DNA of 64,000 nt from Tomocerus qinae (Eukaryota > Arthropoda > Collembola > Entomobryomorpha > Tomoceridae). The stretch lies in the NCBI GenBank assembly GCA_020055645.1, contig CM034546.1, positions 42,098,001-42,162,000 on the forward strand, given 5' to 3'. Positions 1-64,000 of this stretch are shown here, piece after piece. The position numbers and the translations under genes were made by a program. Within the stretch, counting starts at the first letter, position 1. Each line of letters opens with the position of its first letter. The notes under the pieces were generated by a model, which saw only the letters and a program-made list of their open reading frames with translations, was not told the DNA's origin and ran no database searches.

Positions 1-3000
1 AATAAATCCCATGTATATTACCCTATTCAGTAATCTTTTCCAGTTCATTTTTAAACCTGACTTTTGTTCGTGGCTGGCGAAGCAGTGAGATGTGAAGAAA
101 ACGTGACTGGAGTAGAATAGGCCACCCAATTAGCTTGCTGGGTTGTCTATGGATTTTCAATCACGATTTCTTTGCAGCTCAATTCTTCGCCATCAATGAA
201 TAAGAGACCAAATAATAGGATTAAAAATGAAGTGGAAAAGATAGCTGAATATGATAATACGCGTCATTTCAAATATTTAATTTTTTAAGGTATATGGGAC
301 TTTGCTTATTTATTGGTAGGAGCGAGGTCTCTACAGACTACTGACTACAAGCACACGTGCACTGTGGTATAGTTTACAGATTGCCTCTGTGGTTACTACT
401 ACAAAAGCTTTCTCATTTAGTCTGCAACTAGTGAACCCACCTAAGGGGACAAATCTAGCACTCAAGAGAAATTCAGCAGGCCATGCATCACAGTAATAAA
501 AACAATTTCGAAATTCGAAACCATCCCATTAGGTTATTATGTTAACTTTGTAACTACAAAGTATATTTAAATTAATATACTTTTATTTTCTACAATGGTA
601 GGCAAAATTAGCTGCAGCGCCCAAATTCCTGATAAAAAGGAATTTTCTACACCAAAATAATAACTGTAGATTGTAGCATCAAATACGGAGAACAATGAAA
701 GACTCTATTTTCCAAAAAGCTCGCACAAATTTACAAAAAAGCTCCCATTGAAAATCAAAACAATTCGATTCCCCGTGGGATTTTGGAAAAACATACAAAA
801 TCCATGAGTACAACTTACGAATAAAATATTTTTAAAGAATAAATAGTGGTACCCAGTACTGTTATTTTTTAATTATACAAAAAGGTGTGCCAACTACCAA
901 AGGAATCAAGAGGGTAGTAAAAAGTAAACCCAGCTCTACTAAATAATGTTGAATAAGTTTGTTGATGTAGCAGAACCATTGAATTGGATTGAAGTTTTGA
1001 AATGCTATTTAATACGCACATTACTATCATTACGAAATGTTCCCTTTCGCTAATCATTTCTATTCGATCACCCCTCACCATTCAACCTTTTTATGTAAAT
1101 TTCTATTTCCATTTTGGTGTTATAATAATAATATGAAACGACTCATTTCGGTTGTTTAGAGGAATTGGTCTTGCGCAATTTGCTTTTTTGCTTCTAAGGT
1201 ACATGTATATATTACGTGTGCAGTTGATGGGAGGAGGAAGGTACTCAAAAGTGTTGCAGTCAGCACTTGCGTTACACATGTGGGAGTGGGCATTGCGTTA
1301 CGCAATATATGCAGGTTCATAGGATGTCCTACCACACATACATATATAGATACATAGATAGATTGGTAAGTTTTTTTCCTTCTGTGTTTATTATATAGAG
1401 ATTGTAAAATAATGTGTTAATATTTACATAACAAAGTAAATTAGTAAAAAAAATTCATCCGCCAACTGCATGTCTTTGTTGAATTTATAATAAATTTGGC
1501 TTCTGTTGCACGACTATGGCGTATAATGTACAATTTCAAAAGCGTAACAACTTACCCCTTAAGCTGAAAAATAGGATTTTGTTATCCTGTTTATTTCCTT
1601 TCAGATGGAATGGAATCCACGAAGCTGACACTTGAAATCAGTATTTACTTTTCAAACGTTTGCGTAGGAATGAATGATTATGAATAATGAAGGAAGATTT
1701 ATATAGTCATGAAATGGAACAGAGAACATGATAAATATTTTAAAGTTGAGATCTACTGCCCCACCGACGAGGAAAAGTGGGTAGCAAAATATGTTGTACA
1801 TATGTAATATAGATAAGAACGGATGTTCATTTTTATTTGCAACTTGCATACAGCTGTGCTGCATGGAAAAATAAAAAAAAGGCTTCCGAGAAAGAGATCA
1901 GAGATAGCACCGAGTAACACAAAGATATCATACATATAATAAATATACATAATTACTCGCTTACACTTTCAGTTCTGGTATTCCCAAGTATTCTGGTATG
2001 AAACTAATACTAATAAACAGGTTCTTAAAACTATAATGCTTGAAGAGTTTAATTTGCGCATTTATAATACAAAGTACATAGGCACTAAATAGGTACTTAA
2101 TACCAATATACAGAAGATACAATTCTTTCTATAGAACGTAATTTCTCTTTCCAAGTCGCAAACACATAAAACTTTGCGAGCCACAGAATGGACTATTTAC
2201 TATAAGTGGGTGAAATAGAGAATTTATAATCCATGCAACTATTACATAAGCATTGTGGAGTATATATAATTTGTTTGTGTTATTGCAAGCCAAAGTCCAA
2301 TGTTTAAGCATCATACATTATGTGTGTAAAATTCGTCAATATTCAGTTATTATCCTATACAGCCAGTATCCATGAATGCATGTATATAGTATAATATAGA
2401 CTTCATAAAGATGCTGACGAACTTTTCATACTGTATGTAGGTAATAATATGAATGATATATGATGGTATCATTCTACACCCTGAAAATCCTGATTGAACA
2501 CGTTGCATACTTATAAATCTTAATTTAAATCCTTGATATACTATATGTATAGACATGTAATTGGTGTAATACCTACTAATGCTTGGTAATCTAGTCTGGA
2601 GATAATGCAATAACGTCATCGTTGGTTTTAAGCGCAGCTGACAACAACGTTCATTCATGATTCATGAGTTCTGTCAGATATGAAAATAATTTTCACAAAC
2701 GTTTTGAAAGGTAGGTACATATCAATAGGAGTGTCACAGACTGTATAGATGTTTAGGTCCAGAATGATTCAGAAGTGGGAAATCAACCTATGGACCTACT
2801 CCTGTTACTCCTGGAATGGGATATTATGATTCGTAGAATAGTTGGATGAGTTGGATTTATAAATCAAAGTACAATTTAACTTGGTTCACATTGCCCCATT
2901 AAAACTATTAGTTGTTCCCCGATTATTTTTGCAATCTTTCTTGCGTAAGTGAAAATGGGAACCCAGTGACAAAATGTAAATGCATTTACATGTAATAATA

Positions 3001-3409
3001 ATGAAAATACAGCAGACCCATGTCAATTAATTATGAATGGAGGTCTGATATAACTTTTATTTTTATGTACAAGACAAAGTTACACTCGCACTCATACACT
3101 CAACATTATAATATTAGTAAACCTTGCTAAAACAAATTTTAGTTTATGAATTAGTCTAATGTTTGAGTTTTAAGCGTGGGAAGTGCCAAACATTTTTAAA
3201 AGCGTAAAAGTAACACAATAATTATACATTCTAATAAGTTTCAATTTTAATGCCTCAAATATTTCAAATCCACCTTTACTCGCTATTGTACATTGTACTC
3301 AATATTTTCGGTTCTCAATTCAAGATTTTGTTGTTGGGTGAAATTTGAAGTATCTAGCTGAATTTTTTATGGTCGTCAGACAATGGTCGCTGTCATGAAG
3401 GTGAAACTA
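1..3409. other. AT-rich region with no recognisable gene
   Basis: No open frame here exceeds about 100 codons and none shows a recognisable motif on either strand. I see no clear tandem or inverted repeat. It is probably intergenic DNA upstream (in plus coordinates) of the ionotropic-receptor locus. Confidence 0.5.
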
Positions 3410-5907
3410 CTACTCTCTAGAAGATGACTTGAACGCGATGACCTTATTTTTGGAACGCAATATAAACCTCAATTTACTTTTAATTTTTGTCTTAATAAAT
3501 TTCAAAGCATTAACGAAAATGTTTTTAATAAGTTTTCGATTTTCCCAAAAGAACGCTGAAAAATATGTGAGAGCAATGCAGAAAGTGATGAAAAATATGG
3601 AGGAAATATTAGAATTTAAAAATGTGACTGGTCGTGGGAGATCTCTTGTCCAGCAGGTTTTGCATTTGGTAAAATTATTTTGCCTAGAATATTCTATCCA
3701 CTTATCAAAAATGCCAGAATGATAAAGGGCAAACAGTCTTGGCCGCAGTAAAGGAGTAAGCATTGGAATTCGATCATTTTTGAAAAAAGTGTAAACAGGT
3801 AATGATAGTAAGGAATTATCCTCAGTTCCGTGATAAAGAGTTTTTGTCGGTTTATCTCCACCATTGTGTGGATTCCAGTAAGAATCATTGAGTAATCGAT
3901 GAAGTCGGGAGCTTCTGAGAATTAGTGCAGAGTTGTTACATTCTGAAATCCATTTTTGAGGAGTTGTGGAAGGAAAATCGGGAGTAATTCCGACAATTTT
4001 CCAAAGATTATCTATTAATGTCAAATGTTTAGAATAACCAATAAATGTATAGGCTTCTCGTAGATTTCCAATTCTATTTAGTATAGAGAAAGCATATTTA
4101 AAGTCAATGCTTGAATTTGTTCCATTATTAAACGCCAATTGCATTGCTGCGGTAATTGCAGTTTGATTTTTGTTTAGAAACAACCATTTTTTACTCAAAC
4201 GACCTTTGCAAAGGTCAGCCACATAAATATTACTTTTATTCTTGCAATAAAATCTTAAAATATTTATTTGCCATGTTTGACTAACTTGGAATGGAGTTAA
4301 ATCATTAATTCCTACAAACTCGCTTAAGGCGATAAACCTAGTTAGATTTGCCATTTGTTCGATAGATTCAATTCTTGTTACAGGTCGGGGTTCAACAAGG
4401 TCTGTGGTGACAATTCCTCTGTACGCGTTTGTAAGAACAATAAACATGAGCAACATCGGACCGATTATCAACTTTATCCAGAGCGTCTTCCCAGCCTTTA
4501 TCGATAAGGAGTAACTAATCTCCAATATATGCATAGCAAATCAAAATAATTGGAACGCTTTCGTCTTGTTTGAAATATATTACCCCATTAACAAATACAA
4601 TTACAGAAAACAAAGAAATTGTTATTCCTAGCCAAGCTTCAGGTTGATAGGGTCTAATATATCCATAAAACGAGAGACTTTCATCTTCCAAAACGACACA
4701 GGAGATGAAATTGTAAGAATCATCCGAGGTTCTTATTATGACAAGATTAGGATCTCTGTCAAATATTAAGTTTTCACATAAGATTTCAATGTCCACAAAA
4801 TTATTTCTGTGAGTCAATCGTTTATAACAGTCACTATTCATATAAATTATTGTAGAATTATTTAAGCTTTCGGCGATAGCAGAAGAAATCGGAAAAGAAA
4901 CACTGTCAAAATTGGCGAAATAATTTGTGAAATAGAAATTCTTCATCGGCGGCCCACAGTAATTCATATTATTGTCATCTTCAGATGTTGGGCTTAGGAC
5001 AATGGAGTTTGCAACGGTACTCTTTCCTATGAATGTTTTTATAGCCATTGCTCGCAGCTGTTGATCAAAACAATCGATTTGGGAGCATAAGAGCTCCATG
5101 CTATAGCCATATTGATTCATCCCTTCAACCACTTGTTGTGGGCAAATAAAATAGATCTCATCTTCATTTGCTATAGAAATCATAAACCAACTACCAAGGT
5201 TTTTTCCATAGAAGTCGGTAGACGTTATTTGAATTTTGGTAGTACCTCTCAAAAATAAATGAGGAACTCTCCATTATAGACTGTAGTGTCTCTTTATCCA
5301 CAATCAAGTACAATGAAGAATGTTCTGCAAAATTAAACCAATTCAGAAAATCGGCGAAACCCTCTTCTTTTCGCCAAGAAAACTCTCCCCCGTCAGTAAC
5401 CATTTCACTGATATGGTGGATTACTACTAGATCCACTAACACATTTGGATTGAAGTTTACTGCAAAGTGCACCACACAAGAAAGACGGCCTTGTAGACTA
5501 ACAGATGATATTTTGCTATAGTTGGAATTTGTCTCGATACATTTACTTCCAAATTTGTGTGCAAGAAATAACAGAGCCCAAGAATGAATTTCGGTCCCAT
5601 GCGGAATGCAATTTATTTCTTCTGCTTTTAATTCCAGGTTCGTAAATGTGTATGGAATCATAATTTCATGTAATTCTGCATTTTGCAATGCTTCCAATTC
5701 ACTTTTGAAACTATGTTTAAAAATCAGGTTGACGTAGCAATCTTTTTCCAAATTCACAATTTCTGACAGTTGCCATCCAGCAGTCAATTCAACGATAAAA
5801 AGAATTATAACCAACATACCCATCATTTTGAATTTGCAAAGTAGTGGAATAGTTTTTGAAGAGCTACGACGTTTTGTCTGTATTAACTGCATAACTTTAC
5901 AGGCCAT
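3410..5907 (-). pseudogene. Ionotropic-receptor-like gene with two frameshifts
   Basis: Three consecutive minus-strand frames together read as one divergent ionotropic receptor of about 830 residues, a ligand-gated channel family used in arthropod chemosensation. The first part (5907 to about 5191) starts at ATG and has a hydrophobic signal-like stretch (MMGMLVIILFIVELTAG). The second (about 5252 to 4515) carries the end of the ligand-binding lobe and a first membrane helix after RPYQPEAWLGI. The third (4534 to 3410) has a helix in GPMLLMFIVLTNAYRG, the second lobe ending ALYHSGIFDKWIEYSR, the last helix and a basic tail. This order (lobe, helix, helix, lobe, helix) fits the family. Adjacent frames overlap and I see no GT-AG intron that would join them. 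Each junction needs one extra base or two missing ones, near 5190-5262 and 4515-4575. Either the gene is dead or the assembly has two indels. No other disabling change was noticed. Confidence 0.7.
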
Positions 5908-7964
5908 ACAAATTTTTCAAAAAATGGAATTTATTTGTGTATAGAGATAACTGTAAGATAATTCAAGAGTAATGGTGTATTTTATTGTAAAATAAGTGCA
6001 CATAAAAATGTCACGACAATGCAGAAATGAAAACTAATAACTGCTTCTTGCCCAGCTAAAGAATGCTGTTGACTTTGCGTACTTATTTTCCAAGAAGTAA
6101 AATACCATCTACAATTTATAGCTGTAATTTTTCTCGTGTAAATCGTAATTTTGTCTGTAATTTTAATTTCTAATGAAAACTGATTCTAATGAAACTAACA
6201 GGTTTTTTTGAAGTTTGATTATAGGCGTTTTTCTTCAAGAACTTAAACATCAACATTTGTGATAAAAGGCACTTTTACACTAGTTATATATCTGTCTGTG
6301 TGTTTTTTCTCTAGAATAGAACGCTAAACATTCAGAAGTCAAATAACGTCTAGAACCGAAAAATATTGAAATAAGAGTAAAATATTGCGGTATAGAATTG
6401 TAACGTTGTTTTCCCTAATCAAAATCTTCTAATAGGGAGGGAATCGTTTGGGTGATGTATTAGTACTCGCTTATTATTTACTATATGTCGTAGGCTATAA
6501 GTTATATATTGTGTCATATACCCATACCAATGATATTATTCTTATAAAGCCATTCGGTCATAGTTTTCTTAAGGAATTCTTTATTTATATAAAGGTAGAC
6601 AGGAAATAGGTGATAGGGTTATACAATACATATTGTTAAAACACAATCCTACTTATTATATTTATACTAATAATGGATAAAGATAATATTGGTATGTAGA
6701 TTATGTCCTCCTATTATCCATATACTTTAGAATATAGTCTTAACTACAGTAACAGCATAATTATTATTAAACAGTAGCCCTCTGTACGGCAAATCAACCA
6801 TCTCATACGCGTCTCCAGTATCCGTTCATATAAGAGATCCATACCATCCCATACGTACATTTGAGTACTTTTATACTCATTCAACGCATCGGGACAACAG
6901 GCTCTCTATACCTATCTCACAATTAACATCTGCCACGTTACATTTATATGGTCAACATGAGCCCTCAAGTCAAGTGATATTCTCACAGTGACGAGTGCTC
7001 ACTCACATATCATTTCTTTATACATTGGTCAGATATAATTATAATCTCATCTTCATACGTACACATACGCACACATACAGACTCATACTTTTCGACTCAA
7101 CTCATACATACACATACATATACAAACGGATAGGAATACACACTAGCAGTCCTTCGATTTGCTCTAGCATGAGTAATATACATCTCTCATTATGGACAAG
7201 CTTTTAACACTGTCCTACTAGAGATTGCATAACACTACTAAAGTCCTAGGTACCTAATACTAGACTTAAAATTTAAGCTATCTGCACTAAACTCAGCAGG
7301 CACTAGTTGCCCGACTGAGTGACCCAAAAAGAGTGACTTCTTGAGCTTCGGGTTCGTCTTTTATACGAGGGAGCGGATGAGGGAGAGCTTGCTTTTACTA
7401 TAAAACCGATTCAGACTATAAATAGTACAAGAACATATCTGTAATAGTAAAACACATGCACGTTCCTTTCACGTGCACTGCAAGTCTCTTTTGAGTGCTC
7501 ACCCCTCCACAATAAGTATCGGGTTACATAACACGAAAGCTAAAATTCACATGCAATACACAATTCACATTGCGGTTGCTACAAATACACATACTTAAAA
7601 TATAAGGTCCATATAAAAATCATTACAGAATAAGACTCGTAAATATCTCACATACTGTGACTCTCTATGCCCAATCGATTTGCATATAACTAAGACAGAC
7701 AATACCAATCTAAGATAAGCCATGTCAATGATTAAAACGGTCAAATTAGAAAGTTTTTGGTTTCCACTACCATGATTTTAGTATAAGCTGTAACTGAGTA
7801 TTTATTGTCGAATTTGTTTTTTAAAGACAGCAAATTATTTCACTTTCAAAAATGAGTTAAATTTGCAAATATGGTGCATAAGCTTTGGAAATTTTGACCA
7901 CTATTTGGACACTGACACGTTTCTACCGTAGTGACTACTGTGGGTTTAAAACAAGACCCATGAA
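5908..7964. other. Intergenic AT-rich DNA
   Basis: No supported gene. A short open frame around 6995-7207 consists of CA/TA-rich low-complexity sequence (acacatacgcacacatac type) and is not credible as coding. Possibly old transposon debris; nothing decisive is visible. Confidence 0.4.
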
Positions 7965-8480
7965 CACTGACTTTTTATCGAATGTAAAAACAAACGCCGC
8001 GCCAACAAGTCGTAAGAGCACGTAATATTCTCTGAATTATTAAAATGGTGTTCTTATTGACTTAGTTTATTTACTTTAATCGCAGACACTTACTTCAGAA
8101 AAAAGGACGTTTATGTTGATGCCTGTAAGTGACTAAGACTAAGACTATTATATCTCGTAAATGTAATTATGTAGCTTTTCTGTAAGTACTTTTAATATAT
8201 CCATTTAATACAAAACCAATAACAGAGGGACTCACAGGGACATTAAATATTATAAATATAGTAATACAAATTTCGATGCTTGAAGCCTGGCTTGAATAAG
8301 CGGTGGTAAGGCCAGTTGGGATTGAGATGAGACAAGACAAGGGCTAATAAATACCTAACCCCAACCGACCTTTTACATTTCACAATCGACCTTTTACAAT
8401 CGATTTAGTTTAATACCAAGAATTTTGACTTGTTTCATAACAGAGTTTCATATACTGCATGGCTGATGTATGAGAAGTGA
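7965..8480. repeat. Dispersed flank module M, copy 1
   Basis: This block begins at tttttatcgaatgtaaaaac and includes the segment taagcggtggtaaggccagt near 8300. It recurs near 30012-30480 and 42944-43400. The other two copies share one left junction, following ggacttgctcttctac, so those two arose by duplication of an already rearranged segment. No coding capacity is seen. Confidence 0.65.
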
Positions 8481-9039
8481 GAAGTTTTGCAATTTTTTCC
8501 ACCCTGAACTCATTTTATATAGTCTTCACTTTTGACAATTAGAGAATGAAGGCAGTTAAAAAGATTTTTTCAATTAGCTATTTGTCACTAAATTTACTCT
8601 GAAAATGATGTAATTGAACATCTACTTTAAACAGTAGTTCGAAAGTCAGCAATTTGTTCATAGTCGGGAATTTTGTTCCCAATTGCAAATCAATTAATGG
8701 ATATAATAAGTCATTTGTGAACTTCGACTACTGCAAAATACTAATACAAGGTAATTATCTTCCATACTAGGTACGGATAAATTGCGATTTAGAATTTGGA
8801 GGACTATAGCAAATGTAATTAATACGCTTCAAACTTTAAGATGAGGAAAATCATATACTCTTGGTATATAAAATATTAAAATTAGTTTAAAAGATTTAAA
8901 TCGCGATATTAAAGAGAAACCATATGATACTTTATTACATAGAAGAGGCAGTATTATTTTCTACAATAGAAATTAAACCATATCACGTATAAAAACTTAC
9001 TAATGGTGTATATGTTTCGGTAAAATTAGTATATTTTTA

Positions 9040-9600
9040 TACTTACACGCACAAGATCCTTCATCTATAAAATTATACTCTACTATTTAAGGTAAATTGT
9101 CAGTTTTCATCCAATTAAAATATTTGATTTTATCTAATGAACTTGGCATGGGAAGTACTTAGTTTTTTTTACCCCTAAAGACAAAATTGTTACTCACCGT
9201 ATAATAATGGGATAATATTAAATATTTTAGTGTTAAGCGGATCGGTGTTATTCTATTTCCATGTTAGATGAATTCAACCGAATCCATCTTTTGACAGCCT
9301 GCGCTTGAAGAAATTTTAGTACAAGTTTTAATTCTTATAGGGCAGGTATTTAAACCTATCCCATCCGTGCCTAAGCTATCAGCTTTTAAATATAATATAA
9401 TGGAAAGCGATTTAATTTAAAGTTAAGACTTTTGATTTGTATCCTATAATTGTCTTAGTCTTAAATGGCAATTTATACTTCCGAATTATAAAGCTACAAT
9501 TTATTCGGTCGTTGATAACCAACAAAATAAAAAATTATATTATTAGAATCAGCTAATATTGAAACCTTATTTCAGAATCCTAAACTTCAGGTGTTTAGTC
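9040..9600 (+). repeat. Receptor 5'-flank module P, orphan copy
   Basis: Module P is the stretch that precedes the receptor genes. Landmarks in order are cctataaaattatac-like sequence, a short conserved reading frame, ctaagctatcagcttttaaa, and caatttattcggtcgttga. This copy is not followed by receptor exons. At least 15 full or partial copies lie between 9 and 45.1 kb, more than twice the number of receptor loci. Confidence 0.65.
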
Positions 9601-10075
9601 TTAACATTAATCAATAGAGATTGATGCCGTTTTCAAATATTTAATTAAAAATAGCTGTTCGTCACGATGTTTAAATCTGCAAATATTTAATTTGATTTAA
9701 TTAGATTCAATTGGACATTTCCTGTAAACAGTAGGTAGGTCAATTTAGATCAGTAATTTCATCATAGTCTGCGATTGCTGTCAACGGCAAATCAATTCAT
9801 GGACATAACCCATATAGAAATTTTAACTGTACGGTTAAATACTATTAATAGGTATTTATATTCCTTGCTAGGTGTAAACGACTTGCAATATACAGTTTTG
9901 AAGACTATAGCCAATGTAAATAATACGCTTCAAACACAAAGGTGCCAGAAATTATAAATTATACTCAATAACTGATTCTTTGGTGTATAAAATATTAAAA
10001 TTACTTTAAGAGATTTAAATCATGATATTAAAGAGAAAGAATATGATACTTTATTACATAGAAGAGGTAGTATTA

Positions 10076-11263
10076 TCATGACTAAAGTATAAAGGTAATC
10101 TGGCTCACGCGCATTGAATAATGAATGTTTTTAATAATGTTCCCCAAAGCAGTTTACCCGAAGCCCACTATTAGCAAAGTGTCTTTGTCGAGTAACTTCG
10201 GAAGGCACCCGACAATAGCATGTTGCGTGTGGTGGACGTCGGGTAAACTGCTTTGGGGCACATTTAAATACCTCTGTATGTACGTATGTTTGTATGTGTC
10301 TATATGTACAAATGAGCAGAGCCCCCAGCCGTGATATTTAGTGGCGGCGGCGGATGATCCCCTATTTTTCGTCGGTTGAGCCACTTTCACCTTGGCCGAG
10401 GTTTACCGGTGGCGGCTGATAAATATCATTTTTAAAGTATAAACGCAAAGTTTGGACATGTGTAGTGAAATATTTCTTACGTTTTTAAGTATGCTTCATA
10501 CCAACGCACCATAGATGTAAACATAACCATCCACATTCCCATCCGGATGTTTGGATGGGCTGGAAGGACAATAACTTTGATGTCGGTAATGGCTGGATTG
10601 GATGGAGGCAATTTCTTAAATCTTGATGATGGGCTGGATGGGATGGGTTCAGTAGCCTGGATGGTCATTTCATTATAGGCTGGATGGAAAGGAGTTGTTT
10701 GTCATATCCTTTGGAGTGAATCGAACAACTCGAATAATCGAATAGCAATCAATAGACCCCATACTATCTAAGAAGCTTATTTTTACGACCACAAGCTTTG
10801 AAATAGCCGACCGTAAGAAATGACATGTTATTTTTTTAATTCGCATTCAAACAAATACAAATAAATGTTCGAATTAAGCAACCTGTACGTAGATACTTGT
10901 TACGAAATATTCTTTAAGCTTCTAAGCTTTGATATCGAGGATGTTTGGTTTGCTGGATGAGAACCAATACCTTCCCATCCGGATGTCATGATGGGTTAGG
11001 TGGGATGTATCAAAATATATTCATCAATAACCTATCTATCTCTATCATACCAATAGTATAAAGCTGAAGTGGAATTGCGCAATAAATAAAGGGATGGATG
11101 AAATTCGTGTTAGTACGCCGTGCACGCCGCGCAGGGAATTTATGAAATTTTCTACGGTTGAAATCTTCGGCCTGTCATTGAATTTCGGGCTAATATGCAG
11201 TCGCTAGAATATTACATGTTTCAACATTATTCTAGCACATCTTATGTGCTAGGTTTCACCTAG
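10076..11263 (+). mobile_element. Non-autonomous Helitron
   Basis: The element sits between A (10075) and T (11264) with no target duplication. It begins with TC and ends with CTAG (11260-11263). A 9-bp hairpin (CTAGCACAT, loop CTT, ATGTGCTAG; 11232-11252) ends seven bases before the terminal CTAG. These are the standard Helitron ends (5'-TC, 3' hairpin, CTRR, insertion into AT). The uninterrupted paralogous site is present near 8948 (gcagtattattttctac). No Rep/helicase coding region is present, so it would need a partner in trans. The interior includes a nested inverted repeat at 10139-10262 and GGATG-rich sequence around 10490-11000. Confidence 0.8.
10139..10262. repeat. Short inverted-repeat element nested in the Helitron
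   Basis: The left arm cccaaagcagtttacccg and its reverse complement at the right end flank about 65 bp. The arms are roughly 20-27 bp and slightly imperfect. It resembles a small MITE, but I could not see a clear target duplication. Confidence 0.5.
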
Positions 11264-11329
11264 TTTTCTATAATAGGAATTAAACCATGTCATGTATTAA
11301 ACTTACTATGGTGTATATGTTTCGGTAAA

Positions 11330-12000
11330 ATTAGTATATTTATAGACATAAACTCACAAGATTCTTCATCTATAAAATTATACCTAACTATTTAAGGTAA
11401 ATGTCCTGAGTTATCATTCAATTAAAATATTGGATTTTATCTTATGAACATGGCATGGGTAGGACTTAATACTTTTCTTTTACTTCTAAACACAAAAGCG
11501 TTACTCGCCGTATTATAATGGGATGTTAAATATTTTAGTGTTGGTAGTTAAGCGAATTGGTGTTATTCTATTTCCATGCTAGATGAATTTAACCTAATCC
11601 ATCTTTTCAAAGTCTGCGCTTGTAGAAATGTTAGTACAACTTTTAATTCCTATAGGACAGGTATTAAAACCTATCTGTGCCTAAGCTATCAGCTTTTAAA
11701 TATAATATAATGGAAAGCGATTTAATTTAAAGTTAAGACTTTTGATTGGTTTCCAATAATTGTCTTTGTCTTAAAAGGCAATTTATACTCTCGGATCATT
11801 AAACTACAACTTATTTGGTCGTTGAATTCCAAGAAAGCTAGAAATAATGTTATTGTAGAGTCACCTAATATAATGTTGAGACAATTTTTTTGGAATCCTA
11901 AATTTCAGGTGTTTATTCTTGACATTTATCAGTAGAGATTGAGGCCATTTTTCAAAATTTATTGAAATAGCTGTTCATGGAAAATTGTATAACTGAAAAG
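11330..12000 (+). repeat. 5'-flank module P in front of receptor A
   Basis: All landmarks of the module are present and receptor A exon 1 follows directly. Promoter and 5' UTR signals for the family should lie in this type of sequence, but I cannot identify a specific core promoter element. Confidence 0.6.
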
Positions 12001-12110
12001 GATTTAATTGAATATTTCCTGTAAATAGTTAGTTAACAGGTCATCAATTTGCTCATAATCTATGATTGCTCCCAATTGCAAATAATTTTAATGAACATAA
12101 CAATTTGACA

Positions 12111-13498
12111 ATTGTAAAAGCCATTTCGAAAGCAATATTTTCGTGGTATGTGAAGTGGGGCAATTTGTGCGGAGGTGTGCCTTATCATTGGCATTGGAAT
12201 TCAAGTTGTTCTGAAAAATATTTAGAATGGTCTACAAATAAATGGGTCAAGTTGAAATGGTATCTTTTTGTGCTGTATACACACATTTATTGGTTTTATC
12301 TACTGGCCAGAGCTATATATGAAACATTTCATGGCAACCCCATTTATATTGGCTTAAGTTACGTCTGGGTTTTAGCAGTGGCCATTCTGGTGGTCTTTAT
12401 TCACGTAACAATATTCAAGAGGAATACAATGAAAACACTAAACGTCATGTTTAGGACACTCTCTCAATTGCGAAGTAAGTTAATACCTAAACATGTTACT
12501 GATAATACGAATTATAATGTAATTATATAAAATAATATTATCATGAAATATAAACTGACGACTACTACATGTTGTAATTTGTTTAACGCATAATTATTGT
12601 TTTTCATTAGAGAAATACTTTAAAAGGAAATATCGAAACAGGGTAGATGCAGTAGATGTATCCCTCTTACTGGGATTTCTAGTTGCCGTCACGTATCCAA
12701 TCGTATTTGGATGTGGAATATTCATAATTCCATTCAGTCCATTATTCATAACGTCGCTACTTGACCCTACCGACTTCAGCTATTTCTTCTTCACACTTTT
12801 GGCGTCACTCCATATTTGGTTCGCCTTTTGTGGATTTGGATTAGCATTTTTTCATGTGGCAGTTGCAGTTTTGTGTTGCCCTAATTTTAAAGTTTTCTTT
12901 GATGAATTGAGGTAATTTTAAGTTAAGCAACACCAATAAATTTACTTTATTGACATATACTGATAACATAATAAGAATTTTTCTAAATCTATTGTAGTTT
13001 TGGGAGAAAACATTACCGAACGGAAGATACATTTAGAGATTCGGCAAACGTATCCAAAATCTATCGATTATTACAGCTAATTGTCATCGGTGCCAACAGC
13101 GTGTACAATGTTAGTTTTTTCGTTTGCAACTTCTTATTCAAAAGGCAACTCTACTTGGCTAACTATTTACTCTTCCTGCACCATTCTCGTATGGATAGTG
13201 TCATGTTAGTACTGTGTTATTGCTGTGGGCTATCTTAATGTCAATTGCCTGGTTGATAGTACTTTTCACGACTTCTGTGGTATTTGAATCGTCCCTCTCA
13301 TGTATCCAGTCTTGGAAACACTGTTCAGTTTCTTATCGTTCCAACAACGAAAAAGTCATTTTCAAGAAATTTGTTAAATCTTCTCCACCGTGTAAATTTT
13401 ATATTGGCCGATTTGCAATCATAAGGAGAAACAAACTAATCAAATTTTTATATTCTATTAGTTTGGGTACAATGCAGGCAATTTTAACATTCGGCTAA
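12111..13498 (+). pseudogene. Seven-helix chemoreceptor, array copy A (pseudogene)
   Basis: Homologues of all three receptor exons are present (12111-12474, 12611-12911, 12998-13498) with intact GT-AG sites. Two lesions break it. The start codon used by the other copies (ACAATGGTAAAAGCC) reads ACAATTGTAAAAGCC here, and a TGA lies in frame upstream at 12063, so no in-frame ATG remains near the start. In exon 3, two extra bases near 13220 (gtgttattgctg against gtgtttgctg in copy C) shift the frame into a TAA about 20 bases later. Exon 1 also has an extra HW pair of codons and lacks one Leu codon compared with copy F. It is of the same subtype as C and E (exon 3 with NVSFFVCNFLF). Confidence 0.8.
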
Positions 13499-14381
13499 GA
13501 TATTTTTAATGAAATATGTATAGAGTTATTTCATAATACGTACTATGTACCTAAATGCATGAAATAGTAAAAAGTCTAGTAATTAAAACGTGTTGGCCTA
13601 ACCAATATATTGGTTAGGTCAAACTATTGCTACAGTTATGTAAACATATATATTTTAAAAAAATGGGATATTAAATATTTTAGTTAACGGCCGAGGGCCG
13701 AAGTATGTGTTTTCTTTTATGTAGAGTAAATGGAATTCTACTTCATACTTTGCATACACCATATTCCATGTACTACGTTTGTATGCTGATTACAGATATG
13801 GTTTTGTTGAATTATATGTTTCGCATATAAAATGTATTGTTTCATGATGAGCGGGCAAATGGTATGACATACAGTGTGTAGTAAGGTTAACAATGCGTGG
13901 CCACAGGTAAGCCATGTATGAATAATTCTGGTTAGAATCCTACTTTATTAAGTTGCAGGACGAGAGTAAAATAACCTTCTAAATGTACATTTTCAAATAA
14001 TTAACAGACTGTGGTGTATGTTTGTTGCCTGTCTGGTCCATGACTAATTAAGGGGCAGAATCGTAGTTACCACCTACCAAAAGTTTCAACCGAATCAAGA
14101 CCTAAAAAAATCACAATGGCTTTTCAAAAAACGGCTATTTAGGATTAAGAAAATTTAGAATTATTTTACGAAGCAGTAACTGTAGCTTTTGCAACAAATT
14201 GGCCTTTGAACACTTAGAGAAAACTAATGAGAATGCCTCACCGAAAATATCCTTCAAAATAATAGAACTTTTTATTGAACATTGTACTCAACCACATAGT
14301 GTTCATTTGTTCATATCAAATACTCCAAGTTTCCTGACAGAAGGAAGGATTGGACTTATATTTTGGTCAAAATAATAATAT
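13499..14381 (+). repeat. Receptor 3'-flank module, copy after A
   Basis: The sequence after the stop codon, including cggccgagggccgaagtatg near 13688, matches the flanks after B (22830), D (34805) and the lost locus (40945). The stretch from about 14035, with tcgtagttaccacc, matches 41300 and 47120. It is non-coding and marks the downstream extent of the duplicated unit. Confidence 0.6.
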
Positions 14382-14385
14382 AGTT

Positions 14386-14794
14386 ATCGGAAGGCAAATC
14401 CGGGTTAGACTGAAAGATGCCCGTTTCCCTGTATTCCTGACTCTGGTTCGACTCAATGCACCTAAAACTGCGAGAACTTATGATCGGGATGAGTGAAATG
14501 ACTGCACAAAATAGAGAACGACCGAATTTGGACACAGACAATAGTAGAAGTTTATTACAACGAAAAGGTGACACGATTCGATTTACTCTAAGTTCCCTAA
14601 AACCCGACGCTGACTGACGACGACGACGAGGGTTCCCAACCAACTGTGACTGACGAGGGTTCACGACCAACTGGCGAGAGAGTCTCCGTCTCTCCGAGTA
14701 TATGGAGTCTCGAAGTGGGAGGTAGGAGTTCAATTAGAATATTAGAGACGTGATGTTAATGAGGGTGATATTGGGTGGTGAGGAGCCTCCTCAA
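14386..14794. mobile_element. 409-bp insertion with 5-bp target duplication (possible solo LTR)
   Basis: The paralogous flank near 41631 is uninterrupted, whereas here 409 bp lie between two ATAGT copies (14381-14385 and 14795-14799). A 5-bp duplication fits an LTR retrotransposon. The ends (TATCGG...CTCAA) are not the usual TG...CA, so a solo LTR is only one option. A 125-codon open frame on the minus strand inside it is Arg/Ser-rich and not recognised. Confidence 0.5.
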
Positions 14795-14989
14795 ATAGTC
14801 TAGTAATTATAGGTCATATGTGTCGCGATCTAGAATAGTGAATGAACTCTACTAGATCTAGTAAGCGAGATATAAGCCTCTAAAGTCATCGCATACCATT
14901 TAACCTTTCAGAATTAAACCACAGCTAACAGTCATACAATTACCCAAAGGCCAAGAATATGACAGCAACTGATGTCCATTCCACACATA

Positions 14990-17118
14990 CAGCAAAATTT
15001 GAAAACATTTGAAATAAATAAATTCCATTGACCCTATGGGGTATATAAATATACTGAATTCAAATATGGCCACCGATATATCTTCAGAGTGACCCCATCA
15101 GATATAGAGGGGGATGTCCCTATAACAACAAATATAAAACATTGAAGTAAATACATTCTGTTGACCCTTAGGGATAAATTAATACGCTGATTTTAAATAC
15201 AGCCACCGATATATCTTTAGAGTGACCCCCATCCGATATAGGGGGTATGCCCCCACATCGTCAAATATAAAACACTCGAAATAATTAAATTTCGGTGACC
15301 CTACGGGGTAATTAACTACTATGAATTCAACTATAGCCACCGATATATCTTCAGACTGACCCCATCCGATATAGGGGGTATGCCCCCATATCGGCAAATA
15401 TAAAACATTTGAAATAAATAAATTCCGTTGACCCTACGGGATAATTAACTAAGCTGATTTCAAATATAGCCACCGATATATCCAGTGTGCATCGAACGTT
15501 ATTATAGGGTGACGAAAACAGGATGTTTTGCTCTTTTTCTGCAGCCAGTTTAGATAGGAAAACTGGGTGCAGGCCCCGGGGGCATCAGTGGCTGTATCCA
15601 TGACCACGGGGTTTTTCACAGCTAAAAGTCAACTGAATGCACCCAAACCTCGAACTGGCTGCAGAAAGAGAGCAAGACATTCTATTGTCGTCACCCTATA
15701 ACGTTCGATGCACACTGGATATATCTTTAGACTGACCCCATCCGATATAGGGGGTATGCCCCCATATCGGCAAATATAAAACATTTGAAATAAATAAATT
15801 CCGTTGACCCTACGGGATAATTAACTAAGCTGATTTCAAATATAGCCACCGATATATCTTTAGACTGACCCCATCCGATATAGGGGGTTCGCCCCCATAT
15901 CGGCAAATATAAAACATTCGAAATAAATAAATTTCGTTGACCCTCCGGGGTAATAAACTACGCTGAATTCAAATATAGCCACCGATAAATCTTTAAAATA
16001 ACCCCATCCGATATAGGGGGTTCGCCCCCATATCGGCATATATAAAACATTTGAAATAAATAAATTCCGTTGACCCTAGGGGTAATTAACTACTCTGAAT
16101 TCAACTATAGCCACCGATATATCTTCAGACTGACCCCCTCCGATATAGGGGGTATGCTCCCATATCGGCAAATATAAAACATTTGAAATAAATAAATTCT
16201 GTTGACCCCACGGGATAATTAACTAAGCTGATTTCAAATATGGCCACCGATATATCTTCAGACGGACCCCATCCGATATAGGGGGTATGCCCCCATATCG
16301 GCAAATATAAAACATTCGAAATAAATAAATTCCGTTGACCCTACGGGGTAACTCACTATGCTGAATTCAAATATAGCCACCGATATATCTTTAGACTGAC
16401 CCCATCCGATATAGGGGGTTCGCCCCCATATCGGTAAACATAAAACATTTGAAATAAATCAATTTCGTTGACCCTACGGGGTAATAAACTATGCAGAATT
16501 CAAATATAGCCACCGATAAATCTTTAAAATAACCCCATCCGATATAGGGGGTTCGCCCCCATATCGGCATATATAAAACATTTGAAATAAATAAATTCCG
16601 TTGACCCTACGGGGTAAATAACTACTCTGAATTCAACTATAGCCACCGATAAATCTTTAAAATAACCCCATCCGATATAGGGGGTTCGCCCCCACATCGG
16701 CAAATATAAAACATTCGAATCAAATAAATTCCGTTGACCCTACGGGATAATAAACTACGCTGATTTTAAATATAGCCACCGATATATCTTCAGACTGACC
16801 CCACCCGATATAGGGGGTATGCCCCCATATCGGCAAATATAAAACATTTGAAATAAATAAATTCCGTTGACCCTACGGGATAATTAAGCTGATTTCAAAT
16901 ATGGCCATCGATATATCTTCAGACGGACCCCATCCGATAGGGGGTATGCCCCCATATCGTCAAATATAAAACATTCGAAATAAATAAATTCCGTTGACCC
17001 TACAGGTTAATTAACTACGCTGAATTCAAATATAGCCACCGATATATCTTTAAAATGACCCCATACGATATAGGGGGTTCGCCCCTATATCGGCAAATAT
17101 AAAACATTTGAAATAAAT
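14990..17118 (+). repeat. 133-bp satellite array, direct orientation
   Basis: About 15 monomers, with period 133 bp measured between successive tccgatataggggg motifs at 15741, 15874 and 16007. Each monomer contains ccgatatagggggttcg or the tatg variant followed by cccccatatcgg, a strong hairpin with a four-base loop, then aaatataaaacatttgaaat, gttgaccctacggg and ccaccgatatatctt. Short open frames within it come from the repeat and are not genes. Confidence 0.9.
15482..15718. mobile_element. 237-bp MITE nested in a satellite monomer
   Basis: The element begins CCAGTGTGCATCGAACGTTA and ends with the inverse of the same sequence. Its terminal inverted repeats extend imperfectly for about 65 bp and include ctgcagccagtt. 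ATATAT flanks both sides (15476-15481, 15719-15724), and the host monomer continues across the site, so it entered after the satellite formed. Confidence 0.8.
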
Positions 17119-17760
17119 AATAGAATTAAATATGGCGTAGTTAATTACCCCGTAGGGTCAACGAAATTCATTTGTTTCGAATGTTTTATATTTGCCGGGG
17201 GCATACCCCCTATATCGGATGGGGTCAGTCTGAAGATATATCGGTGGCCATATTTAAAATAAGCGCATTTAATTACCCCGTAGGGTCAACAGAATTTATT
17301 TATTTCAAATGTTTTATATTTGCCGACATGGGGGCGTACCCCCTATATCGGATGGGGTCACTCTGAAGATACGCCGGTGTCCATGTTTGACATCAGTGTA
17401 TTTAATTACCCCGTAGGGTCCACAGAACCTAATCATTTCAAATGTTTTATATTTGCCGATATGGGGGCATACCCCCTATATCAGATGGGGTCACTCTGAA
17501 GGTAAACCGGTGTCCATATTTAAAATCAGCGTATTTAATTACCCCGTAGGGTCAACAGAAACTTACTTATTTCAAATGTTTTATATTTGTTGATATGGGG
17601 GCATACCCCCTATATCAGATGGGGTCACTCTGAAGGTACACCGGTGTCCATATTTAAAATCAGCGTATTTAATTACCCCCTAGGGTCAATAGAATTTATT
17701 TATTTCAAATGTTCAATATTTGCCGATATGGTGGCATACCCCCTACATTTGGAGGGTCCC
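17119..17760 (-). repeat. 133-bp satellite array, inverted orientation
   Basis: From 17119 the same monomer runs in reverse complement (accccgtagggtcaac, ataccccctatatcgg) for about five copies, then degrades. The head-to-head switch makes the whole array a large inverted repeat. Several copies read tatcagatgggg rather than the tatcggatgggg expected from the direct copies, and the hairpin is partly eroded. Confidence 0.85.
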
Positions 17761-18154
17761 TCTGTCTCTATAACGGCTGTCATATTTGAATTGCAATTTT
17801 GTTTCCGCCTTTTGTTTTTGAAATCATTTATTTGTTTGGTATGGAATTTCCTTATCTTCGGATAAGAAATGACAGGCTTTCGGATCCTTACTCATGTAGT
17901 GAATTATGATATCTTTAAAGATACAATATAGATTAAAATAATTGCCAAAAATCGCAGGAATTTTTTAATAATACCATGTCACCGCCATATTGTAGATTCT
18001 AAAGTGCTCTTTTTAATAGAGTTATAAACTGAAATTTCGTTTTTTTTGGAGTTCATTCAGTATTCAAAGTCGCGACACATATTATACCACAATATATCCT
18101 GTTCTGTTGAGTCAGTAAAAATTTGGGTCTTATAATAGTTTGGGAAAAATTTGA

Positions 18155-18735
18155 TCTAAACTCGGATTTTGAGAAATCAATCCTTCTCGTTTGTCGTCAG
18201 TATTCGATGGCACTAAGGGGCTACATATGTGTTATCTGCCCATTGAACAAAAAAGGACCTTTTATTGCTTTTTGCTTTTTTGTAAAAAAGGTAAGTGCAA
18301 AATTGTAAAAAAGGTTACCTTTTTGCTTTTTTACGTTCCTAAAAGTTGCAATAAAAAATAAATAAAATGTCTTATTTTGTAGTCCGATATTACTAGATTA
18401 GTGTTCTATTGATTTAAAACACTATTTCACACTACAAATGTTTTATATTTGATTGGTTTGCGTAGTAGTTTTAGACTGACTACGTCTTTATACATAGGTA
18501 AAAAAGGAAAAAGCAAAAAAAGTAAAATAGGTACCTTTTTACCTTTTAAGTAAAAAAGGCATTATTTTTTTGTTCCTTGTATCTGCCCAAGTTTATCAGC
18601 ATTCCATGACCCAAATTGTGTCTCTGTCTCATTGTGCCACAACTATTCAAGTTTTGAAATGCTTAAAAAATTATTTAATATCTATTAAAAATATTAGTAG
18701 GTACACCTTTTTATTCAGAGACAACACCGTTTTGT
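18155..18735 (-). pseudogene. Relic of the monooxygenase last exon and intron 7 (copy 1)
   Basis: The plus-strand sequence gaaatcaatccttctcgttt, cagtattcgatggcac, then (after an inserted MITE) tatctgcccaagtttatcag and catgacccaaattgtgtc matches exon 8 of the flavin monooxygenase at 47495-47639. The similarity continues into its intron 7 (atttaatatctattaaaaat, cacctttttattcag). It carries substitutions and is interrupted, so it is dead. Its place downstream of receptor copy A copies the order receptor F then monooxygenase. Confidence 0.7.
18241..18579. mobile_element. hAT-like MITE inside the monooxygenase relic
   Basis: The ends CATTGAACAAAAAAGG and (inverted) CAAGGAACAAAAAAAT form short terminal inverted repeats. 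An 8-bp duplication, TATCTGCC, flanks it (18233-18240 and 18580-18587). The interior is rich in aaaaggtacctttt-type inverted repeats. A central portion (gtagtccgatattactagat) resembles the MITE at 24945-25359. Confidence 0.75.
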
Positions 18736-19589
18736 AAACCTAACCGTTAATAAGTAAAGAGCTCAAAATGGTGTCAGCCGATCTCTATACGCAGAACAGT
18801 ATGCTCTCAGAGCAATCTGTACCAAAATAATTCTAATTTTTTGCAAAAAAAGCTAATTAGTTATCTGTGTGCCCGTAGAATCATTTTCTTTGAGGTTATT
18901 ACAAGGGGCAATGCCTAACCCACCCATTCTTACTTAAATGCCCTAAATTGATTTAGTTTAATACAAAGAATTTTGATTTGTTTATCATGGTAGGTACAGT
19001 TTTATACAATGTATGGCTGATACAGAGTTTGCAATTTAGTCCACCTTTCAACTTATTTTAGTCTTCACATTTATCAATGTAGAATGAAGGCAGTTAAAAG
19101 ATTCTCTTCAAATAATTATTAGTTTAGGTAAATTTACTCTGAAAATGATTTAATAGAATATCTTCTTTAAACAGCAATTCTCATGTCAATCATTTGCTCA
19201 TAGGCTTAGAGTGCATCCAATCACAAACAAATTCATTGACATAAAAACCATTTTTGAACATTAATTGCACGGGAAAAAATTTTTAACAGGTATTAATCTT
19301 CCTTGCTAAGTGCAGATAAATTGCGACACAGAATTTCGATGACTGTAGCGAATGTAATTTGCGTTAATGTGTTTCACACACAAAGGTGCAGAAAATTATA
19401 AATACTTAATAGCTGATATTTTAGTGTATATGAAATATTGAACTTGCTTTTAGATTTTAATCATGATATTAAAATGCGGAAGGAATATATTATGATACTT
19501 TATTACATAGTAGAGCTAGCATTGTTTCTTTACAAAGAGAATTAAGCCATGTCACCTACATAAACTTACTATGGTGTATGTGTTTTGAT

Positions 19590-19960
19590 AAAATTAGAAT
19601 ATTTATATTCTTAAACTCACAAGATCCTTCACCTATAAAATTATACCCAACTATTTAAAGTTATTGTCCAGATTTATCACTCAATTATAATGGTTATTAT
19701 ATGAACATGATATGGGTTGGACTTGCTCTTCTACTTTTAAAGAAAAGTCTTACTCGATGTATTGTAACGATATAATATACAACATTATAGTGCTAAGCGG
19801 ATCGGTGTTATTGTGTTATCCTGTTTCTATACTAGGTGAATTCAACCGAATCGAGCTTTTCACGGTCTGCGTTTGTAGGAATGTTAGTACTGGTTTACAT
19901 TCTTTTAGCACAGTTAATAACACCTATCCGTGCCTAAGGTATATCAACTTTTAAATACAT
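19590..19960 (+). repeat. 5'-flank module P, orphan partial copy
   Basis: It contains the short frame starting ATGAACATGATATGGGTTGG near 19702 and the landmark after it, but no receptor exons follow. A second, complete module starts at about 20560. Confidence 0.55.
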
Positions 19961-20062
19961 ATAGTGGTAATCGATTAAGCATTGTTTCTTTGCCTAGAGA
20001 ATTGAACCATGTCGCGTAGGTACATAAACTTGGTGTACGTGTTTTTGTAAAATTAGTATATA

Positions 20063-20548
20063 TGTGGTAGTCCAGAAGAGCACGGGCGCCAGTAGCGCTA
20101 TTGGCTAGTCCACAGGAGCACTGCTCTACGGGCTTAGCCCGTAGAGCAGTGCTCCTGTGGACATGGAAATCTTCAATTACAATGTGGTAAAGGAATCATA
20201 GACTCATGGGAAAACGAATCTAATGTAGGACCTTGGTCAAATTTAGGCAACAATAATTGTATTAATGTTCATTGCGATTAATCTCCTTTACTCTGATTCA
20301 CTAATTTAATGATGTTACTTATTAATTTTACTGCATTCAAAGTATTTTCATGCAATATTAACTAATGACTAATTATATAATGACTGATAATAATATTTTT
20401 AATAAATATGTACTGTTAATGCAAAGAAATCAGAACTGCTTCTATTATGTACTAAAGTCGATAGCGCCTATGGCTAAGCCCGTAGAGCAGTGCTCCTGTG
20501 GACTAGCCAATAGCGCTACTGGCGCCCCTGCTCTTCTGGACTACCACA
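20063..20548. mobile_element. 486-bp foldback-type element
   Basis: It starts TGTGGTAGTCCAGAAGAGCA and ends with the inverse, with terminal inverted repeats of about 75 bp. TATA is duplicated on each side (20059-20062, 20549-20552). Comparison with the empty module near 44565 (agcatatattctta) supports this. Next to the left arm is a perfect palindrome (20108-20162): 26-bp arms starting gtccacaggagcactgctct with a TTA loop. The AT-rich core contains no plausible gene. Confidence 0.8.
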
Positions 20549-20559
20549 TATATTCTTAA

Positions 20560-21150
20560 ACTCGCAAAGTCCTTCGCTTATAAAATTATACGCAAATATT
20601 TTTGTCAGTTATGTCTCAATTAAAATATTTGATTTTATCTTGTGAACGTGGCATTGGTAGGGCTTACTCTTCTTTCACTTCCGAAGACAAAAGTGTTACT
20701 CACCGTATTATAATGGGATATTAAATATTTTAGTGCTAAGCGAATCGGTGTTATTCTCTTTCCATGCTAGGTGAGTTCAACCAAATCCAACCATTCACAG
20801 TTTGCGTTTGTAGGAATGTTAGCACGGGAATTCCTATAGGACAGTTAATAAAATACCTTTCTGTACCTAAGCTATCAGCTTTTAAATGTATAATGGAAAG
20901 CGATTTAATTTAAAGTTAAGGCTTTTGATTTCTTTCCCATGATTGTTTTTGTCTTAAATGGCTATTTATACTCCCGGATCATTAAACTACAATTTATTCG
21001 GTCGTTGAATTCCAACAAAGGAAGAAATAATGTTATTGGACTAGCTAACGTTGAGACATTATTTCAGAATCCTAAAATTCTGGTGTTCACTCTTGGCATT
21101 TATCAATAGAGATTGAGGCCATTTTGAAAATTTATAGAAGTAGCTATTCA
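20560..21150 (+). repeat. 5'-flank module P in front of receptor B
   Basis: A complete module ending about 90 bp before the receptor B start codon. It is close in sequence to the module before D (31850-32490), as expected if B and D are duplicates. Confidence 0.6.
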
Positions 21151-21240
21151 TAGTAAATTGTATCTGTAAGGTCATCAAATTGGTCATAATCTATGATTGC
21201 TCCCAATTGCAAATAATTTCACGGACACAACAATTTGACA

Positions 21241-22612
21241 ATGGTAAAAGCCATTTCGAAAGCAATATTTTCGTGGTATGTGAAGTGGGGCAATTTCTGG
21301 GGAGGTGTGCCTTATCATTGGAATTCAAATTGTCCTGAAAAATATTTAGAGTGGTCTACAAATAAATGGGCCAAGTTGAAATGGTATCTTTTTGTACTGT
21401 ATACACACATTTATTGGTTCTACATTTTGGCCAGAGCTATATATGAGACATTTCATAGTGACATCATTTCTGTTTGTGCGAGTTACGTCTGGGTTTTAGC
21501 CATGACGGTTCAGGTGATCATTATCCACGTAACAATATTCAAGAGGAATACAATGAAAACACTACTAAATGTCGTCTTTAGGACACTCTCTCAATTGCGA
21601 AGTAAGATAACAAGTTAAAATGTTACTAATAAGGGAAATGATCATTTTAACATTATATTATCATGAAATGTAAGCTGACAACTAATGTTATAATTTGGTT
21701 AATGCAATTTTATTGTTTTTCATTAGAAAAATATTTTAAAATTAAATATCGAAACAAGATTGATGCAGTAGATGTATCCCTCTTACTTGGGTTCCTAGTT
21801 GCCCTCACTTATCCAATCGTATATGGATGTGGAATATTCATGACCCCATTCAATCCAATATTCATAACGTCACTACTTGACCCTGAAGACTTCAGCTATT
21901 TCTACTTCACGCTTTTGGCGTCAGTTCATATATGGTGTGTATTTTGTCTATTTGGATTGGGAATGTTTCATGTAGCGGTTGCGGTTATTTGTTGTCCGAA
22001 TTTCAAACTTTTCTTTGAGGAATTAAGGTAATTTTTAATTAAGCAACAAAAATGAATTTACTACATTGACCTACACTGTTAACATAATAAGAAACTTTCT
22101 ACTACCATTATAGTTATGGCAGAAAAATGTACCGAACGGAAGATGCATTTAGAGATTCGAGAAACATACCCAAAATCTATCGACTACTACAGCTAATCGT
22201 CACTGATGCCAACAGCATCTATAATTTTTTCTTTTTCGCATCCAACTTTTTAGTTAAGAGGCAACTCTACTTGGCTAACTATTTACTCATCCTGCACCAT
22301 TCTGAGATGGATACTGCTAAGTTTGTACTGTTTTTGTTATGGACTATCTACATGTCTATTGTCTGGTTGATGGCACTCTTCACGACTTCTATGGTATTTG
22401 AATCGTCACTCTCATGTACCCAGTCTTGGAAATTTAGTTCAGTTTTATATCTTTCCAATGACGAAAAAGTCATTTTCAAGAAATTTGTTAAATCTTCTCC
22501 ACCATGTAAATTATGTGTCGGTCAATTTGCAATAATAAGGAAAAATAAACTAATCAAATATTTATATTCTATTAGTTTAGGTACAATGCAGGCAATTTTA
22601 ACATTCGGCTAA
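21241..22612 (+). CDS. Seven-helix chemoreceptor, array copy B (intact)
   Basis: Three exons (21241-21601, 21727-22027, 22114-22612) with GT-AG introns in phases 1 and 2 give 386 residues and a TAA stop. The start is the ATG in ACAATGGTAAAAGCC; the TTG two codons earlier is not a credible start. Hydrophobic segments are spaced as seven membrane helices: two in exon 1 (WYLFVLYTHIYWFYILARAI is the first), two or three in exon 2, and the rest in exon 3. Exon 3 has YRLLQLIV, a conserved KKFVKSSPPCKLCVGQFAII loop and the last helix LYSISLGTMQAILTFG. This layout matches arthropod gustatory/odorant-type receptors, and the charge pattern and C-terminal loop resemble springtail members. Such receptors are ligand-gated cation channels in sensory neurons; the ligand cannot be told. 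All frames are open. It belongs to the B/D/F subtype and is paired with C downstream. Confidence 0.8.
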
Positions 22613-23011
22613 GTAATTTATTTAATGAGATATGTATAGTTTTTTTCGCAATGTATCTAAATGCTTAAATATCGAAGTCCATTAAACTTAAAACGTATTG
22701 GCCTAACAAATATAGTGGTTAGATGAAACTATTGTTATAGATGGACTTGTTTAAAATAAATGTCTTTGACTGGAATGAAATCACAAATATTATTGAAATG
22801 GGATATTAACTATTTTAGTGATCGGATCGGCCGAGGGCCGAAGTATGTGTTTTCTTTTATATGGAGTAAATGGAATTCTACTTTACTTCATACTCATCTA
22901 ATACTTTGTATTTCACATTCCACGCACTACATGTGTATGCAGGTACGGTTTTGTGGAATTCAAGTATGCTTTGTTTCGCATAGAAATTGAATAGTTTCAT
23001 ATGAGCATGAT
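22613..23011 (+). repeat. Receptor 3'-flank module after B
   Basis: It includes aatgagatatgtatag just after the stop codon, which is the uninterrupted form of the site where a 589-bp element sits after receptor D. The cggccgagggccgaagtatg landmark lies near 22830. Confidence 0.6.
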
Positions 23012-23206
23012 TTCAAGATACATTTGGATATTCGACAAACGTACCTAAAATCTATAGTTTATTACAGCTAATCGTCATCGTTCTCAATAGCAAGTACAAT
23101 GTTGTCATTTTCGCTTCCAACTTCTTATTCAAGAGACTATTGTACTTGGCTAACTACTTGCTCATCCTATACCATTCTCCCATAGATACTGTTATGTTTG
23201 TTGGCT
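23012..23206 (+). pseudogene. Receptor exon 3 fragment between B and C
   Basis: About 190 bp match the first half of receptor exon 3 (gatacatttgg, attacagctaatcgtcatcg, tacttggctaactac) and stop abruptly at gttatgtttg, where 5'-flank sequence begins. There are no flanking exons. The same fragment with the same ends recurs at 34985-35178, so it predates the B-C/D-E cassette duplication. Confidence 0.75.
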
Positions 23207-23720
23207 ATCGGATCGGTGTTATCATGTTTCAATACTAGGTAAATTCAACTGAATCCAGCTTTTCACAGTCTGCGTTTGTAATAGGAATGTTAGTACGGTT
23301 TAGTTTAGATATCTTTTAGCTCAGTTATTAAAACCTCTGCGTGCCTAAGCTATCCGCTTTTAAATAGATATTATAATGGTAATCGATTTAATTTAAAGCT
23401 AGACTTTTGATTTGTATCCTATAATTGGCTTTTTCTTAAATGGCAATTCATACTCCCGGATTATGAAGCTACAATTTATTCGGTCGTTGAATTCCAACAA
23501 AATAAGAAATAATATTATTAGAATCAATTAATTTTGAAACCTTATTTCAGAATCCTAAACTTCAGGTGTTTAGTCTTAACATTAATCAATAGAGATTGAT
23601 GCCGTTTTCAAATATTTATAAAAATAGCTGTTCATCACGATGTTTAAATCTGTAAATATTTAATTAGATTTAATTAGATTCAATTGGACATTTCCTGTAA
23701 ACAGTAGATAGGTCAATTTA
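23207..23720 (+). repeat. 5'-flank module P fused to a truncated exon 2
   Basis: The flank runs to gtcaattta at 23720 and then jumps into the middle of receptor exon 2. In the sister cassette the flank continues at 35690 and exon 1 starts 1.4 kb later, so a deletion of about 1.9 kb (by comparison with 35690-37612) removed exon 1. Confidence 0.65.
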
Positions 23721-24810
23721 GGGTTCTTAGTTGCCGTCACTTATCCAATCGTATTTGGATGTGGAATATTCATGATCCCATTCAGTCCATTATTCATAAC
23801 GTCACTACAAGACCCTACCGATTTCAGCTATTTCTACTTCGCACTTTTGTCGTCACTCCATATTTGGTTCGCCTTTTGTGGATTTGGATTAGCATTTTTT
23901 CATGTGGCAGTTGCAGTTTTGTGTTGCCCTAATTTCAAAGTTTTCTTTGATGAATTGAGGTAATTTTAAATTAAGCAACAGCAATAAATTTACTGTATTG
24001 ACATATACTGATGATATAATAAAATATGAAAACTTTCTAATTCTTCTGTAGTTTTGGTGGAAAAAATTACCGAACGGAAGATACATTTAGAGATTCGACA
24101 AATGTACCAAAATTCTATCGATTATTACAGCTAATCATCCTCGATGCCAACAGCGTGTACAATGTTAGTTTTTTCGTTTGCAACTTCTTATTCAAAAGGC
24201 AACTCTACTTGGCTAACTATTTACTCATCCTGCACCATTCTCGTATGGATACTGTCATGTTTGTACTGTGTTTGCTGTGGGCTATCTTAATGTCAATTGC
24301 CTGGTTGATGGTACTCTTCACGACTTCCATGGTATTTGAATCTTCACTCTCATGTATCCAGTCTTGGAAATACTGTTCAGTTTCTTATCGTTCCAACAAC
24401 GAAAAACTCGTTTTCAAGAAATTTGTTAAATCTTCTACACCATGTAAATATTCCCGCGCCCGCGTAACCGAGGAACATCAGCAGAAATTGAACGGGAAAT
24501 CAAAAAATTAGATTTTTAATTGTTTAACCCATTAGATTACTAAAATTGATGTTAGCTTCGTTAATACATACTCACAAACTCTACGCCTAAGTGAAATTCA
24601 ATCGAATCAAAGCTCGGCCTAGACAGTGGATTAATTTCCGAAATAATTTTTTGGCAAATCAAAGGCGGGAGTCTAGTGCCGAGCACTCACAAAGGCAAGT
24701 AAAATATCTATTACGAAAATTTCGCCATTTTACGTACTCACCAATTATCCGTATTAGCCTGTTCAAATTTCAAACGCAGTTACTACCGAGGGCATTTACT
24801 TTTTTGTCAG

Positions 24811-25920
24811 ATGACTTTGGAAGGCATTACTAATACACCGGTAACGAAAAAACGAAAAATAGACGAGATGCAGCTGGAGGACGTAGCAAAACTAGTTCAA
24901 GAACTGGGGAAAAAAATAGATAATTCTATTCAACTAGTGACGGACAGTAGTGTTGTGCAGTGGTTAAAACCACTAGTGGTCATTATGGTCATAATGGTCA
25001 AAATGGCCCGGTCAAAAAAAACTAAAAAGTGGTCAAAATGGTCAAAATGGACAAAATGCCTGTTTGGGGTTAATTGAGACCCCAATGTAGCTTTTACTGC
25101 AACAGTAAACAACAAATACAACTTTCTAAAGATTGCAGTTAAAAATGATTAGAGAGTGTCATTCTGTAGTCCGATGTTAGTAGAATAGTGTTTTATTGGT
25201 TTTAGGCCATATTTCATTCTCTAAATATTTTAAATTTCATTTGCTAGCCTAAGTAACTGTATACTGATATTTTGACCATTTTAGCCATTTTGACCATTTT
25301 GACCATTTTGACCAGTGGCCCGGTCAAAATGCAAAAAAGTGGTCAACAGTACAACACTGGTGACGGATCTGACGAATTTCACCTCAGCCCTCCAGTCTAA
25401 AATTACCTCACTGGAATCCGATGTTCAAAACTGCAATAAAAAAATTCAAGATCTCACAGCGGAAAACCGGAAGCTAATGACTGAAATGAAAGCAAAGAAT
25501 ATGATAATCCATGGTATCCAGGAAACACAAGGGGAAACATCAGCTGACATCGTCAAAACTGTGTCCTCTCTATTTAGAGAGATAAACATTAACGGAGTGC
25601 AAATTGACATTGCTCATCGAATCGGAAAAGTTAGTGGCACTGCTGTCAGACCGATCAAAATTGTGTTAACCTGCTTGAGGGACAAGAATAGACTGATGGC
25701 CGGTGCCAAAAATTTGAAAGCCAATCCAAATACTGCTGGGGTCTTCTTCAATGACGACCTTCCATTAGAAATCAGAAAAGGCCGAGGACTACTTAGAAAG
25801 ACAAGATCAGAAGCCGCAGCAAAAGGACATAAGGTTACCTTGAGAGGAGATGTGCTTATCATCGATGGAGTCGACTACATCGCCAAAAATGACGCCGTAG
25901 TCAAATCGATAGAGGCGTAG
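24811..25920 (+). pseudogene. LINE ORF1, interrupted by a MITE
   Basis: It starts at ATG 24811 (MTLEGITNTPVTKKRKIDEM) and ends at TAG 25918-25920. The two halves are separated by an inserted MITE (24945-25359) that introduces a stop at 25075. MITE plus one target duplication is 423 bp, a multiple of three, so both halves are in the same frame; without the insert the frame would be about 228 codons. The second half has a heptad-like stretch (LQSKITSLESDVQNCNKKIQ) and then an RRM-like fold start (NMIIHGIQETQGE), as in ORF1 nucleic-acid chaperones of LINEs. Function inferred: RNA binding and particle assembly. Confidence 0.8.
24945..25359. mobile_element. hAT-like MITE in LINE ORF1
   Basis: 415 bp, ends CAGTAGTGTTGT and (inverted) CAGTGTTGTACTG, flanked by an exact 8-bp duplication GTGACGGA (24937-24944, 25360-25367). 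CAGTGTTG-type ends and 8-bp duplications are typical of hAT transposons. Subterminal tandem copies of ggtcaaaat run inward from both ends in opposite orientation. The core resembles that of the MITE at 18241-18579. Confidence 0.85.
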
Positions 25921-28900
25921 GATGAAGGCAGCAACACACAATCTTCTCTCAAAAAGTCTATCTCTATTATCTTCTGGAATTCGGACGGTCTGGTTAATCA
26001 ATTCGCGTATGATAAACTAAATTTTATTTTGAATCAAAATCCTAACATTTTTTGCATTGCTGAAACTTGGTGTCTAAGTGAAAAGGCAATTAAATGTCAG
26101 CAAATTCTTCTAAAACTAAAACAGCTGTATAAAATAACTATTATCGGTGCTAAGTACAACTTCCGCGCAGGAAGAAATATGGGTGGATTTTTATTAGGTA
26201 TTAAATTGGATATAGATAATTTTGTAAATTACAAAAACAATTCTCAATACTTGGTATCGATCGAAATTGACAAAAACTATGGTATAGATAATAATTTAGT
26301 AATTAATTTTTCGTACTGTGCACCCTCAGTAGACGGAGACAACCATTTTGAAAATATTTTACAGTTACTTGAAAATAATTATCACAAATTTAGAATTTTT
26401 ATGGGTGACCTGAACGCAAGGCTGGGTTGTTCTTCCGATCTACACACAAATAGTAAAGATAAAAAGACTAATAACAGAGGTAAAAAACTTTTAGAGTGTA
26501 AGCTAAATAATTGGTATGTTTGTAATGGCAGTGTCCCGGGGGATTTGAACGGAGAATTTACTTTTGTCAATGCTAACGGAGCCAGCACAGTAGATATTTC
26601 GTTGGTGACTCCGAATGTGTTAAAAAACATAACTAATTTCACTATTCTTGATCAAAATCTCGCAGGCCACTTCCCCATACTTCTTAAAATGGAAACTGGA
26701 AAAACTGAGCCGAAGAAATTAAAGGCAGTAAGAACCAGGAGAATAAAATGGGAACCAAAGAAAGCAAAATCGTTTGAAATACAATTAAGGAACATTCATA
26801 AGCAACTGAACAAAAAGGACCCTAGTATTGATATTCTAGTCAACTCCATTTATAAAGCGGCACAAGGTTGTGGAATGAAAACATCAACTTTCAACGCGAA
26901 GGGCAACTCGTCAGCTCCCCCGTGGGCAGATCAAGAATACATAACCTCCAAGAAATCTCTATCTAATGCACTAAAAAGATTCCGGAAAGCTCATCCTGCC
27001 ACAGACTACTATGAATACCAAACAAGTAAAAATACCTTTTTAGCTAACAAAAAATGGCACAACAATCTAACTATACGTAAAAAAGCGGAATATTTTAATG
27101 AAATTCACAAAAAGATTCTAAAAGCTAGAAACTCAAAGGAATTTTGGGAAGCAATCGGCGTATTCAGACAAGGTGACAAATCAAAAATCTATGGAGACAT
27201 CACACTGGAGCAATGGCAGCTTCATTTTAAATCGGTATTCCAGAAATACTCCAACGCTCGTAATGATATAATAACATTCCCACAAAGAACTGAAGATTAT
27301 CTCGACGCACCAATCAACATGTTTGAGCTCAATCTCGGAATCAAAAAAATTGGAAATAATAAGGCAAGTGGACAGGATGGTATCCCAAATGAAGTCTGGA
27401 AAGCATTACCCAAAGAATCCAAAATGGATTTAATCGATTTATTCAACAGAGTACTTTCAACTCCAGAATCAATGCCCGAAAATTGGGGAGAAATTGTAAT
27501 TGTACCGTTATTTAAGAAAGGAAACCCGAATATGACTGCAAACTACCGCCCAATTTCCCTAATCAATACAGTAACAAAACTTTTTACTACAATAATATCG
27601 TCGAGATTAAGCACCTGGTGCGATAAACATAATAAAATCAGCGATTATCAAGCCGGCTTTAAAAAAAACACTGGGTGCGAAGATCAAATATTTATATTGA
27701 ACACACTGATACAGAAAACAATAAAAAAACCTGGAGGGAAGTTATTCGCACTTTTTATCGACATTTCTCAAGCATTTGATGGAACTTGCCAATCAACTCT
27801 TTGGCACAAGCTCTACAAGGCAGGAATTAGCTCTCAGTTCTTAGCCATGATCCAAACATTGTACTCCCACGCCAGAGCAGTGATCAGAACACCAGATGGC
27901 CTCAGTCAAGAGATTGAAATCTTCAACTCAGTGCTACAAGGCGAAATTTTATCGCCAAAATTATATACTCTTTTTATAAATGATATAATAGAGGCAATTA
28001 ACGAAACAGAAACATCGAGCATCCGCATTGGGATTGATCATATGCTTCTTTTTGCTGATGATATTGTGTGTGTAGCAAAATCGCCGATGGATATACGGAA
28101 AAAATTATTACGACTGCAAGAATACTTTGAGGAGAATAAGTTGCAATTAAATCTGGGAAAATCGAAAATAGTCATTTTTAGAAGAGGCACAAACGCACTG
28201 AAGTATAACTTTTATTGGGGATCGGACAAAATTGAAATAGTGCGAAGCTATACGTATTTGGGAGTTCCATTCCACGCCTCTGGATCTTTTAAAAGAACCA
28301 AGGATGTTTTTATTTCAAACGCTACAGCAGCCGCCAAAAAACTGATCTCTCTCAACGTGAAAAGCAAAACTAACTCATTCAGAACACAGGAGAAATTATT
28401 TAATTCCTTAGTACGGTCAGTTCTCTTTTATGCAGTGCCGGTGTGGGGAATCAACTTCATTAACGAATTCATTTCTCTCCAATTTAGATTCCTCAGGCAA
28501 GCCTTATACCTACCTAGAGAAACACCCAGATGGAAGATAGCATTAGAAACGGGAATGAGCCCCATTGACTCATTCTTACTTAATCTAATTCTTAAATTCA
28601 TTATCCGTGTCAAATCAAAACCCCCGGGTAAGCTTGTCAGAGATTGTTTTGAGGTTTGTCAAGAAAATTGTCAGGGAATTAAAAATTTTACGCCTTGGTT
28701 CCACAATCTTTGTAAGTTTCTAGAAGAAAAAAAGTGTTTGCACGTTCTAAAAGATAGACATTTAAATTTGAAAACAGTAAAACGTATTATTAATAATGAT
28801 AAGCTAAGAATTAACTCGGAAAACATTGTATTGATGAATAGTAATAGGTCTTGTAATTATAGCTCCATAAAAGCCAAAATAGGTACAGAACATTACTTAT

Positions 28901-29250
28901 GTGGAAAAATACCTTGGTCGGTGGCCAGACTCATTGCGCAAGTAAGAATGAATTTAAACTATATTACCATTGACAGAAAATCTTACTGGTTAAACTATTC
29001 TCGTATTGGTGGGTTTAAAAATTGCGATTTATGTAACCTTAATGACAATGAAGATGTTTTTCATCTCCTCTTTAAATGTCCGCATTATGCTAATGCACGA
29101 AATGGGTACATAAATTCTCTTTCAGAGGTAAATTACACGAGAAATAATTTTCTAACAATTTTCAAAAACTTAGATCCAAAAAAGGCATGTCTTCTTTATA
29201 TATTCTTTAAGCGGGCTATTAAGATAAGAAATTTCATATTAGAATATTAA
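25921..29250 (+). CDS. LINE ORF2: endonuclease and reverse transcriptase
   Basis: Open from the codon after the ORF1 TAG to TAA at 29248-29250, up to 1109 residues, in the same frame as ORF1. Apurinic-type endonuclease motifs appear in order: FWNSDGL, CIAETWC, GDLNAR and LAGHFPIL. In the last one, Gly stands where the family usually has the Asp of SDH, which may weaken activity. Reverse transcriptase motifs follow: NYRPISLINTVTK, FIDISQAFD, LQGEILSP, LFADDIV (catalytic DD present) and LNLGKSKIVIF. The end carries CDLCNLNDNEDVFH...C, a zinc-knuckle-like motif. The first in-frame ATG is at 26179, after the first two endonuclease motifs, so translation must enter by readthrough, non-AUG start or reinitiation with frameshift. 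Confidence 0.9.
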   Translation, partial: DEGSNTQSSLKKSISIIFWNSDGLVNQFAYDKLNFILNQNPNIFCIAETWCLSEKAIKCQQILLKLKQLYKITIIGAKYNFRAGRNMGGFLLGIKLDIDNFVNYKNNSQYLVSIEIDKNYGIDNNLVINFSYCAPSVDGDNHFENILQLLENNYHKFRIFMGDLNARLGCSSDLHTNSKDKKTNNRGKKLLECKLNNWYVCNGSVPGDLNGEFTFVNANGASTVDISLVTPNVLKNITNFTILDQNLAGHFPILLKMETGKTEPKKLKAVRTRRIKWEPKKAKSFEIQLRNIHKQLNKKDPSIDILVNSIYKAAQGCGMKTSTFNAKGNSSAPPWADQEYITSKKSLSNALKRFRKAHPATDYYEYQTSKNTFLANKKWHNNLTIRKKAEYFNEIHKKILKARNSKEFWEAIGVFRQGDKSKIYGDITLEQWQLHFKSVFQKYSNARNDIITFPQRTEDYLDAPINMFELNLGIKKIGNNKASGQDGIPNEVWKALPKESKMDLIDLFNRVLSTPESMPENWGEIVIVPLFKKGNPNMTANYRPISLINTVTKLFTTIISSRLSTWCDKHNKISDYQAGFKKNTGCEDQIFILNTLIQKTIKKPGGKLFALFIDISQAFDGTCQSTLWHKLYKAGISSQFLAMIQTLYSHARAVIRTPDGLSQEIEIFNSVLQGEILSPKLYTLFINDIIEAINETETSSIRIGIDHMLLFADDIVCVAKSPMDIRKKLLRLQEYFEENKLQLNLGKSKIVIFRRGTNALKYNFYWGSDKIEIVRSYTYLGVPFHASGSFKRTKDVFISNATAAAKKLISLNVKSKTNSFRTQEKLFNSLVRSVLFYAVPVWGINFINEFISLQFRFLRQALYLPRETPRWKIALETGMSPIDSFLLNLILKFIIRVKSKPPGKLVRDCFEVCQENCQGIKNFTPWFHNLCKFLEEKKCLHVLKDRHLNLKTVKRIINNDKLRINSENIVLMNSNRSCNYSSIKAKIGTEHYLCGKIPWSVARLIAQVRMNLNYITIDRKSYWLNYSRIGGFKNCDLCNLNDNEDVFHLLFKCPHYANARNGYINSLSEVNYTRNNFLTIFKNLDPKKACLLYIFFKRAIKIRNFILEY

Positions 29251-29475
29251 TTAGGAATATCTTGTAATGTTTATATCATTAGTGTTAAAATACCTATGTA
29301 AAAACAAGCTATGATTGTGTGTTGTGTGCCAAACAATCAATAAAGTACTACTACTACTACTACACCATGTAAATTTTATATTGGCCGATTTACAATCATA
29401 AGGAGAAACAAACTAATCAAATTTTTATATTCTATTAGTTTGGGTACAATGCAGGCAATTTTAACATTCGGCTAA

Positions 29476-30011
29476 GATATTTTTTAATGAAATATGTATA
29501 GATTTTTTTCACAATACGTACTATGTACTTAAATGCATGAAATAGTAAAAAGTGTAGTAATTAAAACGTGTTGGCCATGCTACGTACACATAAATTGCGA
29601 CACAGAATTTCGATGACTGTAGCGAATGTAATTTGCGTTAATATGCTTCACACACAAAGTTGCGGAAAATTATAAATTACTCTTAATAGATAATATTATA
29701 GGATTAAAAATATTAAACTTGCCTTAAGAGATTTTAATTATGATATTAAAATGCGGAAATAATATAATATGATACTTTATTACATAGCAGAGGTACCATT
29801 GTTTCTTTACAAAGAGAACTGAGCCATGTCACCTACATAAACTTACTATTATGTGGTTCGGTTTGGTAAAATTAGTATATTAATATTCTTAAACTCACAA
29901 GCTTCTTCACCTATAAAATTATACCCAACTATTTAAGGTTATTGTCCAGAGTTATCACCCAATTATAAACGTTATTATATGAACATGACATGGGTTGGAC
30001 TTGCTCTTCTA
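29476..30011 (+). repeat. Repeat block after C with truncated module P
   Basis: The C flank joins at gtgttggcc to a block beginning gtacacataaattgcgacac that also follows E (38540) and has relatives at 19320, 42575 and 43917. A module P copy follows but is cut at ggacttgctcttctac, where module M begins. Confidence 0.6.
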
Positions 30012-31059
30012 CTTTTTATCGAATGTAAAAACAATAAAGCGCCAGCAAGCCGTAAGAGCACGTAATATTCTCTGAATTATTGAAATGGTGTTCTTATTGA
30101 CTTGATTCATTTACTTTAATCGCAGACACTTACTTCAGACAAAAATATGTTTATTTTGATGCCTGTAAGTGACTTAGTGAAGTGACTAACCAAGACTATT
30201 ATATCTCGTATTTGTAATTAGGTTGCTTTTCTGTAATTACATTTAATATATCCATTCGATACAAAACTAATAGCAGAGGGACATTAAATCATAAATATAG
30301 TAATACAAACTTTGATGTTGGAAGCCTGGCTTGAATAAGCGGTGGTAAGGCCAGTTGGGATTGAGATAAGAAAAGACAAGGGATAATAAATATCTAACCC
30401 AGCTGACCTATTACATGTACTAAAATCGATTTTGTTTAATACCAAAAATTTTGACTTGTTTATCATAACAGTTTCATTATAATATACTATTATGATATAT
30501 GAGAAGTGAAAAGTTTTGCAATCTATTCCACCTTGAACCCTTTTTAGTCTCCACTTTTGTCAATTAGAGAATGAAGGCAGTTCACAGTTAGAAGTATTTA
30601 TTCAAATAGCTATTTGTCACAATAAATTTACTGTGAAAATGATTTAATTGATGATTGAATATCTACTTTAAACAGTAGTTTGCAAGTCAGTAATTTGGTC
30701 ATTGTCGTCAATTTTGCTCCCAATTGCAAATCAATGGATATAATAAGTCGTGAAATACTAATAACAGGTACTTATCTTCCATGCTAGGTACAGATAAATT
30801 GCGACTCAGATTTTTAAAGACTGTGGCGAATATGTAATTAATACGATTCAAACACAAAGATGAAGAAAATTATATACCTAACAGCTGATTCTTTGGTATA
30901 TACAATGATAAAATATGTTTAAGAAATTTAAATCCCGATATTAAAGAGATACCACATTATGATACTTTATTACATAGAAGAGGTAGTACTGTTTTCTACA
31001 ATATTAATTAAACCATGTAACGTATAAAAACTTACTATGGTGTATAATATGTTTCTGCA
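30012..31059. repeat. Module M, copy 2, and further flank repeats
   Basis: The module M landmarks taagcggtggtaaggccagt and aacaaagcgccagcaag-like sequence are present, followed by blocks related to 8480-9040. No coding potential is seen. Confidence 0.55.
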
Positions 31060-32490
31060 AAATTAGTATATTTATATACTTAAATGCTCAAGATCCTTCA
31101 TCTATAAAATTATACCTAACTATTTAAGGTAAATGTCCAGAGTTATCATTCAATTAAAATATTGGATTTTAGCTTATGACCATGGAATGGGTAGGACTTA
31201 ATACTTTTCTTTTACTTCTAAAAACAAAAGCGTTACACGCTGTATTATCATGAGATATTAAATATTTTAGTGTTAAACGGATTAATGTTATTCTATTTTC
31301 TTGCTAGAGATTAATTCAACCTAATCCATCTTTTCGCAGTCTGCGCTTGTAGAAATAATAGTACAAGTTTTAATTCCTATAGGACAGGTATTAAAACCTA
31401 ATGCCTAAGCTATCAGCTTTTAAATATAATATAATGGAAAGCGATTTAATTTAAAGTTACTATTTAAGCTTATTGTCCAGAGTTATCACTCAATTATAAA
31501 GGTTATTATATGAACATGACATGGGTAGGACTTGCTCTTCTTCTACCTCCAAAGAAAAAAGTCTTGCTCGCTGTATTGTAACGATATAATATTCAGTGCT
31601 AAGCGAATAGGTTTTAGGTTCATGTTTCCATACTAGGTGAATTTAACCGAATCCAGCTTTTCACAATTTGCGTTTGTAGGAATGTTAGTTCTGGTTTACA
31701 TTCTTTTAGCACAGTTAATAAAACCTATCCGTGCCTAAGCTATATCAACTTTTAAATACATATAATTGCAATCGATTAAGCATTGTTTCTTTACTTAGAG
31801 AATTGAATCATGTCACGTGTACGTACATAAACTTGGTGTACGTGTTTTTGTAAAATTAGTATATTTATATTCTTATACTCACTAGGTCCTTCGGATATAA
31901 AATTATATAAAACTATTTTAAGGTTTTTGTCCCGAGTAAAGGAATTATCTCTCAATTAAAATATTTGACTTTATCTTATGAACGTGGCATTAGTACGGCT
32001 TACTCTTCTTTCACTTACAAAGACAAAAGTGTTACTCATCGTATTTTAATGGGATATTAAATATTTTAGTGTTGGGCGGATCGGTGTTATTCTTCATACT
32101 AGGTGAGTTCAACCAAATCCAACCATTCACAGTTTGCGTTTGTAGGAATGTTAGCACGGGAATTCCTATAGGACAGTTAATAAAATACCTTTCTGTACCT
32201 AAGCTATCAGCTTTTAAATATATAATGGAAAGCGATTTAATTTAAAGTTAAGACTTTTGATTTGTTTCCCATAATTGTCTTTGTCTTAAATGGCAATTTA
32301 TACTCCCGGATCATTAAACTACAATTTATTCGGTCGTTGAATTCCAACAAAGGAAGAAATAATGTTATTGGACTAGCTAACGTTGAGACATTATTTCAGA
32401 ATCTAAAAATTCTGGTGTTCACTCTTGGAATTTATCAAAAGAGATTGAGGCCATTTTGAAAATTTATAGAAGTAGCTATTCATAGTAAAC
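31060..32490 (+). repeat. Three consecutive module P copies before receptor D
   Basis: Partial copies at about 31060-31440 and 31455-31790 precede a complete one at 31850-32490, which leads into exon 1 of D. The second partial copy holds the short frame starting ATGAACATGACATGGGTAGG near 31511. Confidence 0.6.
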
Positions 32491-32612
32491 TGTATCTGCA
32501 AAGGATTTATTTGAATACTTCATGTAAATAGCAGTTAACAAGGTCATCAAATTGGTCATAATCTATGATTGCTCCCAATTGCAAATAATTTCATGGACAT
32601 AGCAATTTGACA

Positions 32613-33992
32613 ATGGTGACAGCCATTTCGAAAGGAATATTTTCGTGGTGTGTGAAGTGGGGCAATTTCTGCGGAGGTTTGCCTTATCATTGGAATTCAA
32701 GTTGTCCTGAAAAATATTTGGTATGGTCTACAAATAAATGGGTCAAGTTGAAATGGTATCTTTTTGTACTGTATACACACATTTATTGGTTCTACCTTTT
32801 GGCCAGAGCTATATATGAGACATTTCATGGTGACACTGTTTCTGTTTGTGCGAGTTACGTCTGGGTTTTAGCCATGACGGTTCAGGTGATCATTATCCAC
32901 GTAACAATATTCAAGAGGAATACAATGAAAACACTACTAAACGTCATGTTTAGGACACTCTCTCAATTGCGAAGTAAGTTAGCAAGTTTAAATGTCATTA
33001 ATAAGGGAAATGTTTAATATAATTTTAACATTTTATTATCATGAAATGTAATCAGACTACTAATGATGCTATAATTTTTAACGCAATATTGTTTGTCACT
33101 AGAAAAATATTTTAAAAGGAAATATCGAAACAATATTGATGCAGTAGATGTGTCCCTCTTGCTTGGGTTCTTAGTTGCCGTCACTTATCCAATCGTATAT
33201 GGATATGGAATATTCATAACTCCATTTAATTTAATCCAATATTCATAACGTCACTACTTGACCCTGCCGACTTCAGCTATTTATACTTCACACTTTTGGC
33301 GTCACTCCATATTTGGTTTACATTTTGTGTATTTGGATTGGGACTGTTTCATGCGGCGGTCGAGCTTCTATGTTGTCCGAATTTCAAAGTTTTCTTTGAG
33401 GAATTGAGGTAATTATAAATTAAACAACTATAATAAATTTGCTAGTTGACCTACAATGAAAACATAATAAGAAATTTTTTACTACCATTGTAGTTTTGGC
33501 AGAAAATTCTACAAAACGGAAGATGCATTTAGAGATTCGAGAAACATACCCAGAGTCTATCGATTATTGCAGCTAATCGTCATCGATGGCAACAGCGTAT
33601 ATAATTTTTTCTTTTTCGCATCCAACTTTTTATTCAAGAGACAACTCTACTTGGCTAACTATTTACTCATCCTACACCATTCTGAGATGGATCCTACTAT
33701 GTTTGTACTGTTTTTGTTATGGGCTATCTTAATGTCTATTGACTGGTTGATGGTACTCTTCACGACTTCTATGGTATTTGAAACGTCACTCTCATGTACC
33801 CAGTCTTGGAAATTTAGGTCAGTTTTATATCGTTCCAATGACGAAAAAGTCATTTTCAAAAAATTTGTTAAATCTTCTCCACCATGTAAATTATGTGTTG
33901 GTCAATTTGCAATCATAAGGAAGAACAAACTAATGAAATATTTATATTCTATTAGTTTAGGTACAATGCAGGCAATTTTAACATTTATTTAA
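32613..33992 (+). pseudogene. Seven-helix chemoreceptor, array copy D (frameshifted)
   Basis: Exons lie at 32613-32973, 33103-33408 and 33494-33992, with normal splice sites. Exon 1 and exon 3 are open. Exon 2 is 306 instead of 301 bases: a 5-bp tandem duplication (tttaatttaatcc against ttcaatcc in copy B) at about 33225-33237 shifts the frame and gives TAA a few codons later. A single recent lesion in an otherwise well-kept gene suggests recent loss. The C terminus ends LTFI rather than LTFG. A 589-bp foldback element lies just after the stop codon. Confidence 0.85.
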
Positions 33993-34013
33993 GTCATTTA
34001 TTTAATGAGATAT

Positions 34014-34602
34014 CGTCCCTTAAGGATGGAAAAAGCCTCTATCCACTTTCAGATTGGTACAGGAATAGCCTATATCCATTTTTTGTTTGACACAGGAAAA
34101 AGCCAAAATCCATTTTTTTGTTTGGTACAGGAATAAGCCTAAATCCACCTTTCGTTTGGTGCAGGAAATAGCCTCTTCCCTCTTGTATAGTTATAGGGGC
34201 GTATTGATACATGGTTAATATGGGCGGCGGAAATATTGAACTTTCATTCTTCCTTCCAGCCAGTTTAGTTTTATCCAATATCAAAATCCGATTTTGAGTC
34301 GTTAAAAATTTTGTTTTTGTCTTATTGTATAATTAGCTAAATGTTTTTAATGTTTATGTACATTATAGCATGATATATTTCAAGTATCAACATAAAAATA
34401 ATAAATACTTCATTTCGTCAACTTGTTTATTCTTACTGTGCCCCGACAACTTTACGTAAGGCTGTAAGAGGACAGACGCTATTTCCTGCACCAAACGAAA
34501 ATTGGATATAGGCTTATTCCTGTACCAAACAAAAAATGGATTTAGGCTTTTTCCTGTACCAATCTGAAAGTGGATACAGGCTTATTCTATCCTTAAGGGA
34601 CG
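34014..34602. mobile_element. 589-bp foldback element downstream of receptor D
   Basis: It starts CGTCCCTTAAGGAT and ends with the inverse. ATAT is duplicated (34010-34013, 34603-34606), and the empty site is intact after receptor B near 22628 (gagatatgtatag). The terminal inverted repeats reach about 170 bp each and are built from imperfect tandem units of about 35-45 bp (aagcct, atccattttttgtttggtac, aggaa). A unique AT-rich core of about 250 bp has no gene. Confidence 0.8.
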
Positions 34603-34606
34603 ATAT

Positions 34607-34984
34607 GTATAGTTTTTTTTCGCAATATGTATCTAAATGCTTAAATATCGAAGTCCATTAAACTTAAAACGTATTGGCCTAACCAATATAGTGGTTAGAT
34701 AAAACTATTGTTATAGATGGACTTGTTTAAAATAAATGTCCTGGACTGGAATGAAATCACAAATATTATTGAAATGGGATATTAAATATTTTAGTGATCG
34801 GATCGGCCGAGGGCCGAAGTATGTGTTTTCTTTTATATAGAGTAAATGGAATTCTACTTCATACTCATTTAATACTTTGTATTTCACATTCCACGTACTA
34901 CATGTGTATGCAGGTACGGTTTTATGGAATTCAAGTATGCTTTGTTTCGCATAGAAATTGAATAGTTTCATATGAGCATGATTT
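34607..34984 (+). repeat. Receptor 3'-flank module after D
   Basis: It continues the flank interrupted by the foldback element and matches 22632-23011 closely, including the cggccgagggccgaagtatg landmark near 34805. Confidence 0.6.
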
Positions 34985-35178
34985 CAAGATACATTTGGAG
35001 ATTCGACAAACGTACCTAAAATCTATCGATTATTACAGCTAATCGTCATCGATCTCAATAGCAAGTGCAATGTTGTCATTTTCGCTTCCAACTTCTTATT
35101 CAAGAGACTATTGTACTTGGCTAACTACTTGCCCATCCTATACCATTCTCGCATAGATAGTGTTATGTTTGTTGGCTA
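34985..35178 (+). pseudogene. Receptor exon 3 fragment between D and E
   Basis: Sister of the fragment at 23012-23206, with the same start and end points (gatacatttggagattcgac to gttatgtttg). Its identical position in the second cassette supports block duplication of receptor, fragment, flank and receptor. Confidence 0.75.
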
Positions 35179-35922
35179 TCGGATCGGTGTTATCATGTTT
35201 CCATACTAGGTAAATTCAACTGAATCCAGCTTTTCACAGTCTGCGTTTGTAGTAGGAATGTTAGTACGGTTTAGTTTAGATATCTTTTAGCTCAGTTATT
35301 AAAACATCTGCGTGCCTAAGCTATCAGCTTTTAAATACATATAATGGTAATCGATTTAATTTAAAGCTAAGACTTTTGATTTGTATCCTATAATTGGCTT
35401 TTTCTTAAATGGCAATTCATACTCCCGGATTATGAAGCTACAATTTATTTGGTCGTTGAATTCCAACAAAATAAGGAATAATATTATTAGAATCAGTTAA
35501 TATTGAAACCTTATTTCAGAATCCTAAACTTCAGGTGTTTAGTCTTAACATTAATCAATAGAGATTGATGCCGTTTTCAAATATTTATAAAAATAGCTGT
35601 TCGTCACGATGTTTAAATCTGTAAATATTTAATTAGATTTAATTAGATTCAATTGGACATTTCCTGTAAACAGTAGATAGGTCAATTTAGGTCAGTAATT
35701 TCATCATAGTCTGCGATTGCTGTCAACGGCAAATCAATTCATGGACATAACTTATATATAATTTTTAACTGTACGGTTAAATACTATTAATAGGTATTTA
35801 TATTCCTTGCTAGGTGTAAATGAATTGCAATATACTACATAGCTGATTGTTTGGTGTATGAAATATTAAAATTACTCTAAGAGATTTTTAATCATGATAT
35901 TAAAGAGAAAGAATATGATACT
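35179..35922 (+). repeat. Flank module P and following repeat, D-E cassette
   Basis: Matches 23207-23720 and then continues through tcagtaatttcatcatagtc, the part deleted in the B-C cassette. It also matches 9400-10070 upstream of the Helitron. Confidence 0.6.
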
Positions 35923-36191
35923 ACTGTGAGAAAACAAACATCTCCGCTAGGGATATAAACTCAGAGGTAGGAATGATTAAGGATAATTTTAAACAGAAAG
36001 GTAAGATAGGTAGTCAAATCAGGACGAAGAGGACAAAAAAGTTATCACACACGGCTGGTATATCGAAGCTGGCACCTCTCGCAATCCGGGCAAGTATTCT
36101 AACCATTAAACTACATATGCGTATAGGAAATAAGGAAAGAATTAAGAAGAGTCATACTGATGTGAATCTTATTCACATTATCTTTCTTACA
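35923..36191 (-). mobile_element. 269-bp insertion with a tRNA-like segment (SINE-like)
   Basis: Inserted in a repeat that elsewhere reads gatactttattacatag, with ATACT duplicated (35918-35922, 36192-36196). Read on the minus strand, about 36115 to 36045 resembles a degenerate tRNA: a box A-like TAGTTTAATGGTTAG, an anticodon-arm-like region, and a box B-like GCTTCGATA. That suggests a tRNA-derived SINE. The T arm is imperfect and no A-rich tail is seen, so the class is tentative. Confidence 0.45.
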
Positions 36192-36289
36192 ATACTTTAT
36201 TACATAGAAGAGGTAGTATTGTTTTCTACAATAGGAATTAAACCATGTCACGTATATATACTTACTATGGTGTATATGTTTCGGTAAAA

Positions 36290-36900
36290 TTAGTATATTT
36301 GTAGTCTAAAACTCACAAGATCCTTCACCTATAAAATTATAACTAACTATTTAAGCTAAATGTTCAAAGTTATCACTCAATTAAAATATTGGATTTTATC
36401 TTATGAACATGACGTGGGTAGAACTTAATACTTTTCTTTTACTTCTAAACACAAATACGTTACTCGCCGTATTATAATGGGATATTAAATATTTTAGTGT
36501 TAAGCGGATTGGTGTTATTCTATTTCCATGCTAGATGAATTCAACCTAATCTATCTTGTCACAGTCTGCGCTTGTAGAAATAATAGTACGGGTTTTAATT
36601 CCTATAGGACAGGTATTAAAACCTATCCGTGCCTAACCTATCAGCTTTTAAATATAATATAATTGAAAGCGATTTAATTTAAAGTTAAGACTTTTGATTT
36701 GTTTCCAATAATTGTCTTAAAAGGCAATTTATACTCTCGGATCATTAAACTACAATTTATTTGGTCGTTGAATTCCAAGAAAACTAGAAATAATGTTATT
36801 ATAGAGTCACCTAATATAACGTTGAGACAATTTTTGTGGAATCCTAAATTTCAGGTGTTTATTCTTGACATTTATCAGTAGAGATTGATATTCCATTTTC
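36290..36900 (+). repeat. 5'-flank module P in front of receptor E
   Basis: Complete module, closest to the one before receptor A (11330-12000), in line with A and E being the same receptor subtype. Confidence 0.6.
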
Positions 36901-37054
36901 AAAATTTCATTGAAATAGCTGTTTAAGGTAAATTGTATCTGAAAAGTATTTATTTGAATATTTCCTGTGAATAGTAGTTAGTAGGTCATCAATTTGTTCA
37001 TAATCTACGATTGTAGCCAATTGTAAATAATTTCATGGCTATAACAATTTGACA

Positions 37055-38441
37055 ATGGTAAAAGCCATTTCGAAAGCAATATTTTCGTGGCATGTGAAGT
37101 GGGGCGATTTGTGCGGAGGTGTGCCTTATCATTGGAATTCAAATTGTCCTGAAAAATATTTAGAATGGTCTACAAATAAATGGGTCAAGTTGAAATGGTA
37201 TCTTTTTGTGCTGTATACACACATTTATTGGTTTTATCTACTGGCCAGAGCCATATATGAGACATTTCATGGCAACACCATTTATATTGGTTTAAGTTAC
37301 GTCTGGGTTTTAGCAGTGGCCATTCTGGTGGTCTTCATTCACGTAACAATATTCAAGAGGAATACAATGAAAACACTAAATGTCATGTTTAGGACACTCT
37401 CTCAATTGCGAAGTAAGTTAATACCTAAAACATCTTACTGATAATACGAATTATAATGAAATTATATAACATAATATTATCATGAAATATAAACTGACGA
37501 CTACTACATGTTGTAATTTGTTTAACGCATAATTATTGTTTTTCATTAGAGAAATACTTTAAAAGGAAATATCGAAACAGGGTAGATGCAGTAGATGTAT
37601 CCCTCTTACTGGGATTTCTAGTTGCCGTCACTTATCCAATCGTATTTGGATGTGGAATATTCATGATCCCATTCAGTCCATTATTCATAACGTCACTACT
37701 TGACCCTACCGACTTCAGCTATTTCTCCTTCACACTTTTGTCGTCACTCCATATTTGGTTCGCCTTTTGTGGATTTGGATTAGCATTTTTTCATGTGGCA
37801 GTTGCAGTTTTGTGTTGCCCTAATTTCAAAGTTTTCTTTGATGAATTGAGGTAATTTTAAATTAAGCAACAGCAATAAATTTACTGTATTGACATATACT
37901 GATGATATAATAAAATATGAAAACTTTCTAATTCTTCTGTAGTTTTGGTGGAAAAAATTACCGAACGGAAGATACATTTAGAGATACGACAAACGTAAGC
38001 AAAATCTATCGATTACTACAGCTAATCATCCTCGATGCCAACAGCGTGTACAATGTTAGTTTTTTCGTTTGCAACTTCTTATTCAAAAAGCAACTCTACT
38101 TGGCTAACTATTTACTCATCCTGCACCATTCTCGTATGGATACTGTCATGTTAGTACTGTGTTTACTGTGGGCTATCTTAATGTTAATTGCCTGGTTGAT
38201 GCTACTTTTCACGACTTCCATGGTATTTGAATCTTCATTCTCATGTATCCAGTCTTGGAAATACTGTTCAGTTTCTTATCGGTCCAACAACGAAAAACTC
38301 ATTTTCAAGAAATTTGTTAAATCTTCTCCACCGTGTAAATTTTATATTGGCCGATTTGCAATCATAAGGAGAAACAAACTAATCAAATTTTTATATTCTA
38401 TTAGTTTAGGTACAATGCAGGCAATTTTAACATTCGGCTAA
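37055..38441 (+). CDS. Seven-helix chemoreceptor, array copy E (intact)
   Basis: Exons 37055-37412, 37550-37850 and 37943-38441 join in phases 1 and 2 to 385 residues. Exon 1 is one codon shorter than in B and F because one of two adjacent Leu codons is missing. It is the only complete member of the A/C/E subtype, which differs from B/F in exon 1 (GNTIYIGLSYVWVLAVAI), exon 2 (CGFGLAFFHVAVAVLCCPNF) and exon 3 (NVSFFVCNFLFKKQLYLANY), and has FYIGRFAIIRR in the C-terminal loop. Seven hydrophobic segments fit a gustatory/odorant-type channel subunit in the plasma membrane. Substitutions between subtypes fall largely in membrane segments, where ligand pockets of this superfamily lie, so different ligands are plausible but unproven. 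Confidence 0.8.
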
Positions 38442-39401
38442 GATTTTTTTAATGAAAGATGTATAGATTTATTTCACAATACGTACTATATGTACCTAAA
38501 TGCATGAAATAGTAAAAAGTCTAGTAATTAAAACGTGTTTGCCATGCTAGGTACACATAAATTGCGACACAGAATTTCGATGACTAGACTGTAGCGAATG
38601 TAATTTGCGTTAATATGCTTCGCACACAAAGGTGCGGAAAATTATAAATTACACTTAATAGATAATATTTAATATTAAAAATATTAAACTTGCTAATTAA
38701 GAGATTTTAATTATGTTGTTAAAATGCGGAAAGAATATAATATGATAGTTTATTACATAGCAAGGGGTACCATTGTTTCTTTAAAAAGGAAATAAAACCA
38801 TGTCACCTACATAAACTTACTATGGCGTATGTGGTTTGGTAAAATTAGTATATTAATATTCTTAAACTCACAAGCTCCTTCACCTATAAAATTATACCCA
38901 ACTATTTAAGGTTATTGTCCAGAGTTATCACTCAATTATAAAGGTTATTATATGAACATGACATGGGTTGGACTTGCTCTTCTTCCACTTCCAAAGAAAA
39001 AAGTCTTACTCCGAGTCGTATTATAACGATATAATATTCAATATTTTAGTGCTAAGCGGATCGGTGTTAGTGGTGTTGCCCTGTTTGCATATTATGCGAA
39101 TTTAACCGAATCCAGGTTTTCACAGTCTGCGTTTGTAGGAATGTTAGTACGGCTTTAAATTCTTTTAGCACAGTTATTAAAACCTCTGCGTGCCTAAGAA
39201 AACAGCTTTTAAATACATAATAATAAGATGGTAATCGATTTAATTTAAAGTTAAGATTTTTGATTTGTATCTCATAATTGGCTTTTTCTTAAATGGCAAT
39301 TTATACTCCCGGAGAAGCTACAATTTATTCGGTCGTTGAGTTCCAACAAAGTAAGAAATAATATTATTAGACTCAGCTAATATTGAAACCTTATTTCAGA
39401 A
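38442..39401 (+). repeat. Flank repeats after E, ending in module P of a lost receptor
   Basis: The E flank matches the C flank after 29475. A module P copy follows from about 38840 to 39401, containing the short frame near 38951. It breaks off inside ttatttcaga, where foreign sequence starts instead of the approach to receptor exon 1. Confidence 0.6.
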
Positions 39402-40722
39402 ATATGTTCGTTTCCAGGGCATGAAAAAGGCAAAAAGCTACCTTTTTGCTTGCCTTTTTGCCTAGCAAAATCAGCAAAAAGGTGCCTTTTTGCTGTTAAA
39501 TGGGGTAATTAGCAATTGCCATGTTGACAACCAAGAATGTGAACAAGAAATACGATTTAAAAAAACAACAATTCTTATATCTTTAATAATTCGGTCATTC
39601 ATTAGACAGTAAAAAACAATCGAAAACAACAAACTAACATTGAAAACAATTTTAAAAAAACATGAGGAAAAAAACAAGAACCTAGAGCTGTTCTAACCAG
39701 TAGCAGTCAAATAGTGGATATTTTGGTTGAACTGATATATCTCATATAATATTGTACACAATACGCAAATGTTCGACCTGGCTCATTTTTTATTATACGG
39801 TTTGTCACAAATACATTATAAATCATTTTGAATTGTGTTGTATTAGTAATAAATAATTGAATAATCAAAAACTCTAACTAGCATCTGCAATTTATCTGAA
39901 TATTTGAATGTGTAGGACGGGACAGTCTACAAAAGTTAGCTTCAATGAAGTATCACAGGTGGCGGTGACTACTCCAAAAAGGCAACCTGTTTCATGCCTT
40001 GTTCGTTTCACATTTTGTAACTCAAGTTTAAAGAATGCTGAAATATTATGTTACAAAACTTTGCAAAAGTTACAAAAGTGCAAAAGTCAAAAGAAACTCT
40101 TTACGGAGCTGATCATTGTAGTTACAATGTTCATCTTTTACTGCATCAATGCGTAGAACATTTGGGGCCTTTATGGTGGTATTCAGCATTTCAATTTGAA
40201 AATTTTAATGAGAATCTTATGAATGCCTTTTATGAAAGTAAGCACACCGAATTAAAAATGAGTAAAAAATTTGCGAAATTTCTCAAGCTCTTCATGTTTG
40301 CACAGATGTAATGAGCAAAGATTTTGTACGCCAACTCTGCTTTCAATGTTAGAACGTAAGAAGTACAGACTAAAGGTAAATGATTGCAATACAAGTTTTG
40401 TTTTCCTTGGAACAGAGAGTCAATATGCTTTTGGTGTGAACCAAAAAAACTTATATTAAAATGTATAATATCATTGCAGTTCTAAGATGTAACTACTTTA
40501 ATGCATAAGATTAACTGCACCACTTTGTCTGCAGATTTCCTGACGAAATTCTGCTTGATATCCACAGATAAATATCTGCAGACAACAGTATGCACTCTTT
40601 TGCAAGGCATATCTTGTGGAACCGTATCTGTTAATTAAGCGCAGTATCCTGCAGTTGGAATTCCGCAACAATGCAGTAGGGTAAATTAGCTGCAGAATTC
40701 TGCAGGTAGCTATTAATGGGGT
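39402..40722. other. Transposon debris in place of a receptor gene
   Basis: The left neighbour is a receptor 5' flank, and the right neighbour (from about 40723, taagtagtttatttaatgag) begins exactly where a receptor stop codon and 3' flank would be. No receptor exons are present between them. The left edge has a hAT-type end (CAGGGCATGAAAAAGGC at 39415), an aaaaggcaaaaag palindromic zone and an En/Spm-like coding remnant. The right part (40500-40715) is rich in ctgcag/ctgcagg repeats. Insertion plus deletion apparently erased a seventh receptor. Confidence 0.6.
40048..40311 (+). pseudogene. Fragment of an En/Spm-type transposase-associated protein
   Basis: The translation contains YNVHLLLHQCVEHLGPLWWY, then SAFQFENFNENLM. 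This H-L-L-H...GPLW.YS.F.FE..N pattern is what I associate with the C-terminal conserved region of tnp2-type En/Spm (CACTA) transposases. Only about 60 residues remain recognisable, without flanking domains or ends, so it is a dead remnant. The identification is from motif memory only. Confidence 0.5.
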
Positions 40723-41650
40723 AAGTAGTTTATTTAATGAGATATGTATAGTTTTTTTCGCAACATGTATCTAAATGCTTAAATATCGAAGTCCATTAAA
40801 CTTAAAACGTATTGGCCTAAAAAATATAGCAGTTAGATAAAACTATTGTTATAGATTGACTTGTTTTAAATGTATGCTTTTGGAGTGACTGCCTGGAATG
40901 TAATCACAAATATTATTGAAATGGGATATTAAATATTATAGTGATCGGCTGAGGGCCGAAGTATGTGTTTTCTTTTATATCGATACAGTAAATGGAATTC
41001 TACTTCATGCTTTGTATATCACATTCCACTTACTACGTGTGTATGCAGGACAGTTTTGTGGAATTCAAGTATGCTTTACTTCGCATACAAAATGTATAGT
41101 TTCATGATGAAGGGTCAAAAGGTACAACATACAGTGTGTAATAAAGATACGCGTGGCCACATGTAATCTATGCATGAGCAGTTCTGGTTAGAGTCCCTGT
41201 TTATTGTGTTGCAGGACGAGAGTAAAATAGTAGTACCGTAGTTTTTTAATAATCATTACATATTTACACATACTGTAGTGTATGGTTGTCGCCTGTCTAG
41301 ACAAACGACTAATTTAGGTGAAGAATCGTAGTTACCACCAACCAAAAGTTTTAACCTAATTGAGACCTAAAAAATTAACAAGGGCTTTTCAAAAAACCGC
41401 TTTTTTGAATTAAGGCAAACTTAGAAGTTTTTCCGAAGCAGTAACTTTGACTTTTGCAACAAATTGGCCTTTGAACATTTAGAAGAAATTGATAAGAATG
41501 TTTGATCAAAATTATCCTACAAAATAAAGGAACTGTTATGAACACAAACGCATAGTTTTCATATCTAATAACCCAAGCTTCCTGACTGAAGAAAGGAGTG
41601 GACTTTAATATTTTGGTCAAAATAATAATACAGTCCAGTAATTATAGGTC
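40723..41650 (+). repeat. Receptor 3'-flank module of the lost locus
   Basis: Landmarks match the flanks after A and B: the ccgagggccgaagtatg block near 40950 and tcgtagttaccacc near 41328. The junction ggtcattatacc at 41648 is the uninterrupted form of the site occupied by the 3.26-kb element at 14818-18080, and 41631-41645 is the empty form of the 14386 insertion. Confidence 0.65.
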
Positions 41651-41754
41651 ATTATACCACAATATATCTTGTTTTGCTGGGTCAGTAAAAATCTCTGTTA
41701 TAATAGTATGGGAAAAATTGTAATTATTATATAATCTAATCATACCTTAAACTC

Positions 41755-41975
41755 GAATTTAAAAAAAAATGAATCCTTCACGTTTAACTCTAGTATTCGA
41801 TGGCACTCAGCGGCCAAAAATTGTTATCTGGTCAAGTTTATAAGTTTATCATGACCCAAATTGTGTCTAATCGCGCATTGTGTTACATGTATTCAACTTT
41901 TGAAATGTTTAACCAATTATTTAATATCTTTTAAAAAACATTAGCAGGTACACCTTTTTATTTAGAGACAACACC
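41755..41975 (-). pseudogene. Relic of the monooxygenase last exon and intron 7 (copy 2)
   Basis: Sequence such as agtattcgatggcactcagc, ttgttatctgg and catgacccaaattgtgtc matches exon 8 of the flavin monooxygenase (47495-47639), followed by intron 7-like sequence (atttaatatcttttaaaaaa). No MITE interrupts this copy. It is frameshifted and has substitutions. It lies downstream of the lost receptor, in the same relative place as the intact gene beyond receptor F. Confidence 0.7.
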
Positions 41976-42199
41976 GTATTGTAAACCTAACAGTTAATGG
42001 GTAAAGAATTCGCGGCACAAAATGATATCAGCCGATCTCTATACGCTGAGCAGTATGCGCTGAGAGCAATCTGTACCAAAATAATTCCAACTTTTATACA
42101 AAAAAAGCAAATTAGTTATCAGTGTGACAGTAGAATCATTTTTGTTGGGATTGAGACAAGGGCCAACAAATGCTTACCCATCCACTTTTAATTATATGC

Positions 42200-45100
42200 C
42201 CAAAATTGATTTAGTTTAATGCAATGAATTTTGACTTGTTTATCATAGTACAGTTTCATATAATGTATCGCTGAATGTATACAGACTTTACAACTTAGTC
42301 AATCTTTCAACTTATTTTAGTCTTCACATTCATCTATGTAGAATGAAGGCAGTTAAAATAATCTCTTCAAATAATTATTAGTCAAGCTAAATTTACTCTG
42401 AAAATGATTTAATTCAATATCTCCTTTAAACAGTAATTCCCAAGTCAATCACTTGCTCATAGACTGGATTGTTTCCAATCGCAAACAAATTCATTTGCAT
42501 AAAAACCCTTTTGAACATTAATTGTACGGTAAAAAATTTTTTGACAGGTATTAATTTTCCTTGCTAGGTGCAGATAAATTGCGACACAGAATTTCGATGA
42601 CAGTAGCGAATGTAATTTGCGTTAAAGGTGCGGAAAATTATAAATTATACTTAATAGTTGATATTTTAGTATATGAAATATTAAACTTGCTTTAATAGAT
42701 TTTAATCATGATATTAAAATGCTGAAAGATTATATTATGATACTTTATTACATAGTAAAGGTACTATGGACTATGGTGTATGTGTTTCGGTAAAATTAGT
42801 ATACCTATTTATTTTCTTAAACTGGCAAGATCCTTCACCTATAAAATTATACCCAAATATTTAAAGTTATTGTTCAGAGTTATCACTCAATTTTAAACGT
42901 TATTATATGAACATGACATGGGTTGGACTTGCTCTTCTACTTTTTATCGAATGTAAAAACAAAGCGCCAGCAAGTCGTAAGAGCACGTAATTTTCTCTGA
43001 ATTATTGAAATGTTGTTCTTATTGACTTGATTCATTTACTTTAATCGCAGACACTTACTTCAGACAAAAATATGTTTATGTTGATGCCTGTAAGTGACTT
43101 AATGAAGTGACTAACCAAGACTATTATAACCCGTAATTGTAATTAGGTTAATTTTCTGTAAGTACATTTAATATGTCCATTCGATACAAAACTAATAGCA
43201 GAGGGACATTAAATTATAAATATAGTAATACAAACTTTGATGTTTGAAGACTGGCTTGAATAAGCGGTGGTAAGGCCAGTTGGGATTGAAATGAGACAAG
43301 ACAAGGGATAATAAATATATATCTAACCCAGCCGACCTTTTACATGTACTAAATCGATTTAGTTTAATACCAAGAATTTTGACTTGTTTATCATAACATA
43401 GTTTCATATATTGTATCGCTGATGCAGGAGAAGTGAGAAGTTTGCAATGTATTCCACTTTGAAATCATTTTAGTCTTCACTTTTGTTAATAGAGAATGAA
43501 GACAGTAAAAAGTATTTATTCAAATAGCTATGGTCACAATAAACTTACTCTTCAACTGGTTTAATTTAAACAGTAGTACAGAAGTCAGCAATTTGCTGAT
43601 AATCGGCAATTGCTCCTAATTGCAAATCAATTCATGGACATAACAAGCCATTTATGTACTTAATTGTACGATAATATACTTTTAATAGGTACTTATACCT
43701 ATTATAGTTATTAGTCGAGGTAAATTTACTCTGAAAATGATTTAATTGAAAATCTCATTTAAACAATAATTCACCAAGTCAACCATTTGCTCATAATCTG
43801 CGATTGCTCCCAATCCACAAGCAAATTCATTGACGTAATCCATTTTTGAACTTTAATTGTATATGCACGGTAAAACATTTTTAACAGGTATTAATCTTCC
43901 TTGCTAGATGCAGATAAATTGCGATATGGAATTGTGATGACTGTAGCGAATGTAATTTGCGGTAATATGCTTCACACACAAATTATAAATTATACTTAAT
44001 AGCTGATATTTTAGTATATGAAATATTGAACTTGCTTTGATAGATTTTAATCATGATATTAAAATGCGAAGGAATATATTATGATACTTTATTACATAGT
44101 AGAGGTAGCATTGTTTCTTTACAAAGGGAATTTTAAGCAATGTCACCTACATAAACTTACTATGGTTTATGTGTTTTGGTAAAATTAGTATATTTATTTT
44201 CTTAAAATCACAAGATCCTTCACCTATAAAATTATATCTAACTATTTAAGGTTATTTTCCAGAGTTATCATTCTCAATTATAAAGGTTATTACATGAACA
44301 TGCAATGGGTTGGACATGCTCTTCTACTTCCAAAGAAAAAAGTCTTGCTCGCTGCATTGTAGCGATATAATATTCAGTATTATAGTGCTAAGCGGATTGG
44401 TGTTATCCTGTTTCCATATTAGGTGAATTCAACCGAATCCAGCTTTTCACAATTTGCGTTTGTAGGAATGTTAGTACGGGTTAACATTCTTTTAGCACAG
44501 TTATTAAAACCTATCCGTGCCTAAGCTATATCAACTTTTACGTACATAAACTTGGTGTACGTGTTTTTGTAAAATTAGCATATATTCTTAAACTCACAAT
44601 GTCCTTCACCTATAAAATTATACCCAACTATTTGAAGTTATTGTCCAGAGTTATCACCCAATTATAAAAGTTATTATATGAACATGACATGGGTAGGACT
44701 TGCTCTTCTTCAACTTCCAAAGAAAAAAGTCTTGCGTCTTGCTCCATATTAGGTGAATTTAACCGAATCCAGCTTTTCGCATCACAGTCTGCGTTTGTAG
44801 GAATGTTAGTACGGGAATTCCTATAGGAAAGTTAATAAAATACCTTTCCGAACCTAAGCTATCAGCTTGTAAATATGTAATGGAAAGCGATTTAATTTAA
44901 AGTTAAGACTTTTGATTTGTTTTTGTCTGTGTCTTAAATGGCAATTTATACTCCCGGATCATTAAACTACAATTTATTCGGTCGTTGAATTCCAACAAAG
45001 GAAGAAATAATGTTATTGGACTAGCTAATGTTGAGACATTATTTCAAAATCCTAAACTCCAGGTGTTCAGTCTTGGCAAAGCTTGAAGCCATTTTCAAAA
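42200..45100 (+). repeat. Flank repeat mosaic upstream of receptor F
   Basis: In order: a block like 18950-19560, a truncated module P (42790-42940), module M copy 3 (42944-43400), further blocks like 43900, a partial module P (44180-44540) and a module P with an internal deletion (44560-45100) leading to F. The short frame beginning ATGAACATG recurs near 44293 and 44679. No receptor exons other than F are present. Confidence 0.6.
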
Positions 45101-45257
45101 TTTATTGAAGTTTATTTATATTTATTCATGTTTAGTTGTATCTGAATAGGATTTATTTGAATATTTCCTGTGAATAGTAGTTAACAGGTCATCTAATTGG
45201 TCATAATCTACGATTGCTCCCAATTGCAAATAATTTCATGGACACAACAATTTGACA

Positions 45258-46629
45258 ATGGTAAAAGCCATTTCGAAAACAATATTTTCGTGGTATGTGA
45301 AGTGGGGCAATTTCTGCGGAGGTGTGCCTTATCATTGGAATTCAAGTTGTCCTGAAAAATATTTAGAATGGTCTACAAATAAATGGGTCAAGTTGAAATG
45401 GTTTGTCTTTGTACTGTATGCACACATTTATTGGTTCTACCTTTTGGCCAGAGCTATATATGAGACATTTCATAGTGACATCATTTCTGTTTGTGCGAGT
45501 TACGTCTGGGTTTTAGCCATGACGGTTCAGGTGATCATTATCCACGTAACAATATTCAAGAGGAATACAATGAAAACACTACTAAATGTCGTCTTTAGGA
45601 CACTCTCTCAATTGCGAAGTAAGTCAACAAGTTAAAATGTTACTAATAAGGGAAATGATAATTTTAACATTATATTATCATGAAATGTAAGCTGACAACT
45701 AATGTTATAATTTGTTTAACGCAATATTATTGTTTTTCATTAGAAAAATATTTTAAAAAGGAATATCGAAACAAGATTGATGCAGTAGATGTTTCCCTCT
45801 TACTTGGGTTCCTAGTTGCCGTCACTTATCCAATCGTATTTGGATGTGGAATATTCATGACCCCATTCAATCCAATATTCATAACGTCACTACTTGACCC
45901 TGCCGACTTCAGCTATTTCTACTTCACGCTTTTGGCGTCACTCCATATATGGTGCGTATTTTGTCTATTTGGATTGGGAATGTTTCATGTAGCGGTTGCG
46001 GTTATTTGTTGTCCGAATTACAAAGTTTTCTTTGAGGAATTAAGGTAATTTTATATTAAGCAATAAAAATGAATTTACTAAATTGACCTACACTGTTAAC
46101 ATAATAAGAAACTTTCTACTACCATTGTAGTTTTGGCAGAAAAATGTACCGGACGGAAGATACATTTAGAGATTCGACAAATGTACCCAAAATCTATCGA
46201 TTACTACAGCTAATTGTCATCGATGCCAACAGCGTCTATAATTTATACTTTTTCGCATCCAACTTTATATTCAAGAGACAACTGTACTTGGCTAACTATT
46301 TACTCATCCTGCACCATTCTGAGATGGATACTGCTATGTTTGTACTGTTTTTGTTATGGGCTATCTTTATGTCTATTGTCTGGTTGATGGCACTCTTCAC
46401 AACTTCTATGGTATTTGAATCGTCACTCTCATGTATCCAATCTTGGAAATTTAGACCGGTTCTATATCGTTCCAATGACGAAAAAGTCATTTTCAAGAAA
46501 TTTGTTAAATCTTCTCAACCATGTAAATTTTGTATCGGTCAATTTGCAATTATAAGGAGAAACAAACTAATCAAATATTTGTATTCCATTAGTTTAGGTA
46601 CAATGCAGGCAATTTTAACATTCGGCTAA
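45258..46629 (+). CDS. Seven-helix chemoreceptor, array copy F (intact)
   Basis: Exons 45258-45618, 45744-46044 and 46131-46629 are each identical in length to those of B, and splice in phases 1 and 2 to 386 residues ending LTFG. All frames are open and the splice sites are canonical (A|GTAAGT donor in exon 1). Helices include WFVFVLYAHIYWFYLLARAI in exon 1, VSLLLGFLVAVTYPIVFGCG in exon 2, and FLLWAIFMSIVWLMALFTTS in exon 3. The C-terminal loop has KKFVKSSQPCKFCIGQFAII. It is the last gene of the array and lies 866 bp from the convergent flavin monooxygenase. That arrangement is probably ancestral, because relics of the enzyme gene occur after other array positions. Confidence 0.82.
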
Positions 46630-47494
46630 GTCATTTATTTAATGAGATATGTATAGTTTTATTTGTTTTATTTCGCAAAATGTATCTAAATGCTTAAATA
46701 TCGAAGCCCGTTACTTAAAACGTGTTTTCCGAACCAATATATTAGTTAGGTAAAACTATTGCAATAGATTGACTTGTTATATATATATTATGCTTTTGAA
46801 GTGACTGGAATGTAACCACATATATTATTGAAATGGGCTATTAAATATTTTAGTTCTCTGCCCAGGTATGTATTTTTCTTTGCATAAAGTAAATGGAATG
46901 ATGAGCGGTATATAAAGGTACGACATGGTGTGTGTATAATGATAATAATGTGTGCCCACAGGTTAGCCGTGCATGAGTAGTCCTGGTTAGAGTCCTACTT
47001 TACTGAGTAGCAGGACGAGAGTAGAATAACCTTCCAACTGCACATTTCCAATAATCATTACATATCTACACAGACTGTTATGTATGATTGCCGACTAGCG
47101 ACTGCTTGGTCAGCGACTAATTTAAATAGGAGTCAGAGTCAAAGCCTTAGCTACCACCACAAGTTTCAATTTAGTTGAAACCTAAAAAACGCATAAAGAC
47201 TTTTCAAAAAAATGGCTAAATTTAGAATTTTGGAAAATTTTACGAAGCAAAAACTGTAAATTTGACAACAAATTGATCTTTGAACTTCTGGAGAAAATTA
47301 ATAAGAGTGTCTGTAACAGTAGGAAGACTTTAATATTTAGGTGAAAATGATAATGTAGTACGAACAGTAATTTTGGTTATTTAAACCACAATAGGTGCAT
47401 TAGGTTCTGTTGGGTCATTAAAATTCTGTGTATTATAATAGTTTGGGGAAAAATGTGATCTTATATATAATCTATATAATATATATAATCTTAT
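46630..47494. other. Spacer between receptor F and the monooxygenase
   Basis: Contains the receptor 3'-flank module (tagctaccaccacaag near 47148, shared with 14060 and 41330). It must hold the 3' ends of both convergent transcripts, but no single poly(A) signal stands out. Confidence 0.5.
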
Positions 47495-49624
47495 TCATAA
47501 AGATTTGAACTCGAAGTTTGAAAAATCAATCTTTCTCGTTTGTCTCCAGTATTCAATAGCACTCAGCGGCCACAAAGTTGTTATCTGCCCATGCTTATCA
47601 GCATACCATGACCCACATTGTGTCGTACCCCACGTAGTGCTAAATAAACATCCATCTTTTAATGAATAAAATGTTATTTGATATCTTTTAAAAAGACATG
47701 TTGACATACCTTTTCATTTTTTCTTTCAATGTATTCATAAACTCTTTTTCAGCCAATGGCTTTAAACGTACATATCGAGCATTTCTTTTTATCATTTCCT
47801 TGATTATTTTCATGCTAACATTTGTTTGACATTCTATTTGGAATATTACTGAATTATGTCCAAGACCCTGTGGAATACAAAAATCAGTTTAATAAATTAA
47901 TCTAATTCCTAAAGTGATAAAGGGATAAGTAATAATAAGTTACAGTATTGGGCCCCAGAAGGTGTAGCATATTAGGTGAACTACTTTCAACAATTCCATA
48001 ATACATCTGAGGTCCATTATCCTTCCACGATTTATGAATATCTTTGCCGTCTATGCCATACATTTTCAATGGAGCGAAATAATCTTGAATGCAAAAACCA
48101 GTAGCAAGGATCAATACCTTAAAACATTTACATATTTGCGTGTTGGATTACTAAAATTAATTTCAAACTAAAATTGAGATCTAACACTAAAACTTTTTGA
48201 ATATTCAAGTTTAAATTTTTCTAAAATTATAACTTTAAAATTTTTCTTACCTCTGCTTCTTCAGATTGCCTATCTTTGGTGTAAATTGTTTTACCAACTA
48301 TTTTATCAATGTGAGCAGTATGTAACTTCACTTTAGGCAAAACCATTGCGGGGTAGTAGTCATTAGACGATAAGACCCTTTTACATCCGTAGGAATACTG
48401 AGGAGTTAAAGCTTTTCGTATTTTTGAATTATTTGGCATTTCTGTTTTCATTTTGTGTCGGGACACTTTATAAGCTAAAAGTACATCATTAATTATTAAG
48501 ATAATAATATTTTGTTTCTCGGATTTAAAACATTCAGAGTCAAAATAAGTTACCAATATTCCGAAGAAATGAATTAGGTTTAAGAGATGTATAAAACAGT
48601 TCACGATAGAGAAATAAAAAGCATCGAAAGAAGTAGAGTAGAAACGGAATGTTTGCGAACATCCATTTTCCAGTTTTAGAAATCTCATATTGAAATCTTG
48701 GCAAAATGTACGGAGGTTTCCTTTGATAAACATGAAGCTCTTTGACTTCGTCAACAATATTAGGAATTATTTGAATTGCAGACGCTCCACTTCCAATGAT
48801 AGCTACCTTTTTGTTTTTTAATGATATACTGTGGTCCCATTCTGCGGAATGAATACGAGGCCCTTGAAATGACATAAATTCTTGGGGAATGTTAGGAACC
48901 CGAAGTCCGCCGATTCCGTTGATTCTGTTAAATGTACAATAATGTCAAAAGATGTCTAAAATTATACTAAATTATTTTTTTCTTACAAAATGTCAAATGT
49001 TCTTATTTTTTCCTTCGCATCAGGTTTTTTAATATCCAAAGTGACAACAACCCATTTCCATCTACTTTCATCCCAACTCACTTTTTTCACCTGGGTATTG
49101 AATTTCGTTCGAGAATATATATTATACTTTTTCGCCAAGTTTTTAAAGTATTCCCATATTTCTTTTTGAGGTGGATATAAACTAGACCAGTCTGAAATTT
49201 CAAAAAGCATTTTTATGGTCGCTATTCAATGTAAAAACATTTCCTATGAACACAGAAACTTATTGTAAATGTATAGTTGCTATACATATAATTGGAATAG
49301 AAATTACTAGGATTTGGTTCGAAGGAGAAACTATACAAATGGCTCTCAACATCACAGCCGCAACCCTTATACGTGTTAGTTAGCCATGTCCCTCCGACAT
49401 CTGCGTTGCTATCGAATAGTGTGAAGGAATGTAATCCTAGCTGTTTTTGAAGTTGAATTGCTGCACAAATTCCGGACACTCTAAAATTGTATATGGAAGA
49501 ATACAAAATGATTTGATGTAATAATTTGTACAAATTGCGTTAAATTAAAATATGGTTTCTAATACCAACTAAATACTTACCCAGCTCCGATTATTCCAAT
49601 TTCTGGTTTTTTATAATGATTCAT
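47495..49624 (-). CDS. Baeyer-Villiger-type flavin monooxygenase
   Basis: Eight exons on the minus strand (49581-49624, 49308-49480, 48987-49191, 48554-48924, 48251-48474, 47944-48117, 47710-47867, 47495-47639) splice at GT-AG sites with consistent phases to 497 residues and TGA. The N terminus has the FAD-binding Rossmann motif (EIGIIGAGVSGICAAIQL), then GGTWLTNTYKG and SHLYSFSFEPNPNWSSLYPP. The Baeyer-Villiger fingerprint FxGxxxHxxxWD is present as FQGPRIHSAEWD. The NADPH-binding motif is IIGSGASA, followed by LTPQYSYGCKRVL, ILATGF, LLGPNTGLGHNS and a C-terminal CGSWYADKHGQITTLWP. Length and motif order fit class B flavoprotein monooxygenases that insert oxygen next to a ketone using NADPH and O2. 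Substrate unknown. One oddity is YKG where the family usually has YPG. No lesion is seen. Such enzymes are commonest in bacteria and fungi, so old horizontal gain is possible. Confidence 0.9.
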
Positions 49625-51391
49625 TCTTTTTGAGGAATATTGTAAATGATTATCTGTAAATGTAAATGAAATTGCAGACCTTCTCAACGTCCACCACCAA
49701 CAAAATGTGAACGTACTAATCCATGTCTGGCTTTAAGTTTGACTAGTGCTAGTAGAATATCAAACTTAATTATTATTAGGAAATAATATCTGTGAAGCGT
49801 GTGAAGCGTGTGAAGTGTGAAAAGATGAATAGCCTGTTTAATGATATAACGTTTAAATTGTTGTGTGTATTTCTTCCTTTAGATTTTTGCGCAATTTTGT
49901 TATGTATATATTTAATAATCTATTTGTGTAATTACATTTCAGAACAGCCAAGGTACCACATTATGTGAGCATAATATATTATTTCCTAAACCCATTTAGT
50001 TTCTATCTATAATATCCCAATGCAATTTATGCAATGCAATGGGTGAATGTATTAGATTTAGATATAATGATTTTACATTCTCATCTACTATTATTGCACT
50101 ATTCCGCTTTGATGCACACTGCTACCTACAAAAATGAAATAACCATTCATGTGATCCAATTACAAAACTAAGAAGTTGTCTAATATTTCATTTTTTAGAT
50201 TTATTTGCCGACCATATTATGCAGTATTAAGACCTGCCTTAACTATTATTATATTTCAACATTTTGATTTCAAGATTGGAGGCATAACCCAAATATATTA
50301 GTAACTTATTATCGTGGTTAACAATGACCTAGCAATTCATTTATGACAAAAGAATTGCAGAATGCATTTATATGCATTCTAACTTATTTCTACAGCCTTC
50401 TTCGCATGATATTCCTTGCATTTGTATTTACTACGCGTATTCTACTGTATTCAGGGTTATGATAATAATATTGGAGAGATGACAGAAAATAGATTAGGTA
50501 GAGAGTTGGATTTGGTAAACAGATTTGGTAAGTTAGCTCCTTTTTCTAATTTCTGGTTTTCGACTCGCCAAATTTAATTTGAATAAATTAAATTTGGCTC
50601 ATGTAAATCTGCTCATGTAACCTACGATCTCATTAATTCTTTGCAAAATGTGTAAAAATGTATAATTTAGAATTTAAAATAGTCTTACTTTTTATGCGAT
50701 TACTAATATAAAAGCTACTAAGGTTATCTAGATACTGGGATTAGAACATGACTACCGTTTTGCATTTACTGCGAAATTTGTCATTTGTCCGGATGAAATA
50801 TGATCTATTTAGCAGTCTTTTCGTTTAAAACCATTCACATTATTAAATTATTGTGTTCTTTTAATTCTTCACAACATTATTGCCAGCTATTCTTTTAACT
50901 ACACAATAATAAAACAATTCGCATGTTTATAACCAACTGGATGTTTTTAGATTATTAATTAAATTAATAATAATAAAACTAATACATAAATATTAAAAAA
51001 TATATAAGAATCAATAATTGATATAAATAAATATATAATAAAATTTTAAAGTGCTTGGAAACGAAGATATTACATTGGAGCGCATAATGTTTGCTTCGTT
51101 AGAAACATGTCCATTCAAATTTAAATTCTTGAAACAATCAGATCTAATGTGTAATGATGACTAATGAGGTACAAATAAAATTGACAATTGGTTAAATATA
51201 TCACAAACTAACATACAGGTAGTACTGCACTCGTATAAAAATAATAGTTGCGACGTTACGACAAAAGACAATTGTTTGTAGCTATAAACTAGTAAAATCC
51301 ATATAAAATGTTAAGTTTGAGATTTCGAAATACGTAGTGGAGAAAAATGAAACTCTTATAACACTACTATAAATGCTATAATAAATTCCAG
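49625..51391. other. Intergenic region upstream of the monooxygenase
   Basis: AT-rich with no supported gene. A small three-copy direct repeat (gtgaagcgt) lies at about 49792-49820. The monooxygenase promoter should be just above 49624, but no core element could be assigned. Confidence 0.45.
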
Positions 51392-51787
51392 CTTCTTATG
51401 GGCTAATCGCCCCAGGGTCTTTAACAAGCGCTGTGTCAATAATAAATAAACATCTTGTGGTTGATCACTATAAAACTCCCGAGGTAAAAATTTTCTTTTT
51501 TGAAATTATTTTTGATACTTTCTGTTTTTATAAAAATGACAAGCGTCTCTATTTAACTCCAGGTCAAAATGTATCTCGCAACGCTAAACGATAGGGCAAG
51601 GGCGTCATTTATAGCACTTACAGCATCCCAATTATTTATGTTTAGATTCTTTAACGTTAAAAAGAGTTTAGGTCGGATAAATCATCATTCTAGAAGGAAG
51701 AGGCCTTGTCTTGATATTCACTATTTTCCACAGCTGATGAATTGGAAGGAGAGTAAAATATTGATGATGAAGAAGCTTCCTAAATAG
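51392..51787 (+). CDS. Two-exon 3' coding fragment, unknown product
   Basis: An acceptor (aataaattccag) precedes 51392. Exon 51392-51483 ends GAG before gtaaaa, and a second exon, 51563-51787, follows ttaactccag and ends in TAG. Frames agree (phase 0) and read SYGLIAPGSLTSAVSIINKH, then LVVDHYKTPE, then VKMYLATLNDRARASFIALT and a basic tail. Codon-like composition and matching splice phases favour real coding sequence, not chance. I do not recognise the family. The tail after SLGRI is lysine/arginine-rich and may be a readout of degraded sequence. No upstream exons were identified, so it may be the 3' end of a gene or a decayed fragment. Confidence 0.45.
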
Positions 51788-53166
51788 GGGAAAATAATTT
51801 CATATTATATTACACAGAAAAAGAATTGTCTAAGAACTGACAGCTTTTTCTATTTCAAACTTTTTAAAAGTGAAAGAATATATTATATATATTATTACTT
51901 AATATCTGCTAATGTAAATACTGTATTCTATTTAACGTCCATTAAATTTGGACAAACTTATTCGGTGAAAGAAACGGTATATTGAAAAATGAAATTACAA
52001 ATGGCATTTTAGGTTTTAGTAACCGTGAAGTTATCGCTTATTAGGCGTTTCTGTAATTGTATATACTATGTAGTAATTATTGTACTCTGCCAGCCATTCT
52101 ATTGGGTAGGTTCAAGTTAGGATATCATTAAAACCAAAACAATCTATTCCAAAAGATTTCTCGATATATGAATTTTCTTTGAAATCTGCTTTTAAAATAC
52201 CTCAGAGTATGAGGAACTTCTGTATGATTTAACAACAAACAAATAATGTTAATTTTGTTTTGTTTACATAAGAGTAAAAAATACTTGTTAAAAGTTGAAT
52301 GTATGTTATACTGACATGAAGATCAATCTTCCTTGATATAATATAATTATATAAATGGATCTAAATTAGCTTTTGGTTGAGAAAACATGCAATCATCATA
52401 CATAAGGGATTATAATAAGTAACTTCCGACCATATATGATCATAATCGACAATTTTCTCATGTTTACTTAACAACAACAACAGATATCCTTCAACAGTTT
52501 AAACTTCAAACCATTTATTGCTAGAAAAGTCTTTAAATATTTCAAGTACAATAGATTACTACGAAAATGAAGCTCAGGTCTTATATAAATGTCAAAATCA
52601 TTGCAGATCTTTTGTGCAATGATTTGGCCCTTGCATTGTAAATAATAATATGTATAACTATAATTTAGTCTAACGACTACATATTATATCAATATGGGTT
52701 AGTCATATAACAAAACTACCTCTCTAGACTAAATGGTTATATATTGCAATATTTAAAGTCTTCCCCACACAGCACGTAAAAAATAGGGAAAATACATTGA
52801 AATCAAAATTGTCGTTTATGATAAAATGGCCCCGATTCATTTTTAAAAAAGTTTAAATCTCTTTTCAAACTTAAAAAACGCTTTCCATGTAGCTGTGGTA
52901 TTAACCTTCCTTATTAAAGAATTAATAGAATTAATAGAATTAATTGTACAGTTAAAACCGGCTTTACAATTAAATCCCCACTCTGGGTTTTGGATGAATC
53001 TTGCCAAACAAAAGTGACATAACCTGACTACGATTAATAAACTGTTACCATGTAAATAAACATTCCATGCATACATACTTGCATAGTTGCATATACACTG
53101 AGCAACAAAACAAATTTATATATATTAAATTGATGATTATTGTGGTAGGTTGTCGTTGTAACTTAC
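51788..53166. other. Intergenic AT-rich DNA
   Basis: No supported gene. A 77-codon minus-strand frame at 52843-53076 (with a short INSINSINS repeat) could hold a last exon of the Maelstrom-like gene, but no acceptor gives a convincing in-phase join. Confidence 0.4.
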
Positions 53167-56100
53167 ATCTTTTAATAGTCTCTTAGAAGTTTGTATTTCG
53201 CTATTATCATAAGAATCTCCATTTCTCCGTTCTTCCCATTCTTCATCATATAAGCTTTCATCACAAAGAATATGCTAAGATTCCTAATAAAGAAAAGTTC
53301 AGAATAAGTAACTGTTGTAGAAATAAATGCAATTTTAAAGGTATTTGACATTTTTTCCAAAGGAGCAATACGCCTAGCTCCTGTGGTTAGGATCGTTCAA
53401 TTGGCATATATTGTTCACATATATTGTAGAGCAGATTCAGGCTAACAACTTGGCTATTTATTAATTTTCATCGATTTTCATCAATTTTTATCGATTTTCA
53501 TCTATTTTCATCGATTTTCATCTATTTTCATCTATTTTCATCGATTTTCATCGGAATTTATCCTTTATTATCTTATTTCGCCTGTTTTCATCCGAAGTCA
53601 TCTAAATTCGTCTGAATTCAAGTGAAATTATATGAAATCATCTGAAATCATCTAGATTCATCGTATTTCGTTTGAAATCATTGTATTTCATTTGAACTCA
53701 TCAGACGTTGGTGGAGAAACCTTGGAAACCCGATAGCCAGGTTTCCAGAAAATATTCGGCGAGGCTTAAAAATTAGTATAAATAGTAAGCATAAAGGAAA
53801 AGTAAATAAGAAAGACGAAAAAACAAGTTAGAAATCCGAAGAAACGAGTTCCTAATACAATAAATTCTTAATAGTAATTTTACTACATGAAAATGCGGTA
53901 ATGCAAAAACAACTAGTTCTACTTACATCAGTATTAAAAGGTAAACGTGGTATTTTAGGCAGCTTGTCTATATCGTGTGTGTGAGTCTTTTCAATTCTAT
54001 ACTGAGGAAGAAATTCTTTAAACATCAAAAACATTCTCCTCATCACAACATTTCGGCAACACCAAACCATTTTGTTAGCTGCTTTGCCCTATACAAAATA
54101 TTCATATAAAGAATTTCTTTTAATCGAACATCGATTTTTAAAATACTGTACAACATTAAGCAAATAAACTTTTGATATAATAAAAATACCTGACGGTGAT
54201 GAGTACAAGTAATTTCCCTTATGTAATCATATGAACCACTATTGAGTTTTTCACCTACACATTTTAAAAGTTGCAACCAATTATAATGCCATCAATTAGA
54301 TTTTTAAGCAATTATTTCATAATCACTAAATTGAATAGATAGTTTACTTACAGGCATCTAGCTCTAATTTAAAATCTGCCAGTTGACTTGGATAGCTTGG
54401 ATTAATTTTCTTTCCATATTCAACAAGTTTGATCATCAACTTAGATAAATCACAAAATTCCAAATCGGATCAAAATTTTTGTGCTTTATCGTTCCGATCT
54501 GTAACATTTAAGAATGCCTAAAACAATAATTACAAAATACCTTAGATAAAATAGAAATAATGTTATTTTCTGAAAATATAAATTATAAAATTGCTGCGTT
54601 TTATACCTATCATGTTTTGAATAAGCCAATTCAATGCTTGTCGTGCAGGTTCAATTTCATCAGGCATGCAAAAAACAGCCAAGTCTTCTTCAAGGCCATA
54701 ATCACGTAGCCACTATAAAAATCATAAATATTGTAATAAATATATTAGTTACGCAATTCATGTTTAAGCATTTACCTAATAATACATCTTAGCATTAATA
54801 GAAATAATATTTAGATTTAATTTCACAGTACAATAAATCACACGATAATATTTTTAGCAAACTGATAATATGCAAACTTGGATAGATACAGTAGAAATTC
54901 AAATAATCTTACGCTTTAGATAAATATTTGAATTTTTTCAAATATTTTATCATAACTTCGATACTGTTCTTCAAACTGTTTACTTCCTGGCATTGGCACT
55001 CCATATTGTTGACATGACTTCTTAATATCATCGGCATACGCAAATGGTGGTACAGTACAACTGCCGAAAAATTCAAAAAATAAATATTATATTTAGTGCA
55101 TTGCATAATGGAGCTGAAGTAAAGTTTAGTTCACCTTGATACCTTACAAAATTCAAGCGTGTGCAATATCTACTCATTTCGAAGCTGTCATAAGAAAAAT
55201 TATGTACAACATTTCAAAATTATGTGTCAAAAATGAGGTATAAAACTGGCATCTTATTTTGGTTCAATTTCAGGATATTATGATGATAATACTTACTTAC
55301 TATTATCCCAATAAATTTAAATAACAAATGGTTATGTGAACATAAAAAAACAGAATACACCTTTAAGTCAAATTCGAATAGTCGTAAGTGTAATAAATAA
55401 TATCGTGAGAAATGCAACACAAATCTGAAAATGCAATCCCAATACGACTAATAATACCTCCATCAATCAGCGTCCAATGTACGCCCTTCAATCCAGAAGA
55501 AAGAGAAAAAGCTGCCAAAGCTATTTCTACAGGGTATACTATTACATCTCCGTTAGCCTGAATGTTCTCCACGTAATTCAAACATTTTATGATGATGTAC
55601 ACTCGGTCTTCGGGTCGTCGACCCTTGCTATCGTCCCAAGCCAATTTTTCAATCAGATTATTTAGTTTGGCTGCTTTTTCTCTTGCTCTTTCCATCTTGT
55701 CCTGAACTTGAGCAAAACTAAAAATCAGGAAAAAGTATTTTGAAAGTTATATATTATATTGAAAAAGAGTAAGAGAGATTTTAACTACTTAATTTTGTAT
55801 ACGAAAGGTATTTTCACATAAAGAGTTTGTAATTACCTTTCTCCCGTGCTTGTAAACTTATTATAAAGTTTCAACTTGTCCTTTTCCTTTTCTTTCCTGG
55901 CCATATCTTCAAATTTTCCTTTAGCTTCATTGGATAGAGCCTGTAAACATAATATTTTTTATGTAAAAATAATCCATCCTGAATTATGTATGTTACTAAA
56001 AATGACAGAAATATTTTGTTAACTTTATCCACATATTAATACAAATTGTAATATTTTTGTTAACATGCATGGTTTTGGTGCTGCTAAAATTCTGACACCG

Positions 56101-56467
56101 TAAAGCTTTTTCTCCATAAGAGTAACTGTCCATTCACTAGGTAATAAAAATTCAGTTCAAAAAGAAACAATTATTGCATCAGTTTTGATTTTGCAATAGC
56201 CTTTCTGACACTCCAATCAATCTTCTATTAAATAAAATATTTTGCTGTATTTTAAACAAACTTTTAATACTTCTGATTTCTAAGGGTATGGTAAATCAAA
56301 ATCATCTTTAATAATTTTTTCATATTCACCTTCCACTCAGGATAGTAAGACGAAAGGACTTCCTTAAATCCTCCAGGAAATCTACACCCCTCTTTTTCTA
56401 GCTGCTTTTTACGCTCCTCTATGTAGAAATATACCGCTTTCTTCGGTTGTTTTTTCTGCTTCGGCAT
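53167..56467 (-). pseudogene. Maelstrom-like gene, apparently damaged
   Basis: Nine likely exons on the minus strand: 56330-56467, 55837-55940, 55458-55717, 54913-55060, 54607-54712, 54352-54498, 54190-54254, 53927-54088 and 53167-53274. The first two encode an HMG box (AVYFYIEERKKQLEKEGCRF, then LSNEAKGKFEDMARKEKEK). Exon 3 has VYPVEIALAAFSLSSGLKGV and exon 4 VPPFAYADDIKKSCQQYGVP, both in the style of the MAEL domain; exon 5 adds FCMPDEIEPARQALNWLIQN. Maelstrom acts in the germline piRNA pathway that silences transposons. Breaks: exon 3 to 4 joins one base out of the homologous frame, that frame has TAA at 54916-54918, and exon 6 has TGA at 54470-54472. Either the copy is dead or my exon model or the assembly errs. 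The 3' end is not defined; exon 9 is acidic/basic and ends at a donor. Confidence 0.65.
53461..53705. repeat. 10-bp minisatellite with strict phase, within a Maelstrom-like intron
   Basis: About 24 units of 10 bp. The start is nearly uniform (ttttcatcga); the rest diverges to forms such as tgaaatcatc while keeping exact 10-bp spacing of TC...TTCA. It lies between the putative exons 8 and 9 of the Maelstrom-like gene. Confidence 0.85.
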
Positions 56468-58448
56468 TTTCTAATATCTATTAAAAACAATATCAAACTT
56501 TTAACAAACGTAAGTGTAGGTATAATAAAAACAAGTAAAAGCAATAAATAATTATAGAGTCAATAATAGAGACCTTCAGTCTTGGTATAATAACAATCAG
56601 AAACAACAACGGCATGTCCAATCAAGAATGGAATTTTTGAAAGTACTTTTGAATTCAAAAATGTTGGAAAATGTGCGTTCTATTTAATACACTGTGTATC
56701 AAAAAATTATAAATGACTACGACTACGAAGAAAATAGTAAAAAATTGGCATATGACACCGACAGTAAAACAAAATAGATAATATAAGAAAGAGAGCAGAA
56801 TACACAGTTTGCTTTGTAATTCCACCACCTTGTTGTTTACCCTGTGCACGTGACATACTTAATGTTCTGGGCTTAGCTTTGGAGGTCTTGGTTTTAAAAG
56901 TTAGAAGTTGCTTTTAAGCCCTTGGACAATAATGTGTTGCTTCATGTGATCGTTTGCTACAGCCAGCGAGCCAACTAGCATGAAGCAGGTTATTTATTTA
57001 TTTACTAACATAAAGATTTTCAGTTTAAATCTTTAGTGTATTTTGCTCTCCATAAATTTTTATATTTCGTTCTCATTCGAAAGTGATAATAATAATTTTA
57101 AATAATAATTTTAATAATTTTATTTATTTTATTTTAATTTAATTTTAATTTATTTATTTTATTTATTTATTTTAATTATACTCAGAATAATTTTAAACAG
57201 TTTGTTATAAAGTTTGTTTGGGATTAGGTGGTCGGGTAAAACAAAACTTTATAAATTTTTTTCAGTTTCGCATGAATTTTCTCAATTCTATCTCAAGCGT
57301 ATATTATATAATAATATAATCATCTTATGCCACTCCCAATGATGAATAACAAAACTGGGAGAAAAATATAGAGGTGATGTTTTGGTGAAAGATGACAACA
57401 ATTGCATATGGAAAATAATTCCTACAGAATAATATATCAACTTTATTAGATACTAGCCTGTTCTGGACCCGGGCCCTGTTATAACCAAAGCTAATATGAG
57501 TTGATAAAAAGCAATGATTAAAAGCTGTTTTCCAGTATGTCATCAACTTAAACTTTTACAAATTTTAAAGATGCACTTAAACATTGTCCACCTACTTAGC
57601 AACTGCGAAAGGTGGCTCCCTTGAGGATATTAGGCCAAATTTTTTCATGATTTTGCTTTTTCCCTATCATTTTCATATCCTATGTATTATACAATCATGT
57701 TTTCATAGTCTAGCCCTGCTTTCACCACGCAAAAACTTTCATACACTTCCCAATAACTAAACTGAACACTGAGTCGCATTTTAAATTTTCCACACCTATT
57801 CCACATTCCCCACTCTGAGTTAGAGTTAGAAGAAGTCTGGCAACAATTCCGCACACAGAAACCATGCCACAAAATTATGTCAATTATGTAAGAAGAAGAA
57901 CAAATAAGCTGGCAATAAGTTTCCATAAACGTACCAACTTCGTAATCAAATGATAACCATTATTTTTCCAGCAAATATATTCACATACTGTGTATACAAT
58001 TAATAGTTGACATGCATTCAGGCAAAGGGCAATTGCAGACAGAAAATACTGGCTCGTATATTTCCCATTAAAAAAGATTTGAACAGTTTGCGATTTGCGA
58101 TAGTTAGGACTGAATACGATCAATAAAAGTAAATTTGGAAATTGTGTCTAAATGAAAGATAAGTATTATCTCATTGGCGTCCACCTTAGAATTGCATGAA
58201 AACTGTCGTCTATGATCAGGTTTTAACGCTAAAGAAGATGTAGAAGATTTTTGGGTGGAACAATCAAATAAAAAAATTTAATTAATATTTTAGTAGAACA
58301 AGTAATTTATAGCATTTTTGGGGTACCATGAGACTCGACTCGAAACGTAACTGTTGGTCTAGAAATTGCTATTTCCCACAACAGAACCGGCAAATTCGAT
58401 ACTTTAACACTGTCCATTATTTTGTATATAATGTGTTTTACATACTAT
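56468..58448. other. Intergenic region upstream of the Maelstrom-like gene
   Basis: No supported gene. 57080-57180 is a pure A/T low-complexity stretch (ttttatttatttta type). Minus-strand frames of 60-80 codons at 57325-58123 are not recognised. Confidence 0.4.
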
Positions 58449-58685
58449 ATGTTACAGGAAATTTGTAAGACCGGACATATGCAAAATCCCTAGGATAGAT
58501 GTAAAGTATAAAACCAAAATTTTTAATGGACCTAACCCTAATCAAACTTACATGAAATTAGATTTGACAGTCAACAAAATGTTTTAAAATAGGTTAGGTT
58601 CATTTTATTTAAATTTTGGTTTTTCATTTTACAGATATCCTAGGTATTGTGCATATGTCCGGTGTGTACACATTGCCTGTAACAT
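58449..58685. mobile_element. 237-bp MITE-like inverted repeat
   Basis: It starts ATGTTACAGG and ends CCTGTAACAT. The imperfect arms run over 80 bp and share ccggacatatgca, cctaggat and accaaaattt. An ATAT overlap at each edge may be the target duplication. No coding sequence. Confidence 0.65.
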
Positions 58686-59740
58686 ATACATTTAATAGTT
58701 TACATTTTGTCAAACGTCAGTTGGAACCAGAAAATACTAGCTAGTTCGTTTTCTAATCTTTAAAATAAGTAAAAATAAACCATTTTTACCACTTACCACT
58801 ACTTTTCAGGTGGTGGTATTTAACGCCAAATACCAATAAAACCACTTACCACTGGTAAGTGGTAAATGATATTTTGTTCACTGACCCTGATTTATGAATG
58901 TCTTTACAATTTCATGTTCATCTGGCGTTTGGGGCAAGTTGGGAATTTTTTAAAACTTTAGCCAAGTTTTCCGTGTTATTTAAATGGTAATGGTAACACA
59001 AATTTTCGTTTTTTTATATTTCATCCATGCGTGTGAGATAGAGAGAGCCACATGTAAATAGTAAGTAGAAAATGGATTTGATGGGCGTGTTAGGATTACG
59101 ATTTTGCATGTAGTTTGTATATTGCATAGAAATGAACTCTGGGTTAATTAGTGCATTGGAGTGTTTTATAATTCAACCAAAATGTTGACTCGTTAAGCTT
59201 TGAAATTAAATAGCAACAGTAGTGCATGGTAGCCTATTAAATAAACAGTGTACCATAACCTGGATAATATGGACTACATTTAGCATATTTCGTACTTTAA
59301 ACCAAATTTGATGCATAAACGTTATGAAATTCATTATACCAATACTGTAGTAATCACTGCTTTATATTCTCATTTGGTGGGCAGTGCATTGATATTGGCA
59401 CGAAATATGTCCTGATATATACAAACAAACCAATACCGAATTATTTATGCGCATGTCTGACTTTGCGTTTATATTATAGGATTACATTATAGCATGCTGC
59501 CATGCAATTTCTTCTGAGGCTCTGATTTTGTTCACTAGTTAAAATAGATTGAAAATGTAGAACATTAACTCCCGGGTTTCAACATATCGTTGCCTTATTG
59601 AGTTTTAATAGTCATTATATTGTTTCCAATTCTTTCAATTAGTTAAAATTAATTAGTAAAAATTTTCCATTTTTTTACTACTAAACAATGAACGAATGAG
59701 TGAATAAAAACATGATATAAATAGACAGCAGGAACAGAGG
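58686..59740. other. AT-rich region with a small palindromic repeat
   Basis: Around 58775-58870 the motif accacttaccac and its inverse (ggtaagtggt) recur, perhaps a transposon end. Otherwise nothing is seen. Confidence 0.35.
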
Positions 59741-59890
59741 TTAGGGACTTGATGTTGTGGTAGTAGCAGCAGCTGTGGTAGTTGCAGCCCCCATTGTGGT
59801 AGTTGCAGCCGCCGTTGTGGTAGTTGCAGCCCCCGTTGTGGTAGTTGCAGCCCCCGTTGTGGTAGTACCGGCGGCAGCAGTTTCTTATAA
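59741..59890 (-). repeat. Thr/Ala-rich tandem repeat, possibly a mucin-like last exon
   Basis: Units of about 21 bp (gttgtggtagttgcagcccc on the plus strand) read on the minus strand as GAATTTT repeats, ending TSSP and TAA at 59741. An AG acceptor-like site (ttattataag) precedes the stretch. Thr-rich repeats are typical O-glycosylation domains of secreted mucins or cuticle/peritrophic proteins. No upstream exon was found, so it may equally be a non-coding minisatellite. Confidence 0.4.
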
Positions 59891-61137
59891 TAAAGTTTAT
59901 AATTTAATGCCATTATAAATTTTTCTGAATGTAGTAACATATCTTAAGCTCATACAATGTATACCTAGAAATCCCTAAGAAATAATATTAAAAATTGAAG
60001 CAGCGACTATCTCAGAAGAAGTATCACTTTCACTTTAATTTATTTTTTTGTCAAAGGGAATATAATTTTGACATACAAAATAGCCGAATTCCAGTATCGT
60101 TAGCCAAGGTCTTAAGAAAACCTGTATTGTATTAAGTGGCTGGGTCGAAACAAGAATAAGAGTTCTGGAAAGATACAAAAAATTAAAAAATGAAACAATG
60201 GAACATAATAAAATATATACCATTTTCGCACATTGAATTTGAAGCAAAATATTTATTTTTTAATTCAGGGACACGTTGCGTACTCCTATGCCTCTCTGCT
60301 TAGATAAAAAGCCATAAGAAATCTTGTAGCAAAATGAGGTCAACGGATTTCATTATCAATGAACTCAGAATAAAACTGAAGAATGCAATGTTAAATAGTA
60401 ACAAAAAATCTTTACTGTTTAGTTTTAGAAAAAATTAATATTTTCATTTCTAGTTTATGAAAGTGGGAAATTCAAAATTATAATCTTCAGACTCAATTAG
60501 TAAAGTACCTCCTTTAAAATTTTAGATAACTATTGTATTATTTTTTCCAATATGGTTTAGAAAAAATATTTGGTATTATCTATATAATAAGAGCAATTCA
60601 TTTCCTCTTTAACATCAACATACAAGCTTCAAATTTTTACTGGATGTTCATATAATAATCAGAACCCCAAATCTCAAGTTTCAAAACGATATCTTTCATA
60701 GAAATCGTTTTATGAATTTTTGAATTTCGAATTTTAACATTGAAGGAGTGGGAGAAAACGCTCCGATCTGTCACGCTTTGTCCAGATACTCCTCCTACAG
60801 TTTTCATCCGGTCTTTACCAAACTTTTTCCTGACCTACTCGACTTAATAAAGAAGACGGTAGCGACTCCAGTTTTTTATTTTTTAGTAGAAAATATTTTG
60901 CCAGTGAATTTCAAAAATTTGACAAAGTCCTACTCTTTAAGCAGGCAGGCCTCCGCCATGTATAGGGATTAGTGTCCCTTTCACTTCGAACGGGGCGACC
61001 GCGGCGCGCAGCGGAGTCAAACTATTAATAGCAAGGCAACGTTTATTTAGTCATTTGATTGTGGATTGAATAGGTTGACTTGACATAGAATTGGTTAGTT
61101 AATGTAACATAGTAAGAAAATAGATATAAATAACGAG
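59891..61137. other. Unassigned region
   Basis: A 74-codon plus-strand frame (60748-60972) is unrecognised. It runs into a GC-rich segment around 60990-61015 (ggggcgaccgcggcgcgcag) unusual for this AT-rich window, perhaps a transposon piece. Confidence 0.3.
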
Positions 61138-61533
61138 GACGATTAAAATAGTGGTAGCTAATTAAAATAACAGAGCTACTTAAAATGAAAAGGTGAAAAT
61201 GACGGAATATTTAAAATGACGGGAATATTTAATATATAAAGAGATTATTTAAAATGACAGGAATGTTTAAAATGATGAGGTTATTTAAAATGACGAGATT
61301 TAAAAAAATGACATTTATAGATTAAAACAACGAGGTTAATCAAAATGAAGGGGTGATTCTAAACGACGAAATTATTTAAAACGACGGGGTCATTTAAAAC
61401 GACGGGATTATTTAAAATGACGGGGTTATTTAATACGATGGGGTTATTTACAATGATGGGGTTATTTACAATGATGGTGTTATTTACAATGATGGGGTTA
61501 TTTACAATGATGGGGTTATTGAAAATGACGTGG
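61138..61533. repeat. Minisatellite of about 18 bp
   Basis: Imperfect copies of ttatttaaaatgacgggg or ttatttacaatgatgggg, increasingly regular toward the right end. The Asn/Pro-Ile repeats of a minus-strand frame here only reflect the repeat. Confidence 0.8.
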
Positions 61534-61969
61534 GGTGATGTAGTATTATGTCCATATAATATAAATGATAATATAATGAAATCCGACAATTACTTTAATT
61601 TCGGTGTTTAGTTAAATAATGTTGAATTTGGTTCACTATTATTATGCTGATTCGATAAGCATTGTATTTGTTCCCTGTCAGTAGGATGTTGTAGCAATGC
61701 AGCAAGCAATTTTTTAAAAATTTTAATCTGTCTTATATTTATAAAAATATAAATTGATATTGGCTTTTTTGTTCCTTAAAGGACGATATATGCCAAAATG
61801 TTTTTCAATATTTACATGTTTGGTGAAGGTAAGGCCAAAATATAATAATGTGTAAGCGCTTATATGATGCATATTGTATAAAACAATGAACAACACGAAC
61901 TATGGGATAATCTTAGAATTTCGCCTTAATGTATAAACAAAAATGTACAATTTGGCATTTAATAACAGT

Positions 61970-62533
61970 TTACTTCTCACTCAAATCTAAGGACATGATT
62001 AAATCAATGGAAAAATCCGTGATAAATCCATTGACTTCCAGTGACGACCGAGGATGACATTTAAAAAAGTTTCCAATGTTAAACGAGATTATTCTGCATC
62101 CCTTTGCCACTCTCCTTAAATGCGGGTCGTCGACATTCCTTTTTTGAAGTAAATAATTCTTGGATTGAACGTAGAAATCCGCAGCCTTAGGACAGAAGGT
62201 GAAAAATGTTCCGTGGCAAAATGTGGATACCAAGGGCATGAGAAGATATCCCGGCATTGGAATAATATTATACATCTTCACAGTGGCGAAGTTGCAGATG
62301 ATGGTGATAATTGATCCAATTCCAAATATTATTGGAGTCGCAAAAACTGCCAGCCTCATGACTTCTGTATTCAAAATTTGGGCTTCTTTGTACACCATCA
62401 ACGCCGATAACGGCTGATCCTTAAGACTTCTTTGGGCCATTTTTCCATCTTCAGTTGTATTTTTACCTGCGAGAACAGAGAGCCAGAAAATGATCCCAGC
62501 AGAGTAAATTAAACCAATAATGATAGCCAACAT
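61970..62533 (-). pseudogene. 3' half of a second-type chemoreceptor
   Basis: 187 residues from ATG 62533 to the stop. Features: a helix IIIGLIYSAGIIFWLSVLAG, the motif YKEAQILNTEVMRL followed by a helix pair (FGIGSIITIICNF, LLMPLVSTFCH), and a C-terminal loop RRVAKGCRIISFNIGNFF before a last hydrophobic stretch ITDFSIDLIMSL. The order (YxxxQxLN, two helices, RR..C..I.I..G.FF, last helix) is that of springtail seven-helix receptors, but the sequence is far from the 12-46 kb array. Roughly the first half of a normal receptor is missing; upstream sequence turns into minisatellite with no exon found. Truncated gene or the last exon of a gene with distant exons. Confidence 0.6.
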
Positions 62534-62844
62534 AACTGCTGACTATTATACAGACTGACTATTATCAGAATAGGTTACAACATATTACTATTAATTATGA
62601 TACTTATTATCAATGTTAATTAATTACACTGAATTCTTTTGATTATGACTTAATATAGTGCCAACAGTTTAATACTCTTACCAGGTATAAACATAATAAC
62701 TTGCGTACGTAAACAATCACGGGTTGCAGGGACATTTTCTATTTTTGTTTAGGGACTTTCTAAATTATTCGCAGGGACACCTTCAAAAATGACCTTTTAA
62801 ATTATTATTCAGGGACATTTTAAATTATTTCAATGTCCCATTAA

Positions 62845-63000
62845 ATAGCATCCATTTAAAACGACGGGGTCATTTAAAACGACTGGGTTATTTGAAATGA
62901 CGTCAATTTAAAATGACGGGGTCATTTACAATGACGTCTACTTAAAATGACGGGGTCATTTACAATGACGTCCATTTAAAATGACGGGGTCATTTACCAG
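62845..63000. repeat. Second block of the 18-bp minisatellite
   Basis: Units such as atttaaaatgacggggtc alternate with tacaatgacgtc. This is the same family as 61138-61533, continuing sparsely to about 63235. Confidence 0.8.
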
Positions 63001-63068
63001 GGCCGCAGCCAGAAAACAATTTGGGTTGGGGTCGACAAATTATCAGTAAATATGAAAATTTTTTGGGT

Positions 63069-63092
63069 TTTAGGTTAGGTTAGGTTAGGTTA
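63069..63092. repeat. Short interstitial (TTAGG)n run
   Basis: Four to five copies of TTAGG, the arthropod telomere unit. Far too short to be a telomere; it may be a repair scar or chance. Confidence 0.7.
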
Positions 63093-63184
63093 ATTTCTTT
63101 CTTTTCTTCGATTTCTAGGTCATTTACAATGGCATCTATTTACAAAGACGTCTATTTACAACTACGTCAATTTAAAATGACGGG

Positions 63185-64000
63185 ATTATTTAAAATGATG
63201 TGGTTATTTAAAATTATGTATTATATCCATATAATATTAATCGTCTGCTTAATATTACAAGGTAACAAGCCATTTTATCATGGCTGCTACAAAGTAACAA
63301 ACCATTTTATCATGACTGAGACAAAGTAACAAGCCATTTTATCATGGCAGCGACAAGGTAACAAACCACATCGCTTGATATAGTGGTTTGTTACCTTGTC
63401 GCTGCCATGATAAAATGGCTTGTTACTTTGTCTCAGTCATGATAAAATGGTTTGTTACTTTGTAGCAGCCATGATAAAATGGCTTGTTACCTTGTAATAT
63501 TAAGCAGACGTAATGATGATACAATGAAAATCATGCGCTGATGAAAGGACTTCAAACATTTACTTTGTTTAGTTAAATGATGTTGAATTTGGTTCACTGT
63601 TATTATGTTGATTCGATAAGTATTGTATTTTGTTCCCCGTCCATAGAATATTGTGTAACAATGCAGCAAGCAATTTTTTTAACATTTTAATCTGTTACTT
63701 TTCATACTTTTTTAATGCATAATGCATACTCATGATGATCTACCGTCCCCATTAAGGGGTTACCCATTTCCCGTTCGGAGAACGGGCCTATTACTAGTTT
63801 AAAATGATGTGGTAATTTAAAATTATGTATTATATCCATATAATATTAATGATGATACAATGAAAATCATGCGCTAATGAAAGGATTTCAAACATTTACT
63901 TTGTTTAGTTAAATGATGTTGGATTTGGTTCACTGTTATTATGTTCATTCGATAAGTATTGTATTTTGTTCCCCGTCCATAGAATATTGTGTAACAATGC
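63185..64000. repeat. Direct duplication containing a foldback insertion
   Basis: The sequence ttaaaattatgtattatatc ... aatgcagcaagc occurs from 63200 to 63690 and again from 63815 to beyond the window end. A more diverged third copy lies at about 61545-61700. The first copy is interrupted by the palindrome at 63242-63510, the second is not. Confidence 0.8.
63242..63510. mobile_element. 269-bp near-perfect palindrome (foldback element)
   Basis: Two 128-bp arms that I read as exact reverse complements flank a 13-bp spacer (atcgcttgatata). Each arm begins cgtctgcttaatattacaag and holds three imperfect tandem units of about 36 bp (gtaacaaRccattttatcat). TAAT is duplicated on both sides, and the empty site attaatgatgatacaatg is present near 63848 in the neighbouring duplicate. 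No coding capacity. Confidence 0.9.

Follow-up and report, generated by a model that had tools for sequence, protein, structure and literature searches.

A block of 133-bp tandem repeats in the genome of Tomocerus qinae is, with a probability that we put at about 85%, a non-autonomous copy of a foldback-type cut-and-paste DNA transposon, whose full form encodes a DUF7869 protein that is most likely the transposase. What was initially described as a 133-bp satellite forms the two mirror-image arms of the transposon. The repeat flanks the coding interior of full-size copies and also a diverged gene, an arrangement that identifies it as the arms of a foldback transposon. The ends, arms, target site duplications (TSDs), target preference, sister copies, full-size copies with an intact open reading frame (ORF) and a diverged homologue with arms of the same kind were each observed in the assembly.

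The window element and its insertion site

In the window (the whole stretch of 64,000 nucleotides that was analysed), the element is a single insertion of 3,261 bp at 14819-18079, its termini being set by comparison of 26 complete copies. The original prediction of one insertion bounded by inverted ends of about 32 bp at 14818..18080 was borne out, with ends of about 31 bp and these revised limits. The ends read TGTGTCG...CGACACA; 30 of 34 bases match in an end-to-end inverted alignment that includes the adjoining AT at each end, and blastn paired 14818-14849 with 18080-18049 at 87.5%.

The left TSD, TA at 14817..14818, is a W-W dinucleotide, and 24 of the 26 complete copies have a matching W-W pair in this place. 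It is followed on the plus strand by the left terminal inverted repeat (TIR; 14819..14849), which starts TGTGTCGCGA and was defined by end alignments, and by a non-repeated left end region (14850..14994, plus strand) matched, wholly or partly, in all 20 of the loci fetched first, at 95-100% in L009-L016 and at 82-85% in L017-L028. Repeat mapping with a monomer query then placed a direct arm of about 15 monomers at 14995..17124 (plus strand) and an inverted arm of about five from 17125 to approximately 17780 (minus strand), in agreement with the order and numbers first proposed; a stricter count gives 14 and 5. Tandem Repeats Finder detected the 133-bp period at 15002-15482, 15718-17120 and 17135-17745; the monomer query matched inverted copies as far as about 17760. 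Comparison with the genome copies gave the right non-repeated end region (17781..18048, plus strand), and end alignments gave the right TIR (18049..18079, minus strand), which finishes TCGCGACACA. The right TSD is TA at 18080..18081; comparison of the 26 copies replaced the previous assignments of AT or 0 bp, derived from a single empty site.

The two arms adjoin directly, without a coding interior between them. Pairwise identity of the direct monomers ranges from 76 to 99% (mean 87.7%) and is lowest toward the outer edge; the mean is 84.0% for the inverted monomers and 82.9% for one arm against the other. The rest of the window gave no monomer match at E 0.01. The direct array is interrupted at 15483..15717 by a nested MITE of 235 bp, presumably hAT-like, with CAGTG...CACTG ends and an 8-bp TSD, GATATATC. 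The same MITE copy is found in full length at two other loci, L009 and L010.

The flanks of the element are part of a group of duplicated segments, the left one matching 40.9-41.6 kb at 77% and the right one 41.65-42.9 kb at 71-84%. Joined together, they align straight through position 41648, which confirms the uninterrupted site that had been reported there. Flank alignment placed this paralogous site at 41632..41680 (plus strand), and a second one, also without the element and contiguous across the site, at 47326..47587 (plus strand). The left flank also contains another insertion, of about 410 bp (14385-14794), which the 41.6-kb paralogue lacks; because of it, the left match to that site covers some 21 bp next to the element before breaking off, and starts again at 14384. 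This insertion is bordered by a 5-bp ATAGT repeat, and the paralogue has ACAGT.

A rival origin, in which a local array of tandem repeats at 14.8 kb was duplicated in inverted orientation and the 41.6-kb site is a deletion, would be in keeping with the imperfect fit of both paralogues to the predicted pre-insertion string. Neither matches it exactly: the 41.6-kb site is 2 bp shorter, and the 47.3-kb site lacks one base and carries substitutions, all in AT-rich sequence. However, since the 47.3-kb paralogue is likewise without the element, insertion at 14.8 kb is likelier than deletion at 41.6 kb, and further copies bounded by these ends, including three with 99% identity or more, occupy other sites and have TSDs of their own. 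The deletion was rejected on these two grounds, and we consider the local duplication next to impossible.

Other features were noted in the window. A LINE-like retrotransposon (25312-29247) carries two ORFs, the first of 202 aa and the second of 1109 aa; the second matches the reverse transcriptase family RVT_1 (1.2e-28), with endonuclease matches under the cut-off. A membrane-protein-like gene is repeated over about 12000-47700, with similar ORFs near 12.1, 21.2, 32.6, 37.0 and 45.2 kb; three of its exon ORFs gave no Pfam match, and these genes may be chemoreceptor-like. Finally, short tandem arrays with 34-bp and 32-bp units occur in pairs (34028-34174 with 34483-34587, and 63257-63368 with 63376-63495); their consensus units resemble reverse complements, and they are perhaps other small foldback elements.

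Dispersed copies and their target site

The 334-Mb assembly, in which the window occupies C1:42098001-42162000, was searched with a two-monomer query, and 40 of 96 candidate places were scored. This search gave at least 453 matches and, among the matches listed, at least 38 clusters besides the window. We fetched 28 of these clusters, the 20 strongest and then eight more, mostly with several listed matches, leaving out 10; the fetched loci represent the stronger monomer matches and not a random sample. Both ends were present at 25 of the 28, so that the repeat is flanked by these ends at other loci too, and there are 26 complete elements with that of the window. Among the first 20 loci (L009-L028), the left end was matched in all and the right end in 17. 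The right ends of L015 and L016 appeared once the stretches were extended, and L028 is the only one of the 20 without it. Six of the further eight loci have both ends, L034 has a partial left end only and L041 a right end only. Monomers occur in both orientations at 28 of the 29 loci (the fetched loci and the window), the exception being L034. The complete non-autonomous copies have 5-24 monomers in the direct arm and 1-11 in the inverted arm.

Several copies are close sisters of the window element. L009 (C1:58.63 Mb), on the same contig at a distance of 16.5 Mb, shares 99.85% of 3,261 aligned bases with it, nested MITE included. L010 (C2:71.49 Mb) is 99.29% identical, keeps the nested MITE and has a further 692-bp insertion. 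In L011 (C1:113.80 Mb), identity reaches 99.89% over 1,828 bases, but two pieces of the array, of 774 and 659 bp, are missing; by arithmetic, these gaps correspond to approximately whole numbers of monomers after subtraction of the MITE. One arm junction is common to the window element, L009, L010 and L011, and another, located at the monomer palindrome, is common to 10 of the 11 loci L017-L027 (all except L026). These shared junctions suggest that each short lineage was founded by a single arm-joining event.

The copies fall into two subfamilies. The end regions are 95-100% identical to those of the window element in L009-L016 and about 78-85% in L017-L028, whereas the monomer consensus is 93.9-95.5% alike between the subfamilies. 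This difference could reflect either selective constraint on the monomer or sequence exchange among elements.

Long monomer arrays outside mobile elements were found neither among the matches listed, which fall in short dispersed clusters, nor at the fetched loci, where the longest arms, of 27 monomers, lie within full-size elements. In these data, the seeding of satellite arrays put forward in the original prediction was not seen. What comes closest to a free array at the fetched loci is L034 (C1:73148300-73154300, 1618-4021). It consists of a single direct arm (18 monomers) with only part of a left end and without a right arm, and may represent either an intermediate on the way to a free array or what is left of an element.

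The mobility of the family, anticipated in the original prediction, is supported by the target sites. A matching 2-bp dinucleotide adjoins TGTG/CACA in 24 of the 26 complete copies (all except L014 and L020): TA in 13, AA in five, AT in four and TT in two. Unrelated left and right pairs match in 219 of 650 combinations, against which 24 of 26 has a binomial P of 8e-10. When TSD lengths of 1-5 were counted over the 26 copies, 24 matched at 2 bp, none at 3, one at 4 and none at 5. The AA/AA and TT/TT cases indicate that the dinucleotides are direct repeats. The base preceding the duplication is A in 24 of the 26 copies and the base following it is T in 25; a weaker symmetric preference is seen four bases further out (T in 18 of 26, A in 19 of 26). 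We read A|WW|T with a 2-bp duplication as the target signature of a transposase.

Full-size copies and the DUF7869 gene

Two of the complete elements, L015 and L016, are full-size, with 12,433 and 12,298 bp between their TSDs. Both have the same ends and, in order, a direct arm of 14 and 13 monomers, respectively, a shared interior of 6,556 bp, 27 inverted monomers and the right end. They are 99.26% identical over 12,125 aligned positions, and the homology stops within a few bases of the TIRs; their flanks are unrelated, and each site reads TA...TA.

The only long ORF of the interior, of 748 aa, is intact in both copies with no difference between them. The 748 aa refer to the length of the ORF, whose first Met is at residue 96. 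The protein matches DUF7869 (PF25273) with an E value of 1.5e-13, the only Pfam family listed for it that passes the cut-off. A PDB search returned one match at chance level (E 0.71), NCBIfam two adhesin matches to an acidic stretch, far under the cut-off, and PHROGs none; three pattern matches were obtained in viral contigs, none of them a relative. Four small ORFs of the interior were also scanned and gave no Pfam match.

The arms of the window element could be compared with those of a full-size copy, monomer by monomer. The two outermost left monomers match their positional counterparts at 96% and 91%, and the outermost right monomer at 92%, each being the top value of its row, whereas the inner monomers show no clear register. 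This suggests that the outer monomers keep their place and the inner ones turn over.

The genome was also searched with the DUF7869 protein (60 of 88 candidate places scored), which gave at least 51 matches. Two of them are the identical intact ORFs of the full-size copies. The others include an ORF without stops at C1:18.41 Mb (52% identity), a 52% copy with a stop and an adjoining 36% piece at C2:42.87 Mb, pieces of 43-78% at C1:5.33, 8.94, 37.90 and 40.23 Mb, and 36 distant matches of 26-36%. The gene at C1:18.41 Mb has at least 15 direct monomers of period 133 upstream, reaching the edge of the fetched stretch, and 15 inverted 133-bp monomers downstream. In an alignment of 126 positions, the consensus of these monomers agrees with that of the window family at 97, and the G5/C5 palindrome is conserved, as are the CCCTACGGGG and GAATTCAAATAT blocks.

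These data bear on the idea that the satellite was captured as cargo by an unrelated MITE-like element, the ends and the repeats having independent histories. The monomers are more alike than the ends between subfamilies, as if repeats had moved between elements, which would suit such a capture. However, the arms lie on both sides of the coding interior in both full-size copies and also surround a gene encoding a protein that has diverged to 52%, the outermost monomers have kept positional homology, and there is no long free array among the matches listed or at the fetched loci. We therefore regard independent capture as very unlikely. The suggestion that the element carries a satellite was accordingly not upheld: the repeats are the arms of a transposon.

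A distant relative of the gene resides in another element. L044 and L045 are two copies, 99.7% identical to each other, of one 2,490-bp TIR element whose inverted ends measure about 41 bp; each site reads AAT|TGAG...CTCA|ATT, where a 4-bp TSD, AATT, fits as well as a 2-bp AT. Its longest ORF, of 472 aa, is a distant DUF7869 match (E 1.2e-11), and a further ORF of 178-224 aa lies upstream. This element, with its similar target, is evidence for a transposase role of DUF7869 that does not depend on the repeats. Alignment of the 748-aa and 472-aa proteins pairs D378, D457 and D499 with D166, D243 and D284, and these three aspartates may be catalytic. At L045 (about 1687-1717 and 4199-4229), the element appears to lie among local tandem repeats with a unit of about 27 bp, of which a neighbouring one shows uninterrupted TAATTAATGAG.

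The DUF7869 gene might instead be cargo or a helper, the foldback element being moved by a transposase encoded elsewhere. Because the ORF was seen in only two of the 26 complete elements with these ends, captured cargo retains a small probability, and the interior does contain the other small ORFs. This alternative is nevertheless unlikely, given that the DUF7869 ORF is the only long one of the interior, that a diverged relative sits between arms of the same kind and that, in a small TIR element with a like target, the longest ORF encodes a distant relative. Thus, judging from sequence comparisons, the DUF7869 protein is most likely the transposase.

Proposed mechanism and known foldback elements

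A complete element would comprise short TIRs, long opposed arms of 133-bp monomers and the DUF7869-coding interior. The DUF7869 protein most likely binds the ends, and perhaps also the palindromes within the monomers, excises the element and inserts it at A|WW|T, duplicating the two central bases. Loss of the interior would join the two arms and produce the direct-then-inverted block of the short copies; the shortened element, which retains both ends, would be moved in trans by the DUF7869 protein. The monomers, with the G5/C5 palindrome in their consensus, probably act as repeated transposase-binding sites, and unequal exchange or replication slippage may add or remove them in roughly whole units. 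More tentatively, an unrecognised superfamily of eukaryotic DNA transposons may use DUF7869 proteins as its transposases, its members having TG...CA termini and duplicating 2 bp within A|WW|T. The same reading would make the repeats a conserved working part and not an accident, since one lineage keeps 133-bp arms though its transposase has diverged to 52%.

Assignment to the known superfamilies was considered. Tc1/mariner, which has a strict TA target, was rejected because the TSD is AA, AT or TT in 11 of 24 copies. Galileo and the P superfamily, where TSDs of 8 bp also occur, were rejected on the 2-bp TSD and because no THAP or P-type domain was matched in the 748-aa protein. The 8-10-bp TSD of Mutator, FB-NOF and Tetris does not agree with 24 of 26 copies matching at 2 bp, and no Mutator family is among the Pfam matches of the 748-aa protein. 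ISL2EU was rejected on TSD and termini, and the 748-aa ORF and the four small ORFs gave no Pfam match to THAP-DDE or YqaJ.

Foldback elements are already known, and the likeness to them drawn in the original prediction is apt: the family has inverted arms with internal tandem repeats, TSDs and dispersed copies. Judged against open-access papers and not Repbase or Dfam, the probable DUF7869 transposase and the A|WW|T target look new. DUF7869 was not found in the open-access papers searched, nor was any paper joining Collembola, transposable elements and foldback, and no title among those listed is recognisable as this family. A testable function, that of a transposase, is proposed for a domain of no assigned function.

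According to PMC4482050, ISL2EU (PHIS superfamily) has a 2-bp TSD within an A|AT|T target and termini that usually start GG, and most autonomous candidates encode a DDE/HTH/THAP transposase together with a YqaJ protein. Its target is close to A|WW|T but not the same (here AT in 4 of 24 and TA in 13 of 24); unlike ISL2EU, the termini here are TG...CA, of the TGTGTCG type, and the scanned ORFs match DUF7869 or nothing. HINE/Pearl elements, as portrayed in PMC7492417, are non-autonomous Helentrons of oysters that likewise bear dispersed satellite-like arrays inside mobile elements. They are of Helitron type: two modules enclose a central array, and the 3′ end carries a palindrome. The present family differs in having TIRs, a TSD and two opposed arms.

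For Galileo (P superfamily), PMC3573991 describes long TIRs of changing length, internally repetitive in some subfamilies, and non-autonomous two-TIR copies, both features that resemble ours, along with a 7-bp TSD and a P-type transposase with a THAP domain. Secondary transposase-binding sites are reported for its repeated TIRs (PMC4079207, PMC3573991).

Tetris, a foldback transposon of Drosophila virilis, has according to PMC4079207 long TIRs holding tandem repeats of about 220 bp and copies without conserved ORFs, and is proposed as a source of satellite arrays. Long tandem-repeat TIRs and copies without conserved ORFs are common to both families. Tetris differs by its TSDs of 8-10 bp, for which its authors suggested Mutator, and no autonomous copy is reported there; here, the TSD is 2 bp in A|WW|T, the repeats are of 133 bp and full-size copies carry the DUF7869 gene. 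In contrast to Tetris, for which its authors found no autonomous partner (PMC4079207), a single genome here holds short array-bearing copies, near-identical sisters and intact full-size copies, so that the formation of tandem arms, their change in length, their homogenisation and their spread can be followed directly.
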